Assembly (NCBI RefSeq): GCF_001746365.1
Contig: NZ_MJAJ01000004.1
Location: forward strand, 186,001-250,000
DNA from: Streptomyces sp. LUP30
Lineage (GTDB): Bacteria; Actinomycetota; Actinomycetes; Streptomycetales; Streptomycetaceae
Direction: 5' to 3'
DNA: 64,000 nt
In this document: in pieces, positions 1 to 64,000 of the stretch
How positions within the stretch are numbered: position 1 is the first letter of the stretch
Layout: each line of letters starts with the position of its first letter
Notes under the pieces: generated by a model
The model's database searches: none
The model's input: only the letters and a program-made list of their open reading frames with translations
What the model was told of the DNA's origin: nothing
Made by a program: the position numbers and the translations under genes

Positions 1-1616
1 ATCCAGCCCACGCCGCTCGTGGTGCAGGCGGCCGACGCGCCGGTGGCGGCCGGGGTGATGTGGAGATTGGACGGTACGGCGGGTGGGATGTCGAACTTGG
101 TGGTGAGGGTCAGCGTGGTCGACAGGCGCAGATAGTCGTCGTTGCCGGAGGTCTGCGACTCGTTTCCGTACAGGCCTATGGTCCAGGTGTTGGTGCCGGC
201 GCCGAAGGTGCCGGCCGCGTCATAGCCGTCCCCGTCCTGGTCGGCGATCTTCTGGGCCTGGTCGGTGACGTGGAAGGTGGCGGTGCTGTTGCTGCAGGAG
301 CTGTTGGAGTTGGCGCCGCTGGGCACGGTGTCGGTCACCGGCGGAAAGGCGGTGTCGTGGACGCCGGGCCGTGACAGCCAGTCGGTGCTGGAGCTGATCG
401 CATTCGTGGTGTGGAGTGTGAGGGGCTGGTTCTGGCTGCAGTCCCAGCTGGCCGCGTAGGTGGTGGAGATCTTCACGTAGGCGTCGTAAACGACGAACGC
501 CGGGTGCAGTCCGCTGGTGTTGATCGCCCAGTACGAGCGCTCCAGGCCGATACCGCAGACGCCGCCCCATCGCTGATAGCCCGCGCCCTGGCCGTTGGTC
601 TGTGCCTTGTCGTACTGCGGTGAGTTGCTGCACGTCGAGCTGGAGTAGACCTCGGTGTAATGACCGGCGGTGGAGGACACCGGGTTGGTGTACGGGTCGA
701 TGTACACCGGATAGGCGGTGTCCGGGGCAGTGAGCATGCCGGCGTCCGGGATCAGCGTCAGGGCCTTGTTCGTGGCGGTCATGCCCACGGGCTTGGTGTC
801 GGCTCCGGGCCCGGGACCGTCCACGGAGGACGTCAAGCCGGCGGCCGGACCGGCCTCGTGGGAGGCGACGGGCGTCGAGCCGGAGTCCCACATCAGAGGC
901 TGGGGGCTCGTGTAGGCCAGATCGCCGTCCAAGGCGGTGGCGCTCATGCTGTCGGACGAGGTGGTGGTCAGGGTGAGGCCCTGGGCGGCGGTGGCCAAGG
1001 TGAGCTTCTGCAGCTGGGGGTTGGCTGCGGCCTCGGCGTCGTGGACGATCAGGACGTCGCTGAAACCGCCTTGGTCTGTGACGGACACCGACAGATCCAC
1101 CCCCGGCAGCACAGAGGCGTACAGCGCGGTGTCACCGCTGACGTCCGGCTTCGGCAGAGTGAACGGCAGGGTGAGGGCCATGCTGGGCCCGTCGGCGTGG
1201 TTGAGGGTGACCAGAGGGCCGTCGCCGCCGCCGGAGAGGATGACCCCGTTCGGTGTGGCTCTGGGCGTGTACCTACCGTGGCCGTCCGGGACCAGGGTGC
1301 CGTCCACCTGGGTCCAGACGCCGTCCTTGAGGACCCGGGTCGGCAGCGCGCTCGTGGTGTTGGCGAAGGTGCCGTCCGGAAGTGCCTCGGTGGTGGAGAC
1401 CTCTGTGGTGAGGGCGTCGACGGGGACTGGTCGTCCGGTGGACATGGCCTGGCTCTGTGCGGCCAGCAGCGGATCCGCCGGGGTGGGCGCGAAGTCGTCG
1501 GCTGTGGCGGGCAGCACGGGCAAAGCCGTGAACAAGCCGAGTACGGTGGCGAAGAGGGCCAGACGATGAGTCGAGGCACTACGTCTGCGACCGGCGCGTA
1601 TCGGTGGTCTGAACAC
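1..1616 (-). CDS. Secreted wall-type protein paired with the RHS gene, 3' end outside window
   Basis: An open frame of 538 codons runs from a GTG at 1616 off the left edge with no stop. The start is set by AGGAAG eight bases upstream. The N-terminus has four to five arginines, a hydrophobic stretch (LALFATVLGLFTALPVLPA) and a likely cleavage after ATA, so it is a Sec-exported protein. The following part is Ser/Thr/Gly-rich with beta-type repeats, and around residues 270-480 it resembles the DNRLRE/LamG-like wall proteins that commonly sit beside RHS genes in Streptomyces; that assignment is from family resemblance. The gene is divergent from the RHS gene at 1856, sharing a 239-base intergenic region. 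It may itself end in a toxin or a LamG domain, which cannot be seen here. Confidence 0.75.
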   Translation of the reverse strand, partial: MFRPPIRAGRRRSASTHRLALFATVLGLFTALPVLPATADDFAPTPADPLLAAQSQAMSTGRPVPVDALTTEVSTTEALPDGTFANTTSALPTRVLKDGVWTQVDGTLVPDGHGRYTPRATPNGVILSGGGDGPLVTLNHADGPSMALTLPFTLPKPDVSGDTALYASVLPGVDLSVSVTDQGGFSDVLIVHDAEAAANPQLQKLTLATAAQGLTLTTTSSDSMSATALDGDLAYTSPQPLMWDSGSTPVASHEAGPAAGLTSSVDGPGPGADTKPVGMTATNKALTLIPDAGMLTAPDTAYPVYIDPYTNPVSSTAGHYTEVYSSSTCSNSPQYDKAQTNGQGAGYQRWGGVCGIGLERSYWAINTSGLHPAFVVYDAYVKISTTYAASWDCSQNQPLTLHTTNAISSSTDWLSRPGVHDTAFPPVTDTVPSGANSNSSCSNSTATFHVTDQAQKIADQDGDGYDAAGTFGAGTNTWTIGLYGNESQTSGNDDYLRLSTTLTLTTKFDIPPAVPSNLHITPAATGASAACTTSGVGW

Positions 1617-1855
1617 GTGGCGAGCTTCCTTCGGTTCGCGGGCAGCGGGGTGGGGGAAGCCCGATTGCCACTCGGCAGTGATCAATTTCGGCACAGAAAA
1701 TACACACGCTCTGCCAAGTAGAGGCACGGTCTTGTCATCGAGATGGCAAAGGGTCTTGAGTCGCGATCATGGCCGAACCTAGCCTCCGCTCGATCACTCG
1801 CACGTGTGGTCTGGCGATGTGACGGTCTCTCAAGGCCGTGTTCCGGGGGGTACGC
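1617..1855. promoter_or_regulatory. Divergent promoter region of the two secreted giants
   Basis: This 239-base gap separates two divergent starts, so both promoters must lie in it or in the genes. The centre (about 1680-1800) is relatively AT-rich for this genome. No clear sigma-factor box could be assigned by eye. The right end carries GGGGGG at 1844-1850, which serves as ribosome site for the GTG at 1856. Confidence 0.4.
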
Positions 1856-4800
1856 GTGAGTGGCAGACGGCGATGGTTCGCGGGCGTGTGGCATCGAAGA
1901 TTCCTGAGTGGGCTGGGACCCTGGACGATTCCTGTCGCCCTCTTCGCGCTGCTCCTGCCGGCGGCGATCGCCACGGGCTTCGGCACCCCGGGATTCCTTC
2001 CCGGACACAGGGCCGACGGCGACGACGGGTTCGGCCACCACGGAGGCTTCCGCTTCGACGGTGAGGTCTGGAACCCCAAGAATCTCCCCGCGCCCCTGAC
2101 CGTCGGGCATCACGCCCTGCGGAAGAAGACCCCCCACCCCGAGGGCGCCGGCGCACTGGGTACTTATCGGGCGCGCGGGCCTCAGTGGCCTAAGGCGGGC
2201 ACCGCCACCGTCGCCTTGGGCGCCCACGGTGCGGCGAAGCCGGTCAAGGCCGGTGAACTGCCGGTCTGGGTGACACAGGCCGACGACAGACACCCTGTCG
2301 GCGAGGTCCGCGTACAGACCGCCTCCCACGCGCAGACGCTCAGGGCAGGCGCCAACGGCATGCTGCTGGGCATCACACCGTCCGGCGCGGCCACCGCAGG
2401 CGGCCGGGTGCGCGTGGTCGTCGACTACGCCGCGATCGCCAAGGCATACGGCGGCGGCTACGGCTCACGGCTGCAGCTGGTGCAGTTGCCGGCATGCGCG
2501 CTGACCACCCCGCAGCGGGCCGAATGCCAGAAGCGCACCCCGATCGCGTTCACCAACCGCCCCACCGCCGAACAGCTGACGGCGACCGTCACCCTGGCCT
2601 CACCCGACACCGAGCCCGCGCCCGAGAAGGCAGAGGTCCCCGAACAGACGAAAGGCCCCGACCAGGCAGCTACCGCGGACGGCCCGCAGACGATGTCGGT
2701 CCGCACCGCGCCCCTGGCGGCGACCGCCACGACAGGCACCACGGCGCTGGCGGTCACCTCTGGCACCTCGGGCTCCCAGGGCGACTACGGCGCCACCACG
2801 CTGTCGGCCGCCGGCACCTGGCAGGCCTCCGCCACCGGCTCGTTCACCTACGCCTACCCGATCTCGGTGCCCTCCGCGGTCGGTGGCAACGCGCCGTCCG
2901 TCGGCCTGAGCTACGACTCGCAGACCGTCGACGGCGAGACCACCGCCCGCAACTCCCAGGCCTCGTGGGTCGGGGACGGCTGGAGCTACCAGGTCGGTTC
3001 CGTGGAGCGCGCCTACCGCAAGTGCGGCTCCCTCCTCGACTCCGGTGGAGACAAGATCCTCAAGGGCTCCGGCGACGAATGCTGGGGCGGGGACAACGCC
3101 ACGCTGTCCTTCGGCGCGCACTCCGGAGTACTGGTGCCGGACGGCGTGGACTCCAGCGTGACCGGGGAGATCAGGCAGTGGCGGTTGCAGGGCGACGACG
3201 GCACCCTCGTACAGGAATTGTCCGGAGCCGACAACGGCCTGCACGACGGCGTCTACTACCGGGTCCTGACCACGGATGGCACAGCCGCCTACTTCGGCGC
3301 CGACCATTCCCCGAACGGTGCGGGCACCGCTGCCACCATGCCCGCGAACCCCGCCGACCCCTCCACGCACTCCGCCTGGGGCGTCCCCGTCCTGCACCCG
3401 CAAGCGACGGACCCCTGCTACGACAGCGCCAAGGGGAAGGCGTCCCAGTGCGACAAGCCGGAGGGCTGGCGCTGGAACCTCGACTTCGTGGTGTCGCCGG
3501 CCGGATTCGTGCAGCGGTACGACTACACCACCGAGTCCAACTACTACGATCTCGGCGGCGGTCAAGCGGGCGAGTCGACCGACCCGGACGACACAGGCAC
3601 TCTCACCTCGTACACCCGCGGCGGCGCGCTGACGCTGCTCTCGTACGGATACACGCTGGCCGATGAGCAGGCCGGGCGTACTCCGGCAGCCGAGGTGGAC
3701 TTCGGCCTGGCCCAGCGGTGCCAGACCACTTCCACGTTCACCGACTGCTCCGCGTCCAACCTGAAGGACTCCACGGCGACGCACTGGCCCGACGTGCCGT
3801 GGGACCTCCACTGCGACTCGACGGACAAGACCAAGCTCCCGGACGGCGCCACGACTGTCCCCGACGACGTGTGCATCACGTCAGGGCCCAGCTTCTGGAC
3901 CACCACGCGGCTGGACTCCATCACCACCAAGGTTCACGTGAAGGCGACCGACCAGCTCACCGCGGTCGACTCGTACAAGCTGGGCCAGATCTACTCTGAC
4001 GCGGGCGGCACGGTCGACCCCGTCACCGGTACCACGGTGGACCCGAAGGACGCCGGGATGCTGCAGGCCGTGATGTGGCTGCAGTCCATCCGGCACACCG
4101 GAAAGGACACCTACGGCAACGGCAACAGCGATATCACGCTGAACCAGGCGTCGTTCACCGGCACCGAGATCGACAACCGGGTCAACGACGACTCCCCGTC
4201 CGCCCCTCCGCTGTATCGGCCGCGCATCTCGAGCGTGCAGACCGAGACCGGTGAGTCGATCGCAGTCGAGTACAACTCGGCTCCGTGTGCGGGCAGATCG
4301 CTCTCCATCACCAAGGCGGACAGCAACTCCAACTCCTGCTATCCCGTCTATTGGACTGTGCCCGGCGCCTCCAAGCCGGTCGCCGACTGGTTCAACAAGG
4401 TCACGGTCGACAGCGTGGCCGTGTCCGACCTGACCATCGCGGGCCAGTACAAGCCGGATGCACAGAACAACCCGGCGGGTTCCGAGACCCAGATCTCCCG
4501 CTACAGCTACTCCGGCCCGGCCTGGCATCGCGACGACTCGGCGCTGACCGACGACCAATACCGGACCTGGGACCAGTTCCGCGGCTTCCGCACCGTCACC
4601 GTGCAGACCGGCCAGAGCCCCGAGCCCGTCACTCAGCGGACCACCACCTACCTGCAGGGCATGGACGGCGACTACAAGGCCGACGGCAGTCGCCGCTCCG
4701 TCACCGTCGACGCCAAGGTCGGCGGCAGCACCGTGCTGAGCGTGACCGACTCGGGCCAGTTGTCCGGCAGCATGCTCGAGGACGACACCTACACCCAGGC

Positions 4801-7800
4801 CGGCGGCACCGTCGACGCCGTCAGCGTCAACGGCCCGTTCACCTTCACCACCACAGCCTCCTCCCACCAGACGCCCTGGACGGACTGGACTCAGGAGGAC
4901 AACCCTGGCGAGACCGAGCCGACGTTGTCCACCCTGCCCGACCTCACCGCGCACCGGATCAAGTCCGGCAGCTCGCTCAAGTACGAACTCAACGCCAACG
5001 GGGCTTGGCGGCACACAAAGACAGACACGGCGTACGACAGTCAGGGCCGCCTGTCCTCCGTCAACCAGCACGGTGACGGCGTCGACCCGAAGCAGGAGAA
5101 GTGCACCACCACGACCTACGCGACGCCGCCGTCCGGTAACTCGATGGCCCTGGCCTACCCGGCCCAGGTCACCGCCGTCAGCGGCCCGTGCGGCACCGCA
5201 CCGAGCGCCACCACGCTCCTGGCCGACAAGAAGCTCTACTACGACGGTGACGGCAGCCTCACGAATCTGGGAACCTTCGGGCAGCTCGAGCAGACCGGGA
5301 GCACGGCGATCGGTCGGGTCACCGCCGTGCGCACGGCCACCGGCTACACCGGTACCACGGAGAACTGGCAGACCAACTCGGCGATGAAGTACGACGGCGC
5401 CGGGCGGATCACCGACACCCTGGACGTCACCGGGCAGAACACCCATACGGACTTCACCCCTCCCTGGGCCTCGACCGGCGGTAACACCAACCCCACCGGC
5501 ATTACCACCACCAACTCCAAGAACTGGACGGTCACTTCCTCCCTCGACCCGCTGCGCGGACTGTCCACCGAGAACGTCGATGCCAACGGTCGCAAGACCG
5601 ACATGACCTACGACGCGCTCGGCAGGCGCACCGCGGTGTGGCTGCCCGGCCGGGACAAGGCAGCCGGCCAGAGCGCGGACCGCACGTTCGAGTACTCCAT
5701 CAACCCCGGTGCCGTACCCGCGCCCGGAGACACGATCACCCAGCCCGGCGCACCGACGTCGGTCACCTCCAAGACGCTGCGCGAGGACGGCACGTACGCC
5801 ACCTCCATCACGATCTACGACGGCATGCTGCAGCCGCGACAGAGCCAGTCCACCGCGATGGGCGACTCCAACTCCGGCCGCGTCATCTCGGACACCTTCT
5901 ACGATTCGCACGGCTGGCAGGTCGCCGCCTACGCGCCGTACTCCGAGCCGAACAACTTCCCCTCGGCCACGCTGTACGCGGCGAACGAGAACCAGATCCC
6001 CTCGGAGACCACCACCACGTACGACGGTCAGGGCCGACCCCTCAAGGGGACTCTCTGGCACCAGGCCGTCGAGCAGTGGCACACCTCTGTCAGCTACCCG
6101 GGGGCCGACGAGGTCGACACCACGGCGCCTGCCGGGGGCCGTTCCACCGCCTCCTTCACCAACGCCATCGGTCAGACCACCAGCACCTTGGTGAAGAACA
6201 CCGGCTCCACGGTCACCCTGCCCGGCGGCTCGGTGATCCCCTCGGGAACCTCGCTGACCTCCGACAGCGTGCGTTTGACCATGCAGGCGGACGGCAACCT
6301 CGTGCTCTCCGCCCTGGCTACCGGCGCGACCATCTGGTCCTCCGGCACCGGCGGTCACCCCGGTGCCTGGGCCAGGTTCGGCACCGACGGCAACCTGGTC
6401 GTCTACAGCACGGCCGCGGCCCAGCTGTGGACGACCGGCCTGACGGCCACCACCGGCGCCACCTTCCAGGTGTGCAACGACTCCACGGTGGCCGTCGTCG
6501 CCTCCGGCGGCTCCGCGCTGTGGAAGCAGGGCACGGCCAACGCCGTCCCGGCGGCCGACGCCACCACCCGCTACACCTACACCCCCGCCGGCCAGATCGA
6601 CTCGATCAAGGACAGTGCGGGCAACACCTGGTCGTACACGTACAACCTGCTGGGCCAGAAGACCTCTCAGACCGACCCCAACGTCGGCAAGACCACGTTC
6701 GACAAGTACGACGTGACCGGCAACCTGCTGCAGACCACCGACGCGCGCGGCCAGGCGCTGTCCTTCACCTACGACTGGGACAACCGCCCCATCGCCGAGT
6801 ACGCCGCCGCGTGGTCCGCCACACCGGACCCGTCCAAGCTGCTGGTGTCCCATGTGTACGACACGCTGGAGAAGGGCTACGCGACCTCGGCCACCCGTTA
6901 CGTCGGGGGCGCCTCGGGGACGGCGTACACCCAGGCCGTCACCGGTTACAACACGGCCTACCAGCCGCTCGGAACCACACTGACGATCCCGGCAGCCGAC
7001 GGCTTCGCCGCCGCCGGGCAGAGCAGCGCGCCCACGTCCGGCACCGTCACGTACACCTCCACGGCCCGCTACACCCCGAACGTCGGCCTGCTCTCCACCG
7101 CGCACTACCAGGCGGACGGCGACCTGCCCGCCGAGGACATCGACTACGGCTACACCCAGCAGGGCAACCTCGACGGCATCGGCGGTTTCATCAACTCCGC
7201 CAACACGCCCGCCTACCTGGACACCGCCGTCCACGACGCGTTCGGCCGTGTGGTGCAGGCCAACTACGGCCCCACCGGCAAGGAACTGGCGACCTTCGCC
7301 CAGTACGACGCCACCACCGGGCGCGTCACCCAGACCAGCAGCATGGTGCAGACCTCGGCCACGGCCCTGGACGTCGTCAACCTGCGCTACAACCAGGTCG
7401 GCGAACTCACCGCGACCGACGACCTGCAGAACAACACGGCGCACGACACCCAATGCTTCACCTACGACTCCTTCCAGCGGCTGACCGCCGCCTGGACGGA
7501 CACCGGGGGCATCACCGATCCCACGGCGGCCACGGTCGGCGCCGTCGGCGGCTGCAACACCGCGCGGGTGCAGACGACCACCACGGCCCCCATCACGGCC
7601 ACCACCGTCGGCGGACCCGCCCCGTACTGGCAGACCTACACCTACGACCAGCTCGGCGACCGTACCGGCACGGTCAACCACGACACCACCGGCAACGCGC
7701 TCAGTGACATCACGCAGAGCATCGCCTACCCGGGCGTCAACGGCACGGTGCCCGCCACGCTGCCCGACCAGGCGGGGACGGCCACCCTCACCAACCCGGG

Positions 7801-10387
7801 CGGAACCGCGACCATCACGTCGACGTACGCCGACCCCGCCTACGGCAACGTGAACGCGGGCGACACCATGAGCCGGAAGGTGACGACCACCGGCCCGCTG
7901 TCCACCGGCTTCACGATCTCCGGCGGCGGGAAGCGGTGCGTCGACGACGCGGGCGCGTCCACCACCGCGGGCACGAAGGTGCAGGTCAACACCTGCAACG
8001 GGGCCACCAGCGAGAAGTGGACGGTCGGCACCGACGGCACGGTGAAGGTCCTCGGCATGTGCCTGGACACCTCCGGCAACGCGACGGCCTCGGGCACCCT
8101 CGTCGTGATCGACACCTGCAAGACCGATGCCACCCAGAAGTGGAAGGTCACCACCACCGGCACCCTGGTCAACAACGCCAACAGCGCGGTGTGCCTGACC
8201 GACCCGGGAGCCTCCGCCACCAACGGCACCCAGCTGACCATCGCCACCTGCGGCGGCAGCGGCCAGACCTGGACGAGCGCCGGCACCGGCGCGATACCGG
8301 CGGGTCAGACCCAGACCTTCACCTACGACGCCGAAGGCCACACCGCCACCGTCGCCACGACCTCCGGTACCCACACGAACACCAGCAAGTACCTGTACGA
8401 CGCCAAGGGCGGCCTGCTGGAACAGACCGCCGCGGTCGACGGCGTGGACAAGACCCGCGTCCTCTACCTCTTCGGCGGCACCGAGCAGATCACCCTCAAC
8501 GTCGCTGCCAAGACCTGGACCGGCCTGCGCAACATCACAGGTCCGGACGGCACCACCGTGACCCGGTCCAGCACCGGCACGGTCACCTACCAGGTCGCCA
8601 ACGGTCAGGGCACCGCCCTGACCGCCGTCAACGCAGCCACGCTGGCCGTCACCCGCCGCTCCTTCGACCCCTGGGGCAACCCGCGCGGTACCAAGCCCGG
8701 TTCCTGGGTGGCACCGGACGAGAACCACGGCTTCCTCGGCCAGCCCGCCGACCCCGTGACCGGCCTCGACCTGCTCGGCGCCCGCAACTACGACCCCGTC
8801 ATCGGCCGCTTCCTCACCCCGGACCCGATCTTCCAGGCCGGCGACCCCAACCAGATGGGCGGCTACACCTACGCCGCCGACAACCCCGCCAGCAGCAGCG
8901 ATCCCACGGGTTTCGACGACTGGTACAACGACCCGTCCATGAACAAGTGCGTCATCGACTGCGGTCCGACGCCGTCCCCGTCCCCGGCGCCCGCGCCCAC
9001 CAGCACCTCCAGTGGCGGCGGCGGCGGAAGCTCCGCCCCGCAGCCCTCTCCTGGCCTCACGCCCCCCGCGACACCGCCCGATCCGAACGCCCACGACCTC
9101 CTCTACAGCAGCATCGTGGACATCGGTCTGGCCATCCGCTCCCTGTCCGTCTGCGAGTTCTGGCTCACGGGAAGCGGAGCGGACCACGACCAGGCCTGCC
9201 AGATCGCGGGCGGCGTCGTCTCCGGCGGAGGCATGGAAGGCAGCGGCATCGGGGCTCTCGAGCGCGGTGCGGTGGGCGAAGGTGAAAGCGCGCTGGTCAA
9301 CACGGCCAGAGGCGGAGCCGACGCCGACGCGGCGGCCGCGGCCGGCGCGGGCGCCAAGGCCGTCGACGAAGCAGCGTCCGACGCGGCGGACCTGGCGGCG
9401 CTGAAGCGGGCGAACGCGCAGGAGCATGCCGCGGAGACGAACGCGAGAGCGGCCAGGCCGAGCGAGCCGGAAGCAGGCAACGCCGGCACGAAGCCCGCCG
9501 AATCGGCAGCCCGCTGCAGCTTCTCCCCTGACACGCCCGTCCTCATGGCCGGGGGAAAGACCAAGGAGATCGGCAAGATCAAGGTCGGCGACAAGGTCGA
9601 ATCAGCCGATCAGAAGACGGGCAAGCATGTCGGTTCGCGCGCCGTCAAACACGTGTGGATCAACCACGACCACGACCTGCTCGACGTCACCATCCGTACC
9701 AAGGACGGCCGCAGCGCCACCATCCACACCACCGCCAACCACCCCTTCTGGGACGACACCGCACACACCTGGGTCCCTGCCGGCGGGCTACACCGCGGAG
9801 ACAGCCTCAACACCCCCGGCGCTCGCCACGCCCACGTCCTGGCCACCCACCCCACACCCGGTACCGCCTATCGCTGGAACCTCACCGTCCAGGAACTCCA
9901 CACGTACTATGTCGTGGCCGGCGGTGTTCCGATCTTGGTGCACAACGTCGATGCGACCTGCCCGCTCAACGACCCCTCGTCGGAGGGTGCCCAGGTTGCC
10001 ACGAAGGCGCGAATGGAAAACGGTATCGCCGCCGGGAGGAATGTGGCAGTCTATCGCATCGGATCCAGGGATGAGGCGCGCTATATCGCAGCGGCGAATC
10101 AGGGAAACCTACACTCCGAGCGCGTTCTCGACGCCTACGTGGACAAGCAAGGAATTTCCCCTGAAGACGTCACGGCCATCTATTCGGAGCGTCAACCATG
10201 TTCTTCTCTTCCGAATCTCTGTGGTGCAAGAATTGGGCGATACACTTCGGCACGCAATGATATTCAGTGGAGTCTAAACCCGGACGGCCCTGGCTATAGC
10301 GGATACAATAAGGCCCGTATTCGTGATGCGATGGAAGGGTATTCTCCTGGCTCCGGCGTCCCAGACTATGAGTGGGTCGGAAACTAG
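1856..10387 (+). CDS. Secreted RHS/YD-repeat polymorphic toxin with lectin inserts, HINT and deaminase-like tip
   Basis: This is a 2843-residue protein. GTG 1856 is preferred over GTG 1838 because GGGGGG lies five bases before it. Order of parts: basic and hydrophobic export segment (about 10-45); long N-terminal beta region with an SpvB-like start (about 320-370); YD repeats; a bulb-type lectin insert (about 1446-1560); more YD repeats; a ricin-type beta-trefoil with QxW-like motifs (about 2015-2145); the RHS core signature GARNYDPVIGRFLTPDP (about 2309); a Ser/Pro linker; a HINT domain starting CSFSPDTPVLM (about 2553) and ending VPILVHN (about 2699); and a 144-residue tip. The tip has H2753-S-E2755 and PC2782...C2789, the zinc and proton-shuttle pattern of cytidine-deaminase-fold toxins, most like the XOO_2897 class by motif. 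Expected role: exported, HINT-processed, then nucleic-acid deamination in a rival cell. Codon use is less GC-biased in the tip, as expected for an exchanged module. Confidence 0.9.
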   Translation: MSGRRRWFAGVWHRRFLSGLGPWTIPVALFALLLPAAIATGFGTPGFLPGHRADGDDGFGHHGGFRFDGEVWNPKNLPAPLTVGHHALRKKTPHPEGAGALGTYRARGPQWPKAGTATVALGAHGAAKPVKAGELPVWVTQADDRHPVGEVRVQTASHAQTLRAGANGMLLGITPSGAATAGGRVRVVVDYAAIAKAYGGGYGSRLQLVQLPACALTTPQRAECQKRTPIAFTNRPTAEQLTATVTLASPDTEPAPEKAEVPEQTKGPDQAATADGPQTMSVRTAPLAATATTGTTALAVTSGTSGSQGDYGATTLSAAGTWQASATGSFTYAYPISVPSAVGGNAPSVGLSYDSQTVDGETTARNSQASWVGDGWSYQVGSVERAYRKCGSLLDSGGDKILKGSGDECWGGDNATLSFGAHSGVLVPDGVDSSVTGEIRQWRLQGDDGTLVQELSGADNGLHDGVYYRVLTTDGTAAYFGADHSPNGAGTAATMPANPADPSTHSAWGVPVLHPQATDPCYDSAKGKASQCDKPEGWRWNLDFVVSPAGFVQRYDYTTESNYYDLGGGQAGESTDPDDTGTLTSYTRGGALTLLSYGYTLADEQAGRTPAAEVDFGLAQRCQTTSTFTDCSASNLKDSTATHWPDVPWDLHCDSTDKTKLPDGATTVPDDVCITSGPSFWTTTRLDSITTKVHVKATDQLTAVDSYKLGQIYSDAGGTVDPVTGTTVDPKDAGMLQAVMWLQSIRHTGKDTYGNGNSDITLNQASFTGTEIDNRVNDDSPSAPPLYRPRISSVQTETGESIAVEYNSAPCAGRSLSITKADSNSNSCYPVYWTVPGASKPVADWFNKVTVDSVAVSDLTIAGQYKPDAQNNPAGSETQISRYSYSGPAWHRDDSALTDDQYRTWDQFRGFRTVTVQTGQSPEPVTQRTTTYLQGMDGDYKADGSRRSVTVDAKVGGSTVLSVTDSGQLSGSMLEDDTYTQAGGTVDAVSVNGPFTFTTTASSHQTPWTDWTQEDNPGETEPTLSTLPDLTAHRIKSGSSLKYELNANGAWRHTKTDTAYDSQGRLSSVNQHGDGVDPKQEKCTTTTYATPPSGNSMALAYPAQVTAVSGPCGTAPSATTLLADKKLYYDGDGSLTNLGTFGQLEQTGSTAIGRVTAVRTATGYTGTTENWQTNSAMKYDGAGRITDTLDVTGQNTHTDFTPPWASTGGNTNPTGITTTNSKNWTVTSSLDPLRGLSTENVDANGRKTDMTYDALGRRTAVWLPGRDKAAGQSADRTFEYSINPGAVPAPGDTITQPGAPTSVTSKTLREDGTYATSITIYDGMLQPRQSQSTAMGDSNSGRVISDTFYDSHGWQVAAYAPYSEPNNFPSATLYAANENQIPSETTTTYDGQGRPLKGTLWHQAVEQWHTSVSYPGADEVDTTAPAGGRSTASFTNAIGQTTSTLVKNTGSTVTLPGGSVIPSGTSLTSDSVRLTMQADGNLVLSALATGATIWSSGTGGHPGAWARFGTDGNLVVYSTAAAQLWTTGLTATTGATFQVCNDSTVAVVASGGSALWKQGTANAVPAADATTRYTYTPAGQIDSIKDSAGNTWSYTYNLLGQKTSQTDPNVGKTTFDKYDVTGNLLQTTDARGQALSFTYDWDNRPIAEYAAAWSATPDPSKLLVSHVYDTLEKGYATSATRYVGGASGTAYTQAVTGYNTAYQPLGTTLTIPAADGFAAAGQSSAPTSGTVTYTSTARYTPNVGLLSTAHYQADGDLPAEDIDYGYTQQGNLDGIGGFINSANTPAYLDTAVHDAFGRVVQANYGPTGKELATFAQYDATTGRVTQTSSMVQTSATALDVVNLRYNQVGELTATDDLQNNTAHDTQCFTYDSFQRLTAAWTDTGGITDPTAATVGAVGGCNTARVQTTTTAPITATTVGGPAPYWQTYTYDQLGDRTGTVNHDTTGNALSDITQSIAYPGVNGTVPATLPDQAGTATLTNPGGTATITSTYADPAYGNVNAGDTMSRKVTTTGPLSTGFTISGGGKRCVDDAGASTTAGTKVQVNTCNGATSEKWTVGTDGTVKVLGMCLDTSGNATASGTLVVIDTCKTDATQKWKVTTTGTLVNNANSAVCLTDPGASATNGTQLTIATCGGSGQTWTSAGTGAIPAGQTQTFTYDAEGHTATVATTSGTHTNTSKYLYDAKGGLLEQTAAVDGVDKTRVLYLFGGTEQITLNVAAKTWTGLRNITGPDGTTVTRSSTGTVTYQVANGQGTALTAVNAATLAVTRRSFDPWGNPRGTKPGSWVAPDENHGFLGQPADPVTGLDLLGARNYDPVIGRFLTPDPIFQAGDPNQMGGYTYAADNPASSSDPTGFDDWYNDPSMNKCVIDCGPTPSPSPAPAPTSTSSGGGGGSSAPQPSPGLTPPATPPDPNAHDLLYSSIVDIGLAIRSLSVCEFWLTGSGADHDQACQIAGGVVSGGGMEGSGIGALERGAVGEGESALVNTARGGADADAAAAAGAGAKAVDEAASDAADLAALKRANAQEHAAETNARAARPSEPEAGNAGTKPAESAARCSFSPDTPVLMAGGKTKEIGKIKVGDKVESADQKTGKHVGSRAVKHVWINHDHDLLDVTIRTKDGRSATIHTTANHPFWDDTAHTWVPAGGLHRGDSLNTPGARHAHVLATHPTPGTAYRWNLTVQELHTYYVVAGGVPILVHNVDATCPLNDPSSEGAQVATKARMENGIAAGRNVAVYRIGSRDEARYIAAANQGNLHSERVLDAYVDKQGISPEDVTAIYSERQPCSSLPNLCGARIGRYTSARNDIQWSLNPDGPGYSGYNKARIRDAMEGYSPGSGVPDYEWVGN

Positions 10388-10405
10388 GCTGATGATATGG
10401 CTCCT

Positions 10406-10419
10406 GCCGCGATCGCGGC
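10406..10419. repeat. 14-bp perfect palindrome between toxin and immunity genes
   Basis: GCCGCGATCGCGGC reads the same on both strands. It lies 19 bases after the toxin stop and 54 before the immunity start. It could act as an operator giving separate immunity expression, or as a weak hairpin; the sequence alone does not decide. Confidence 0.5.
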
Positions 10420-10473
10420 GCGAGTCGCGCTAGACTGCTCGCGATCTTTGCAGGGCTACCGGAGGTGTCGTTC

Positions 10474-11133
10474 GTGGATTACCAAGAAGCAAGCACCGAG
10501 GTGGATCGCCTCTTGAGTGCTGAACTTGGATCGCTGGTCCACGGAGAGGGGGCATCAGTACGGCCGCCTGTTGTCCTGGGCTCATGGAGACTCTCGCCGG
10601 GCGACAAGGAGTTTCTGTCTGTCCACGGATTGCCGGCGCTTCCTTCCATGGACACGCTTCTGCGTGTCGGTGCCCTCTTCCAGTCGTCGAGTGAGCCGGA
10701 GTATGCAGGTCAAGGCTGGAATGGTTATGTGGTCGCGCAATGCGGAGATGTGCAAATCGTGGTCAGTGAAACGTCTGGCTCCGTGTTCGCCGTGCCAGAT
10801 GTGCGCGACATGGCGCCGGCGCTTGCGCATGTACATCCGGACCGGATTCAGGATGAGTTGATTAATTCGCGACTCGCCGTCTTCGTCGATTTCTGTTGGC
10901 GTTGGTACTGGCTTGCTCCTCTTCTGGTGGATCAGCGTGATCGGGCCGACCGTGCCGAAATGGCTGCCTGGGAAGCCTCGAGAAAATCGGGCAGCAAGGC
11001 TGCAGACGTCGACTTCCATGCGCCCTATCGAGAACTCTGCTCCAGGGTTCGGGCCAACTTCCATGGAAAGGATCGCCTGTCGGTCGAGAAACCCCAATCG
11101 ATGTGGTCGGTGATGATCGACGGCTTTGAGTAG
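10474..11133 (+). CDS. SUKH-4-like immunity protein for the RHS toxin
   Basis: The product is 219 residues. GTG 10474 is chosen because GGAGG at 10461-10465 lies eight bases upstream; the earlier in-frame GTG at 10465 overlaps that site. The sequence has the SUKH-4 layout: an early FLSVHGLP segment, LLRVG, strands around GYVVAQCG and IVVSETSGSVFAVPD, then the family-typical NSRLAVFVDF block near residue 135. SUKH proteins are known immunity partners of polymorphic nuclease and deaminase toxins. Position immediately after the toxin tip supports cognate immunity, acting in the cytosol by binding the toxin domain. Lower GC than neighbours matches the toxin tip, so the two probably moved together. 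Confidence 0.8.
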   Translation: MDYQEASTEVDRLLSAELGSLVHGEGASVRPPVVLGSWRLSPGDKEFLSVHGLPALPSMDTLLRVGALFQSSSEPEYAGQGWNGYVVAQCGDVQIVVSETSGSVFAVPDVRDMAPALAHVHPDRIQDELINSRLAVFVDFCWRWYWLAPLLVDQRDRADRAEMAAWEASRKSGSKAADVDFHAPYRELCSRVRANFHGKDRLSVEKPQSMWSVMIDGFE

Positions 11134-11254
11134 CTGATCCGCCCAGGAGCGCCAGTCCTCGGTGACGGGGGAAAGGGATGATCTCTGGAAGGGTGCACCC
11201 TCGCGACCGCGAGCGGTGTATGCCAATGGCTCGGCAGAGACCGGGGGTACGGGT

Positions 11255-11428
11255 ATGAGTGTCAGGCCGTCCTTGATCCAGGCCGGGCGAGTGGACTGGG
11301 GGTCTCTGCGCTGAGGGCGCGGCAAGACGGGAGCCCACATTCCCGAGACCTTCGCTCGTCTCCTCGAGGCGGGCACGCCCCGAGAGTTGACCGAGGCGTC
11401 CCTTGAAGGGCACGTGTACGTTCAGTGA
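11255..11428 (+). pseudogene. Remnant of an immunity-like gene with internal stop
   Basis: From ATG 11255 the frame reads MSVRPSLIQAGRVDWGSLR, hits TGA at 11312, then continues as TGAHIPETFARLLEAGTP and ends LEGHVYVQ-stop at 11428. The pattern VDWxSL...hxG.A..iPe....LL resembles the start of the HEAT-like immunity proteins found beside polymorphic toxins. That family assignment is tentative. A premature stop and a length of only 57 residues show it is not a working gene. It suggests an older immunity cassette left behind after toxin-tip replacement. Confidence 0.4.
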
Positions 11429-11493
11429 GCCCATTCCAACTTCAGTCGACAGTCGATCGGTGCTGTGTCACGGACGTCTGGTACACCCTGGCT

Positions 11494-11865
11494 ATGACGT
11501 TCTTGGTGGTGGTCGAGGGTGATGCGGGCGGATGGCGCATCGATTCAGATGCGCTGACAGAAGCGATCCGTGCCCGATGGTCTGAGGTTGAGATCGACTC
11601 GATGCACCGCAGTGAAGCACGCAGTCTCGTATGGCAGTTTCAGACGGAGAACGGCTCAGGTGAGGCGTACCTGCACGAGGACGGCACATGCCTGTACATG
11701 GACGTCTGGGAGGAAGATGCGATCTGGTTGGCGATCGTTTTCCGCGAGCTGACACCCATGGACCTTGACCTGGTGTTCTGCGATGAGGGTTATGCCTTCG
11801 ACGTTCGTCTGCGGGCGGGCACGTCCGAGGCCGAATTGACGCACCTGGTGAATGCTGCGGATTGA
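11494..11865 (+). CDS. Small acidic protein of unknown function next to the immunity gene
   Basis: ATG 11494 gives a 123-residue protein starting MTFLVVVEGDAGGWRID; an upstream GTG at 11425 is open in frame but its extension looks non-coding. It is rich in Asp and Glu with alternating strands and an amphipathic helix (TEAIRARW), a size and charge typical of immunity proteins. I do not recognise the family. The position after the SUKH gene and the broken immunity gene suggests an accessory or orphan immunity role, which is inference. Its base composition is like the preceding toxin/immunity genes. The stop is adjacent to the transposase remnant. Confidence 0.6.
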   Translation: MTFLVVVEGDAGGWRIDSDALTEAIRARWSEVEIDSMHRSEARSLVWQFQTENGSGEAYLHEDGTCLYMDVWEEDAIWLAIVFRELTPMDLDLVFCDEGYAFDVRLRAGTSEAELTHLVNAAD

Positions 11866-11867
11866 TC

Positions 11868-12235
11868 TCAGCCCGAGGCGGCGAGCTGGAGGATCAGGAC
11901 GGCTTGGACGAGGCTAGTGATCCGGGTCGTCGCGCAGCGGAGCTTGCGGAGGAGTCGCCAGGACTTGAGGGTGGCAATGGCCCGCTCGACCAGTGCGCGG
12001 ACCTTTGCGTGGGACCGGTTGACGGCCTGCTGGCCGGTGGAGAGGCTGTCCCATCGGCCACGGTAAGGGAGACGGACCGTGCCGCCTGCACCCTGATAGC
12101 CCTTGTCTGCCCAGCAGGTAATGCCGGCCTCGGCGAGTGCCTCGATGACGCCGTGCTCACGCGCGGCACGGACGTCGTGAACGGCGTCGGCCAGGGCTGG
12201 TGAAGCCCACTGTTGTTCGTGTCCGATGCGGGCGG
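11868..12235 (-). pseudogene. IS5-type transposase, C-terminal fragment
   Basis: The minus strand encodes about 120 residues reading HDVRAAREHGVIEAL, ADKGYQGAGG, then QQAVNRSHAKVRALVERA and LKSWRLLRKLRC, ending AASG-stop at 11868. This is the C-terminal third of IS5-family DDE transposases, including the final Glu region (VERAIATLKSW). An in-frame TGA near 12236 and loss of the N-terminal two thirds show it is dead. No terminal inverted repeat was recognised. It marks a past insertion at the edge of the toxin/immunity cluster. Confidence 0.85.
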
Positions 12236-12293
12236 GGGGTCAGGAGGGACGCACGCATTCTTAGGCACCGGCGGTCGACCGGAGCAGGGCAGC

Positions 12294-12317
12294 CCGCCGG
12301 AACCCGGGTTCGGGCGG
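12294..12317. terminator. Hairpin after the LamG gene
   Basis: CCGCCGGAACCC pairs with GGGTTCGGGCGG with one mismatch, and contains the 12-bp palindrome GAACCCGGGTTC. It lies just downstream of the leftward LamG gene ending at 12338. Confidence 0.45.
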
Positions 12318-12337
12318 ACCGTTGGGGAGGTCAGGGA

Positions 12338-14488
12338 TCAGCACAGACAACGATCCGTACCCCACCCCAGGCGGGAGACGTCCGTGTCCCTCAGCGCGCC
12401 GGAGTAGGCCTGTACCTCGTCCACGTCGCCATGCAGGTACTCGCCCCAGCCGTCGTCGGACCTGGCCCGGCCGATCTGGAGGGCACCGGTGCTGTGCCAG
12501 CCGTTGGAGAGACTCGCGGTCGCCTGGGCGTTGGTGTAGCCGTTGAGGTAGAGCCTGATCGTGTCGGTGGCGTCGTCGTAGACCACGGCGAGGCGCTGGC
12601 CTTGGCCCTCGCCACCGTCCGCGCCCACGATCTGGGACACCACCTTCTCGGGGGCTCCGGCCTCGTCTTTCTCCGGCATCACCAGTTGCCAGGTGTACGT
12701 GGACGGTTCGTAGCGCACCTTGAAGGCGTCGGTGTGCCGGCCAGCCTGCGAGAGCACGGCCATCGGGTGGGCGGGCTCGGCGTCTGCGAGGCGAACGACG
12801 ACGCCGAGAGTGAAACTGTCCCCAGTGTCCACGACGGGCCCGTCAGCAGTGGCGTACCCGCTCTCGCCGTCCAGCACCAGATGCCCGTCACCGACGAGTG
12901 GCGGCGGCACGTAGGTGCAGTCCGGGTCGATCTCCGGAATGCAGGAACTGTCGGAGCCCCGGTAGATCGAAGCCCCCGCACCGAGCCGCAGCGGTGCGCC
13001 GTCCGACTGCTCGGGGCTCAGACCGCCCGTCGCGTTCTCCAGCGACCAGTGGCCGAGCAACTTCGGCTTGCGGCCTGCAAGTTTGGCTGCCTCGTCCGGC
13101 ACCACGACCCGGTCGTGAACCTGTACGTCACCGATGTCCCCGTGCCACTGGTCCTCGTAGCCGGCAGCCCTGAGCGCGCGCCCGATCTGGAAAGCGCCTG
13201 CCGCTTCGGCGGGAGTCGCCTCAGCGGCGGTGCCGGCCTCGCGGCCGTTGACGTACAGTCGCGCCTTTCCGGTCTCGGCGTCGTACAGCCCCAGCAGATG
13301 GGCCCACTCGCCGGTCTCGGGGGCGCCGCCGGACACCTGTGCGCCGCCGATCGCGAACGACCAGGCGGCCCCGGAGTCCTGGCGGCGCAGCCCGAGGTCG
13401 AAGCCGGGCGTCCCATCGGCATCCTGGCTGACGACGGTCATGTTCCGGTCGGTTTCGGCGGGCCGTACCCACGCGCTCACCGCGAAGGTCTTACGGATGT
13501 CGGTCACCGAGGCGTCCGGGGTGAGAAAGCCGTGGCCGCTGCCGTCGAGGCCGACCGTGGTGGCGGTCGTGCTGCCTGTGGGCGCCGGGCCGCCGAAGGT
13601 CACGCCGGTTCCGGCACGGGCGGCGGTGCCGGTCTCGGCGGCGGCCGAGGTGGAGTCCGCCGGGTCGTCCAGCTTCCAGCGGTCGACTGGAGCACGGCCG
13701 GCCTTCACGTTGAAGTCGTAACGCGACTCTCCACTGCTTCGGCCCGACCGGTCGATGGCGTGGACCGTCAGCGACTTGGGTCCCGCGGAGAGCGGCAGGT
13801 ACGGGATGGTCACAGCCGCGCCCGGCTGCGCCGCGGAGACGGTGTCGTAGGGGCCGCCCACGAGGCCGTACCTGTACGACACCACGTCGTCGGAAGGCGA
13901 GTCCATGGTGAAGTGGCCGTAGACGCCCACTCCGTCCACCCAGAAAACGTCCTCCGGGTTGGGGTATTCGGGAGAGGTGATCGTGGCCTTCTCCGGGCTC
14001 ACGTCGTCGTACACGAACGAGCAGAGGGAGCCGTCGCCCTCGTCGCTCCACGCGGAGGTCGCCTTGCCGTCGTTTGCGCGGACATGCCAGGAGACGACGG
14101 TGTTCGCCGGGATGTCGTTCGGCATCGTCCAGTACTGGCGCGACCCCGAGGGGAGAATGATGCTGGTGAAGGTACGCTGCTGCTTCACTCCGGCCGCATC
14201 CGTCCACCAGGCTTCGAACTCGCCACTGACCGGGCTGGATTCGGAGGGCTGGTTGTCCTCCTCCGGGTCGTACAGCACCGCACCGAGCCTGGGCGGCGTC
14301 GAAACGTATGGCGTGTCGTCACCGGTCGCGCATGCCTTGCCTCCCGACTGGAGGTTTTGGACAAGCGGCTGATCCGGCGGCAGGTTGCTCACCGCGTTCG
14401 CCGTCCCGGCAGCCGTGGCCAACAGTGCCGCTGCGCAACTCCCCACCACCGTCCGTCTGCGTCTGCCTGTCCTCGTGAACCTGGTCAA
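12338..14488 (-). CDS. Secreted protein with two LamG-like jelly-roll domains
   Basis: The product is about 716 residues. TTG 14488 is chosen because GGGGAGGG precedes it by four bases and the frame then opens with MTRFTRTGRRRRT, a hydrophobic core and a cleavage site near GTANA, a classical Sec signal. Residues 30-210 are fibronectin-like beta modules (SWHVRANDGK, FTMDSPSDDVVSYRYG). Two concanavalin/LamG-type jelly rolls follow, about 235-440 and 460-700, each with the typical FTVSAWVR / RLYVNG / GALQIGRA elements. Such proteins bind glycans or the cell surface. It stands alone on this strand with its own hairpin. It could be a surface partner of the RHS system, but no direct link is visible. 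Confidence 0.8.
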   Translation of the reverse strand: MTRFTRTGRRRRTVVGSCAAALLATAAGTANAVSNLPPDQPLVQNLQSGGKACATGDDTPYVSTPPRLGAVLYDPEEDNQPSESSPVSGEFEAWWTDAAGVKQQRTFTSIILPSGSRQYWTMPNDIPANTVVSWHVRANDGKATSAWSDEGDGSLCSFVYDDVSPEKATITSPEYPNPEDVFWVDGVGVYGHFTMDSPSDDVVSYRYGLVGGPYDTVSAAQPGAAVTIPYLPLSAGPKSLTVHAIDRSGRSSGESRYDFNVKAGRAPVDRWKLDDPADSTSAAAETGTAARAGTGVTFGGPAPTGSTTATTVGLDGSGHGFLTPDASVTDIRKTFAVSAWVRPAETDRNMTVVSQDADGTPGFDLGLRRQDSGAAWSFAIGGAQVSGGAPETGEWAHLLGLYDAETGKARLYVNGREAGTAAEATPAEAAGAFQIGRALRAAGYEDQWHGDIGDVQVHDRVVVPDEAAKLAGRKPKLLGHWSLENATGGLSPEQSDGAPLRLGAGASIYRGSDSSCIPEIDPDCTYVPPPLVGDGHLVLDGESGYATADGPVVDTGDSFTLGVVVRLADAEPAHPMAVLSQAGRHTDAFKVRYEPSTYTWQLVMPEKDEAGAPEKVVSQIVGADGGEGQGQRLAVVYDDATDTIRLYLNGYTNAQATASLSNGWHSTGALQIGRARSDDGWGEYLHGDVDEVQAYSGALRDTDVSRLGWGTDRCLC

Positions 14489-14603
14489 GTGGCCCTCCCC
14501 TGTGCATGCTTGACGCTCGTGGATCACACGAGCGCCTGAAGCTAACAGAGCCCACTGACAGCACGGAAAGGGTTTCCCGGCCGACCTGTTCCACAACTTC
14601 GTT

Positions 14604-14784
14604 GTGGTCGAAGCAGGACAACCAACAACGCCGGGAATACTCGGCGGGGGCACGGAGGTGCGGGTTGCTGTTCGTGTTCGACCTGGGCCGCCGGGCAGTG
14701 ATCCTGGTCGGCGGTGGCGAGCCGGGCAACTGGGCCGGCTGGCATCGCGGCGCGGTGCCCCAGGCGGAGCAGGCGTATGCGTAG
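14604..14784 (+). pseudogene. HigB/RelE-like toxin remnant, frameshifted and N-terminally truncated
   Basis: One frame reads GGGTEVRV and the next reads LLFVFDLGRRAVILVGGG, then GNWAGWHRGAVPQAEQAYA-stop at 14784. Together these match the C-terminal half of HigB-type toxins (TEVRvLFvFDp.R.AilLvgGdKaGnW..Wy...ip.Ae..Y). One extra base after TEVRV breaks the frame, and no N-terminal half is recognisable upstream. The stop overlaps the antitoxin start at 14777, the usual toxin-first layout. Confidence 0.65.
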
Positions 14785-15139
14785 CAGCATCGCGTTGGAA
14801 GGGAATCCACTGCGGGAGGGTTCCGTACCCTCGGCGATGGTCCTGGCCTCCCGTGCGCACCGCCTCGCCGAGCTGCGGAAGCGGCAGCACGCCACGCAAG
14901 TCCAGGTTGCCGAAGCCATGGGTGTGACCCAGGCCCGCGTCTCACGCATCGAGAAAGGTCAACCGGAGCGCAGCGAGGTCGACACCCTCGCCGCATACGT
15001 AAAGGCGCTCGGCGGCAAGCTGAAGATCGTCGCGGCCGAGTTCCTGGGCGCGACGCCCTCCGCGGCCGGCCTCGCCCGGCCGCTGCACCATGCCCCGAAT
15101 GTGCTACTCATACCGGCACTGCCGACGCCGCTCACCTGA
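14777..15139 (+). CDS. HigA-like XRE antitoxin, now without a working toxin
   Basis: ATG 14777 overlaps the last eight bases of the broken toxin, giving 120 residues. An XRE helix-turn-helix is clear at about 38-95: RLAELRKRQHATQVQVAEAM, then GVTQARVSRIEKGQ, with VDTLAAYVKALGGKLKIVAAEF after it, the signature of HigA-type antitoxins. It would bind its own promoter as a dimer and neutralise HigB. The last 25 residues (from about ATPSAAG) are not typical and may be a read-on tail. An antitoxin that outlives its toxin could be a relic, or act as protection against a related toxin carried elsewhere. Confidence 0.75.
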   Translation: MRSSIALEGNPLREGSVPSAMVLASRAHRLAELRKRQHATQVQVAEAMGVTQARVSRIEKGQPERSEVDTLAAYVKALGGKLKIVAAEFLGATPSAAGLARPLHHAPNVLLIPALPTPLT

Positions 15140-15286
15140 GTTCACCAAGGCGGTTGGCGAGATCACCCGCGACCCTCGACGCCATCGAGTCTCCACAGGG
15201 CGCCGCACGCGGAGTTGGCAGGCGACGGCGCTCAACTGCCGCACAGGCCAAGCGTGATGACCCATCGTGCGGCGTGCGACGGGTAG

Positions 15287-15460
15287 ACCTTACGCGCCGC
15301 CACGGGCCGTCTCGCACCTACTGCTCACGAATATGCCCCCAAGGCGCCTTCGGATATCTGCACGGGCGACTTCACAGAGGCCGAGTTGGACGTCATCTTG
15401 GAGAAATGGAACATAGGTGCAAGATCAATGCGGCCGAGCGACTCGGGACATGAGCGTTGA
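15287..15460 (+). other. Open frame that looks like the tail of a lost gene upstream of the phosphatase
   Basis: In the roughly 310-base gap before the phosphatase, one frame is open from 15287 and ends SGHER-stop at 15460. Its last part reads DICTGDFTEAELDVILEKW, protein-like, and its stop overlaps the phosphatase ATG at 15450 as in a coupled operon. No start codon with a ribosome site is seen, so it is probably a truncated remnant. No family recognised. Confidence 0.3.
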
Positions 15461-16139
15461 ATCAACCCCTGGAACGCCCGTTGTCATTCGGTTCGTCCGG
15501 CATGGCGAGAGTTTCACCAACACAAGACGGCTTCTGTCCTACCGTGACGCTGACCTGCCGCTCACCTCCTGCGGACGGCAGCAGGCGGCGGCGCTCGCGG
15601 ACCGGCTCGTGGGTGAGACGACGATCTTTAGCTCGCCACTGGTCCGTGCCGCCCAGACCGCGCGGATCCTCGGCCGGGGTGCTGCGTTGGTCCGGTTCGA
15701 CGAGGGACTGCGCGAGCTTGATGTGGGCCATTTGGACGGCCGGGACGATCCGCGGTCCTGGGCCTTGCACGACTCAGTGCTCGCCCGCTGGGACGCCGGC
15801 GACACGGCAGCGGCCTTTCCGGGCGGAGAATCGCTGGCTGAGGCCGCCGCCCGCATACTCGCCGCCCTCGGCCGGTGTGCCGCCACTCGGCCATCCCCGC
15901 TGGTGGTCTCGCACGGCGGAGCGATACGTGCCGCGCTCCTCCAGATCTCTCGGGGGGAGACCGTCTTGCGACATCTTGGCAATTGTGTCGAGCTCCATCT
16001 CGCCTGCCACGTCGAAGGCGAGAGAATTCGCGCCATGCAAATCACACGAGAACCCGCACGTCACGATGGTGCTGGGAGGAAAGAATGCGCGTGGGAATCG
16101 ACTGCAGGCGGATCTGGGGAAACGGCGTCTCCCGGCTGA
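15450..16139 (+). CDS. Histidine phosphatase (phosphoglycerate-mutase superfamily)
   Basis: The product is 229 residues from ATG 15450 (MSVESTPGTPVVIRFVRHGES). The RHG catalytic motif lies at about residue 16, followed by NTRRLLSYRDADLPLTSCGR, FSSPLVRAAQTARIL, ELDVGHLDGRD, GESLAEAAAR and the second catalytic VVSHGGAIRA block near 150. These are the conserved features of two-histidine phosphatases. The substrate cannot be told; neighbours suggest a phosphosugar or nucleotide-sugar by-product. Its 3' end overlaps the glycosyltransferase start by 55 bases in another frame, so the pair is translated together. Confidence 0.85.
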   Translation: MSVESTPGTPVVIRFVRHGESFTNTRRLLSYRDADLPLTSCGRQQAAALADRLVGETTIFSSPLVRAAQTARILGRGAALVRFDEGLRELDVGHLDGRDDPRSWALHDSVLARWDAGDTAAAFPGGESLAEAAARILAALGRCAATRPSPLVVSHGGAIRAALLQISRGETVLRHLGNCVELHLACHVEGERIRAMQITREPARHDGAGRKECAWESTAGGSGETASPG

Positions 16140-17263
16140 CCCGAGACTTCGTGGGCGGGCTCATCGATGGTGCGCCCGAATTTGATCTCGTTCTGTTCGG
16201 CGACCGCGGGGAGCTGGGACTGTGGGCCGAGCAAGGCGCCGAGGTCTGCGACTATCCGCTGGCCAAGTACTCCGAACGCGATATCCATGGACTTCCGCTG
16301 ATCATCGAGGCGGCGAGGGTGGACTCCTTCCTGGCCCTTCAGTACTACGTGTCGCCGCTGATCCCCTGCCGACACATCCGCTTCCTGCATGACACCTATC
16401 CGTTCATGGACGGGGTTCCGCTGGCGACGCTCGAAGAATGGCGACTGCGCTACGGTGAGCGGGACCTCGGCCTCCTGCTGACGTACGTGCGGGAACGTAT
16501 GCCCGCCTCTACAAGCGGGCAGGAACCCGATGTCCAGGACGTCTACAGGGTGCTGTACGCCGAGGGCGTCGAGAGGGCCGACGTGGTGCTGTCGGTCTCG
16601 GATTCCTCTGCACGCCGACTGCGTGAACTGTTTCCGGCGCACGCCGCGAAGATCAACACGGTCTACCCGTTCGCCAGCTCGAAGTTCCACGACGCAAGCG
16701 GCTGGAAAGGCCCTTTCGACGCGCCCTGGCAGATCCTGCACATCGGTAACTTCGAGCCGCGCCGCAACCAGCTCAGCCTTCTGCAGGCGGTGGAGTCGAT
16801 GTACCGCTGCGGCGTCCCGGTGACTCTGACACTGGTCGGACGTTCCACCGGCAATTACAGGGATTACGCTGCACAGGTCCATGCGGCGATCGGCCGGGGC
16901 GTGGCTGGCGGCTGGATCAATTATCACTACTGGATCAGCGACGACGAGCTCATCGACGCCTACTGCAGGTCGGCCGTACTTGTCGTACCGTCCTGGTGTG
17001 AGGGATTCGGCCTGCCCGTGCTGGAAGCACTGACCCTAGGAGTGCCGGTCGTCGCGGTCCGCTCCGACACCTTGCAGGAGGTCTGCGACACCGCAGCTCG
17101 GTGGAGCGAACCGTCGGCGGAGTCCCTGGCGCGGACGCTCACTGCGGTGCTGTCGGAGCCCTCGATACAGCGGGGCCTCAGTCAGGCGGCGCTGCGGCAG
17201 TCCAGCAAGTACCAGCGGGACGTCACCGTGGATCGGCTTCGCTTGGCCCTACGGGGTTTCTGA
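16085..17263 (+). CDS. Family-4 glycosyltransferase
   Basis: The product is 392 residues from ATG 16085, with GGAGGAAAG immediately upstream. It opens MRVGIDCRRIWGNGVSR, the glycine-rich start of GT-B GT4 enzymes. The C-terminal Rossmann half has LHIGNFEPRRN (about 222), LVGRST, and the nucleotide-sugar site VPSWCEGFGLPVLEALTLGV with the E-x7-E pattern (about 302-320). It is cytosolic, without membrane segments, and would transfer a sugar from an NDP-sugar to an unknown acceptor. The overlap with the histidine phosphatase suggests a two-gene glycoconjugate step. Nothing is recognised in the 220 bases after it. Confidence 0.85.
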   Translation: MRVGIDCRRIWGNGVSRLTRDFVGGLIDGAPEFDLVLFGDRGELGLWAEQGAEVCDYPLAKYSERDIHGLPLIIEAARVDSFLALQYYVSPLIPCRHIRFLHDTYPFMDGVPLATLEEWRLRYGERDLGLLLTYVRERMPASTSGQEPDVQDVYRVLYAEGVERADVVLSVSDSSARRLRELFPAHAAKINTVYPFASSKFHDASGWKGPFDAPWQILHIGNFEPRRNQLSLLQAVESMYRCGVPVTLTLVGRSTGNYRDYAAQVHAAIGRGVAGGWINYHYWISDDELIDAYCRSAVLVVPSWCEGFGLPVLEALTLGVPVVAVRSDTLQEVCDTAARWSEPSAESLARTLTAVLSEPSIQRGLSQAALRQSSKYQRDVTVDRLRLALRGF

Positions 17264-17485
17264 TGGATGTCCGTGGAGGAAGGAGCGGCGTCTGCGGTGC
17301 GTACGATCGGCGTGCGCTGTGAACGGTCATGCGGCGGAGCTCCCCGTCCGCTTGCGGCGAGCGGCATGGTGGTCCCCGCTCGGGCGAAGCCGAGGGCGGA
17401 GGACGCTGTGACGCCGCGGCGATCCATCAGAAGTCCCTAGGCCCCGGCCTCCTTCCGTGTAGGTAGAAACGCCCCGCGCGGGCGG

Positions 17486-19957
17486 TCACCGTCCGGTACG
17501 GAGTCGTGCTTCGGCGATCCGTTTTTCCATGTTCCCTGCCCCTGCGGTGTCTTCGGCGATCCGATAGGAGCGTAGAGCTTGCTCGAAGCAGTAGACCGCT
17601 TGGGGCACATCCTCCAGTGCGAGATGCGCGTCGCCCAGCCCAGCGAGGGTGCCCCCCGCCATGCTGTGGTCGCCATCCTCGCTGAAGCGTTGCAAGGCGT
17701 GCCCAAAGTGCTCGATCGCGGCCTCCGGGCAGCTGAGGCCGAGCTGGCACATGCCGAGACGGAACAGGGTGTGGCCCTCTCCGTGTCGGTCCCCGCCTTC
17801 GCGGAACTGATCCCGTGCCCGCTCGTAGTAATCCAGAGCCTCGGCATGGCGCTCCATACCGGTGAGCGCGTTACCGAGCCCGTTGAGGGTGTGGCCGATG
17901 CCATGTGCGTCCTCGCACTCGACGAAGCGGTCGAGCGACCTGAGGAACAGGTCTAGGGCGCGCTGATGGGAGTCGACCGTGAAGTACACGTGGGCGAGCC
18001 CATGCAGTACCCGGGCCTCGGCGTGTCGGTCGCCCAACTCCTCGAACAGAACCAGAGCCTGCTCGTGGCTGGCGATGGCCTCGGCATGACGGACGAGCCC
18101 GCCATAGGCATCGCCCAGCCCATAGCGCACCCTGGCCTCGGCCGCGCGGTCGCCGCATGCAACAGCCGCGTCCAGGGCGACGAGGTGGGTCGCAACGAGG
18201 TCGGCAAGGTGCCGCCTGCGGAAGTAGGCGACGTATAGGGCCACCGGGATCTTCCAGGCGTGCTCCAGGTGGCCCTCGCGCGCTGCCGTCCGGATCACGT
18301 CGAGGAACGCCGGCCGTTCACGGTCGTACCACGCCAGCGCAGACGACAGGTCGGCAAAGATCGGTACCGCTTGCCCGGTGCCAACGACCGAAATTATCTC
18401 TTCCGGTTCCCGTGCGGCTGGGACGCCGGTCTCGTCCCGTTCCTCGGTCAAGTTCGGCGACCAGAGCAGGCGGTCGAGCGCCCGGGCATGCTCCAAATAC
18501 CAGTCGAGCATGCGCCGTTCCGCCGTGCGCCGTTCCCGCTTGGGCTCGTCGTTCATGCAGCACTCCAAGGAGAACGAGCGGAGTAGGTCGTGCATCCGCC
18601 ATCTACGGGGGCCCTCCGGGGCATAGGCTGCCCCCACGGGTAGGTGCTCCTCGATCAGGCAGGCCGCTGCGAGTCTGTCCAGCAAAGACTCTGCCATGTC
18701 GGTCCGCAAACCCGCCAAGGCGGCGACCACCGGCGTCGGCACGTCGGTACCGCCGGATAGGCCGAGCAGTCGGAACAGCCGGGCCTGCGCGCGGGGCAGC
18801 ACCTGGTAGGACCAAGAGCAGGCAGCGCGCACGGCGCTGATCCCATCGTCGTCGTCCGTGCTGAGGTAGTCCAGGCCCCGGGCCTCCAATCGGCGCGCGA
18901 GCTCGGCCAGTGACACCCCCGGCTGGGCGATACCGTGGGCAGCCGCGATACGGAGGGCCAGCGGCAGTCGGGCGCAGCGGTGCACCAACTCGCCCGCTGC
19001 CTGTAGCTCGCGGTCGACCCTTCCGGCACCCAGCACTTCCCGCAGCAGCTCCAGGGCTTCCGGCTCGGTCAGTACATCTAGGTCAAGGCGTCTCGCGCCC
19101 TCCCGAGCGATGAGTCCGTCCAGCCGACTCCGGCTGGTCACCACAACCGCTCCGTTCGCACCGCCCGGCAGGAGCGGGCGTACCTGCGCGGCATCCCGAG
19201 CGTTGTCGAGCATGACGAGGACGTCGCGCGAGCCGAGGAGGCTCCGGAAGAGCGCGCCGCGCCCCTCGATATCCTGCGGGATGAGTTCGTCTGTGGTGCC
19301 GAGAGCGCGCAGAAACGCGCCGAGCACTTCGGAGGGATCGACTGCCGATCCGTGTGGGTCGAATCCACGGAGGTCGGCGTAGAGGTCGCCGTCGGCGAAC
19401 CGGTCACGAGCCTCGTGCGCCCAACACAGAGCCAGCGCCGTCTTACCGACGCCAGCGGTCCCGGAGATAACGCTGATGGGCGCTGCCCTCGGCTCACCGG
19501 GGGAGTCCATCCAGCGAAGCTCATTTCGCCGGCCGACGAACCGGGAGACTTGCCGAGGCAACTGGCGCGGCACCACTCCGACCCGGAGCTGCCCTCCCGC
19601 ATCCTGGGGACGCCCGGGATACGCCCTGGGCGACCGGCCGCTCCGGCGCTGCTGCCGTTCCGCCCGAGCCCGCTCCCACGCCTGCTCCCACCAGTCATCG
19701 GGCTCGGCGACGAACCCGGGAGTCGTCCGGCGAGCCCGGCCCCGCAGGAACACCACCAGCCACCGCGCGGTCCTGGCCTCGGCTGGGACGTTCTTGCCGT
19801 TGTACCAATCGCTCCACGACGACGAGGTCACCTTTACCGGCGGGTTTTGCGCGGCGGCCTGCCGAATGATCGCCGCGCCCGTTGGCTGGGCCGCAGCGTT
19901 CCACAGCACACGCAGCGCCCGTGCCCACATCCCGGTCGCGTCCAGCGGCTCGCCCAT
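17486..19957 (-). CDS. STAND ATPase: HTH-like N-terminus, NB-ARC, TPR repeats
   Basis: The product is 823 residues from ATG 19957, preceded by AAGGGGG. An earlier in-frame start would add about 67 non-coding-looking residues. Residues 10-70 look like a degenerate XRE-type fold (SSSWSDWYNGKNVPAEARTA). A WWEQAW segment and a basic linker follow. NB-ARC starts with GTAGVGKTALA (about 166-176), then VLVMLDNARD (Walker B), VVVTSRSRLDGL and RLPLALRIAA (GLPL-like). The winged-helix MHD position reads MHDLL (about 460). At least six TPRs fill 560-823 (e.g. AIASHEQALVLFEELGD). This is the architecture of AfsR-like regulators and of STAND defence sensors; without a BTAD domain, the output is unknown. 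It is divergent from the micro-gene at 20157. Confidence 0.85.
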   Translation of the reverse strand: MGEPLDATGMWARALRVLWNAAAQPTGAAIIRQAAAQNPPVKVTSSSWSDWYNGKNVPAEARTARWLVVFLRGRARRTTPGFVAEPDDWWEQAWERARAERQQRRSGRSPRAYPGRPQDAGGQLRVGVVPRQLPRQVSRFVGRRNELRWMDSPGEPRAAPISVISGTAGVGKTALALCWAHEARDRFADGDLYADLRGFDPHGSAVDPSEVLGAFLRALGTTDELIPQDIEGRGALFRSLLGSRDVLVMLDNARDAAQVRPLLPGGANGAVVVTSRSRLDGLIAREGARRLDLDVLTEPEALELLREVLGAGRVDRELQAAGELVHRCARLPLALRIAAAHGIAQPGVSLAELARRLEARGLDYLSTDDDDGISAVRAACSWSYQVLPRAQARLFRLLGLSGGTDVPTPVVAALAGLRTDMAESLLDRLAAACLIEEHLPVGAAYAPEGPRRWRMHDLLRSFSLECCMNDEPKRERRTAERRMLDWYLEHARALDRLLWSPNLTEERDETGVPAAREPEEIISVVGTGQAVPIFADLSSALAWYDRERPAFLDVIRTAAREGHLEHAWKIPVALYVAYFRRRHLADLVATHLVALDAAVACGDRAAEARVRYGLGDAYGGLVRHAEAIASHEQALVLFEELGDRHAEARVLHGLAHVYFTVDSHQRALDLFLRSLDRFVECEDAHGIGHTLNGLGNALTGMERHAEALDYYERARDQFREGGDRHGEGHTLFRLGMCQLGLSCPEAAIEHFGHALQRFSEDGDHSMAGGTLAGLGDAHLALEDVPQAVYCFEQALRSYRIAEDTAGAGNMEKRIAEARLRTGR

Positions 19958-20156
19958 CCCGCTGCCCCCTTTGCCGGACCGGATTCCGGACCGGAACCAT
20001 CCCGGAAACCGCGGGACCGGCCTCCGCCCCGAGGCCAATAGCCTGCCCTGCGCTACCACCAACGCGGAGCAGAACCGGAAAACCGTCCGGACCGGCCCCA
20101 TCGACAGCGAACGGCCACGCACCCCGCATGGCCGGCAAACCGTAGAGGGGGACCTC
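19958..20156. promoter_or_regulatory. Divergent promoter with three CCGGACCGG boxes
   Basis: CCGGACCGG occurs at 19974-19982, 19986-19994 (12 bases apart, about one helical turn) and 20087-20095. Each lies between the STAND gene and the micro-gene, so they may bind a regulator controlling both, possibly the STAND protein through its N-terminal domain. Chance is possible in GC-rich DNA. Confidence 0.45.
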
Positions 20157-20282
20157 ATGTTCGACCGTCAGTTTCTGCGCCGCCTGACCCACACCGCCGT
20201 CCAAGTTGCCGTCACCGCCGCCGCCACCGCAGCTGGCTCCGCCCCCGTCCAGCTGGCCATCTGGTGGGTCACCCACCAATAA
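20157..20282 (+). CDS. 41-residue hydrophobic/amphipathic micro-protein opposite the STAND gene
   Basis: ATG 20157 is preceded by GAGGGGG five bases away, a strong ribosome site. The product starts MFDRQFLRRLTHTAVQ and has an Ala/Val/Thr-rich middle (VAVTAAATAAGSAPVQ) and ends IWWVTHQ. It has a basic amphipathic N-terminus and a short apolar helix, too short for a normal transmembrane protein but suited to membrane association or to a signalling peptide. No family is recognised. Its divergent position and shared repeats suggest it works with the STAND ATPase as ligand or effector; that is inference. Confidence 0.55.
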   Translation: MFDRQFLRRLTHTAVQVAVTAAATAAGSAPVQLAIWWVTHQ

Positions 20283-20510
20283 CGTCTCGGGACCGCCCAA
20301 CACCACGAGGTCCTGCAGGCCTTCGCCGAGGTGTGCAGGACCTCGGACTTCCGTGAGGCCTCGTCCCTGATTACAGGGCGGAGCATCTGCGCGTTGGACG
20401 GGAAATCCGCTGTGCGAACGTTCCATCCTTTGGCCGAGCTGGGTGGACGCGGCTGCTGCTCTGGTAAGCGTCTAACTCATCGACCTCCAGGGGCCATTGA
20501 GGGGCCACAA

Positions 20511-20617
20511 GGACAGGAACAGACCGACAAGCACTGCACAGGGTTGACACTGATCAGCACGTCTGACCTGCAAGAACGGCGTGATTCGGCAACGATCGGC
20601 AAGGGCCGTCAAGATCC
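20511..20617 (+). repeat. 107-base dispersed element, copy 1
   Basis: Starts GGACAGGAACAGACCGAC and ends GATCGGCAAGGGCCGTCAAG plus ATCC, separated by 65 bases. The same end blocks with the identical 65-base spacing occur at 33992-34098. The middles are much more diverged than the ends. Both copies lie shortly after the 3' end of a leftward gene. Confidence 0.6.
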
Positions 20618-20692
20618 CCAATTCCTCGCGGCTGCGAAGGCTGACGCACGGTGCTTCCACCGGAACGTCGGCGGGGCTCCGGCTCTCAGATG

Positions 20693-20709
20693 ACCGGCGG
20701 CCTGCCGGT
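20693..20709. terminator. Hairpin at the end of the ATP-grasp gene
   Basis: ACCGGC pairs with GCCGGT around a five-base loop directly after the stop at 20710 (leftward transcription). Confidence 0.5.
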
Positions 20710-21546
20710 TCAGGGGCGGGGTGGGGTTCCGAGGAACCGGTGGAGGGAGGTCGTCATGCTGGTGACGAACATGTCGCGGGTCGGGTCGTCGAGGTGGTCG
20801 AGGGACAGGTAGGGGTTGAGGTCTTCCAGCTCGACCAGGAGCAGCTCACCCTCCTGGGTGCGGCAGGCGTCCACGCGCTGGATGCCGTGGTCGAGGGTGT
20901 TCCAGTCGATGAAGCGGCGGGCGAAGTCGAGATCGGCCCCGGTGGGCCGGTAGGGCTCGAGGACCCAGCGCCGTTCGGGGTCGGGGGCGTGCAGGGCGTA
21001 CTGGAAGGCGTCGTCGACGTAGTAGAACGACACCTCGTAGCGGAAATCGATCCGAGGCTGGACCAGGACGTCCCCGTAGGCGAGGCCGGCCAGTTGCTCC
21101 CGGGGCACGAAGCTGAGGCCGATGGAGTCCGCCCCTGCCTTCGGCTTGACCGCATACTGGTCGACCTCGGGCAGGCGGCCGAGGTCCTGGGGCCGGTCGA
21201 CGGTGGGGATGACCGGGTATTCGGCTGCGGTCAGGTCCAGCAGGTATTGCTTGCCGGCCATGTCGGCCCGGCCGGACAGCGGGTTGTAGACCCGGGCGCC
21301 CCGCGCTGCGGCCTGGCCGCGGAAGGCGTCGTATTCCTTCTGGTAGTGCAGCACGGGGCCGCTGTTGCGGACCACGACCGCGTCAAAGGCGTCCATCAGA
21401 GCGGCGGCGTCCAGCGGATGGCACAAGGCGATGTCGAAGTCGTTCCGCAGCCGCGACGACAGGAAGATGTCCTCGTCGCAGTAGCGCCGTCCCCGTGCCT
21501 CGTAGGCGAGATCGGTCACGAACAGAACGCTGGGGCGGTCGGGCAC
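20710..21546 (-). CDS. ATP-grasp-like protein
   Basis: The product is 278 residues from GTG 21546 with AGGAGA eight bases before. It begins VPDRPSVLFVTDLAYEARG, a Rossmann-like pre-ATP-grasp strand, then AVVVRNSGPVLHYQKEYDAF. The central part YAVKPKAGADSIGLSFV (about 155) looks like the ATP-binding lysine strand and flexible loop, followed by DVLVQPRIDFRYEVSFYYV and, near the end, LLLVELEDLNPYLSL where the metal-binding Glu/Asn of ATP-grasp enzymes lies. Such enzymes ligate a carboxylate to an amine, thiol or peptide. No partner precursor gene is adjacent, so the substrate is unknown. It is flanked by its own hairpin and probably monocistronic. Confidence 0.7.
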   Translation of the reverse strand: MPDRPSVLFVTDLAYEARGRRYCDEDIFLSSRLRNDFDIALCHPLDAAALMDAFDAVVVRNSGPVLHYQKEYDAFRGQAAARGARVYNPLSGRADMAGKQYLLDLTAAEYPVIPTVDRPQDLGRLPEVDQYAVKPKAGADSIGLSFVPREQLAGLAYGDVLVQPRIDFRYEVSFYYVDDAFQYALHAPDPERRWVLEPYRPTGADLDFARRFIDWNTLDHGIQRVDACRTQEGELLLVELEDLNPYLSLDHLDDPTRDMFVTSMTTSLHRFLGTPPRP

Positions 21547-21838
21547 GGGACATCTCCTGGGTCGGTGGCCACCAACGTACCCAAACCGTCGGACACCCTC
21601 CGGTGCCGGGCGGGCCAGCCGATGGCCGATCACTCTCGGTGGCCGACACGGCCGCGGCCGGGACCTTCGGCGGTGTCGGAGGCGGTCCCCGCCTCACGCG
21701 CGGCCATGTCCGCCGGCAGGCTCTGGATCGTCTGGTGGTGAGTCCACAGCGGGCGGGCCCGGTCACGAGCGGGTAGGTGACGAGCATGGCCCAGCGGCTT
21801 GACAGGCGCTCGAATCGGAGGCCTGCCCCGCGAGGCCT
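21547..21838. other. Intergenic, no gene recognised
   Basis: Upstream region of the leftward ATP-grasp gene and the end of the next leftward gene train. The part near 21547-21640 should hold the ATP-grasp promoter. No convincing coding frame. Confidence 0.4.
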
Positions 21839-21875
21839 CGGTCGCGGTCGCCTCCGGCTGAGGCGACCGCGACCG
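21839..21875. terminator. Strong hairpin ending the 22-29 kb leftward gene train
   Basis: A perfect 16-bp stem (CGGTCGCGGTCGCCTC with GAGGCGACCGCGACCG) around the loop CGGCT. It sits 20 bases beyond the stop at 21896, the expected place for a terminator of leftward transcripts. Confidence 0.75.
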
Positions 21876-21895
21876 GATTCGTCAGCCGACATTGC

Positions 21896-22090
21896 CTACT
21901 GCAGGGCGCTCGCCGGGATGTTGGGGTCGTCCGTGAACGACGGCACGACGATCGCCTTGATGCCGTCGTGCGTGAACGCGTCCACGGCGGCGATTTCCTT
22001 GCCGTGCTTCTTGGGTGGGTGTGTCCCTCCACCGTGCTCCGCGCCGGCGGGGTACGGCTGCCGCTCGGCGGTCACCGTGCCTGCCGGCAT
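21896..22090 (-). CDS. Small hypothetical protein, or tail of a decayed gene, last in the leftward train
   Basis: A 64-codon frame from ATG 22090, starting MPAGTVTAERQPYPAG and ending DDPNIPASALQ. Third positions are strongly G/C in the C-terminal half (KEIAAVDAFTHDGIKAIVVP), which looks like real protein. No clear ribosome site precedes it apart from GAGACGG about 14 bases upstream, and the 5' part looks less coding. It may be the 3' end of a gene truncated by fusion to the hydrolase end at 22125. The hairpin directly after its stop supports it being transcribed. No family recognised. Confidence 0.4.
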   Translation of the reverse strand: MPAGTVTAERQPYPAGAEHGGGTHPPKKHGKEIAAVDAFTHDGIKAIVVPSFTDDPNIPASALQ

Positions 22091-22124
22091 GGGCGTCGGC
22101 GACCGTCTCGCGGCGGATGTGCGG

Positions 22125-23135
22125 TCAGCGGTCGAGGAAGGTGTTCACCTCGGTGCCGAACTTGACGGCGTACTGGTAGAGGAAGCCGTGGCCGGCGTCC
22201 GGGTAGATGTGCAACTGGGCGTTGGGGAGGTACTTGGCCAGCAGGTGGGAGTTCTCGGCGGGCATCAGGATGTCGCTCTCGCCGTCGGCGACCAGGACCG
22301 GCTGGAAGAGGGACTTCAGGCGGACCAGCCTGGACTTGTCGGTGATGCCCCATTCGGACCACGCGGTGAGCTGGTGATCGCGGGTGGCGAGGCTCGTGGG
22401 GGTGTCGGGGTCGGTGGTGCGCTGCCCGAGGCGTTGCAGGAACTCCGCTCCCGCGGCCTGGCTGGAGGCGGTGTTCTTGAAGAACAGGAAGAGATAGTCC
22501 TCAGGGCCGGGATCGTCCTTCAGGGTCCTCTGCAGGATGTCGGGGTCGGTTGCGCGCTGGTCCACTCCACCCTGGGGACCGGTGGCGGCCAAGACGACGC
22601 GGCGGACCTGCCAGGGGCGGCGCAGGGCGACCTCCTGGGCGACCTCGCCGCCGAGGGAGAAGCCGAACAGGTCGTAGCGTGGCAGCTCGAGGGCGTCGAT
22701 GAAGTCGATGGCGTCCAGGGCCATCTGCTGGTCGGTGCTGGGGGTGATGCCGGTGGAGCCGCCGACGCCGGCGTTGTCCACGAGGATGACCTCGCGCTCG
22801 GCGGCGATGGTGTCGATGAGCTTGGGGTCCCAGCCGTCGATGTTGCCGCGGAAGTGCTGGAAGAAGACCAGGGGCACGCTGTCGGCCGTGGGGTGGCCGA
22901 AGCGGCGGTACAGGTAGGTGACGCCGTTTGCGGCCTTGACGCGCAGGTTGGGGGCGGTGCTGGCGCTCACCGCGTTCCGCGTCTGGGTGACCGCCTGCCG
23001 CGTACCGCTGGAGCTGCCGCTCACGGCATTGGCCATGCTCGGCGCCGTGGCGGCGACAGCCGCGACGAGCGACATGGTGGCCAGCGCCATCGCGGTGCGC
23101 CGGGAGCCACGGGTAGGCCGGTTGGTTGAGGACAT
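22125..23135 (-). CDS. Secreted alpha/beta hydrolase
   Basis: The product is 336 residues from ATG 23135 (MSSTNRPTRGSRR...); AAGGA sits six bases upstream, closer to ideal than for the ATG two codons earlier. The first 35 residues form a Sec (possibly Tat-like, RGSRRTAMA) signal ending MANA. The fold has FFQHFRGNIDGWDP (oxyanion region), the nucleophile elbow GFSLGGEVA with Ser160, an acid after PVLVADGESDILMP, and the catalytic His in DAGHGFLYQ. It resembles haloperoxidase/epoxide-hydrolase-type hydrolases. It is paralogous to the protein at 27500-28351 (FRGNIDGWDP against VRGTLDWWDP). It lies last of the large genes in the train and is preceded by the duplicated leader. Confidence 0.85.
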   Translation of the reverse strand: MSSTNRPTRGSRRTAMALATMSLVAAVAATAPSMANAVSGSSSGTRQAVTQTRNAVSASTAPNLRVKAANGVTYLYRRFGHPTADSVPLVFFQHFRGNIDGWDPKLIDTIAAEREVILVDNAGVGGSTGITPSTDQQMALDAIDFIDALELPRYDLFGFSLGGEVAQEVALRRPWQVRRVVLAATGPQGGVDQRATDPDILQRTLKDDPGPEDYLFLFFKNTASSQAAGAEFLQRLGQRTTDPDTPTSLATRDHQLTAWSEWGITDKSRLVRLKSLFQPVLVADGESDILMPAENSHLLAKYLPNAQLHIYPDAGHGFLYQYAVKFGTEVNTFLDR

Positions 23136-23253
23136 GCGCATTCCTTGAGTCGGGCCGGAGGTTTCCCCGGCGCGTCGAACTTGCCGTGCGCTTCGTGTAC
23201 GGGTGTCTGCGGGGCGCACGGACCGTGGAGCTGTTCCTGACCCGGCGACCTCG

Positions 23254-23439
23254 TCAAGGCGGGCCCGTCGCCGTAGGTCTGAAGGCCCCGATGGGTCCTG
23301 TGGGCGGTCGAGGTGCGGAGCGGAGGTCATGGCCTGCGCGAGTGTGGGCGAGCTGGGGGCTGGGACCTGGGAGCTGGGGCCTGGGAGTGACGACGCCGGT
23401 GATGCGGGGGAGGGGAAGGAACTCCCGCATGATCGACAT
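23254..23439 (-). pseudogene. Diverged copy of the 60-residue leader gene
   Basis: Begins MSIMREFLPLPRITG, matching MSIMREFLRRPRLTG of the intact leader at 25223. After about 16 codons the similarity is lost and the frame becomes Pro-rich and non-coding in look. It stops about 118 bases before the hydrolase start, whereas the intact leader overlaps its downstream gene. Part of the internal duplication. Confidence 0.55.
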
Positions 23440-23570
23440 GCCCAGAACCTAGGGAGCGGCCGTGTCGTCGGGCGTCATCCTGAGCGCCCGGCAGGGTCAT
23501 CCGTCAGGCCGACACCGAGTCGCCGCCGGGGCGAACCGGTCCGCTCTCGTGGGCCAGGACGGCGGCCGTG
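23421..23570. repeat. Partial duplication, copy 2 (response-regulator 3' end plus leader start)
   Basis: Matches 25205-25330 with substitutions and one insertion of roughly 15-20 bases. On the minus strand it encodes AHESGPVRPGG against AYESGLVRPGG, the last residues of the response regulator, and then the leader start. It is therefore a remnant of a second regulator-leader unit. Confidence 0.65.
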
Positions 23571-23632
23571 TCCGGGCCGTCGGTCGCCCCGCCCCGGCCC
23601 GATCCGATCCGATCCGACCGCCCGTTCCGTAC

Positions 23633-24099
23633 TCAGCCGGTGCCCTTCGGCAGCGGTTCGTCCAGGAGGAAGTCCCTCAGCAGCGCGGTGTAGCGGCCGG
23701 GCTGTTCGCCCGAGATGGAGTGTCCGGCTCCCTTGACGGTCACCAACTCGGAGCCCCCGAGGGTGTGTTGGTACTCGGCGGTCACGGCGGGCTTGATGAA
23801 GTCGCACTCCCCTCGCATGATCAGAGAGGGGACGTGCAGGGTGCGCAGACGGGGCCGGGGGTCGGGAAGCCGCTCGAAGTCCTTGACGGTCATCTGGTTG
23901 CTGTAGAAGCCCTGAGGGTTGTCGTGCGCCGTGGTGTGCGGAGCGTCCTCGCACGAGGTGCTGTCTTTTCCCGGTAGGCGACGTTCTCCGCGAGCAGATC
24001 GGGGAGCCGGTCCCACTCCAGCCCCGCGACGATGCGTCGCCACTCCGTGATTCCCGCCTCCGCCGCATGGTGCGGCCGGGCCGTCTGCGTGTCGGACAT
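23633..24099 (-). pseudogene. Fused remnant: SnoaL/NTF2-like start joined to alpha/beta hydrolase end
   Basis: From ATG 24099 the frame reads MSDTQTARPHHAAEAGITEW and LPDLLAENVAYRE, the start of a SnoaL/NTF2-fold protein. Near 23975 it loses sense, and another frame takes over with NPQGFYSNQMTVKDFERLPD, VPSLIMRGECDFIKP, GAGHSISGEQP and a stop at 23633. That is the C-terminal third of a proline-iminopeptidase-like hydrolase, with its acid (GECDFI) and His (GAGHS). The two halves are out of frame and each lacks its active remainder. The join looks like a deletion between two adjacent genes. Confidence 0.7.
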
Positions 24100-24210
24100 G
24101 ATGTCGACGTCTTTCCGTTCGGTTTCGGCGGAGGGGTGATCGGCGCGCTTCTCACCGGTCTCACCGAAAAGGAGGCGACGCGGATCGGGCGTCTCCGCGA
24201 GGGGACGTGC

Positions 24211-25044
24211 TCAGGCCTGTTCGTTGATGAGGCCGGCGTAGTGGCCCAGGTCGCGCTCGATCTCCTCGAGACCGATCTCGGCGATGGCCTTTCCGAGCTG
24301 CGGCACGCGCGCCTGGAATCCCGGCCAGTCGACCGATTCCGCGAACTCCGCCCAGGACGCCCGCAGGTCGGCCACCGGCGGCAGGGTCGACCGGTTGATC
24401 TGTGCCTTGGCGGCCAGGACGGACTGCTTGTCGAACGAGGCGATACGCGCGGCCACGCCGCTCACGAGGTTGTCCAGTTCGGTGTCGGCGACGGTCCGGG
24501 TCACCCACCCGTACCGCTCGGCCGTGTCGGCGTCGAAGTCCTGGCCGGTGAGGATCGCTTCGAGCGCGCGGTCCCGCCCCAGCAGCCGGGCCAGACGGTC
24601 GCTGCCGCCCCCGCCGGGGACGATGCCGATCGCGACCTCGGGCTGGCAGAAGAACGCCTCCTCGCGGCTGGCGTAGCGCAGGTCGAAGGCCAGGGCGATC
24701 TCGTCCCCGCCACCCCTGGTCCGCCCGCGGACGGAGGCGATGCTGATGAACGGGGCACTGGTCAGGCTCGTGACCAGGTCGACCCACGTCGGTGTCCCGT
24801 CGGCGCTGTTCAGCGCCAGGAGGTCGGCCACTTGGCCGAGATCGGCGTGGTTGTAGAAGTACCCGGGCGTGCCGCTGTCGAAGATGACGACCTGAACCTG
24901 CTCGTCCCGGCTCAGCTCGTCGACGACGTCGGCCAGTTGAGCAACGGTGTCCGCCCCGACGACGTTCACCGGCGGATTCGAGAAGGTGACCTTGCGGATC
25001 TTCGGCGCCACTGTCCCGATGCTGAACATGCTGTGCTGCGTCAT
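24211..25044 (-). CDS. Enoyl-CoA hydratase/isomerase family protein
   Basis: The product is 277 residues from ATG 25044 with TGGAG nearby, overlapping the leader stop as ATGA. Crotonase features: VTFSNPPVNVVGAD (about 20), the oxyanion-hole strand FISIASVRGRTRGGGDEIALAFDLR (about 105-130), and the PEVAIGIVPGGGG helix start (about 143) with the usual acidic position. The C-terminal part (AAKAQINRSTLPP) is typical. The reaction would be hydration, isomerisation or cleavage of an acyl-CoA; substrate unknown. Translation is probably coupled to the 60-residue leader. Confidence 0.85.
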   Translation of the reverse strand: MTQHSMFSIGTVAPKIRKVTFSNPPVNVVGADTVAQLADVVDELSRDEQVQVVIFDSGTPGYFYNHADLGQVADLLALNSADGTPTWVDLVTSLTSAPFISIASVRGRTRGGGDEIALAFDLRYASREEAFFCQPEVAIGIVPGGGGSDRLARLLGRDRALEAILTGQDFDADTAERYGWVTRTVADTELDNLVSGVAARIASFDKQSVLAAKAQINRSTLPPVADLRASWAEFAESVDWPGFQARVPQLGKAIAEIGLEEIERDLGHYAGLINEQA

Positions 25045-25223
25045 GGTGTGCTCCAGTGCAGAAATTCTGACGGTGCTGAGCGGAAGTCCCGGTACCGCTG
25101 TGCCGGCCTGTCGGCGAACACCCGGTTCAGTTCGACCGCCACCAGCCGTGCCCTCGGCGTCAGCTGTCGCAGGATCGCGCCGGTGAGTCGGGGGCGGCGC
25201 AGAAACTCCCGCATGATCGACAT
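25041..25223 (-). CDS. 60-residue leader protein coupled to the crotonase gene
   Basis: ATG 25223 opens MSIMREFLRRPRLTGAILRQ and the frame ends FLHWSTP with TGA overlapping the crotonase ATG (ATGA). Codon use is typical of real genes. The product is basic and partly amphipathic; no family recognised. It lies 58 bases after the response-regulator stop. It could be a small protein or a leader whose translation sets that of the crotonase. Confidence 0.6.
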   Translation of the reverse strand: MSIMREFLRRPRLTGAILRQLTPRARLVAVELNRVFADRPAQRYRDFRSAPSEFLHWSTP

Positions 25224-25330
25224 GCCCCGAATCTAGGTACCGGCCGTGCCGTCGGGCGTCCTCCCCGGCGCCCGACGGGGTCATCCGCCAGGGCGAACCA
25301 GTCCGCTCTCGTAGGCCACGACGACGGCCT
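25205..25330. repeat. Partial duplication, copy 1 (intact regulator end plus leader start)
   Basis: Reference copy of the segment repeated at 23421-23570. It spans the last codons of the response regulator, the gap, and the first codons of the leader. Confidence 0.65.
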
Positions 25331-25940
25331 GGATGCGGTCACGGACGTGCAGTTTGGCGAGGATCCGGGCCACGTGCGTCTTGACCGTGGTCTCGCCGAG
25401 GAACAGCTTCTCGGCGATCTCCCCGTTGTTCAGCCCGCGGCCGACCAGACACAGCACCTCCCGCTCACGCTCGGTGAGGGTGTCGAGGCGGGCGTCGGGG
25501 AGGGGGACGACCGCGCCCGTGACGTACCGGTCGATGAGACGCCGCGCCACGGAGGGGGCGATCATCGTTTCGCCGCGCAGTACCCCGCGGAGCGCGACGA
25601 GCATCTCGGCGGCCGAGGTGTCCCTGACGAGAAAGCCACTGGCTCCGGCACGCAGCGCCGCGTAGGCGTACTCGTCGCGGTCGCAGGCGCTGAGCACCAG
25701 GACGTGGGTCCCGGGCAGTTCGGCACGCACCTGCGCGGTTGCCGAGATGCCGTCCAGACACGGCATCCGCACTCCCATGACGACGAGGTCCGGGCGCAGC
25801 GTGAGTGCCTGCGCCACAGCGGACTCGCCGTCCCCGGCCTCGCCGACGACAGTGAAGTCCGGTTGGCTGTCGACCACCCCGCGCAGTCCGGCCCGCATCA
25901 ACTCCTGGGCGTCACAGATCAGTACGCCGGCCGTCGTTAT
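25281..25940 (-). CDS. NarL/LuxR-type response regulator lacking the phospho-acceptor Asp
   Basis: Receiver plus LuxR helix-turn-helix, about 219 residues if begun at 25940. The frame there reads ITTAGVLICDAQELMRAGLRG, where relatives begin with Met; the codon is ATA, with GGGAGG nine bases upstream. The only normal in-frame starts come later (TTG 25901 and the adjacent ATG) and would remove the first receiver strand. Key residues are altered: VVMGVRMP has Gly56 where the phosphorylated Asp should be, the acidic pair is D-A, and the switch Lys is Arg (GFLVRDT). The C-terminal DNA-binding domain (LTEREREVLCLVGRGLNNGEIAE, TVKTHVARILAKL) looks intact. No sensor kinase is adjacent. It is either a phosphorylation-independent regulator or a decaying gene. 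Confidence 0.75.
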   Translation of the reverse strand: MTTAGVLICDAQELMRAGLRGVVDSQPDFTVVGEAGDGESAVAQALTLRPDLVVMGVRMPCLDGISATAQVRAELPGTHVLVLSACDRDEYAYAALRAGASGFLVRDTSAAEMLVALRGVLRGETMIAPSVARRLIDRYVTGAVVPLPDARLDTLTEREREVLCLVGRGLNNGEIAEKLFLGETTVKTHVARILAKLHVRDRIQAVVVAYESGLVRPGG

Positions 25941-25998
25941 GGCGCCCCGCCTCCCGACACGGCCACCTGCTCCCGCCCGCCGGTCGGCTCATGTCCGG

Positions 25999-26148
25999 CT
26001 ACCGGATGCGGATGGTCGGGGTGGTCGCGGGCACCGGCGTGGAGGGCGGTCTCAGCGCCGGACGGCTCGAGAGCGGGTGTCCGGGCGGGGCCCCTGTCGG
26101 CACCCCCGTCGGCTCCGGTGGCGAGGGGGCGCTGGTGGACAGGCTCAT
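25999..26148 (-). CDS. 49-residue Pro/Ser/Thr-rich small ORF
   Basis: ATG 26148 is preceded by AGAAGGA at good spacing. The product MSLSTSAPSPPEPTG... is Pro-rich and ends TPTIRIR. It may be a genuine small protein or the start of a lost sensor kinase, since a kinase would be expected here ahead of the response regulator. Low-complexity composition makes it uncertain. Confidence 0.35.
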   Translation of the reverse strand: MSLSTSAPSPPEPTGVPTGAPPGHPLSSRPALRPPSTPVPATTPTIRIR

Positions 26149-26259
26149 GAAAATCCTTCTGTTGAAAGGGGGGTGGGGAGGGGGAGAAGGCATGCCGGTC
26201 TCATCGGACGACCCGCCGATGTGCCATGCCGGCCGGCAGACCGGCCGCGTGCGTCGGAA

Positions 26260-27438
26260 TCAGGTGATCGGGTCAGGGGTGTGGACGGTCCGAGGAGCCG
26301 GCTTCCCCTGCGTATCGTCGGTCGGACGGCGCTCTTCGAACGCGGCCAGTGCCACGACGATCACGGCGGCGACGACCGCCGCCAGGCATGCCGGGGCCAT
26401 GGGCGTGAGCAGGCCCGCGACGACCAGGGCGGACAGCGCGAGCAGCCGTGGCGAGAGCAGCTCGTCGAACAGGGTTGCCCCGTGCCACACCTGGGGGACG
26501 AGGTAGAGGGCCGGCCCGCCGAAGAGCAACAGGTTCGTGGTGATGCCGGCGTGGTCGACGGGGTGGACGATGACACGTTCATCGGCGACGGCGACGGCGA
26601 TCAACCCGGCGACGGAGGCCATGAGGCTGATGACGCCGCTGCGCCCGGCCCGCATGGGGTCCTCGGTCCGCTGGAAATGGCGCACGACGCGCTCGGAGCG
26701 GCTGAAGAACAGCCAGAACAGTGCGACCGTGCCGGTGAGCGCGACACTGCCGGTGAGCAGGGTCATCGGCTCGTACGGTGCCGCGGTGAGCGCCGTGCCG
26801 GTGGTCATGACCGTCTCGCCCAACGCGATGATCACGAACAGGCGGCCGCGTTCCAGCAGGTGCCCGCCGGCGAAGCCGATCTGCCGGGACTCCAGCCTGC
26901 GGCCGGGCAGCGGGTGCGCCGTCCACGTGCCCGCCAACTCGATCAGCAGCGCCGCGGCCCACCACGCCAGCCGCGCGCCGCCGCCGACCGCCGCGCCGGT
27001 CACCCACAGGGGAGCGGCGGCGACGAACCAGACCAGAACGCGGACGAAATGCTCCTGGTTGACCTCGTCGAGGCCGACGGTGAGCAGCCATACCGTCCGC
27101 CCGATGTGGACCAGCAGGAAGGTGGCGACGAAGAGCCAACCGGCGTCGCTGAAGGCTCGCGGGATCGCGGCGTTCATGAAGAGCCCCACGAGCATGACCG
27201 CGAGCAGCATCCGCCGGGTCCGTGGGTCCTCGGCCGGGACGAGGGTGACCGCCCACGTGGTGTACGCCCACGCTGCGTAGACGGCGAGGTAGAGCACGAG
27301 CGTCTGGGCGGCGCCGGTCCACGTCGGGTGCGCCAGCAATCGGTGTGACAGCTGGCCGATGGCGAAGACGTAGACCAGGTCGAAGAACAGTTCCAGGGGC
27401 GTGACCTCGCGGCGTGCCGGATCGCTGGTCGACTCCAC
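26260..27438 (-). CDS. Low-temperature-requirement A (LtrA) family membrane protein
   Basis: The product is 392 residues from GTG 27438 with GAGGAG eight bases before. It starts with the LtrA signature TPLELFFDLVYVFAIGQLSH (about 13-32), then has roughly ten transmembrane helices, and the conserved ERGRLFVIIALGET motif (about 200). The family is integral to the inner membrane; its molecular role is unknown, although it was first named from low-temperature growth in Listeria. It sits between a hydrolase and the regulator in the leftward train. The C-terminal tail is hydrophilic. Confidence 0.9.
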   Translation of the reverse strand: MESTSDPARREVTPLELFFDLVYVFAIGQLSHRLLAHPTWTGAAQTLVLYLAVYAAWAYTTWAVTLVPAEDPRTRRMLLAVMLVGLFMNAAIPRAFSDAGWLFVATFLLVHIGRTVWLLTVGLDEVNQEHFVRVLVWFVAAAPLWVTGAAVGGGARLAWWAAALLIELAGTWTAHPLPGRRLESRQIGFAGGHLLERGRLFVIIALGETVMTTGTALTAAPYEPMTLLTGSVALTGTVALFWLFFSRSERVVRHFQRTEDPMRAGRSGVISLMASVAGLIAVAVADERVIVHPVDHAGITTNLLLFGGPALYLVPQVWHGATLFDELLSPRLLALSALVVAGLLTPMAPACLAAVVAAVIVVALAAFEERRPTDDTQGKPAPRTVHTPDPIT

Positions 27439-27499
27439 GGTGGGTCTCCTCGTTCGGGGAGGCTTTCCGACTCCCTCGGTGTCGGGCTTCGTTCAGTGG

Positions 27500-28351
27500 T
27501 CAGTCGGCGAGGAAGGACGTCACCTGGGCGGCGAATTCCCTGGCGTGCTGGAAGAGGAAGGCGTGGCCGGCGTCGCTGTAGGCGACGAGAGTGGCGTCAA
27601 CGAGGTCCTGCACGGCGGTGTAGGCCGCCAGCGCGGGGATCATCACGTCCTGCATGCCGGTCGCGTAGAGAACGGGCTGCCGGATGGCCGCCAGCTCTGC
27701 CCGCACCTGCTCGAAAGGGATCGACGCGTCCTTCTGGATCGCGGCGATCTGGCCCATGGCCGCCGCCTCGGACACCTCGGGAAGCCCGCCGGCCAGCCGG
27801 GTGGCCACCCTGGCGAGGTGCGCGTACCCGGCGGCGCGCCCGGTGTCCGTCTCCGGGAAGAACAGGAACACCAGGTCGTCCCCCGTGACCTCGGGCTTGG
27901 TCATGGTGGCCCGCACCTTCGGGTTCGGGTCGGGTGCGCCGGGCACCGTGCCGCCGGGACCGGCGGCCGCCACGACCAGCCTGCGGACCAGGTCGGGCCG
28001 TCGGCGGGCGATGTGCTGGGCGACGGTGCCGCCCAGCGTCCAGCCGAGCAGGTCCACCTGCGTGAGGCCGAGGGCCTCGATGAACTCGACGGTCCCGTCG
28101 GCGAGTCCCTCCACGGAGTCGGCCGGAGTACCGGTGGTGTAGCCGGTACCGAGGTAGTCGAAGACGATCACGTCGCGTTCGGCGGCCAGGTGGTCCAGGA
28201 ACTCCGGGTCCCACCAGTCGAGGGTGCCCCGGACCCGGTTCAGCAGGACCAGCGGGGTGCCCCCGGCCGGGCCGAGGCGCCGGTAGGTGAAGGTCGCGGA
28301 GGGACCGTCGACGGTGAGGTCCTCGGCCGCGTCTGCCAGGTAGGTGCTCAT
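27500..28351 (-). CDS. Alpha/beta hydrolase with Thr in place of the nucleophile Ser
   Basis: The product is 283 residues from ATG 28351, without a signal peptide. It is paralogous to the secreted hydrolase at 22125-23135: LVLLNRVRGTLDWWDPEFLD, DVIVFDYLGTGYTTG and DAGHAFLFQHAREFA align throughout. The elbow reads GWTLGGTVA, so residue 105 is Thr (codon ACG) where relatives have Ser. The acid (TGMQDVMIP) and His are present. Thr nucleophiles are rare in this fold, so activity may be changed or lost; otherwise the gene looks intact. It lies 61 bases after the SDR stop in the same leftward train. Confidence 0.85.
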   Translation of the reverse strand: MSTYLADAAEDLTVDGPSATFTYRRLGPAGGTPLVLLNRVRGTLDWWDPEFLDHLAAERDVIVFDYLGTGYTTGTPADSVEGLADGTVEFIEALGLTQVDLLGWTLGGTVAQHIARRRPDLVRRLVVAAAGPGGTVPGAPDPNPKVRATMTKPEVTGDDLVFLFFPETDTGRAAGYAHLARVATRLAGGLPEVSEAAAMGQIAAIQKDASIPFEQVRAELAAIRQPVLYATGMQDVMIPALAAYTAVQDLVDATLVAYSDAGHAFLFQHAREFAAQVTSFLAD

Positions 28352-28366
28352 GTCGCTTCGCTTTCC

Positions 28367-28390
28367 TGTCGCTGTCGCTGTCGCTGTCGT
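28367..28390. repeat. Four tandem CTGTCG hexamers
   Basis: Four exact copies of CTGTCG just upstream of the hydrolase start at 28351. Such short repeats can slip and alter spacing to the ribosome site. Confidence 0.6.
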
Positions 28391-28410
28391 CTGGAGGTGG
28401 GGTCTGAACG

Positions 28411-29229
28411 TCAGGTGGTGGGCAGGCGGTTGAGCTTGCGCAGCTGCTGGTCGAACATGCGGGTGGGGACGATGCGGCGCATGGTGCGGACGCGGCCGGT
28501 GAGGGCGCCGGCGGTGTAGCGCAGCTTGGGCTTGGCGTCGGTCGCGGCGGCGACGATCTCCTTGGCGACGACGGCGGGGGCGTCGCCGTCCTTGACGGCC
28601 TGGGCCATGTACTCCTCGAAGACGTGCCGCTGGTGGGCGTAGACGTCCAAGGGCTGGTCGGGGCGGACGCTGGCGGCGTCGAACGCGGTGCTGGTCCAGG
28701 CCGGCTCGACGAGCAGGACCCGCACGCCGTACTCGCGGACCTCGTGGTCGACGGACTCCGAGTAGCCCTCGACGGCGTGCTTGGAAGCGGCGTAGACGGC
28801 CATGTAGGGCTGCGGCATGAACCCGACGATGGACGAGATGTTGATGACGCGTCCGCTGCGTGCCGCGCGCATGTGCGGCAGGACGGCGTTCGTCATGCGG
28901 ATGACGCCGAAGACGTTGATGTCGAAGAGGCCCTGCGCCTGCGCGGCGGAACTTTCCTCGGCGGCGCCAGCCGAGCCGATGCCGGCGTTGTTGACCAGGA
29001 CGTCGATGCGCCCGAACCGGTCGATCACCTCGCCGACCGCGGCGGTCACCGACTCGTCACTGGTCACGTCGAGGTCGAGGAAGGTCACGCCCTCGATCGG
29101 GGTGACGTGCGCGGTGTTGCGGCTGGTGCCTACCACTTCGTGGCCTGCCGCGGCCAGTGCGAGAGCGGCTGCCTTTCCGATTCCGGAGGACGCGCCCGTC
29201 ACGAGGGCTACCGGTCGTGTCGTCGCCAT
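28411..29229 (-). CDS. Short-chain dehydrogenase/reductase
   Basis: The product is 272 residues from ATG 29229 with AAGGAG eight bases upstream; earlier in-frame starts lack a site. Classical SDR motifs: TGASSGIG (about 11-18) for NAD(P)H, NNAG (about 85), Ser in INISSIVG and Y-x3-K in YAASK (about 148-152). The C-terminal part matches oxidoreductases of the DltE/retinol-dehydrogenase-like group. First gene of the leftward train and divergent from the TetR gene, so probably its direct target. Confidence 0.9.
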   Translation of the reverse strand: MATTRPVALVTGASSGIGKAAALALAAAGHEVVGTSRNTAHVTPIEGVTFLDLDVTSDESVTAAVGEVIDRFGRIDVLVNNAGIGSAGAAEESSAAQAQGLFDINVFGVIRMTNAVLPHMRAARSGRVINISSIVGFMPQPYMAVYAASKHAVEGYSESVDHEVREYGVRVLLVEPAWTSTAFDAASVRPDQPLDVYAHQRHVFEEYMAQAVKDGDAPAVVAKEIVAAATDAKPKLRYTAGALTGRVRTMRRIVPTRMFDQQLRKLNRLPTT

Positions 29230-29368
29230 TGTGGGCTCCTTGCTCAGGGGGTCGGTTTCGTCGTTGTCGTGATGGAGGGCTCGCGATGCCGGCGCCGAGC
29301 GATCCTCAATCGGTTTCACCAATGTATCAGTTTTCAAGTCAATGGCAACACGGAAGCATCAATTAACC

Positions 29369-29380
29369 GGCTACCGGTAG
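29369..29380. promoter_or_regulatory. Candidate TetR operator
   Basis: GCTACCGGTAGC is a perfect 12-bp palindrome in the 203-base divergent region between the SDR and TetR genes, the usual location for an autoregulating TetR site. Flanking DNA is AT-rich (29310-29365), fitting promoters. Confidence 0.55.
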
Positions 29381-29432
29381 CATTCACGTATCCCCTACAA
29401 GGGGACGGGCAGCGATCAGACAGGAGACAGAC

Positions 29433-30011
29433 ATGGGCCGAGCACTGCGGGCAGATGCCGAGCGCAGTGTGCGCGCGATTCTCGAGGCGGCTGAACAGGT
29501 CTTCGCCCAGGACGCCGGCGCCTCCATGGAGCAGGTCGCCGAGGCGGCGGGGCTGACCAGGATCACCGTTCACCGCCGGTTCGCGAACCGGCAGGCGCTG
29601 CTGGAGGCGCTCGCCGTCTCCGCGAAGCAGCAGCTCATCGACGCCATCGAGGAGGCCCGGCCGCAGGCCGCCCCCGCGCTCGTGGCACTGCACCGGGTGA
29701 CGGCGAACGTCCTGCGGGTCAAGAACACCTGGCGGTTCACCCTCAGCCACGCCGCGGCTCACACTCCCGCCGCAGCCGCCCTCTGGGGTGAGATCGACAC
29801 CCACACCGTCGAGCTCATGAACCGGGCGCAGCGGGAGGGGCTGATCGCTCCGGACGCAGACCTGGCGTGGACGCGGCAGGTGTACTACGCCCTCCTCGGC
29901 GAAGCCGTCAACGGGCCCGGCACGGAGCAGGATCCTGCCGCACAGGACCCGGACGCCCTGGCCACGCTCGTCATCGACACACTCCTGCACGGCGCGGGGC
30001 CGCGTGGCTGA
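29433..30011 (+). CDS. TetR-family repressor
   Basis: The product is 192 residues from ATG 29433 with AGGAGA five bases upstream. Helix-turn-helix is at about 12-58: ILEAAEQVFAQDAGASMEQV, AEAAGLTRITVHRRFANRQA. The C-terminal half is helical and would bind an inducer. Divergence from the SDR-hydrolase-LtrA train suggests it represses that set and itself. Confidence 0.9.
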   Translation: MGRALRADAERSVRAILEAAEQVFAQDAGASMEQVAEAAGLTRITVHRRFANRQALLEALAVSAKQQLIDAIEEARPQAAPALVALHRVTANVLRVKNTWRFTLSHAAAHTPAAAALWGEIDTHTVELMNRAQREGLIAPDADLAWTRQVYYALLGEAVNGPGTEQDPAAQDPDALATLVIDTLLHGAGPRG

Positions 30012-30276
30012 GTCCGCAACGGGCTGACGCGGACGCGCGGGGCGCCGATCGGCTCCCCGCGTCGTCGAAGCCTGGCGGCGGCGTCCGGCGGTGGTGTCCT
30101 GGTCGGCCGGGCGGCGGGACGGGCAACAAGGTTCCGGCAAGGTTCCGGCAAGGCTTCCTGTCCATTGTCGTCATGTGCACCGAGGCGGCCACGCCGGCCA
30201 CCGGAGCGGAAGGTCCCGACGGCGCACGTTTATCGCGCATCTGTGTGAGGCGCGTGGGACGAGGGAGAGGGAATCC

Positions 30277-30771
30277 ATGCGAACGACACGACGGGCAAGC
30301 CTGGCTTCGTTGGCGGCAGTGGCGGCGCTCGCCGTCCCGGCGGTGGTGGGGGGCAGCGCAGGAACGGCCTCGGCGCAGGTTGCGTCCAAGACGGTTGCCG
30401 CCGAGGTCGCGTGCACCGGCTTCACCAACGTGAGTGTCGGTGGCGGTTGGTACCTCCATGTGCCCTCGGCGGGTTCAGGAAACTACAACTGCGTCGTGGC
30501 CCGGGGGATGAACAGCCTCCCGGTACTCGTCGTGCAGGAGAGCCTGAACGCCTGCTTCGGCCAGGGCATCGCGGAGGACCGGGACTTCGGCTCCGGCACC
30601 GAGCAGGCGGTGAAGAACGCCCAGACGCAGATCAACCGGAACGCGGGCAGCCACGTGCTGGACGTGGACGGCCGCTTCGGCCCCAAGACCAGCTCCAAGT
30701 TCCTTTTCCAGGCATACGACTACACCAACGGCCAGAACGGCAGGCACACGGGCGTCTGCTACACGCGATAG
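30277..30771 (+). CDS. Secreted peptidoglycan-binding-like protein
   Basis: The product is 164 residues from ATG 30277, preceded by GAGGGAGAGGG. The signal peptide (MRTTRRASLASLAAVAALAV...) ends near TASA. The mature part has four cysteines and, at about 88-145, a PG_binding_1-like unit: VVQESLNACFGQGIAEDRDFGSGTEQAV followed by LDVDGRFGPKTSSKF. Such domains anchor exported enzymes to the wall, but no catalytic domain is present, so it is a stand-alone wall-associated protein. A hairpin follows. Confidence 0.8.
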   Translation: MRTTRRASLASLAAVAALAVPAVVGGSAGTASAQVASKTVAAEVACTGFTNVSVGGGWYLHVPSAGSGNYNCVVARGMNSLPVLVVQESLNACFGQGIAEDRDFGSGTEQAVKNAQTQINRNAGSHVLDVDGRFGPKTSSKFLFQAYDYTNGQNGRHTGVCYTR

Positions 30772-30778
30772 TCCCTGA

Positions 30779-30811
30779 CGTGTCCGCGCGGCGGCCCGCC
30801 GTGCGGACACG
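30779..30811. terminator. Bidirectional hairpin between convergent genes
   Basis: CGTGTCCGCGCGG pairs with CCGTGCGGACACG (one G-U) eight bases after the secreted-protein stop and 65 bases from the stop of the convergent SARP gene. Confidence 0.7.
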
Positions 30812-30875
30812 CCGCCTGCGTTCGCGCGGGCCCCTCGGCCGGCTGTCGGTTCACAGGACGCCGAGCGGAACCTGC

Positions 30876-33707
30876 TCAGGGGACGGTCGGCAGGCCGAGG
30901 CGGCGTAGCCGCACGCGGATGCCGTCCGAGCCCGGGACGCCGAGTTCGTCGAGGATGTCCGCGGCGCGCCGGGCGGCCCGCCGTGCTGCGTCGGCCTCGC
31001 CGGCGGCCCGGAGGCTCTCGCAGAGGTGGGCGAGTACGTCGGCCTCGTAGTAGCGGTCCCCGAGACCGTGGAACAGCGCGACGGCGTTGCGGTAACAGGT
31101 TGCTGCCCGGCGGTGGTCGCCGAGGTGATGGTGGGCGTAGCCGAGGCTGTCCCAGGTGTCCGCCTGCCCGTCCCGGACGCCGAGTTCGGCGAAGAGCTCC
31201 AGCGCCTGCCCGCAGCACGCGAGGCACCGGCGGTGGTCGCCGAGCTGCGCGTGATACCAGCCGACCGAGTTCAGGGCCCGGGCCTGTCCGGCCCGATGAC
31301 CCAAGGAGGTGTACAGGTCGAGGGCCTCCTGGGCACAGGCCAGGGCTTCGGGGCAGGCGTCCCGCCGGGCGTGCAGGCGGGCCAGGTCGAGGTGGGTGTG
31401 CGCCAGCTCCGTACGGTTGCCGAGTCCTTGGTGGAGATCCAGGGCGCGGGTGAGGTGGGTGAGCGCGTCGTCCAGTCGCATCAGGCGGGTGCAGGCACGG
31501 CCGAGGCCGCTGCGGGCCTCGGCTTCCCCAACCCGGGAAGCCGAGCGCAGGGCGGCGTCCAGGGCGGCCTCCTGCGCTGCGGCCCAGTCGGACCAGTGGC
31601 CGCGTCGCTGAAGAAACGTGGTCAGCGCGCGCGTCAGCTGCCAGGTGGGGGCATCGGGCGCCTGCGTGGTGACGCCCGACCGGTGCGCCACCGCCAGGAG
31701 CACAGGGTGCTCGGCTGTGAACCAGGCGAGAGCCTCCCCGTGGTCCGCGGCGTGCTCGGGGGAGACGCCGGGGGCCGGGGGCGGCAGCGCGATCGGGTCG
31801 CGGTGGGGATCCAGCATGCGGTCCGCGGAGTGCGCGGAGTGCAGGTAGTGGCCGAACAAGCGGTCTTCGGCCGCGTGCGTCTCACCGGCTGCGTCCGCGG
31901 CGCCGGCGAGTTCCGCGGCGTACATCCGCAGCAGGTCGTGGAGCACGTATCTGCCGCGCGAGTGCTCGGTGACCAGGCAACTGTCGGCCAGCGCGGTCAG
32001 CAGCCGGCCCGCGTGCCGGACGGGGAGCCCGGCCAGGCTCGCGGCGGCGGGCACGCTGATGTCCGGGCCGGGGTGAACGCCGAGCAGCCGGAACATCCGG
32101 GCGGCCTGGGGATGCAGGGTGCCGTACGACCAGGAGAACACGGCGCGTATGTCCGCCCTCGTGTCCTCGTTGCCGAAGCTGTCCAGCCCGTCGGGGGAGT
32201 CCTGGGCGTCCCGGAGTTCGGCTGCGAGCCGTGCCAGGCTGAGCCCCGGCTCGATCGCCGCGCGGGCCGCCACGATCACCAGGGCCAGCGGCAGCCGCGC
32301 GCAGCGGCTCACGATCTCGTCCACCGCCAGCGGTTCGGACATCACGCGCTCGGCCCCTGTCCGGCGAGCGAGCAGCCGTCGGCACTCCGCCGCGGGCAGC
32401 ACATCCAGGACGAGACTCCGGGCGTCTTCGAGGGCGATCAGGCCGGAGAGCCGGTTCCGGCTGGTCACCAGGGTGAAGCACCCCGGACTGCCGGGCAGGA
32501 ACGCCCGTACCTGCTCGGCGTCCCGTGCGTTGTCGAGCATCACCAGCATCCGCCGTCCCGCCAGCATGCTCCGGTACAGCCCGGTCTGCGCCTCCGGGCT
32601 GACCGGCATGTGCTGCGGGAGCACGCCCAACGTCTCCAGCAGCCGGGGCAGCGCCTCCGCCGGGGTCACGGGTGGCCGCGAAGGCTCGAAACCATGGAGG
32701 TTCACGTAGAGCTGGCCGTCCTCGAACCACTCGGCCACCCGGTGGGCCCAGTGGACGGCCACAGCCGTCTTCCCGACGCCCGCGGTCCCGGAGAGGGTCG
32801 AGACCACCGCCACCGCGGGGCCGCCCATGCCCTCCGCGAGGATCTTGTCGAGCTGGGCCAGCTCCTCCTCCCGGCCGGTGAAAGCCGGTACGTCCAGGGG
32901 CAGACGCGCCAGAACCGGCACGGACCGCGGTCGGGCCGAAGGCAGCGGATCCGTGACCTCGGCCGGCTCGGGGGCTCCCCGCAGGATCTCCCGGTGGAGT
33001 CGCCGGAGCTCGGTCCCCGGATCGGCGCCCAGTTCGTCGGCCAGGCGCTTCCGGGTCCGGGCGAAGCACTCCAGGGCCTCGGAACCGCGCCCCGCCTCGT
33101 ACAGCGCCCGCATCAGCACGGCCACCAGCGGCTCCACGAGCGGGTGTTGGTCGATCAGCTCGGGCACCCGGTCGATCACCACCGCGTGGTTGCCCACCGC
33201 CGTCTCCGCGTGGGCCCACGCCGTGACCGCGTCCAGCCGTTGCCGTTGCCAGGTGTCGCGCATCCGCGACACCCACTCCCCGGACAGTCCGGCGAGCGGC
33301 TCCCCGCGCCACAGATCCAGGGCCTCGCGGAGTATGGTCACCTGCTCGGCGTGGCCCCGGTCGGCTCTGCGGGCGTCGGCGACCAGGCGGTGAAACCGGT
33401 GGAGGTCCACGTCTTCGGAGTCGACGTCCAGCACGTAACCGCCGTTCCGCCGAAGCAGGCCCTGCGTGCGGACGGCCCCGGTGGCCGCCAACACCCGCCG
33501 GATGCGGGCCACATGGGCGTACAGCGCCTGACGCGCCCCCTCCGGCGGATCCTCACCCCACACACGCCTCATCAGTGTCTCGAGCGGCACTGCCCGGCCG
33601 GCGTCCACCGCGAGCGCCGCCATCACGCTCCGCCGCTGCGGAGGACCTACGTCGATCGGTCCTCGGCCCCATAACTCGACGGGCCCGAGAAGTCTGAACG
33701 TCACCAC
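30876..33707 (-). CDS. AfsR/SARP-type regulator: OmpR-like DNA-binding and BTAD, NB-ARC, TPR
   Basis: The product is 943 residues. It opens MVTFRLLGPVELWGRG, the SARP winged-helix start, with RRVWGEDPPEGARQALYAHVARIR as recognition region; BTAD follows to about 250 (DLHRFHRLVADAR, ALDLWRGEPLAGL, ALMRALYEAGRGSEAL). NB-ARC has GTAGVGKTAVAVHW (about 303-316), MLVMLDNARDAEQ, LVTSRNRL and RLPLALVIVAARA. C-terminal TPRs span about 690-920. AfsR-like proteins bind direct repeats near -35 boxes of secondary-metabolism or cell-wall genes, gated by nucleotide. No biosynthetic cluster is adjacent here. It shares NB-ARC and TPR with the protein at 17486, but that one lacks the SARP part. Confidence 0.92.
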   Translation of the reverse strand: MVTFRLLGPVELWGRGPIDVGPPQRRSVMAALAVDAGRAVPLETLMRRVWGEDPPEGARQALYAHVARIRRVLAATGAVRTQGLLRRNGGYVLDVDSEDVDLHRFHRLVADARRADRGHAEQVTILREALDLWRGEPLAGLSGEWVSRMRDTWQRQRLDAVTAWAHAETAVGNHAVVIDRVPELIDQHPLVEPLVAVLMRALYEAGRGSEALECFARTRKRLADELGADPGTELRRLHREILRGAPEPAEVTDPLPSARPRSVPVLARLPLDVPAFTGREEELAQLDKILAEGMGGPAVAVVSTLSGTAGVGKTAVAVHWAHRVAEWFEDGQLYVNLHGFEPSRPPVTPAEALPRLLETLGVLPQHMPVSPEAQTGLYRSMLAGRRMLVMLDNARDAEQVRAFLPGSPGCFTLVTSRNRLSGLIALEDARSLVLDVLPAAECRRLLARRTGAERVMSEPLAVDEIVSRCARLPLALVIVAARAAIEPGLSLARLAAELRDAQDSPDGLDSFGNEDTRADIRAVFSWSYGTLHPQAARMFRLLGVHPGPDISVPAAASLAGLPVRHAGRLLTALADSCLVTEHSRGRYVLHDLLRMYAAELAGAADAAGETHAAEDRLFGHYLHSAHSADRMLDPHRDPIALPPPAPGVSPEHAADHGEALAWFTAEHPVLLAVAHRSGVTTQAPDAPTWQLTRALTTFLQRRGHWSDWAAAQEAALDAALRSASRVGEAEARSGLGRACTRLMRLDDALTHLTRALDLHQGLGNRTELAHTHLDLARLHARRDACPEALACAQEALDLYTSLGHRAGQARALNSVGWYHAQLGDHRRCLACCGQALELFAELGVRDGQADTWDSLGYAHHHLGDHRRAATCYRNAVALFHGLGDRYYEADVLAHLCESLRAAGEADAARRAARRAADILDELGVPGSDGIRVRLRRLGLPTVP

Positions 33708-34133
33708 GACAACCCCCGGCGATCAGACGCGCACACGCTCCGCACCTTCCCCTGGCCGGTCAGCCCCTTCACCGGCGTCGCCTGGCGGCACTCCCCAGGC
33801 ACCAGGGCACGACACACGCTACGCGCGCGTAAGACAGCCCGACAAGGTTCAGGTCAGCCCCAGGTCTTCCCCAGCACCGGGCGGGTCCACGCCCCTCGAG
33901 CCGACGTCGGCCGCACCGGCGGACACGGACCGCCCCACAGCCCAGCGTCTCTGGCCCTTCGGCGCGGTGTCGGGAGGCAGTTGGGACGCGAGGACAGGAA
34001 CAGACCGACAGAGACCGACGGGCAGAGAGATGGCGCACCCCGGCCCGCCAGCAGAAACGTCATGGACGGCTGCTGATCGGCAAGGGTCGTCAAGATCCTC
34101 GAAGGTCTCGAAGCGGCGGGGCTGCCGCATCGG
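33708..34133. other. Intergenic: SARP promoter side and dispersed element copy 2
   Basis: No coding frame is convincing. The left part must carry the SARP gene promoter; the right part holds element copy 2 and the 3' side of the phosphatase gene. Confidence 0.5.
33992..34098 (+). repeat. 107-base dispersed element, copy 2
   Basis: Starts GGACAGGAACAGACCGAC and ends GATCGGCAAGGGTCGTCAAG plus ATCC with 65 bases between, the same geometry and strand as 20511-20617. It lies 36 bases beyond the stop of the leftward phosphatase gene. Confidence 0.6.
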
Positions 34134-36602
34134 TCAGTCCGTCTTCGTAGACGGTGAAGCGTGCGGGGAGAGGGCCTGTTCGGCCCAGATCGTCTTGCCG
34201 GTGTACGTCTGGCGAGTGCCCCAGCCCTGGGTGAGCTGAGCGACGAGGAGCAGCCCGCGGCCGCCTTCGTCGAAGGTGCGCGCGCGGCGGAGGTGGGGGG
34301 TGGTGTTGCTGCCGTCGGAGACTTCGCAGATGAGGTTGCGGTCGCGGATGAGCCGGAGCTGTATGGGGGGGCCGCCGTAACGGATGGCGTTGGTGACGAG
34401 TTCGCTGACCACCAGTTCGGTCACGAAAACGGCTTCGTCCAGGCCCCAGGCGGCCAGCTGCCGGGTGGCGTCCTTACGGGTCCGGGCGACCGCTGAGGGA
34501 TCGGGCGGCACGTCCCAGGTGGCGACATGGGCCGCGTCCAGGGCGCGGGTGCGGGCGATCAACAGCGCCACGTCATCGGCGGGGTGGTCCGGGAGAAGCG
34601 TCCGGAGCACGGTGTCGCAGGTGCTCTCCAAGGACGGAGCCGGCCGGGCCAGCACCTTGCGCAGTGCGTCGAGACCTTCGTCGATGTCGCGGCCGCGGGC
34701 CTCGATGAGGCCGTCGGTGTACAGCGCGAGGATGCTTCCTTCGGGCAGCTCGATCTCGGTGACCTCGAAGGGCAGGCCGCCCAGCCCGAGCGGCGGGCCC
34801 GCGGGGATGTCGGGGAACACGACGGCGCCGTCCGGCGTCGCCAGCGCGGGTACGGGGTGGCCCGCGCGAGCCATGGCGCAGCGCCGGGAGACCGGGTCGT
34901 AGACGGCGTACAGACAGGTCGCGCCGATGTCGCCGACGACGCCGGCCGTGTTTTCGGCCTCGGCGGACAGGTGGATGACCATGTCGTCCAGGTGGGTCAG
35001 CAACTCGTCGGGCGGAAGGTCGACGTCGGCAAGGGTGCGCACGGCGGTACGCAGTCGTCCCATCGCGGCCGAGGCCTGGATGCCGTGGCCGACGACGTCG
35101 CCGACGACGAGCGCGACCCGGGCGCCGGACAGCGGGATCACGTCGAACCAGTCGCCGCCGACGCCGGCTTGCGCGCTGGCGGGGAGGTAGCGGGAGGCGA
35201 CGTCGACGGCGGCCTGCGGGGGCAGCCGCTGCGGCAGGAGACTGCTCTGAAGGGTGAGGGAGGTGCGGCGCTCGCGGCTGTAGCGGCGGGCGTTGTCGAT
35301 GCAGACGGCGGCCCTGGCGGTGATCTCCTCGCCCAGGAGCAGGTCGTCCTGCTCGAAGGGTTCCGGGTGCCGGTGGCGGGAGAACGTGGCCACGCCGAGG
35401 GTGATGCCGCGGGCGCGCATCGGCACGGCCAGCACGGAGTGGAAGCCGTAGTGCCGCATCCGCTCGGCCCGGTCCGGGGTCTGGCTCGCCACCCGGTCCA
35501 TCGCGGAAGCGGTCACGTTCTCGATCAGCGGCCGGCCGGTGGTCAGGCACCTGGCCGCAGTCGAGTCGTCCGGGTAGGCGGCCACCGTTCCGCGTTCCAC
35601 CACGACCTCGGGGCAGCCCTCCAGGACGGACTGGTAGGCGACACGGCGCAGCATGACGGGGCTGGGCGGCGAGCCCGCGAGCGGGTCGTCGCCGCCCTCG
35701 ATGGCGGGAAGCAGGTCGACGGTGACGAAGTCCGCGAGTTGGGGGATGGCCACATCGGCGAGTTCCTGCGCGGTCCGGGCGAGGTCCAGGGTGCTGCCGA
35801 TGCGGATGCTGGCCTCGTTCAGCAGGGCCAGCCGTCCTCGGGCCAGGTGCTCCTCGGTCACGTCGTACGCGGAAAGGAGCACTCCCCGTATCGTTCCCTC
35901 GGCGTCCCGCACGGGGGTGAGCAAGGTCGTCCAGACGCTCTGGCTCTCATGGCCCGCCAGGTGCAGGGACTGCTGCAGATGCTGCTGTTCGCCGGTCTCC
36001 AGCGCCCGCCGCATGCACTCTTCCGTGCGGTCGCTCTCCGGGTCGACCACGATCTCCGATACGCGCAGCCCCTGCATCGCGGCTTCGGGCAGACCGATCA
36101 CCCGCTCCATGTCCGCGTTCGCCCGCCGCAGCCGCAGGCCGGTGTCGTAGAGCGCCGTCGTGAGCGGGGACCGGGTGAACGCCCACATCACCAGCGCGTC
36201 GTCCGGGAGCGGCGACGCCGACCCGGCCAGGGGGGAGACCAGGAGCCACTCGCCGCCCCCTGTCTCCTCGCCGTCGGGCTCCCGGCGGTGGGCCAGCAGG
36301 TTCACTGCGAGACGGTGGCCGTCGCGGTGCAGGAGAGTCGCCGTCCCGGCCCACCGCCGCAGCGTTCGCAGGGAACGAAGCGTCTCGGCGGGCGGCTCCC
36401 CTACGAGCAATGACGCCGCGGGCCGGCCGACGACCTCCGCGGACGGGTATCCGAGCAGCCGCCGTGCCCCCTCGCTCCACCAGGTCATGATGCCGTTCGA
36501 GTCCACGCGGGCTCCGGCCGTGGCCGACTCGTCGATGGGGTCGTCAGGCCGCCACGCCGCCCGGTCGTCGCCGGCGGTGCCAGAACCCGTCATCGCGTTC
36601 AT
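34134..36602 (-). CDS. PAS-GAF-SpoIIE phosphatase with RsbW-like ATPase domain
   Basis: The product is about 822 residues from ATG 36602 (ATG 36593 is equally possible). Order: PAS at about 25-130 (GIMTWWSEGARRLLGY), second PAS at about 150-260 with a PAC-like end (GVLLSAYDVTEEH), GAF at about 275-440, PP2C/SpoIIE at about 470-660 (GGDWFDVIPL, VVGDVVGHG, ADDVALLIAR), HATPase at about 690-800 (VVSELVTNAIRYG, DEGGRGLLLV). Family knowledge: such proteins dephosphorylate anti-sigma-factor antagonists and can phosphorylate them through the kinase-like domain, linking signals to stress sigma factors. No anti-anti-sigma gene is adjacent. Divergent from the aldehyde dehydrogenase over a 137-base gap with an AT-rich core near 36665-36710. 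Confidence 0.9.
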   Translation of the reverse strand: MNAMTGSGTAGDDRAAWRPDDPIDESATAGARVDSNGIMTWWSEGARRLLGYPSAEVVGRPAASLLVGEPPAETLRSLRTLRRWAGTATLLHRDGHRLAVNLLAHRREPDGEETGGGEWLLVSPLAGSASPLPDDALVMWAFTRSPLTTALYDTGLRLRRANADMERVIGLPEAAMQGLRVSEIVVDPESDRTEECMRRALETGEQQHLQQSLHLAGHESQSVWTTLLTPVRDAEGTIRGVLLSAYDVTEEHLARGRLALLNEASIRIGSTLDLARTAQELADVAIPQLADFVTVDLLPAIEGGDDPLAGSPPSPVMLRRVAYQSVLEGCPEVVVERGTVAAYPDDSTAARCLTTGRPLIENVTASAMDRVASQTPDRAERMRHYGFHSVLAVPMRARGITLGVATFSRHRHPEPFEQDDLLLGEEITARAAVCIDNARRYSRERRTSLTLQSSLLPQRLPPQAAVDVASRYLPASAQAGVGGDWFDVIPLSGARVALVVGDVVGHGIQASAAMGRLRTAVRTLADVDLPPDELLTHLDDMVIHLSAEAENTAGVVGDIGATCLYAVYDPVSRRCAMARAGHPVPALATPDGAVVFPDIPAGPPLGLGGLPFEVTEIELPEGSILALYTDGLIEARGRDIDEGLDALRKVLARPAPSLESTCDTVLRTLLPDHPADDVALLIARTRALDAAHVATWDVPPDPSAVARTRKDATRQLAAWGLDEAVFVTELVVSELVTNAIRYGGPPIQLRLIRDRNLICEVSDGSNTTPHLRRARTFDEGGRGLLLVAQLTQGWGTRQTYTGKTIWAEQALSPHASPSTKTD

Positions 36603-36739
36603 CCGCCCTCGCTTCGGTCTTTCCACCGTGCGTCCCGGCCCGGCCACGAGCAACCTAGAGAGATGACCGGACATATATCATCGATAACGGCATAAATGTA
36701 AAAGATAGACCAATCCATCGGGGGCTGGAGGGTCGTGCC

Positions 36740-38203
36740 ATGACCGTCACCGACGACGAGACGTGGCCGGACGCGGCCGAATGGACCGGCAAGATCTACA
36801 GCGGCGGTTGGCGGCGGTCCGAGGGCGGTGTGCAGCCGGTCGACGAACCCGCCACGGGGGAGCGGCTGGCCGAGGTGGGGGTGGCCGCGCCCGCGGATGT
36901 GGCCCGGGCCGGGACCCAGGCCGCCCGAGCCCAGCCGGTCTGGGCCGGGACGGCGCCCCAGGAGCGCGCCGAGGTCCTGCTCCGCGCCGCCGGGGCACTG
37001 CGCGACCACCGCGGAGCGATTCGCGAATGGATCGTCAGGGAGTCCGGAGGCGTCCCGGCGAAGGGCGACTACGAGATCGCGGCCGGACTCAGCCAGCTCG
37101 CGCAGGCCGCCGGCCTCGCGTCGCTGCCCCGCGGCGAGATCCTGAGCCCGTCGGCGCCCGCCCGGGCCAGCTACGCATGGCGGGTACCCCTGGGCGTGGT
37201 CGGCGTCATCAACCCCTGGAACGCCCCCCTGCTGTTCGCCATGCGGGCCCTGGCGCCCGCACTCGTCCTCGGCAACGCCGTTCTGCTCAAGCCCGACCCC
37301 CACACACCGGTGTCCGGCGGTGTCGTCGTGGCACGGCTGTTCGAGGAGGCCGGACTGCCCGAGGGGCTGCTCCACGTCCTGCCCGGAGGCCCCGGCACCG
37401 GTGAGGCGGTCGTGGCCGATGCCCACGTCGACATGGTCGTTTTCACCGGCTCCACCGAGGCGGGACGGGCGGTCGCCCGCGCCGCGGGCGACGGGCTCAA
37501 GCGGGTGGCGCTGGAACTGGGCGGCAAGAACTCGATCGTCGTGCTCGACGACGCCGACATCGGCTCCGCCGCGGCGGCCGGGGCGATGAGCTCCTTCGGC
37601 TATCAAGGGCAGGCCTGCGTCGCCGCCGGACGTCATCTGGTGCACGCCGACGTCGTGGAGCCCTACACGCAGGCGCTGGTCAGGCAGGCCGACGAGCTGC
37701 GGGTCGGCGACCCGCGCGAGGAGGGCGTGGCCCTCGGCCCGGTGATCAGCGAGCGTCAGGTCGCGAGGGTCGCACGCATCGTGGACGAGAGCGTGGCCGC
37801 CGGTGCGCGGGTGCTGGCGGGCGGACGCCGCGACGGGCTGTTCTACCCGCCCACCGTTCTGGACCGCGTCGAGCGGACCATGCCCGCCTTCACCGAGGAG
37901 ATCTTCGGGCCGGTCGCTCCCGTCGTCGCGTTCCGTACCGACCATGAGGCCGTGGAGATCGCCAACGACACGCCGTACGGCCTGACGGCGGCTGTGCACT
38001 CCGGTTCGACGGCGAGGGCCGCGGTCATCGCCGAGCAGCTGTGCACCGGCATGGTGCACCTCAACGACGTCTCCGCCAAGGACGCCGCGAACGCCCCCTT
38101 CGGTGGGATGGGAGCCTCGGGCAACGGCTCCCGCATCGGCGGCACCGCCAACCTGGAGCAGTTCACCCAGTGGCGCTGGATGACGGTCCAGGGTTCCGTG
38201 TGA
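36740..38203 (+). CDS. NAD(P)-dependent aldehyde dehydrogenase, benzaldehyde-dehydrogenase-like
   Basis: The product is 487 residues from ATG 36740 with GGAGGG eight bases before. ALDH signatures: INPWNAPLLFAMRALAPAL (about 154), VFTGSTEAGR (about 234), Glu259 in LELGGKN, Cys293 in GYQGQACVAAGR, and EEIFGPVAPV near 390. The PWN and EIFGP forms are typical of aryl-aldehyde oxidisers. It would convert an aldehyde to the acid in the cytosol. Ends at a strong hairpin shared with the convergent GH43 gene. Confidence 0.9.
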   Translation: MTVTDDETWPDAAEWTGKIYSGGWRRSEGGVQPVDEPATGERLAEVGVAAPADVARAGTQAARAQPVWAGTAPQERAEVLLRAAGALRDHRGAIREWIVRESGGVPAKGDYEIAAGLSQLAQAAGLASLPRGEILSPSAPARASYAWRVPLGVVGVINPWNAPLLFAMRALAPALVLGNAVLLKPDPHTPVSGGVVVARLFEEAGLPEGLLHVLPGGPGTGEAVVADAHVDMVVFTGSTEAGRAVARAAGDGLKRVALELGGKNSIVVLDDADIGSAAAAGAMSSFGYQGQACVAAGRHLVHADVVEPYTQALVRQADELRVGDPREEGVALGPVISERQVARVARIVDESVAAGARVLAGGRRDGLFYPPTVLDRVERTMPAFTEEIFGPVAPVVAFRTDHEAVEIANDTPYGLTAAVHSGSTARAAVIAEQLCTGMVHLNDVSAKDAANAPFGGMGASGNGSRIGGTANLEQFTQWRWMTVQGSV

Positions 38204-38269
38204 TCCGCACCTCCGCTTCTCCGCCGCCCTTTCAGGCGTCCCCGCAGGTGGAGTCGCCTCTGCCCGGTC

Positions 38270-38310
38270 GGCGTGAATGCCTCGCGTGGTGTGTGCGAGG
38301 CATTCACGCC
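38270..38310. terminator. Perfect 16-bp hairpin between convergent genes
   Basis: GGCGTGAATGCCTCGC pairs exactly with GCGAGGCATTCACGCC around the nine-base loop GTGGTGTGT, followed by GGGGG. It lies 66 bases beyond the aldehyde dehydrogenase stop and 129 beyond the GH43 stop, so it can serve both strands. Confidence 0.85.
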
Positions 38311-38439
38311 GGGGGCGACCGGCCGCAACGTCAGCGCCCCCGTCCGCCTCCCGACTCCGGCAGGGGCCGTCCGCCTGTCACGTGGGGCGCGCGTGCGGGG
38401 CCGGACTGCGACGGCCGCGGCGAGCCCGCGTCCGGAGGG

Positions 38440-39936
38440 TCATGACATCGTCCACTGCTGGCCGGCGGCGCCGGTGCCGGTCAGCTGGACGACGGCGGCG
38501 CCCGCGGTGGTGGAGGAGGAGTCCACGCCGATGTCCAGTCCGCTGTTGACGTTGACGAGCATGAACTTGGCGCCGGTCAGACTGCCGACCAGATCGGCGG
38601 CGAACTGCTGGTTGGCTCCGCCGTTGCAGGTCCACTGCTGCAGTTGGACGTTCTCCGCGGTGGACTTGCCCGGGACCTCCAGGCACAGGCCGCTCTTCAC
38701 GCTCTTGAGCGTGTAGACGTTGTCCGCCACTCGGTTCAGGCTCCACCTCTGGTTGTCACCGCCGTTGGACTGCCACTGGATGACCTTGGCCCCGGTCGCG
38801 GTGGAACCGCTCGAGACGTCCATCAGCATGGAGCTGCCCGCGTTGGTGAGCGTGTGCACCGCGTCGGTGGGGACGCCGGAGTCGGGCGTCCAGGTGCCCG
38901 CCGACACGTCGAGGGACCAGGTGGGGTACTGGCCGAGGTTCACCGTCGTGCCTCTGATGGTCAACGGCAGCCAGATCAGCTTCGACTCGCCCAGGTTCGA
39001 GGTGTCCCAGCGGTCGCCGGCGTAGAGGTAGGTGGTGCCGGAGGCGCCCTGGACGGTGATGACGTTCGCCGTCTGGCTGCCGTAGGTGTGGGTGCCGGGC
39101 GCGGCGAAGTTCCGGAACGCCGACCATGGCCCGTTCAGTGACGTGGCGGTGGCGTAGATGTTGTCGTTCAGGCTCCAGCCCGTCAGGTGGGATCCGAAGA
39201 CGTAGTACATGCCGTTGATCTTCAGCATGGCGGGCGACTCGACGCTGCCGCTGCCGCTGCTGCCCAGTGTCGTCACCAGGCTGTCGACGGAGAGGTAGTC
39301 GGCGGAGAGCCGGTAGACGCGCAGGCCGTTGTTGCGGTCCTCGCTCAGCAGGTAGCCGGTGCCGTCGGTGTCCTGGAACAGGCCGAGGTCACGGCTGAGG
39401 TTGCCCATCGGCCGGAAGCTGCCCCGGTAGGTGTACGGGCCGCAGGGGGTGCTGCTGGTGGCCACGCCGACCCTCGCGTCGGAGTAGTTCATGCTGTCGA
39501 TGTGCGTGTACATCACGTACATGCCGGTCGACGCGTTGTGGATGACCTTCGGCCGCTCCACGATCCGGCTCGGTCCCAGGTCGCCGCTGCTCTGTCTGCT
39601 CAGGGCCCGGCCCTGGTAGGTCCAGTCGGCGAGGTCGGTCGAGGTGTAGCAGGGGACGTCCTGGAAGGACGTGTCCGTCGACGTCTCGCCGGTCTTGTCC
39701 TCGCCGAAGCCGTACCAGGTGGAGCCGACCTTGACGATGCCCAGCCCGTGCAGCTGGAGCGTGTTGCCGTTCTGGTCGGTTCTGGTGGCGCCCAGGGTGA
39801 ACGAGACGGTGGCGGCGTGGGCGGACGCGGCGGGCAGCAGCAGTGCCGCGAGGCCTCCGAGCAGCGTGAGGAACGCGGTGACGACGGTGCGCCACCGGGC
39901 GCGTGGGGGGCTGTGGTGGGGTGCCCGATTCGACAT
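38440..39936 (-). CDS. Secreted GH43 glycosidase (exo-beta-1,3-galactanase-like) with ricin-type domain
   Basis: The product is 498 residues from ATG 39936 with AAGGAGAGG upstream. The signal ends near ASAHA. The catalytic five-blade propeller (about 45-335) has HGLGIVKVGSTWYGFGEDKTG, SRIVERPKVIHN, DLGLFQDTDGTGYLLSED and GSVESPAMLKING, which resemble GH43 subfamily 24 exo-beta-1,3-galactanases. A three-lobed ricin/CBM13 trefoil follows (about 365-498) with QRWSL, QQFAAD and QQWTMS (Q-x-[WF]). The likely substrate is the galactan backbone of arabinogalactan. The subfamily is from motif resemblance only. A 12-bp palindrome lies 27 bases upstream of the start. Confidence 0.85.
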   Translation of the reverse strand: MSNRAPHHSPPRARWRTVVTAFLTLLGGLAALLLPAASAHAATVSFTLGATRTDQNGNTLQLHGLGIVKVGSTWYGFGEDKTGETSTDTSFQDVPCYTSTDLADWTYQGRALSRQSSGDLGPSRIVERPKVIHNASTGMYVMYTHIDSMNYSDARVGVATSSTPCGPYTYRGSFRPMGNLSRDLGLFQDTDGTGYLLSEDRNNGLRVYRLSADYLSVDSLVTTLGSSGSGSVESPAMLKINGMYYVFGSHLTGWSLNDNIYATATSLNGPWSAFRNFAAPGTHTYGSQTANVITVQGASGTTYLYAGDRWDTSNLGESKLIWLPLTIRGTTVNLGQYPTWSLDVSAGTWTPDSGVPTDAVHTLTNAGSSMLMDVSSGSTATGAKVIQWQSNGGDNQRWSLNRVADNVYTLKSVKSGLCLEVPGKSTAENVQLQQWTCNGGANQQFAADLVGSLTGAKFMLVNVNSGLDIGVDSSSTTAGAAVVQLTGTGAAGQQWTMS

Positions 39937-39962
39937 GTTCTGCCTCTCCTTAGAGGTTCTGA

Positions 39963-39974
39963 CATGACGTCATG
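39963..39974. promoter_or_regulatory. Candidate operator of the GH43 gene
   Basis: CATGACGTCATG is a perfect 12-bp palindrome just upstream of the ribosome site, within a run of TGAC repeats. Placement between promoter and start suits a repressor. Confidence 0.5.
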
Positions 39975-40582
39975 ACGCACCGCGAGGAACCGGATCACGG
40001 TGTCCGGCCGCAGCGAGGCCGGACGCCTTGGCGGGCCGTGCCGCACGGTGAGGGTGCATGGCGGCACGCTCGACAGGGAGTGGGGCCGCGAACGGTGGCA
40101 AACGCGGCGGTGCGGAAGGGGAGATGGGATATCCGTCGGTCATGACAGCCGCAGGTGCACTGTCGTGTCAAGAGAAAGTGATTGGTTTTGTTTGCACGCG
40201 AGGGGGAGCCCGGGAGTCGCGGCATGACCACCCGTGGCTTCACACGGGGTGACCACGGGGTCGTTCGGAGGGCGCGGTCCAAGGTCCACCGGCCGGGCTG
40301 CTGTCCGGTTTCGGCCCTGGATGGTAGGTAATGCCGCCTCGGAATCGGGCTGTTGGAGAGCGGGGCCGCGCTTCGCCGGGCGAAGTCGGGCGCGCCAGGA
40401 AATGCTCGGGCGGGCGGCGGGACGGGTGTTGCGCGCACTGTTGACCTTTCCATCGCCCTGACGTACAACTGCCGAGGTGTTGGCACCCGTTCATTACTGT
40501 TCAGTTGTGTTTGGGTGTGCGGGCGGACGGTGATCCGAAACATCCGATCTCCCTGCCCGGCGCGGATCTACTCGATGGAGAG
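39975..40582. other. Intergenic, regulatory, no gene seen
   Basis: An AT-richer pocket at about 40170-40200 could be the GH43 promoter. A short hairpin (CCCGTG / CACGGG) lies near 40232-40249. No convincing coding frame on either strand. Confidence 0.45.
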
Positions 40583-40807
40583 GTGCACTGCCATGCAGGT
40601 TCCCTCACGCCCGACGGACGCAGGGACGGACCCGTCCCGGCGCCCCCCGGCAGTGTCCCGCCGGGGCTGCTCAAGGGCACGGCGGTCGCCGTCGGCGCCG
40701 CCGCGGTCGGGATAGGCGCGACGGGCACCGCCGCCGCCGCGGCGACCGTGCTCAGCGTGGCCCTGGCTCCCTCGGGCGGCCAGGCGGTGATGCTGAAGCC
40801 GGACTGA
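40583..40807 (+). CDS. Small protein with Gly/Ala-rich hydrophobic C-terminus
   Basis: GTG 40583 gives 74 residues; the frame is open further upstream, so the start is uncertain, and GGAGAG directly abuts this GTG. The N-terminal half is hydrophilic (LTPDGRRDGPVPAPPG), then LLKGTAVAVGAAAVGIGATG and a second apolar stretch form one or two membrane-like helices, ending VMLKPD. Codon use supports coding. No family recognised. Confidence 0.45.
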   Translation: MHCHAGSLTPDGRRDGPVPAPPGSVPPGLLKGTAVAVGAAAVGIGATGTAAAAATVLSVALAPSGGQAVMLKPD

Positions 40808-40837
40808 CGCCGGTCCGGGCCCGCCGGATCATCCCCC

Positions 40838-40853
40838 CCGCCGGTGACGGCGG
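40838..40853. terminator. Short hairpin with GTGA loop between convergent genes
   Basis: CCGCCG pairs with CGGCGG around GTGA, followed by CGTTT, between the small ORF stop and the CitE-like gene stop. Confidence 0.55.
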
Positions 40854-40863
40854 CGTTTCGTGA

Positions 40864-41850
40864 TCACAGGCCGGAAGGCGGGAGCTCATCGGTCACCCGC
40901 ATCCGCGCCCTGGTTCGTCCGAGAACAAGCCGTGCCGTAGCGGCCATGGCCTCGTCGACCATCTCGCCCTGAAAAGTCACAGCGCCCCTGCCGTCCTCCT
41001 GCGCCGCCTCGACCGCCGCTATCACCTCCGCGCAGCGGGCGAGTTCGTCCGGGCGGGGAGAGAACACCTCGTTGATCACCGGGACATGGGAAGGGTGGAT
41101 CGCCATCATCCCCTCGTAGCCGAGGGAGCGGTTCTGCTGGGCGAAGGCGCGTAGCCCCGGCAGGTCGGTGACGCGCGTCCACACTCCAGTGACCGGGCAC
41201 GGCACTCCGGCTGCCCGGACGTCCAGGAGAACACGAGAGCGCAGCGCCGCCGTCTCGGTCCCCTCCGGGCTCCAGCGGTAGCCGACGGCCCGTTCCACGT
41301 CGCCGCCGGGGGCGGTCAGTGCGCCCACGTAGGCGATGCGTGCGGCGGTTCGCGCGATGTCGTAGGCCTCGCGCAGGCCACGGGCCGTCTCCAGCAGGGG
41401 CACCAGGGCGACCCGTCCGGGCGGCAGCCCCTGTTCCCGTTCGCACCAGCCCAGCAGCCGGTCGGCAAGCCACACGTCCTTTGCGGAGCGGACCTTGGGC
41501 AGCACGATGCCGGCGAGGCCCGGCTTTACGACCGCGCGTAGTTCCTCGGCCCCCGCCCAGCCGTCCAGCGGGTTGACCCGGACGAACAGCGCCATCCCTT
41601 CCACCCGATCGGCCGGTTCGGCTGCGGCCCGCGCGATGGCGTCGGCCACCTGAGCGCGGGCGGCGAGCTTGTCCGCGGCGGGCACCGCGTCCTCCAGGTC
41701 GAGGACGGCCGCGTCGGCGCCCGCCGCCCGGGCCTTGGGCAGCCAGTCGGTTCTGGTGCCGGGGACGAAGAGCAGGGAGCGCAGCGGGGGCCGGCCGACC
41801 GGTCCCGGGTCCGCCTCGGCAGGCCTCCTGCGAGGCGCTTCAGATGACAT
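40864..41850 (-). CDS. CitE-like (HpcH/HpaI) CoA-ester lyase
   Basis: The product is 328 residues from ATG 41850, overlapping the CoA-transferase stop by 11 bases. TIM-barrel signatures: RSLLFVPGTRTDWLPKA (about 23), AVLDLEDAVP with the metal-binding Glu/Asp (about 50), FVRVNPLDG, PLLETARGL (Glu metal ligand near 150) and the IHPSHVPVINEVFSP end segment. Stand-alone CitE-like proteins act on CoA esters such as citramalyl-, malyl- or methylmalyl-CoA. With the CoA-transferase, an acid would be activated to its CoA ester and then cleaved or condensed. Exact substrate unknown. Confidence 0.88.
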   Translation of the reverse strand: MSSEAPRRRPAEADPGPVGRPPLRSLLFVPGTRTDWLPKARAAGADAAVLDLEDAVPAADKLAARAQVADAIARAAAEPADRVEGMALFVRVNPLDGWAGAEELRAVVKPGLAGIVLPKVRSAKDVWLADRLLGWCEREQGLPPGRVALVPLLETARGLREAYDIARTAARIAYVGALTAPGGDVERAVGYRWSPEGTETAALRSRVLLDVRAAGVPCPVTGVWTRVTDLPGLRAFAQQNRSLGYEGMMAIHPSHVPVINEVFSPRPDELARCAEVIAAVEAAQEDGRGAVTFQGEMVDEAMAATARLVLGRTRARMRVTDELPPSGL

Positions 41851-43057
41851 CGCTCTTCTCCAGGTCGGCCAGTTCGTCCGCGGTGAGTCCGAGCCACTGC
41901 CCGTAGACGAGGCGGTTGTCCTGACCGAGGGCGGGACCCGTTCGCCAGACCCGGCCGGGCCGCTGCCGGAAGTGCGGGATCACCGCCTGCATACGTACCG
42001 GACCGAGGTCGGGGTCGTCGACCGTGACGATGTCCTCGCGTTCGGCGTACACGGGGTCGGCGGCGATGTCCGCGGCGTCGAACACCCGTGAGGCCACGAC
42101 TTCGGCGCGGGCGAACTCCTCGAGGCACTCGCCGGCGCCGCGCTGCGCCACCCAGTCGTGCAGGCCCTCGTCCAGCTGTGCCCGCCGGTCGTGCTGTTGC
42201 CGCGCCGTGGCGAACTCCTGCTCGGGCAGACCCAGCAGGCGGACGATGTTGCGGACCGAACGCAGCGTCGCGGAGGTCACCGTGATCCACTCTCCGTCGC
42301 GGGAGCGGTAGGTGTTGATCACGGCCGCGGGGGCGACCGCCAGCTGGTTGCCGGAACGTTCGGGCACTTCCCCCAACTGGTCGTGGACGATGACCTGCCA
42401 CTCGACGAGACGGAACAGGGCCTCGAAGAGAGCGAGGTCGATCCACTCGCCGTCGAACCCGGGATCGTGGTCGCGGCGGTGGAGGGCCGCGAGGACGGCG
42501 TAGGCGCCCATCAGGCCGGTCACGGCGTCGCCGTGCGAGAAGCCGGTGTGCACGGGCGGGCCGTCGGGGAAACCGGTCAGGTGGACGACCCCGCTGCGTG
42601 CCTCACCCATCTTGCCGAAGCCCGGGGCGTCCGCCTGCGACGAGGTGGCGCCGAAACCGGAGATCTGCAGCAGGACGGCCCGGGGGTTGATCCGGTGCAC
42701 GGAGTCCCAGTCGAGTCCCCAGCTGCGCAGGCGTCCGGCGCGCAGGGTGACGATGACGACGTCCGCCCAGGCGACGAGCCGGCGGGCGACACCCCGGCCG
42801 GCCTCCTGGCGCAGATCGAGGGTGACCGAGCGCTTGTTGCGGCCGGCGACCTTGAACCACAGGGGGACGCCGTCACGTTGCGGTCCCATGGCGCGGGCCG
42901 CGTCTCCGGCGCCGGGGGGTTCCACGTGCACGACGTCGGCCCCTTGGTCGGCGAGCATCGAGCCCGCCAGCGGCCCGGCCACCACATGGGCGAACTCAAC
43001 CACTTTCAGCCCCTGCAACTGCCCGCGTCCGGTGGTGTTCCGCTCGTCGTCCGACAC
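41840..43057 (-). CDS. CaiB/BaiF-type (family III) CoA-transferase
   Basis: The product is 405 residues from GTG 43057, with GAGGGAG upstream. Family features: GLKVVEFAHVVAGPLAGSMLADQGADVVHVEPPGAGD (about 15-50), RNKRSVTLDLR, LRSWGLDWDSVHRINP, and the PVHTGFSHGDAVTGLMGA block (about 180) holding the catalytic Asp. The C-terminal FDAADIAADPVYAERE is also typical. It moves CoA between organic acids. First gene of a two-gene operon with the CitE-like lyase; divergent citrate-type transporter and LysR lie just upstream. Confidence 0.9.
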   Translation of the reverse strand: MSDDERNTTGRGQLQGLKVVEFAHVVAGPLAGSMLADQGADVVHVEPPGAGDAARAMGPQRDGVPLWFKVAGRNKRSVTLDLRQEAGRGVARRLVAWADVVIVTLRAGRLRSWGLDWDSVHRINPRAVLLQISGFGATSSQADAPGFGKMGEARSGVVHLTGFPDGPPVHTGFSHGDAVTGLMGAYAVLAALHRRDHDPGFDGEWIDLALFEALFRLVEWQVIVHDQLGEVPERSGNQLAVAPAAVINTYRSRDGEWITVTSATLRSVRNIVRLLGLPEQEFATARQQHDRRAQLDEGLHDWVAQRGAGECLEEFARAEVVASRVFDAADIAADPVYAEREDIVTVDDPDLGPVRMQAVIPHFRQRPGRVWRTGPALGQDNRLVYGQWLGLTADELADLEKSDVI

Positions 43058-43253
43058 CGATGCGCTCCCTCGCCCCTGCAGTTCGCCTTGGTTCCCCGAC
43101 CGCGCCGACCGCACCGTCCGCGCCGGTGCAGCACGGTCGTCGCGGTTCGAGTCTTCAGAGTGCAGGAGCGGAGAAATGCCTGTCGAGCAACAGAAGGCCA
43201 TCAATCAATGCGAAGAACGCATGAATCGGGGAGCGGTCGGTGCGTGAGCGGCT

Positions 43254-44180
43254 TCATGCCCATGACGCCCCGGGCGGAAGAGCGCGGCCCTGGAGACGGA
43301 ACTCCTCGAGCGTCTGGAGGAACCGCTCCGTCACGGCGGGGAGGGACCGCCGAACGCGCACCGCGATGTCCAGGCGCCGGTCCACCACCGGGTCCACCAG
43401 AGGACGGCAGACGACGGACCCGGCGCCCATCAGCGGGAGCACGAGGGCGGGCATCGCCGACACCCCGAGGCCGGCGGCCACCAGTCCCCCCACCGTCGCG
43501 ACACTGCCCGCCTCGGCCGCCGGTACCGTGTGCGCGTCGATCTGGGCGAACGCCGCATCGGTGAGCCGGCGCACGCTGGAGTCGCGCCCGACGGCCAGGA
43601 ACGGCTGACGGGCCAGATCCTCCCAGGCGATCTCGGGGCGGTCGGCGAGCGGGTGGCCTCTCGGCAGCACCGCGACGAATCGGTCCCTGACCAGGGGGCG
43701 ATGGTCCAGACGCTCCGACGGGTCACCGACGGTGGTGATCGCGAAGTCGGCGTCACCGGACAGGACCCGGTCCAGTACCGACCGCTCCAGGCCGTCGAGG
43801 AGGCGGACCGCCACCTGCGGCCGACGCTCGCGGAAGTCGGAGATCACCTGCGGCAGGAGCACCGCGGCGACCGAGGGCAGGGTCGCCACGGCGACCGTTC
43901 CCGACTCGCCGAGCAGATATCGCCTGAGCTCCTTCATGCCCGCCCGGTGGGCGGTGACGATCTGCTCGGCGACCCGCAGGGCCTCCACGCCCGCCGCGGT
44001 CAACTGCACGTTACGGGTGTCCCGTGCCAGGAGCTGGACGCCGAGTTGCCGCTCCAGATCCGCGACCGCGCGGCTGAGCGAGGACTGCGACACGTGCATC
44101 TCCACGGCGGCCGCGGTGAAGCTCGCGGCCCGGGCGACGGCCGTGTACGCCGCCAGTTGACGCAGGGTGGGGGCCTCCAT
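43254..44180 (-). CDS. LysR-type regulator
   Basis: The product is 308 residues from ATG 44180. Winged helix: LRQLAAYTAVARAASFTAAA, VEMHVSQSSLSRAVADLERQLG (about 5-55). Effector domain from about 90 with GTVAVATLPSVAAVLLPQV and AGLGVSAMPALVLP. It lies between the CoA-transferase/lyase operon and the divergent CitMHS transporter, so it probably controls both in response to citrate or a related acid. Confidence 0.92.
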   Translation of the reverse strand: MEAPTLRQLAAYTAVARAASFTAAAVEMHVSQSSLSRAVADLERQLGVQLLARDTRNVQLTAAGVEALRVAEQIVTAHRAGMKELRRYLLGESGTVAVATLPSVAAVLLPQVISDFRERRPQVAVRLLDGLERSVLDRVLSGDADFAITTVGDPSERLDHRPLVRDRFVAVLPRGHPLADRPEIAWEDLARQPFLAVGRDSSVRRLTDAAFAQIDAHTVPAAEAGSVATVGGLVAAGLGVSAMPALVLPLMGAGSVVCRPLVDPVVDRRLDIAVRVRRSLPAVTERFLQTLEEFRLQGRALPPGASWA

Positions 44181-44214
44181 GGCCGACGAGCATAGAGCGC
44201 CCACGCTTGAACTG

Positions 44215-44229
44215 ATGCTCTTAACGCAT
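44215..44229. promoter_or_regulatory. Candidate LysR box
   Basis: ATGCTCTTAACGCAT has 4-bp inverted ends (ATGC/GCAT) and fits T-N11-A, lying 35 bases upstream of the LysR start in the region divergent to the transporter. Confidence 0.5.
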
Positions 44230-44364
44230 GAACAGATCTCGGTTTGATGCTGGACACTGAGCAGTTGGTGCTTCGAAACTCTCGCGTAACACCTCGGCCG
44301 GCCTTCCCCCGCCCAGCCCCGCTCGCCAACGCCGAGGGCCCGTCCCCGAGAAAGCGAGCGCCGC

Positions 44365-45807
44365 ATGCTGGCAGCCCTGGGCTTCGCCACGATCGCCCTC
44401 ATCCTGCTGCTCACCATGAGCCGACGCGCCTCGGTGCTCGTCGCCCTGATCCTGCTTCCGGTGCTGGCGGCGCTCATCGGTGGGTTCGCGGGCGATCTCG
44501 GCGAGCTGATTCTCGGGGGGCTGTCCAAGGTGGCGCCCACCGGCATCATGATCGCCTTCGCGGTCCTGTACTTCAGCCTGATGGTGGACGCCGGGCTCTT
44601 CGACCCCCTGATCCGCGCCCTGTTGCGCGCGGCGCAGGGCGACCCGTTGCGGATCACCGTCGCAACGGCCGTCCTCACGCTGTGCGTGGCCCTGGACGGC
44701 GACGGCGCCTCCACCTTCCTCATCACCGTCTCCGCGCTGCTGCCGGTCTACAAGAGACTCGGAATGAACCCCCTGGTGCTGTCCGGAGTGGTCTGCCTGG
44801 GCGCGGGCGTGATGAACATGATCCCCTGGGGCGGCCCGACCGTACGCGCCATGGCGGCGCTGAAACTGGACAGTTCCGAGGTCTTCAACCCCGTACTGCC
44901 GGCGATGGGCTTCGGCATCGCCTGGGTGCTGCTGGCCTCGTACCTTCTCGGCCGCAGGGAGCGCGACCGTCTCGGCGCGCTGTCCCCGCGAGGTCCGGCC
45001 ACGGCCGTGCTCAAGGGCGTCGAGGACAACGTGGACGACCGCGAACCCGCCGCTTCGACGACTGCCACGACTGCCACGACTGCCGAGTCGAGTGAACGGG
45101 CCGCTCCGCCGGCGGCCGAGGGTCACGACCGCCCGGTCCTGCGATCCCCCGGGGACGGGCCCGGTACCGTCCGGGTCCCGCCGCCGCGGACCTGGCTGAA
45201 CATCTTCAACCTCCTGCTCACCATCGTCCTCGTGGTCTGCCTGATCCGGGAAGTGCTGCCGCTTCCGGTGCTGTTCGTCCTCGGCTTCGCCATCGCGGTG
45301 CTGGTCAACCACCCCACCTGGGAACAGCAGCAGGCGCTGCTCGACAAGCACGCCAAGAGCGTGGTCCTGGTCACCACGATGATCTTCGCGGCCGGCGTCC
45401 TCACCGGGATCCTCAGCGGCACCAAGATGCTCGACGAGATGGCCGAGACGCTCGTCTCCGTCGTCCCCGACTCGTTCGGCTCGCATCTGCCCGTCGCCGT
45501 GGCCGTCACCGGCATGCCCCTCAGCCTGCTCTTCACCCCGGACGCCTACTACTTCGGGGTGCTGCCCGTACTGGCCGAGACCGCGAGCGGGTTCGGCACG
45601 GATCCGGCCGAGGTCGCACGGGCGGCCATTCTCGGCCAGATGACCACGGGGTTCCCGCTCAGTCCGCTCACCGCGTCCACGTTCATCCTGGTCGGCATGA
45701 GCGGTGTGTCGCTCGGAGAGCACCAGCGTTTCGTCTTCCGCTGGGCCTTCGCCACCACCCTCGTCATGACCGCCGCCGCCCTGCTGACCGGCGCCTTCTC
45801 GCTGTGA
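44365..45807 (+). CDS. CitMHS-family citrate (metal-citrate) transporter
   Basis: The product is 480 residues from ATG 44365 with about 11-12 membrane helices. Matching features: LGFATIALILLLTMSRRASVL at the start, ALDGDGASTFLITVSALLPVYKRLGM, MNMIPWGGPTVRAMAAL, and PLSLLFTPDAYYFGVLPVL near the end. An unusually long hydrophilic loop (about 205-275) is rich in Thr-Ala (TTATTATTAESSE) and is probably cytosolic. Family members take up citrate complexed to a divalent metal with protons. Neighbouring CitE-like and CoA-transferase genes support organic-acid use. Confidence 0.9.
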   Translation: MLAALGFATIALILLLTMSRRASVLVALILLPVLAALIGGFAGDLGELILGGLSKVAPTGIMIAFAVLYFSLMVDAGLFDPLIRALLRAAQGDPLRITVATAVLTLCVALDGDGASTFLITVSALLPVYKRLGMNPLVLSGVVCLGAGVMNMIPWGGPTVRAMAALKLDSSEVFNPVLPAMGFGIAWVLLASYLLGRRERDRLGALSPRGPATAVLKGVEDNVDDREPAASTTATTATTAESSERAAPPAAEGHDRPVLRSPGDGPGTVRVPPPRTWLNIFNLLLTIVLVVCLIREVLPLPVLFVLGFAIAVLVNHPTWEQQQALLDKHAKSVVLVTTMIFAAGVLTGILSGTKMLDEMAETLVSVVPDSFGSHLPVAVAVTGMPLSLLFTPDAYYFGVLPVLAETASGFGTDPAEVARAAILGQMTTGFPLSPLTASTFILVGMSGVSLGEHQRFVFRWAFATTLVMTAAALLTGAFSL

Positions 45808-45982
45808 CCGGCGCCCCGGGGCCGAGCGGAGCCCCCGCCGGCCGCACCACTCCCGGCTGCCACCGCACCTACCGCGCCAGAGCCCCCTGACGCGCCACCC
45901 GCTGGGGAGTTCGCAGGCGGACGACCGGTCCACGCACCGCGGCACCCGGTCCGGGTGCCCCCACCGACCGAGACGAGGGCTC

Positions 45983-47407
45983 ATGAGAGGGATCACCAGA
46001 CGCACGGTGCTCACCGCCACCGCGGGTGCGGTCACGGCGCCGGCCGTGAGCACGGCGACCGCCACGGCCGCCGACACCACGACAGTCACCTCCGGAGCAC
46101 GACACCCCGAAGGACGACATTCCGAAGTACGGCATACGGCATCCGGACCCGATCCGGTCGTGCGGACGGACCTCCTCACGCAGGTGACGCCGAGGAACAA
46201 CTGGCTGGTGACGGCCGTCGCCCTCCAGTACTCGCAGCGCATCGACCTACGCGGCGGGACGGTCCCGCCCACCGCCTTCCGGGTGCAGGCCACCGTGGGC
46301 GGACGGACAGCGGCTCGCACGGTGACCCGGATCTACTCCAACGCCAGCGCTGAAGTGGACGACCGATCCCGGCCAGGACGGCCGGGGGACCGCCTGATCA
46401 TCGAACTCGACCCGAACGACCTCGACGCACGGGCCGCCGGCGCCGATCCCCTTCCGCTCGACCGCGCCTACTCCGTCAGACAGATCGCGGACGTGCGCAC
46501 CCCGCAAGGCGAACTGGTGCTCAAGGCCGGTCCGTTCGCGAACCGGAACGACGACGTCATCACTCCCGTGGTCGATGACTTCACCGCCGGCTCCTTCACC
46601 GACTCCACAGGATTCGAGCTGGCCTTCCGGCTGTACCAGCCGGCGGGATTCATACGGAACCCGCAGACCCGCACGAGGTACCCGCTCGTCGTCACCCTGC
46701 ACGGCGGTGGCGAAGTCGCGGACAACAACACGACTCAGCTCACCTCCAACCGGATCGCGGTCACGTTCGCCAAACCGGAACGACAACGTCGCAACCCCGC
46801 GTTCGTTCTCTCTCCGCAGATTCCCCTGCCCCGTCCCATGGACGGACCCGACGGCACGGACTGGACCGACGCAAAAGTCCGGGCCGCGCTGATCGAACTC
46901 ATCGACGCCTTCGTGCGTGAGCACTCCCGTGCCGTGGACACGGACCGGCTCTATGTCGTGGGCCTGTCCTCAGGCGGGCGCGGCATCTACAGCCTCCTGG
47001 CGAAGCGACCCGACATGTTCGCGGCCGCCCTGCCCACGGCCGGCTGGGGCGACGCCGCCACCATGGACAGGATCACGCACATCCCCATCTGGGCCGACCA
47101 CTCCGTGGACGACCCGGTCGTCCCCTACCGGGAGGGCCGGTTCGGCAAACCCGGCACCTGGACCCTGATGAACGCCCTGGAGACCGCCGGTGCACCGGTC
47201 ACCCGCGGGGAGTGGGCCAACGATCTGCCGAAGGCGCAGTTCGAGGCCCGGTCGCGGGAACTCCTGCGGCAGGCCCGGGCCACGCGCAGCCACGTCCTGT
47301 TCACGAGCTACACCCCCGGAACGACACCGGTGAGCCCGCACTTCGCATGGGCCCAGACGTACGAGAACGACGTGGTCGTCGACTGGCTCTTCGCACAGTC
47401 CCGGTAG
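45983..47407 (+). CDS. Secreted esterase, PHB-depolymerase/feruloyl-esterase-like
   Basis: The product is 474 residues from ATG 45983 with GAGGG nearby. A twin-arginine signal is likely (ITRRTVLTATAGAV...). Residues 60-185 are beta-rich; the hydrolase part has YPLVVTLHGGGEVADNN (oxyanion hole, about 233), the nucleophile elbow GLSSGGRG (about 330), an acid in IWADHSVDDPVVP, and a late His in SPHFAWAQTYE. This is the layout of carbohydrate-esterase-1-like enzymes. Between transporter and GH3 genes, it likely removes acyl groups from plant polysaccharide; inferred. Confidence 0.82.
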   Translation: MRGITRRTVLTATAGAVTAPAVSTATATAADTTTVTSGARHPEGRHSEVRHTASGPDPVVRTDLLTQVTPRNNWLVTAVALQYSQRIDLRGGTVPPTAFRVQATVGGRTAARTVTRIYSNASAEVDDRSRPGRPGDRLIIELDPNDLDARAAGADPLPLDRAYSVRQIADVRTPQGELVLKAGPFANRNDDVITPVVDDFTAGSFTDSTGFELAFRLYQPAGFIRNPQTRTRYPLVVTLHGGGEVADNNTTQLTSNRIAVTFAKPERQRRNPAFVLSPQIPLPRPMDGPDGTDWTDAKVRAALIELIDAFVREHSRAVDTDRLYVVGLSSGGRGIYSLLAKRPDMFAAALPTAGWGDAATMDRITHIPIWADHSVDDPVVPYREGRFGKPGTWTLMNALETAGAPVTRGEWANDLPKAQFEARSRELLRQARATRSHVLFTSYTPGTTPVSPHFAWAQTYENDVVVDWLFAQSR

Positions 47408-47503
47408 CAGGCCGCCCACGGGGGCCACCCGTGTCCACCACCGTGGCGGACACCACCCGATCCGGCACGGACCGTCGAACACTTTTCCCGGTGAGGAGCC
47501 CGC

Positions 47504-49963
47504 ATGGAGCTCGACCGCACATCAGTACGACGTCGCAGGAAAGGCCGGTTACGCCGCACGGCTCTGATCGCGGGAGCGAGCGCGATGCTCCTTGCCGCGG
47601 GCACGGCCCCGGCCCCCGGCGCCTCGGGCGCGGACGCGGCCGACGCCCGGGTCACCGTCGCCGCGTCGCACCGCGTCGCCGCCCTCATCGCGCGGATGTC
47701 GCTGGACGAGAAGCTGTCCTTCGTCCATGGAAGCACCGATCCCCGTGCGCTCGGCCAGGCCGGATACATCCCCGGGGTTCCCCGCCTCGGCATCCCCGAA
47801 CTGCGGCTCACCGACGGTCCGGCGGGCGTCCGGGTCAACGCGCACGCCACCGCGATGCCGGCGCCGGTCGCGCTCGCATCGTCCTTCGACGACCGGCTGG
47901 CCCGTACGTACGGCCAGGTCATCGGACGCGACGGCCGCGCGCTCGGCCAGGACGTGCTGCTCTCACCGATGACGAACATCATCCGGGTGCCGTACGCGGG
48001 GCGGAACTTCGAGACCTTCAGCGAGGACCCGCTGCTCAGCTCCCGCATGGTGTCCGGCGAGATCGGGGGCGTCCAGAGCCAGGGCCTGATCGCCACCGTC
48101 AAGCACTACGCGGAGAACAACCAGGAAGACAACCGCATGGGCGTGAACGTCGGAGTCGACGAGCAGACCCTGCGTCAGATCGAGCTGCCCGCCTTCGAGG
48201 CCGCCGTCAAGGCCGGTGCCGGTGCGGTGATGTGCTCGTACAACTCGGTGAACGGCAGGCACGGCTGCGGCAGCGAGGAACTGCTCGACTCGATCCTCAA
48301 AGAGCAGTGGGGCTTCAAGGGCTGGGTCATGTCGGACTGGGGCGCGGCCCACGCGACGACCGACATCGTGAACGGCCTCGACCAGGAGATGCCGAGCGGC
48401 GTCTTTCTGGGCGACGAACTGAAGACCGCGATAAAGAACGGCACCATCCCGGTCTCGGAGCTGAACGACGCGGTCGCGCGCATCCTGGGCCAGATGAGGA
48501 AATTCGGTCTCCTCGCCGGTGCCGCGGGCCGACGGCCCGCACGCGACCCGAAGGGCGGCGCCAGGATCGCGCAGAAGGTGGCCGAGGCCGGCTCGGTCCT
48601 GCTGAAGAACACCGGCAAGGCACTTCCGCTGACCGGCGCGGACACCAGCATCGGACTCATCGGCCCGACCGCGAAGACGCCGAAGGTCACCGGCGGCGGC
48701 AGTTCCTACGTCGTACCGGACTCCGCGTCCTCGCCGCTGGCCACCATCACGCAGCGGGCCGGCCGGAAGGCCACGGTGCGCTATGCGGCCGGCGGTGACA
48801 ACACGGGCGCCCCCATCCCCGCGACGGTCCTCAGCCCCGCCCTGCCGGTCGGCCCGGACGGCACGATCCCCGTCACACCGGACGCCTCCTTCGACTACAG
48901 CGGCACTCTCACCGTGCCGGCTGCCGGCGACTACTCCTTCGTCTACGACCTTCCCGCCGCGTACGGCATGCTGAAGATCGACGGCAGGAGCGTCATCACC
49001 GGTTTCCTGGGCTCCAGCAGCGCCACGGTGCACCTCGCGGCGGGAACGCACAGCGTCGCGGCCGGCGCCCTCGCGATCCAGGGCGCACCGACCAAGATCC
49101 GGTTGAACTGGGTCACCCCGCAGGCCGCGCGGACCGCCCGGGAGCAGGCCGTGGCCCTGGCCCGCCAGGTGAAGACCCCCGTCGTCTTCGCCTACGACGA
49201 CGGCACCGAGGGCTTCGACCGGAAGAGCCTCTCCCTGCCTGCCGACCAGAACGGGCTCATCTCCGCCGTCGCCGACGCCAACCCGAACACGATCGTCGTC
49301 CTGAACACGGGATCGTCGATCACCATGCCGTGGCTGTCCAAGGTCAAGGCGGTGCTCGACACCTACTACCCCGGGGAGAACGGGGCCGAGGCCACCGCCC
49401 GGCTGCTCTACGGCGATGTGAACCCGTCGGGCAGGACCACCCAGACGTTCCCCGCGAGCGAGTCCGCCACACCGGTCGCCGGCGACCCGCTCAGGTACCC
49501 GGGAGTGAACGACCAGGAGAACTACTCCGAGGGCGTCTACGTGGGCTACCGCTGGTACGACAAGGAGAAGGCCGCCCCGCTGTTCCCCTTCGGCTACGGC
49601 CTGTCGTACACGTCCTTCGCCTACCGCGACCTCGCGGTACGGCAGGGTCACGGCGGGGTGAGCGTCTCGTTCACCCTGAAGAACACCGGCACCCGCGACG
49701 GAGACGAGGTCGCCCAGGTCTACGTCGGTGCGAGCCCGAGGACCAACGCGCCGCAGGCGGTGCGCTCGCTGGGCGGCTACCGGAAGGTGCACCTGCGCGC
49801 CGGTGAGTCGAGGACCGTACGCATCCGGGTCGACGCACGGCAGTTGAAGTACTGGAGCACGTCCGCCCACGCCTGGGTGCTCGGCACCGGGCACCGTGAG
49901 GTGTGGGTCGGCTCCTCGGCGCGGACGCTCCCGCTGCACGGCGGCGTCGACGTCACCCGCTGA
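47504..49963 (+). CDS. Secreted GH3 glycosidase with PA14 and fibronectin-III-like domains
   Basis: The product is 819 residues from ATG 47504 with GTGAGGAG upstream. A Sec signal with RRRRKGRLRR start. GH3 N-domain: LRLTDGPAGVRV, PMTNIIRVPYAGRNFETFSEDP, VKHYAENNQEDNR, and nucleophile Asp278 in VMSDWGA. The C-domain is interrupted by a PA14 lectin-like module (about 440-540; FDYSGTLTVPAAGDYSFVYD), as in many beta-glucosidases. The Fn3-like end has EVAQVYVGASPR. It releases terminal beta-linked sugars outside the cell. Adjacent esterases suggest a joint polysaccharide set. Confidence 0.92.
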   Translation: MELDRTSVRRRRKGRLRRTALIAGASAMLLAAGTAPAPGASGADAADARVTVAASHRVAALIARMSLDEKLSFVHGSTDPRALGQAGYIPGVPRLGIPELRLTDGPAGVRVNAHATAMPAPVALASSFDDRLARTYGQVIGRDGRALGQDVLLSPMTNIIRVPYAGRNFETFSEDPLLSSRMVSGEIGGVQSQGLIATVKHYAENNQEDNRMGVNVGVDEQTLRQIELPAFEAAVKAGAGAVMCSYNSVNGRHGCGSEELLDSILKEQWGFKGWVMSDWGAAHATTDIVNGLDQEMPSGVFLGDELKTAIKNGTIPVSELNDAVARILGQMRKFGLLAGAAGRRPARDPKGGARIAQKVAEAGSVLLKNTGKALPLTGADTSIGLIGPTAKTPKVTGGGSSYVVPDSASSPLATITQRAGRKATVRYAAGGDNTGAPIPATVLSPALPVGPDGTIPVTPDASFDYSGTLTVPAAGDYSFVYDLPAAYGMLKIDGRSVITGFLGSSSATVHLAAGTHSVAAGALAIQGAPTKIRLNWVTPQAARTAREQAVALARQVKTPVVFAYDDGTEGFDRKSLSLPADQNGLISAVADANPNTIVVLNTGSSITMPWLSKVKAVLDTYYPGENGAEATARLLYGDVNPSGRTTQTFPASESATPVAGDPLRYPGVNDQENYSEGVYVGYRWYDKEKAAPLFPFGYGLSYTSFAYRDLAVRQGHGGVSVSFTLKNTGTRDGDEVAQVYVGASPRTNAPQAVRSLGGYRKVHLRAGESRTVRIRVDARQLKYWSTSAHAWVLGTGHREVWVGSSARTLPLHGGVDVTR

Positions 49964-50105
49964 CTCCCGGCTCGCACCATCGGCCGGGTGACGAGCCGCG
50001 TCCGATGCCGGGCCCGCCCAGGCAGGCCCGGCTCCCTTCCCCCCAACCACCGAGGGCGCCGGCGGCACCGCCGCGGCCGGCGCCCGGCGAGAGAGGCCCC
50101 CCTCC

Positions 50106-51711
50106 ATGACTGCCAGCAGAATCCGTACTGCCCTGGGCGGCGCGTTGGCCATGTCCCTCGCCGTCGTCGGGCTGCTGCCCGCGACGGCGTCCGCGAGTGC
50201 GCCGACCGTGGTGTCCACCGACGAGGGCGCCGTGCGCGGCGCCACCTCGAACGGCGTAGAGAGGTTCCTCGGCATCCCGTACGCGGCGACGCCCACCGGC
50301 TCCCTGCGCTGGAAGCCGCCGCGGCCCGCGGCACGGTGGACCGGCGTGCGGGAGGCGGCCGACTTCGGCCGTCCCTGCCCCGTACTGCCCAGCGGCAACG
50401 GACCACGCAGCGAGACCGAGGACTGCCTCGACGTCAACGTGTGGCGGCCGTCGGGCGTCCGGGCCGGCGCCCGTCTTCCGGTGCACGTCTTCGTCCACGG
50501 CGGAGGCCTGACCAACGGCAGCGGCTCGCAGAACGACGAGTCGAAGCTCGTCAAGGAGACGGGTGTCATCGGCGTCTCGGTCAACTACCGGCTCGGCGTC
50601 TTCGGCTTCCTCGGCCTGCCCGCCCTCACCGCGGAGGGCGGCGAGTCCGGCAACTACGGGTTCATGGACCAGCAGGCCGCGCTGCGCTGGGTGCAGCGCA
50701 ACATCTCCGCCTTCGGCGGGAACCCCGGTGAGGTCACCATCGACGGCGAGTCCGCGGGCGGCTGGTCCGTCTGCGGTCATCTGGTGTCGCCCGGCTCGCG
50801 CGGGCTGTTCGCCCGCGCCATGATCCAGAGCGGTTCCTGTGTCAGCGGACCGCAGGCCCGGTCGGAGGCCGCCGGGACGGCGTTCGCCCGGCAGGCGGGC
50901 TGCGACGGCACGGACCAGGCGGCCGTCCTCGACTGTCTGCGGTCGGCTTCGGTGGGCACGCTCCTCGACGCGAGCCGGACCTTCTCGTCCGGCTTCGTGG
51001 ACGGGACCGAGACGTTTCCGACCGCGGCACGCGAGGCGCTGGACGGCGGGCGATTCGCTCGTGTGCCCGTGGTCGTCGGCGCCAACCGTGACGAGGGACG
51101 CACCTTCGCCGCCGGGTACATAGGCGCGGGCAAGGAGGCCTATCTCGCCTTCGTCCGGGGAATCGGCGGCGTCCGCGCCGACGAGGTCCTCGCCCGTTAC
51201 CCCTGGCCCGACACGTCCGACCGGTACACCGCGGCGTACCTCATCGGCGCGATCATGACCGACTCGGGGATGATCTCGGGGATCGGCGGGTGCGGGCTCC
51301 GCTCGCTCGCCCGGACCCTCGAGCGGTACACCCCCACCTATGCGTACGAGTTCGACCACCGGACCGGCCCTGGCCTGACGCAGATCCCCGGCTACGTCTG
51401 GGGGGCCGGCCACGCCGCCGAACTCGCCTACATCTGGCCCAGCTTCAACAACGGCACACCCATCGCTCCGCTGTTCAACGCCGACGAGCGCCGGCTCGCC
51501 CACGAGATGACGCGCGACTGGGGCGCGTTCGCGAAGACCGGCCGGCCGTCCGCCGCCCGGCAGACGGTCTGGCCCGCCTATCACAGCGGCGAGGGCCTGA
51601 TGCTGTCGCTGCGGGCGGGGGGGCAGGAGTGCCCTGATCGGCGACGACCAGTACGCGACGGAACACCAGTGCGCGTTCTGGGACACGATGCCGGGCACAC
51701 AGCCCTCCTGA
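50106..51711 (+). CDS. Secreted type-B carboxylesterase with a C-terminal frameshift
   Basis: ATG 50106 starts a signal-bearing carboxylesterase: EDCLDVNVWRP, HVFVHGGGL (oxyanion), nucleophile Ser216 in GESAGGWS, GANRDEGRTF (acid), and a His in the AGHAAELAY region. At about 51621, a run of seven G throws the frame off; the proper ending ALIGDDQYATEHQCAFWDTM, then PGTQPS-stop at 51711, is in another frame. Deleting one G restores it. The uncorrected frame runs to 51803 through a terminator. Either a genuine mutation, a slippery phase-variable tract, or a sequencing error. Confidence 0.82.
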
Positions 51712-51718
51712 ACAGGCC

Positions 51719-51760
51719 GGGGGACCGGAAACGGAGCATCGGCCACCGCGCCGGTCCCCC
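51719..51760. terminator. Hairpin after the carboxylesterase
   Basis: GGGGGACCGG pairs with CCGGTCCCCC around a 22-base loop, starting eight bases after the corrected stop. Its position supports 51711 as the original gene end. It also faces the convergent lipoprotein gene. Confidence 0.65.
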
Positions 51761-51853
51761 ACTCCGCCGAGGCAACGTCAGGGACCGCGGGGGACCGCCC
51801 TGACATGGTTTCCTGCGAAGGTGCGGCGGCGTCCTCGGCGGACACGTGGGGGG

Positions 51854-52405
51854 TCAGTAGCCGTTGCCGCCTCCCGACCCGCTGGGGGAGGGGCCGGGCG
51901 CGGTGCCGGTGATCGGGGCGCCGCTCGGGTCGAGCACGTACCAGGCGCCGCCGAAGGCCGTGCTGCCCTGGCCCGTGGTGTCGCCCGGCTTGGCGTCCTG
52001 GGCGAAGCGGTAGAGGGGATGGCCGTTGTAGGTGACCTGGGTGGTGTGGTCGTTCCGGGGGGTGGTGCCGACCAGGGCGTCGTTCACTCCCTGGGCGCTG
52101 GGCCGTCCGGTGGTGGTGTCGGGCGGCCATGCCTGGGCGCAGCCGCCGTAGCAGTGCGAGGTCGTGCCGCTGTCGGCCTGGAACAGATACAGGGTCCGGC
52201 CCGATCCGTCGACGAGGATCCGGCCGAGCGCGGAGCTGTGCGCCTGCAGCGTGCCGGATCCGCCGGTGGCGGGCGCCGAGCTGCTGGACGGAGACGACGA
52301 TCCGGCGGACGGAGACGATGAGCCGGAGGTGCCGGAGCTTCCGCATCCGGCGGCGAAGGCCGCGACGGCGGTCGCAGCCGCTGCGATGGTGGCGGCGCGG
52401 TGCAT
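51854..52405 (-). CDS. Lipoprotein with secreted-repeat domain (COG4315-like)
   Basis: The product is 183 residues from ATG 52405 with GGAAAGAAG upstream. Signal plus lipobox AFAAGC at about 20-22, then a Ser/Ala linker. The rest carries two copies of the unit seen in Lipoprotein_15 proteins: GRTLYLFQADSGTTSHCYGGCAQAWPP and HPLYRFAQDAKPGDTTGQG, with WYVLDPSG. Function of the family is unknown; it sits on the outer face of the membrane. Confidence 0.85.
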   Translation of the reverse strand: MHRAATIAAAATAVAAFAAGCGSSGTSGSSSPSAGSSSPSSSSAPATGGSGTLQAHSSALGRILVDGSGRTLYLFQADSGTTSHCYGGCAQAWPPDTTTGRPSAQGVNDALVGTTPRNDHTTQVTYNGHPLYRFAQDAKPGDTTGQGSTAFGGAWYVLDPSGAPITGTAPGPSPSGSGGGNGY

Positions 52406-52564
52406 GAGGTTCTTCTTTCCGCTGGGACCTCCTGCCGCGACACGTGCGGCAGGTCTGGTCCAGGGGCCCACCCTGGAGCGGGTCCATAGTTCAATACGTC
52501 CGATACTCCCCTTTGGTTCACTTATGCGCCCGTCGTGTCCGTCGTGCCCGTCGGCGGACGCCAA

Positions 52565-52602
52565 GGGGTGCCGGCGCCCCCTCCTGGAGGCGCCGGCACC
52601 CC
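52565..52602. terminator. Perfect 14-bp hairpin after the GH43-AbfB gene
   Basis: GGGGTGCCGGCGCC pairs exactly with GGCGCCGGCACCCC around a ten-base loop, 20 bases beyond the leftward stop at 52622. Confidence 0.8.
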
Positions 52603-52621
52603 GGTCGGCCGGGTTCGGTGA

Positions 52622-54055
52622 TCAGCTCGTCACACGGAAGGTGGCGTCGCTGCGGCCGGTCGCGTTGGTGATCGGGTCGAGCCGCAGTTCGTAGGCGTAG
52701 TGGCGGATGTAGCGGTCGGGGTAGTTGTACGACTGGAAGGAGGACCAGGTGGAGTCGGCGAGGCCGGCGACCTTGCGGAAGGTGGCGTCGGCGGCGAACT
52801 GGGTGCTGCCGTCGTTGTGGGCGAGCTGGAAGTCGAAGTCGGAGTGCCGCAGGAAGTGTCCGGGGAACTCCACCGACTCGAAGGAGACGGTGCCGGTGCC
52901 TGCCAGGCCGGGCCTGAGGCGGAACTGGGCGTCCTCGGCGGGGCTCACGGCGGGGTCGATGCGCACGTCGAAGCCGGTCTGGCGTACGTACCGGTCCTGG
53001 AAGTTGTACGACTGCAGCCGCTGGGCCGGGGTGCTGGGCCAGCGGGCGAGGACGCGGCTCTCCTCGGCGGCCGTCAGGTTCAGGATCCAGCCGTGGCGTT
53101 TCTTCGTCCCGCCCATGTCGTAGCTGCTCGACGCGAGCTTCTGGTAGGAGGCGGGATCGGACGGGTCGGTCGTCAGAACCGGCATGTAGCCGCCACCCGA
53201 GGCGTACTGGTCGAGGTAGAGGCCCCACTTGTTCGTTCCGTTGAACTTCATCCACATCGGGCCCTCGACCTGGGACCCGGTGAGGCCGATGCCGGAGAGG
53301 TCGCCGAGGTTCGTCCACGTCCCGAGGATCGAGTTGCTGCCCTCGAGGGTGATCTGGCCGTCGCCGGAGGCCCGCACGTAGCGGTAGGCGCCGACGCCCG
53401 GCGGCACCGCGATGATCTGCGTGTCGATGATCTCCTGGGCGCCGGGGCGGTCGATGTAGATCTGCGGGGTGGAGATGGTGCGGAAGTCGCTGGTGTGGGC
53501 GTAGAAGATGCGGTGCTTCGTCGCGCCGTTGAGGGGCACGTTCGTCGCCCAGTACAGGATGTAGTCGTTGCCGGCCGGGTCCCAGATCGCCTCCGGCGCC
53601 CACGCGTTGCGCCCGTCGGGGATGGCGCCGGCGACGTTCAGCAGCCGCGGCTGCGACCAGGTGACCAGGTCCGTCGACTCCCACACCACGAGGTTGCGGC
53701 TGCCGTCGTTGATGGACTGGCTCCAGCTCTGCCCGCAGGAGATGCACAGGTCGGTGGCGATGATCCAGTACTTGCTGCCGTCGGGGGACCTCACGAACGC
53801 CGGATCGCGCACGCCCTTCGTGCCGACCGTGGAGCGCAGGACCATCCCGCCGCCGTTGAGGTCGTTCCAGTGCACGCCGTCCGTGCTGTGCGAGAGGTAC
53901 ATCTGCTGGTTGGTCGACCCTTCCCCGGTGAAGTGCACCATCAGGTACCCGGGGTCGGCGGCGGCCGCCGGTTGCGGCGGGGCCAGGGCCTGGCCCGTGA
54001 GGAGGAGGCACGCGGCGAGCAATATCGCCGACAGCCGTGCGCGCAGCGCGGACAT
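52622..54055 (-). CDS. Secreted GH43 glycosidase with AbfB (CBM42) arabinose-binding domain
   Basis: The product is 477 residues from ATG 54055 with AGGAGA six bases before. Sec signal to about residue 33. Catalytic propeller about 35-325: YLMVHFTGEGSTNQQMYLSH, GVRDPAFVRSPDGSKYWIIATD with the Arg-Asp-Pro motif, NAWAPEAIWDPAGNDYILYW carrying the likely acid Glu, and VEGPMWMKFNG. AbfB beta-trefoil about 340-477 (LQSYNFQDRYVRQ, SFESVEFPGHFLRH, FQSYNYPDRYIRH). AbfB binds arabinofuranose side chains, so the substrate is arabinan, arabinoxylan or arabinogalactan. Has its own strong terminator. Confidence 0.9.
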   Translation of the reverse strand: MSALRARLSAILLAACLLLTGQALAPPQPAAAADPGYLMVHFTGEGSTNQQMYLSHSTDGVHWNDLNGGGMVLRSTVGTKGVRDPAFVRSPDGSKYWIIATDLCISCGQSWSQSINDGSRNLVVWESTDLVTWSQPRLLNVAGAIPDGRNAWAPEAIWDPAGNDYILYWATNVPLNGATKHRIFYAHTSDFRTISTPQIYIDRPGAQEIIDTQIIAVPPGVGAYRYVRASGDGQITLEGSNSILGTWTNLGDLSGIGLTGSQVEGPMWMKFNGTNKWGLYLDQYASGGGYMPVLTTDPSDPASYQKLASSSYDMGGTKKRHGWILNLTAAEESRVLARWPSTPAQRLQSYNFQDRYVRQTGFDVRIDPAVSPAEDAQFRLRPGLAGTGTVSFESVEFPGHFLRHSDFDFQLAHNDGSTQFAADATFRKVAGLADSTWSSFQSYNYPDRYIRHYAYELRLDPITNATGRSDATFRVTS

Positions 54056-54658
54056 CTACGTCTCCTGTCGTTCTGTGAGTGCCACCGTCGGGTGAGGGGG
54101 CCGGAGGGGTGGCGGGACGGGCGCGGCCGCCGCGCGAGGGGGGTGAGGGCGGGGTGGCGGTGGTCGCCCGGGCGGGGCGGTCGTGACGCGGAGGGGGTCG
54201 GTGCGGTCGGCCGGTCCGGGGTGGTGCGGCAGGACGGTCTGCGGTCCGTTGACCGTCAGCCGAGGTGGATTGTTCGAAATGCAGAACGCTGTTCGTAAGG
54301 TCGGGCAGACGGTAAATGTGTGCGCCTGGAGGCGTCAATACCTTCGACAAGCATTCGCGCGAGGCGTTGACGCCCGCACCGCCGGCCTCCACGTTCCCTC
54401 AGCCGTGCGCCGGTCCGACGCTCGTTCGCCGGCTCGGATCGCCAGGACCTCCTAGCCCGGCCGTGTGGCGTGCACGGCCGAAGTGCGGCCGCTTTGCGCG
54501 CCGGTCCGTTCCCCTCGCGGTGCGGGGTGCTTTCGTCGGGGAGCCGGGTACGCGACGGCTCCTGTGGCTTGTCCTGACGGGCCGGCCGGCGTCCAGCCGT
54601 TCTCCTGCGCGTCGTCCGGATCCCGAGGGCGGCCGTCCGCAAGGCAGAAGGAGAGATC
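54056..54658. other. Divergent intergenic region, no gene seen
   Basis: Holds the promoters for the leftward GH43-AbfB gene and the rightward SDR gene. An AT-richer pocket lies at about 54270-54320. No convincing coding frame despite long GC-rich open frames. Confidence 0.45.
54331..54374. repeat. Inverted repeat GGCGTCAA / TTGACGCC
   Basis: Eight-base exact inverted repeat with a 28-base spacer in the divergent region, so it could be an operator pair for either flanking gene. Confidence 0.35.
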
Positions 54659-55501
<843 letters not shown>

Positions 55502-56035
55502 TCCCCGGTGCGGCATCGCGTCACGCCCCGCCGGACGGCGATTCCCGGCGCAGGGTTCCCGGGGCCGGTCGCCGCTCGCGCCGTGCGCACGGCACCGCTC
55601 ACGACGACCGGCCGCGCCCGACGCCCCGCCGCGCCCGCTCCCTTCCCCTCCGACGCCGCAGGGACGACCCCGTGCACGGCGCGCATCGACCGGTGGACGG
55701 CGGGACGCCGGGGCGCCGCCCGTCGCGGCCACGGCGGCCCGGGCGACCGGCGTCGAACAGGACGTCCGCGCGGGTCTCGGCGGCGCCGCCCGCATCGCCC
55801 GTGGCCGGCGGGTGGTCGAGGCCGGCCCGCCGCCTCCGCCGGACGTCATGCGCCGACGGGGCCGGCCCTCCCTCGACCGGGCCCCGGCCGGCACCTCCGT
55901 GCCGGCGGCCCGCGCGGGCGGCTGAGACGCCTCCGCCGCTCCGGGGACGGCCCCGGCCCGTCGTCCGCGGGCCCTCCTCCCCGTCCCGTCCCTCCTCAGC
56001 CCCGCCGCTTCGCAGGGCAGACCATCGAGGCGCAC
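55502..56035. other. Very GC-rich gap before cydA, no gene recognised
   Basis: Frames are open on both strands but low-complexity (Arg/Pro/Ala), as expected from base composition. It should carry the cydAB promoter near its right end. Confidence 0.4.
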
Positions 56036-57523
56036 ATGCTCAGCACCGTCGCTCTGCTCGCGAACAGCACACCGGACCGACTCCTGCCGGCGCGGGAGCT
56101 GATGGCCTTCACCCTGGCCTCGCACATCCTGCTGGTCCCCTTCGGCGTCGCCCTGCCGTTCATCACGCTGCTCATGCACCACCGGGCGCTGCGCCGCGAC
56201 GACCCCGTCGCCCTCACCCTCGCCCGGCGCTGGTCGGCGGTGATGGCCGTCCAGTTCGCCATCGGCATCATCACCGGCACCGTGCTGTCCTTCGAGTTCG
56301 GCCTGCTGTGGCCCGGCATGATGGGCCGCTGGGGAGACGTCTTCGGCCTCGGGTTCGGCGTCGAGGCATGGGCGTTCTTCCTGGAGGCCGTCCTGATCGC
56401 GATCTATCTCTACGGCTGGCGCCGGCTCAAGCCCTGGACCCACTTCTGGCTCGCCGTGCCGCTGCCGTTGGCCGCCCTGATGGGGGCGTTCGGCATCATC
56501 GCGGCCAACTCCTGGATGAACACCCCGCAGGGGTTCCGTCCGGACGCCCAGGGCGGGCCCGTCGACGTCGACGTGCGGCAGGCGATCTTCACGCCGATGT
56601 TCGGACCGGAGTACTGGCACTTCGTCGTCGCGATGCTCCTGACCGCCGGATACGTGGTCGCCGGGGTGTACGCGGTCGGTTGGCTGCGCGGGCGCCGCGA
56701 CCGCTACCACCGGCTCGGCTTCACCGTGCCGTTCACGGTCGCCGCGATCCTGACGCCGGTGCAGTTCATGATCGGGGACTCCACCGCTCGCGCCGTCTTC
56801 CACAAGCAGCCGGTCAAGTTCGCCGCCACGGAGATCGTCTGGAAGACCGACACTCATGTGCCGGAGTACATGTTCGGGCGGCTGAACAGCGACGGCACGA
56901 TCTCCGGCGGCCTGAGGATCCCCCAACTGGACTCGATCCTCGCCGGGTTCTCACCGAGCACGAAGGTGACGGGGCTGACCTCGGTGTCCGCCGCCGACCG
57001 CCCCACCGTCGTCCAGGCCACCATCGCCCACTGGGCCTTCGACGTCATGGTCACCGTCGGCAGCCTGCTGATCCTCCTCGCGCTCTGGTACGCCTGGTCC
57101 TGGTGGCGACGCCGGGACAACCCCGCGAGCCGCTGGTTCTACCGCTGCGCCGCGCTCGCCGGAGTCGCCTGTCTGGTCACCGTCGAGTGCGGGTGGATCA
57201 CCACGGAGGTCGGCCGTCAGCCCTGGATCGTCTACCGGCGGATGCGGGTCTCGGAGGCGCTGACCGACACCCACGCCGGGGCGCTGTGGGCGATGCTCGG
57301 CATCGTCGTCGTCGTGTACGCGGCCGTCTTCGCCTCGTTCCTCGCCGTCGTGCTGAAGATGCGCACCCGCTGGCGTATCGCCGACGAGGGCTCGGCCGGC
57401 CCGCACGCGGACCTGCCGCCGGAGAGCGACACCCCCTACGGGCCCAGAAGCGAGCCCGATCCTCCCACCGCCGCGACCGCGCCCGGCGGCCGGCCCGGCG
57501 GCAGCTCCGGGGGCGCGTCGTGA
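56036..57523 (+). CDS. cydA: Cytochrome bd-type quinol oxidase subunit I
   Basis: The product is 495 residues from ATG 56036 (GAGG upstream) with about nine membrane helices. The N-terminal ARELMAFTLASHILLVPFG contains the His that ligates high-spin heme. The quinol-site motif GRQPW occurs as EVGRQPWIVYRRMR (about 400). The Q-loop is short, as in the CioA-like form. It oxidises quinol and reduces oxygen without proton pumping. A Pro/Gly-rich hydrophilic tail of about 40 residues ends the protein. Its stop overlaps cydB by four bases (GTGA). Confidence 0.92.
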   Translation: MLSTVALLANSTPDRLLPARELMAFTLASHILLVPFGVALPFITLLMHHRALRRDDPVALTLARRWSAVMAVQFAIGIITGTVLSFEFGLLWPGMMGRWGDVFGLGFGVEAWAFFLEAVLIAIYLYGWRRLKPWTHFWLAVPLPLAALMGAFGIIAANSWMNTPQGFRPDAQGGPVDVDVRQAIFTPMFGPEYWHFVVAMLLTAGYVVAGVYAVGWLRGRRDRYHRLGFTVPFTVAAILTPVQFMIGDSTARAVFHKQPVKFAATEIVWKTDTHVPEYMFGRLNSDGTISGGLRIPQLDSILAGFSPSTKVTGLTSVSAADRPTVVQATIAHWAFDVMVTVGSLLILLALWYAWSWWRRRDNPASRWFYRCAALAGVACLVTVECGWITTEVGRQPWIVYRRMRVSEALTDTHAGALWAMLGIVVVVYAAVFASFLAVVLKMRTRWRIADEGSAGPHADLPPESDTPYGPRSEPDPPTAATAPGGRPGGSSGGAS

Positions 57524-58563
57524 CGGCCGACCTCGTCGCCTGGGTGATGGTGCTCGCGATCGCCGCCTACGCCTGCGCCGGAGGCACCGACTACGGGGCG
57601 GGCTTCTGGGACCTCATGGCCGGCGGCGCCGACCGCGGCAGGCGGCCACGCCGGCTGATCGACCAGGCCATGGCGCCGGTCTGGGAGGCCAACAACGTCT
57701 GGTTGATCTTCGTCCTCGTCGTCATGTGGACCGGCTTCCCGACGATGTTCCAGGCCGTCTTCTCCGCGATGTGGCTGCCGCTCGCCCTGGCCGCCGTCGG
57801 GCTGGTGCTGCGCGGCGCCGGGTTCGCGCTGCGCAAGCCCGCCCACCGCCTGGCCCGACGACGGATCTACGGCGCGATGTTCGCCGTCTCGTCCCTCGTG
57901 ACGCCGTTCTTCCTCGGGGCGGTGCTCGGCGGCGTCGCCTCCGGCCGGGTCCGGGTCGGCACGACCGCCTCCGCGGACGCCTGGGCGAATGCGACGTCGG
58001 TCCTCACCGGCCTGCTGGCCATCGCCGCCACCGCGTTCCTGGGCGCGGTCTTCCTCTGCTCCGACGCCCGGCGGTTCGGCGCGCACGACCTCGTCGACTA
58101 CTTCCGGCTGCGGGCGGTGATCGCCTTCGCCGCGGTCGTCGTCCTCGCGCTCGTCGCCCTGCCCGTCACCCGCGACGACGCCCGCCATGTCTGGGACGGC
58201 CTCACCTCGGGGCCTGGCCTGCTGCTGATCGTCGTCGCCGCGGTCTGCGGCGTCGCCACGGTGGTGCTCGTGTGGCGACGGTCGTTCGGCTGGTCCCGGT
58301 ACACGTCGGTGGCGAGCGTCGCGCTGACCGTCGGCGCCTGGGGCCTGGCGCAGCGGCCCTACGCGCTGCCGACCACGCTGACGGTGACCGACGCGGCCGG
58401 GGCCGCCCCCGCCATGCGCTGGCTGATGATCGTCACCGCCATCGCGATCGTGCTGGTGGGACCGGCGCTGGTGCTGCTCTACCGGCTCGACACGATGGGC
58501 GAGCTGGAGGAGCTCACCGACGCCGACACCCGGGCCGCCCCGGCGCCCGGGGAGGACGTCTAG
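57520..58563 (+). CDS. cydB: Cytochrome bd-type quinol oxidase subunit II
   Basis: The product is 347 residues from GTG 57520, overlapping the cydA stop. Typical start DLVAWVMVLAIAAYACAGGTDYGAGFWDLMAGG, then APVWEANNVWLIFVLVVMWTGFPTMFQAVFS, and eight or so membrane helices. It stabilises the heme subunit. No cydCD transporter genes follow, so assembly factors must be elsewhere. Ends before a tandem repeat and a convergent gene. Confidence 0.92.
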   Translation: MTADLVAWVMVLAIAAYACAGGTDYGAGFWDLMAGGADRGRRPRRLIDQAMAPVWEANNVWLIFVLVVMWTGFPTMFQAVFSAMWLPLALAAVGLVLRGAGFALRKPAHRLARRRIYGAMFAVSSLVTPFFLGAVLGGVASGRVRVGTTASADAWANATSVLTGLLAIAATAFLGAVFLCSDARRFGAHDLVDYFRLRAVIAFAAVVVLALVALPVTRDDARHVWDGLTSGPGLLLIVVAAVCGVATVVLVWRRSFGWSRYTSVASVALTVGAWGLAQRPYALPTTLTVTDAAGAAPAMRWLMIVTAIAIVLVGPALVLLYRLDTMGELEELTDADTRAAPAPGEDV

Positions 58564-58572
58564 ACGGGCGGC

Positions 58573-58635
58573 CGCACCGGCCGGTCGCACCGGCCGTCGC
58601 ACCGGCCGGTCGCACCGGCCGTCGCACCGGCCGGT
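58573..58635. repeat. Tandem GCACCGGCCGGTC / GCACCGGCCGTC repeat
   Basis: Five alternating 13- and 12-base units (period 25) fill the gap between convergent cydB and the GMC oxidoreductase. Each carries CCGGCC, so single strands can fold in many ways; it may terminate both genes. Confidence 0.75.
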
Positions 58636-58660
58636 CGCCGTGGGCGAGCGGGACCCGCGG

Positions 58661-60241
58661 TCAGCGCAGCCGGCCGGCGATGTGGTCGCCGACCCGCAGC
58701 GCGTTGGCGATGGCGGTCAGCGACGGGTTCACCGCGCCGATGCTCGGGAAGAAACCGGTGTCCACGACGTAGAGGTTGTCGAGGTCGTGGGCCTTGCAGT
58801 TGACGTCGAGCGCCGAACTGCGGGGGTCGTCGCCGAACCGCACGGTGCCCGCCTGGTGCGCCGTGGCCCCGATGGGCATGCCCTTGTGCAGATAGATGCT
58901 GTGGTCCAGCAGGTGGTGCTCGTGCATGCCCAACTGCCCCAGCATGCCCCGCAGTTTGTGCTGGAGGCGGTGCAGCCCGGCGACGTTGTTCTTCTCGTCG
59001 AGCGCGAGGTGCACGCCGCCGTCCCTGTCCAGGGTGACCCGGCTCTCGGGCAGCGGAAGGTCCTCCCCGCACAGCCAGAAGTCGACGGCGTGGTGCGCCA
59101 GCACCTCGAAGGGCATCTCGGGCGTGACGGCGCCGGCCCAGCGGGGCGCCTCGCCGTGGATCTGGTCGGCGTCCGACTTGCCGAGCATCTGGACGCCGCC
59201 GAGCGGATAGTCCCAGTCGTCCGCGCCCAGGTACCAGTCGTTCAGCGCCAGGGTCTTCTGGAACCTGGTCGGGTTCGGTTCCTTCGACACCGCCATCAGG
59301 GCCAGGTTGTTGTGACGCATGTAGTGGCGTCCCACCACGTCGGAGCTGTTGGCCAGGCCGCGCGGATGCTTGTCGTCGGCCGAACGCAGCAGCAGCACAG
59401 CGGAGTTGACCGCTCCCGCGGAGACCACCACGATGTCGGCCCCGAATTCCTCGGTCGCTCCGTTCGTGAGTTCGGCGACGACCCTGGTGACGGTGCGTCC
59501 GGTCGGGTCGGTCTCCAGGCGCCGCACATGGGCACCCGTCACCATGGTGACGTTGTCGTACCCGAGCGCCGGGTCGACGCAGATCACCTGCGCGTCCGAC
59601 TTGGCGCCGACCAGGCACGGGAAGCCGTCGACGCGGTCACAGCGGATGCAGACGCTGTCGTGGGCGGCCCGGCCGTGCTCGTCCTGGACGAGGTTCACGC
59701 CGATCGGCAGATGGAAGGGATGCAGGCCGGCCTTGCCGAGATCGTCGCTGAGCTGCTGGATGCGTGCCTCGTGCTCGACCGGCGGGTAGGCGTACTGCGC
59801 ACCGGCCGGCCCCTCGGTGGGGTCCTCGCCGTGCCGGCCGTGCACCAGGTAGAGGTGCTCCGCCTCGGTGTAGTACGGCTCCAGATCCTCGTAGCGGATC
59901 GGCCACGCCGGGGAGACGCCGTCGTGGTGACGCAGTTCGCCGAAGTCCTCGGGCCGGAGCCGGAAGAGCGCGGCGCCGTAGAACTTGGTGTTGCCGCCGA
60001 CGTAGTAGTTGACCTCGGGGGCGAACCGGTCGCCGTGCCGGTCGTACCAGAACTCCGGGGCGCGGTACTTGCCCTTGACGAACACGGCGGTCGAGTCCCA
60101 GTTGTCGCGCTCCCGCGGCAGATAGCCGCCACGCTCCAGGATCAGGATCCGCTTGCCGGTGGGGGCCAGCCGGTGGGCGAGCGTGCCGCCGCCGGCTCCC
60201 GTACCGATGACGATGACGTCGTAGTGCTGAGCGTCGGCCAT
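58661..60241 (-). CDS. GMC-family FAD oxidoreductase
   Basis: The product is 526 residues from ATG 60241. FAD-binding start YDVIVIGTGAGGGTLAHRLA (about 6-25) and ILILERGGYLPRE; substrate side VNYYVGGNTKFYGAALFRLRPEDFGE; a Cys cluster in VCIRCDRVDGFPCLVGAKSDA; the end has the usual LDNLYVVDTGFFPSIGAVNPSLT with the His/Asn active-site region nearby (NCKAHDLDNL). Cysteine-containing members include sugar and sugar-acid dehydrogenases. Third in a leftward set after the cyclase and gluconokinase. A gluconate or sugar oxidase/dehydrogenase role is inferred. Confidence 0.85.
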   Translation of the reverse strand: MADAQHYDVIVIGTGAGGGTLAHRLAPTGKRILILERGGYLPRERDNWDSTAVFVKGKYRAPEFWYDRHGDRFAPEVNYYVGGNTKFYGAALFRLRPEDFGELRHHDGVSPAWPIRYEDLEPYYTEAEHLYLVHGRHGEDPTEGPAGAQYAYPPVEHEARIQQLSDDLGKAGLHPFHLPIGVNLVQDEHGRAAHDSVCIRCDRVDGFPCLVGAKSDAQVICVDPALGYDNVTMVTGAHVRRLETDPTGRTVTRVVAELTNGATEEFGADIVVVSAGAVNSAVLLLRSADDKHPRGLANSSDVVGRHYMRHNNLALMAVSKEPNPTRFQKTLALNDWYLGADDWDYPLGGVQMLGKSDADQIHGEAPRWAGAVTPEMPFEVLAHHAVDFWLCGEDLPLPESRVTLDRDGGVHLALDEKNNVAGLHRLQHKLRGMLGQLGMHEHHLLDHSIYLHKGMPIGATAHQAGTVRFGDDPRSSALDVNCKAHDLDNLYVVDTGFFPSIGAVNPSLTAIANALRVGDHIAGRLR

Positions 60242-60401
60242 GACCGTCCCGTTCCAGGAGTCGTCGGCTGTCCTGCGCGCAGCGCCCGGAGGGGACCGCC
60301 GCCCCGCTTCGTTCCGGGCCAGCACGCGACAAACGGGATGTTCCATCCCGATCTCCAACGTAACGGCTGGGTGCGGCGGCGGCGACCCGGACTCCGGCCG
60401 G

Positions 60402-60941
60402 TCACCGGCCGACCGGCCCCCCGGCCTTCCGCAGCGCCCGCGCCGCCTCGTCGACGATCGTCCGCGGGTCGGCCCCCGCGTCGACGGTCAGGCCGGGCTC
60501 GTCCGGCCGCAGCGGTTCGAGAGCGGCGTACTGGGAGTCCACCAGCAGGGCCGGCATGAAATGGTCCACACGGCCTGCGACCCTTCGCGCGGCCGTCTCC
60601 CCGTCGAGCGCCAGATACAGGAACCATGTGCCCGCGCCTGCCCTTCGGAACAGTTCGCGGTACTCGTGCTTGAGGGCCGAGCAGGCCATCACCGCGCCCC
60701 GGCCGCTGTCGGTCGCCTCGCGGATCAGGGCGGCGAGGGCCAGCAGCCACGGCCGGCGGTCCACGTCGTCGAGGGGACGGCCCGCGGTCATCTTGGCGCG
60801 GTTGGCGGCCGAGTGGACGTCGTCCGCCTCCAGGAAAGGGACGCCGAGCCGCTGCGCGAGCAGTCGCCCCACGGTGGACTTCCCCGAACCCGAGACGCCC
60901 ATGACGACCACGACCGGTGGCCTCGGGTCGGTCGTGCTCAT
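60402..60941 (-). CDS. gntK: Gluconokinase
   Basis: The product is 179 residues from ATG 60941. P-loop VVMGVSGSGKSTVGRLLAQRL (about 12-32), EADDVHSAANRAKMTAGRPLDD, and the GntK-type MACSALKHEYRELFR followed by FLYLALDGE and HFMPALLVDSQYAALEPL. Length matches the family. Phosphorylates gluconate to 6-phosphogluconate, feeding the pentose phosphate route. It lies 21 bases after the cyclase stop. Confidence 0.92.
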   Translation of the reverse strand: MSTTDPRPPVVVVMGVSGSGKSTVGRLLAQRLGVPFLEADDVHSAANRAKMTAGRPLDDVDRRPWLLALAALIREATDSGRGAVMACSALKHEYRELFRRAGAGTWFLYLALDGETAARRVAGRVDHFMPALLVDSQYAALEPLRPDEPGLTVDAGADPRTIVDEAARALRKAGGPVGR

Positions 60942-60962
60942 GGTGAACCTCCGGATCCCGGG

Positions 60963-61916
60963 TCAGAGGACGGCGATCGGGTTGACCGGTGAGCCGGTGG
61001 CGTCCGGCAGTCTCAGCGGGGCGGTCACACAGAGGAACGACCACCGGTCCGCCGTCTCGCAGACCGGCGCCAGGTCCTCGAACTGCAGGTAGTCCAGCAG
61101 GTGAAGGCCCATGGCGTGGATCGCCAGCACATGCACGGGGAAGTCGACGCCGTCGGTGGAACTCGGGGCCGTGTCGTTGTTGCCGTCGCCGCCGAGCAGG
61201 GCGACCCGCCGGTCCGCGAGGAACTCCAGCGCCGACGGATGGAGTCCGGCGCGTCTGCTCGCCGCATGCCACGCTCCCAACTCGGCGCGGCGCCGGCGGT
61301 GGCCCACCCGGACGAAGAGGAGGTCGCCCTCCTGCACGCGGACGTGCTGGGCGGTCTCGGCCGCGGCGAGGTCGCCGGCCGTCACATGATCACCCGGTTC
61401 GAGCCAGGGCACGCCGCGCAGCCGCGGAACGTCCAACAGCACTCCGCGACCTACGATCCCGTCGCGTGCGGCCTCCAGGGAAAGGGCGGTGGCTCCGCTC
61501 GCGGTGACGCTGCTCGCGGGCACTCCGCCGTGCAGGGTGCCGTCGTAGACGACGTGGCACAGGGCGTCGAGGTGGCTGTCGACGTCGCCGTGCACGTTCA
61601 TCGCGAAGCTGTCCCGTGCGAAGTGCAGTCCGCCGGGGGCGTCTTCACCGGGCCGTCCGTTCATCCGGTGTTTCGCGGGTGTCGGATTGTCCGGGCCGGG
61701 CCAGGTCTCCACCGGCGCGGCGAGCGTCACCGTCCGGCCGGTCCGCACCTCCCGGGCGGCGGCCGCCACCCGGGCGGGGGTGAGCGCAGCCAGAGCGCCC
61801 CGCTCGCCCGAGGCCCAGGCGGAGCGCCCGAGCAGACGCCGGTACAGCTCGCCGAACGCGGCCTCGGTCAGCCGGGGCGGTTCCGTCGGTCGCGTCGGTC
61901 GGGCACGGCCGGCCAT
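60963..61916 (-). CDS. Cyclase-family metal hydrolase (kynurenine-formamidase-like)
   Basis: The product is 317 residues from ATG 61916. The metal-binding motif is NVHGDVDSHLDALCHVVYDG (about 110-127), a variant of the H-x-G-T-H-x-D-x-P-x-H motif; a later GDGNNDTAPSSTDG and HVLAIHAMGLHLLDYL are also typical. Such enzymes hydrolyse formamides or lactone-like substrates. In front of gluconokinase it could act as a sugar lactonase-like hydrolase; this is inference. Confidence 0.8.
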   Translation of the reverse strand: MAGRARPTRPTEPPRLTEAAFGELYRRLLGRSAWASGERGALAALTPARVAAAAREVRTGRTVTLAAPVETWPGPDNPTPAKHRMNGRPGEDAPGGLHFARDSFAMNVHGDVDSHLDALCHVVYDGTLHGGVPASSVTASGATALSLEAARDGIVGRGVLLDVPRLRGVPWLEPGDHVTAGDLAAAETAQHVRVQEGDLLFVRVGHRRRRAELGAWHAASRRAGLHPSALEFLADRRVALLGGDGNNDTAPSSTDGVDFPVHVLAIHAMGLHLLDYLQFEDLAPVCETADRWSFLCVTAPLRLPDATGSPVNPIAVL

Positions 61917-62586
61917 GGGTCAGCGACCTCGTCCCGCGTCGGGCGCCCGGTCGAGGGGGCGGCCGGGCGCGGCGGTCCGCAGGTGGCCCACCAGGCTCCG
62001 TCCGGCGGGGGGCGGGCGGCGATCCATGAGAGCTCCGAGGGTCGGGGAGAAGCCCTGAGTCCACTATCGGCCACTCCGGCGCCGCTTGCGCGCCGGAGGC
62101 GACCGGAGCGGGCCGGGGTTCTCCGGAGCGCCCGGGCAGCGCGTCCCGGCCCGCCCTTCGCCTCCCGCGGGGCGTCGCCGACCCGAGCCGGAGGGCCGCG
62201 TGCGGTGGGACTCCGGCGTCACCGCGGACGACGCCGCCGTCTCCGGCCGAGGGTGTCACCGCGTGCGGCGGCGCACGCACCGACGCACCCCCTGTGGCCT
62301 CGGCGGGCGAACCTGCCCGGCGATCACGCCGACGGGGACGTGTCGTGCTTGACCGGATCCCCGGGGGGCCGCACGCTCCCGACGGGACCACGTGCAGCTC
62401 TTCACCGAAGACACCCTTCCGCAGCGGTACCGGGCACGTCGGCCCCGGCCCCGTCGAGCGGCACACCGTCCGCTGGGGGATCACGCCCCGGGGGAGTGAG
62501 GCGCCGGGCGCCCATCCGGTCCGGCCGGGCGCGCGGGCCGGCGTGGGCACCCGCTCGTCCCACCACCTCGCTTCGAAAGGCCGCTC
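61917..62586. other. 670-base gap, no gene recognised
   Basis: Upstream of the leftward cyclase set and the rightward antiporter. Open frames on both strands lack ribosome sites and have composition-driven Arg/Pro/Gly sequence. A segment at about 62391-62430 (VQLFTEDTLPQRY) looks faintly protein-like and may be a remnant. Confidence 0.4.
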
Positions 62587-64000
62587 GTGACGACGAATCA
62601 GGTGCTGACCGGCATGGGCCTGATCCTGGTCCTGGCCGTCGGATCGCAGCTTGTGGCCGCCCGGCTGCGCATTCCCGCGCTCATCGTCCTGCTGCCCGTC
62701 GGCTTCGCCGCCGGCGCGCTGATCGACGACGTCGCGCCCGCGCGGCTGCTCGGAGCGGCGTTCTCACCGCTGGTGTCGATGGCCGTCGCCGTGATCCTCT
62801 ACGACGCCGGCCTCGGGCTGGACCTGTCCCGGCTGAAGGGCCACACCCGCCGGGTCGTCGTCCGGCTGATCTGCGTCGGCGTGCCCGTCACCGGTCTGCT
62901 CGGCGCGCTGCTCGCCGCGCCGCTGCTCGGGATGTCCGCACGGGCAGCCGTCATGATCGGCGCGATCCTCGTCGTCTCGGGCCCCACGGTCGTCGGGCCG
63001 CTGCTCGGCTTCGTACGGCCGAAGGACCGCCTCCAGCACATCCTGATCTGGGAGGGCTCCCTCATCGACCCGGTCGGGGGCGTGTTGGGAGCACTGGTCT
63101 TCCACGCGGTCCTGGCCGGCTCGCGCCGTCACCTCGGCAGCGGGATGGAGCACTTCCTCGCCAGCATGGGCATCGGTGTGGCAGGCGGGGCGGTCGGCGC
63201 GGCTCTGCTGTGGGTGCTGTTCCGGGTGCTGCGGCCGGGAGAGGTCCTCGGCACCACGGCGCAGCTCGCGGCGGTGATCGGGGTGTCCGCGTTCTGCGAC
63301 GTCCTGCGCGACGACACGGGACTCATCGCCGCCGTGATGATGGGCCTGGCCGCCGCCAACCTGCGCGGCATGGACGTCCCCGCGCGCCGGCCCTTCTTCG
63401 AGACCCTGGTCAGCCTGATCCTCGGCCTGCTCTTCGTCTCGATCTCGGCCACCGTCACCCCGCAGTCGCTGCGCCATGTGTGGCTGCCCGCGCTCGGGCT
63501 CACCGCTTTTCTGGTGCTGGTCGTCAGGCCGCTGGTCGCGCTGGTGTCCACCCTCGGCACCGAACTGACCCGCGACGAACGCGGCTTCATCGGCTGGATG
63601 GCGCCGCGCGGCATCGTCGCGGCCGCCACCGCCTCGACGTTCTCGGCCGCTCTGGTGGCCGAGGGCATCGGCGGCGCGGCGAAGATCCTTCCTGCCACGT
63701 TCGTCGTCATCACGGCCACCGTGACGCTCTACGGGCTGACCGCCGCTCCCGTCGCCCGGCGTCTCGGCGTGGTGCGCCCGTCCCGCTCACGGCCCCTGCT
63801 GGTCGGCGGCGACCCCTGGGTGGTCGACCTGGGCGTGGCCCTGAAGGCCGCCGGGCTGGAGGTGCTGATGTGGGCGGGGGAAGAGGAACAGCGTGAACGC
63901 GTCCGGCGGGCCGGGATCGAGCTCGCGCCCGGTGAACTGCTGGGCGCCGCCACGGGCGGGGCCGCCGGGCTGGAGGGCATCACGGCCGTGTACCTCCTCA
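62587..64000 (+). CDS. Cation:proton antiporter (CPA1-like), 3' end outside window
   Basis: From GTG 62587 (AAAGG six bases before) the frame is open to the right edge, 471 codons. At least eleven membrane helices; NhaP-like features: GSQLVAARLRIPALIVLLPVG, VILYDAGLGLDLSRL, GAILVVSGPTVVGPLLGFVRP, ILIWEGSLIDPVGGVLGAL (conserved Glu-Gly-x3-Asp-Pro), and GWMAPRGIVAAATAS. From about residue 390 a hydrophilic, Rossmann-like part begins (PLLVGGDPWVVDLGVALKAAG), resembling a truncated TrkA-N regulatory domain. It exchanges Na+ or K+ for protons. Confidence 0.88.
   Translation, partial: MTTNQVLTGMGLILVLAVGSQLVAARLRIPALIVLLPVGFAAGALIDDVAPARLLGAAFSPLVSMAVAVILYDAGLGLDLSRLKGHTRRVVVRLICVGVPVTGLLGALLAAPLLGMSARAAVMIGAILVVSGPTVVGPLLGFVRPKDRLQHILIWEGSLIDPVGGVLGALVFHAVLAGSRRHLGSGMEHFLASMGIGVAGGAVGAALLWVLFRVLRPGEVLGTTAQLAAVIGVSAFCDVLRDDTGLIAAVMMGLAAANLRGMDVPARRPFFETLVSLILGLLFVSISATVTPQSLRHVWLPALGLTAFLVLVVRPLVALVSTLGTELTRDERGFIGWMAPRGIVAAATASTFSAALVAEGIGGAAKILPATFVVITATVTLYGLTAAPVARRLGVVRPSRSRPLLVGGDPWVVDLGVALKAAGLEVLMWAGEEEQRERVRRAGIELAPGELLGAATGGAAGLEGITAVYLL

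Follow-up and report, generated by a model that had tools for sequence, protein, structure and literature searches.

A stretch of 64,000 nucleotides from Streptomyces sp. LUP30 (hereafter the window) contains two copies of one short segment, on the same strand and 1.78 kb apart, each followed by a gene for a different enzyme. The question raised by this locus is how the same sequence came to stand ahead of both genes. A preliminary description had regarded the segment as the end of a response regulator gene, a gap and the start of a leader peptide beginning with MSIMREFL, and had explained the two copies as the decayed products of a tandem duplication that comprised a whole unit of regulator, leader and enzyme. 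Here, the repeat was delimited and compared with the corresponding loci of related genomes with respect to gene content, conservation and the position of its copies.

Sequences and sampling

A search of 295 genomes of the same genus detected the repeat in its long form in 6 further genomes, four of which contained it twice, with 5.5-5.9 kb between the copies. One further genome (G392) was added by a protein search with the enoyl-CoA hydratase/isomerase family enzyme (ECH) of the cluster in 392 genomes. Named genomes were scanned as well; 53 loci resulted, and 15 of these were mapped. Altogether, 21 sequences from the window, the numbered genomes and the named genomes were mapped, and 15 of them hold the cluster. 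Nocardia, Catenuloplanes, S. canus 299MFChir, Rathayibacter, Micromonospora and OV320, in which the cluster is absent or partial, were left out of counts and trees. S. caniscabiei (G264 and L107) and strain LUP47B (G308 and L110) appeared under two numbers each and were counted once. The core tree was based on SDR, abH2, LtrA and ECH and rooted on Lentzea, and the tree of the response regulator (RR) was rooted at the midpoint.

A pattern search allowing at most 3 mismatches found this locus only, with 14 sites in 8 of the 392 genomes, and a megablast search for a plasmid origin gave no match among 72,556 plasmid records.

Extent and content of the repeat

A repeat search of the window gave two blocks, one between 23394-23512 and 25178-25296 (84% identity) and one between 23523-23567 and 25285-25329 (89% identity). 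In a blastn comparison of 23.2-24.1 kb with 25.0-26.0 kb, 23394-23567 (copy B) and 25178-25329 (copy A) were joined in a single alignment of 174 nt (74.7%, E 2.9e-34) with a 22-nt insertion in copy B, and the next-best alignment had an E value of 0.11. The duplication, placed before at 23421-23570 and 25205-25330, is real with these corrected limits; since the similarity reaches far past the 20-base MSIMREF block, it is not just that block set in DNA of like composition. No third copy was present in the whole genome (G000, 9.18 Mb), where these two were the sole matches. Read on the minus strand, the repeat holds the last codons of a NarL/LuxR-type RR, the RR stop, a 57-nt gap and ATGTCGATCATGCGGGAG (MSIMRE); its contents are thus the regulator end, the gap and the MSIMREFL start, as had been described.

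All features of the window named here lie on the minus strand. The RR gene (25281..25940; Pfam Response_reg and GerE) encodes an orphan NarL/LuxR-type response regulator. Behind it, the copy A intergenic region (25224..25280) contains an imperfect inverted repeat (25249-25278) and a -10-like TAGATT located 6 nt upstream of the ATG, with CTAG starting at 25236. The MSIMREFL frame of copy A (25041..25223), a remnant of a methyltransferase gene (MT), overlaps as ATGA with the start of the intact crotonase gene ECH (24211..25044; Pfam ECH_1 2.8e-33; start assigned by homology). Between ECH and copy B, at 23619-24099, the 5′ piece of a SnoaL-like gene (23983..24099) is joined to the 3′ piece of abH3, a third alpha/beta hydrolase gene (23619..23982; 91% to strain LUP47B); copy B therefore reached its site in the window within a patchwork. 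The SnoaL-like gene follows ECH in Streptacidiphilus carbonis, where its frame matched SnoaL_2 with 1.9e-5, just under the curated cutoff. Copy B consists of the last codons of the regulator gene with the 22-nt insertion (23497..23567), a putative promoter region (23440..23496; CTAGGTT starting at 23452) and an MSIMREFL frame that is followed by the 5′ spacer of abH1 (23254..23439 together; MT-homologous part about 23304-23439, with an insertion of ~28 nt that shifts the frame). The alpha/beta hydrolase gene abH1 itself (22125..23135) codes for 336 aa (Pfam Abhydrolase_1 8e-19).

Two long frames flank the cluster, at 17486-20158 (890 aa) and 30876-33707 (943 aa). They are alike in their ATPase-like and repeat-like sequence, and the second presumably resembles an AfsR/SARP-type regulator. 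The gene labelled HK571 encodes an MFS efflux transporter and not a kinase.

The frame behind MSIMREFL

MSIMREFL forms the N-terminal end of a SAM methyltransferase of class I (~200 aa) and aligns with the MT of both G270 and S. carbonis; the gene is intact in several relatives and gutted in the window. The frame runs on as an MT of ~190-209 codons in G270, S. flaveus, S. caniscabiei and S. carbonis. The MT of G270 (200 aa) begins MSIMREFLRSPRLTGAIAPSS, carries a SAM-binding domain (Methyltransf_25, 2.3e-12, residues 40-137) and contains VVELGSGTG, which we take to be motif I. Compared with S. carbonis, copy A of the window lacks codons 18-54 (with motif I) and all codons past about 88, so that what had been called an intact leader at 25041-25223 is an MT gene reduced to a frame of 60 codons ending in the ATGA at the ECH start. 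The distance from the MSIM start to ECH is 782 nt in S. carbonis, 179 nt in the window and 137 nt in G269. The reading as a leader peptide or attenuator was rejected on the ground that the frame opens an MT gene.

Arrangements of the cluster in relatives

In S. carbonis, the order is TetR-SDR-abH2-LtrA-RR-MT-ECH without copy B, and no abH1 ortholog was found in the longer contigs of its genome (best match 44%; the contig with the cluster ends 295 nt past ECH). Seven Streptomyces genomes (S. coeruleorubidus, S. caniscabiei, S. flaveus, G270, G269, G244 and G392) have the order TetR-[RR tail-MT start]-abH1-SDR-abH2-LtrA-RR-MT-ECH, with an MT that is intact or decaying. A second arrangement, LtrA-RR-[MT start]-abH1-ECH, was found in four genomes (LUP47B, S. 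hokutonensis, S. canus DSM 40017 and G252); in G252, pieces of MT (about codons 116-132 and 177-200) lie downstream of abH1, which means that abH1 sits inside MT there. The window represents a third arrangement, LtrA-RR-gutted MT-ECH-pieces-[RR tail-MT start]-abH1. In S. africanus and Lentzea the cluster contains no RR, MT or abH1.

Copy B is joined to abH1 in every locus that bears it (8/8), on varying sides of the cluster, and no abH1 of the relatives occurs without a link to either copy B or the 5′ end of MT. The boundary of RR and MT thus precedes the unrelated abH1 in eight B copies and four inserted copies. An intact MT is retained in three of the eight genomes with copy B. The frames of abH1 and ECH are intact in every locus having them, and dN/dS of abH1 ranged from 0.21 to 0.49 (nine pairs).

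A piece of ~70 nt resembling the 3′ part of abH2 is located between MT (or abH1) and ECH at L064 12574-12642, with equivalents in L108, L068 and L111, and from its sequence appears to be a relic of another hydrolase copy. It was considered as an abH1 relic and rejected, being closer to abH2 than to abH1, and is therefore no proof that abH1 formerly stood at that place.

Conservation of the putative promoter segment

Across the eight B copies, no indel occurs in the 79 columns from the RR stop to MT codon 6, that is, in the promoter and the first six codons, compared with 22 indels in the 334 columns of the RR tail, MT codons 7-33 and the spacer (chance about 0.009). The ATG and the following five codons are invariant (18/18 bases). 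Pairwise identity of the B copies was 0.83 in the promoter, barely above the 0.77 of the MT stub, and amounted to 0.75 in the spacer and 0.66 in the RR tail. Three of the eight B copies (G244, S. coeruleorubidus and the window) and three of the four inserted copies have a frameshift in the stub ahead of codon 33. In S. canus and LUP47B, different deletions removed the stub and the spacer and retained the promoter and the ribosome site of abH1, leaving 108 and 95 nt, respectively, between promoter and abH1.

CTAG and TAGNNT occur 6-7 nt upstream of the ATG, or of the AGG or GTG replacing it, in all 21 copies. For S. coelicolor, TANNNT promoters and ~21% leaderless mRNAs are reported in excerpts of PMC4895711. 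By this analogy, the motif and its spacing fit a promoter that is probably leaderless. The 7-bp arms of the inverted repeat in the gap pair in 78% of the cells over 21 sequences, and 38 of 300 column shuffles were equally good; no operator is therefore established from it. In most copies abH1 keeps its own 5′ spacer of ~180 nt with a ribosome site, and it may have a promoter of its own.

The orphan response regulator

The RR gene of the window has ATA at the start codon and no in-frame start upstream. In 12 other RR loci, the same codon is ATG in ten and GTG in one, and G392 has an ATG one codon earlier. The one full regulator noted before is thus present as a gene but lacks the expected ATG or GTG. 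The ATA may be a recent loss, and the RR may be dead in the window, in which case it would regulate nothing there. No second complete copy of the cluster RR was found in any of the 15 loci, and no kinase gene is adjacent to it.

The phospho-acceptor Asp is lost in seven of 13 loci and kept in six. It is replaced by Gly in the window, S. carbonis and S. canus, by Ala in S. flaveus, G270 and G269, and by Glu in G392. Some atypical orphan response regulators lack the usual phosphorylation site. In ten pairs, dN/dS was 0.12-0.25 for the RR and 0.08-0.23 for its receiver, which indicates that the gene is under purifying selection despite the loss of Asp; at such low ratios, the gene did not become functionless when Asp was lost.

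A divergent homologous set is located elsewhere in the same genome, where an MT faces a HisKA_3 kinase and a regulator (L033 4568-7275, G000:C51), the regulator being 61% identical to the cluster RR. Such a set also occupies 1317-3945 of the reversed L069. In LUP47B, a similar set is situated upstream of the cluster at a distance of a few kb, and an imperfect GTCGTAC...TACGAC repeat is found upstream of MT in most of the 12 loci of this set. It is plausible that such a set was the source of the cluster RR and MT.

Probable common origin of the copies

Between the RR tail and the start of abH1, the window's copy B can be aligned across the junction of MT and spacer with all seven upstream copies and the inserted ones. 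The same junction is present in all eight B copies and in two of the four inserted copies; in the other two it was removed by the deletions. Recognisable RR homology begins at alignment offsets 44-60, within 16 nt, in six of the eight B copies, and at 75 and 87 in the remaining two, which are more decayed. The duplication is old and common to the eight genomes, with copy B on either side of the cluster.

In trees of half copies, the MT half of the window copy B falls with the remaining B copies (support 89), and its promoter half falls with copy A of the window and the S. carbonis copy (support 85). We interpret this split as gene conversion between the copies, and it would also fit a partly separate origin. 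As evidence it is weak: each piece has ~90 nt, and re-rooting preceded the printing of the support labels, some of which may therefore belong to a neighbouring branch. In S. coeruleorubidus (L106 4146-4270 and 9519-9726), one promoter variant is common to copies A and B, an indication of gene conversion between the two.

The window and S. carbonis pair in both the core tree and the RR tree, and the two trees disagree on where the pair attaches. In both, the genomes with the inserted form fall together in one clade positioned among copy-B lineages; this favours, not strongly, the order of copy first and insertion later.

Discussion

The identity of the stub, the common junction with abH1, the positions in relatives and the lack of indels in the promoter and six codons are observations; promoter activity of the copied segment, regulation by the RR and the order of events we infer from sequence comparison. 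With some reservation, we consider it probable that a segment consisting of the RR tail, the promoter and the MT start was attached to abH1 as its promoter. The repeated segment would be a promoter-bearing gene boundary made up of the end of the orphan RR gene, a promoter of probably leaderless type and the opening codons of MT. In an ancestor of these Streptomyces, it would have been joined upstream of abH1, which thereby came under the MT promoter. The linked RR tail, promoter, MT start and abH1 would then have been relocated upstream of the SDR gene in seven genomes and behind ECH in the window, and in four genomes the linked unit would have entered the MT gene, probably by recombination through the repeat. 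A later gutting of MT in the window would have brought ECH to within 179 nt of the same promoter, so that two different enzymes would follow two copies of one promoter.

The tandem duplication proposed before is compatible with two same-strand copies 1.78 kb apart that are each followed by an enzyme gene, and both positions of copy B might in principle result from duplication of a block that then suffered different losses. Duplication and decay indeed remain part of the picture, but the terms leader, tandem and regulator-leader-enzyme unit do not. A second full RR is missing from all 15 loci, none of which contains two complete or nearly complete units, and S. carbonis has no copy B. The RR homology of six of the eight B copies breaks off at nearly one codon in genomes that carry copy B on either side of the cluster, and the sequence left of copy B in the window consists of the abH3 3′ and SnoaL-like 5′ pieces instead of the upstream part of RR. 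As a crotonase and an alpha/beta hydrolase (ECH_1 and Abhydrolase_1), ECH and abH1 belong to different families and are therefore not diverged copies of one duplicated enzyme. Tandem duplication of the whole unit is thus improbable. We give slightly more credit, while still regarding it as rather unlikely, to an initial insertion of abH1 into MT, as in the four-genome form, and later copying of the piece to the other two sites. It would explain in one step the RR tail and MT start ahead of abH1, and MT pieces flank abH1 on both sides in G252; against it, the inserted form is a single clade among copy-B lineages in the RR and core trees, and MT is still intact in three of the eight copy-B genomes.

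Two further readings concern function. That the locus is a neutral leftover of old rearrangements, with nothing functional in a cluster undergoing decay, would agree with the lost RR start, the gutted MT and the abH3 and SnoaL-like pieces in the window and with the broken MT of many relatives, but it is unlikely given abH1 and ECH frames that are intact wherever present, a promoter free of indels in any B copy, and the dN/dS of abH1 in nine pairs. Least credible of all is that each MSIMREFL frame encodes a genuine leader peptide or acts as a regulatory upstream frame for the next gene: intact MT genes of relatives begin in the same way, the frameshifts before codon 33 affect B and inserted copies alike, and the peptide is not kept past its first codons, even though the first six codons are invariant in all eight B copies and the ATGA overlap of copy A with ECH would allow coupling.

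If promoter capture is accepted, the repeat would constitute a record of it in several species, with a state before (S. carbonis, without the copy) and states after (copy upstream, copy downstream, and abH1 inside MT), and with the regulator at different stages of losing its phosphorylation site. A wider reading, which we regard as possible but doubtful, is that a promoter-plus-start cassette was passed among unrelated enzyme genes (MT, abH1 and, by the gutting of MT, ECH) and carried to three positions, while the orphan RR, still under selection, gave up phosphorylation several times through replacement of Asp by Gly, Ala or Glu. If true, the cassette and the RR would form a natural series showing how two-component output turns into a local regulon independent of phosphorylation. 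The locus also cautions that conserved short frames upstream of enzymes need not be leader peptides. In the literature on promoter capture with duplication or in Streptomyces, and on the cluster genes, no description of this locus was found.

Comparison with known systems

Among known enzymes, the MT of G270 resembles the lipid N-methyltransferases OlsG (NF041658; 1.7e-29, 102.9 bits, equivalog cutoff 350) and PmtA (NF045881; 7e-15, 55 bits, equivalog cutoff 250), the models covering most, or the first two thirds, of the protein. Neither cutoff is reached and the scores are far below them, so that OlsG/PmtA-like is the limit of naming, and the window differs further in holding a remnant only.

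The orphan Streptomyces response regulators BldM, WhiI and GlnR are called atypical in excerpts of PMC4125116 and PMC3087709, and the cluster RR is likewise an orphan. It differs in that its ortholog group mixes loci with and without the phosphorylation site; since the site is lost in some and kept in other loci of one group, the change looks recent and repeated.

Promoter capture is an already known kind of event, of which the present locus would be a clear natural series. According to excerpts of PMC11111574, it occurs by duplication or deletion, with his genes placed on new promoters in Salmonella and transferred genes activated in E. coli. There, as proposed here, copying or deletion of a segment puts a downstream gene behind a promoter that already exists, and short or no homologies are needed. 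The cases in those excerpts are laboratory selections or recent events, whereas the present locus has a segment of ~170-250 nt with gene ends on both sides that is kept across species and found at three positions.
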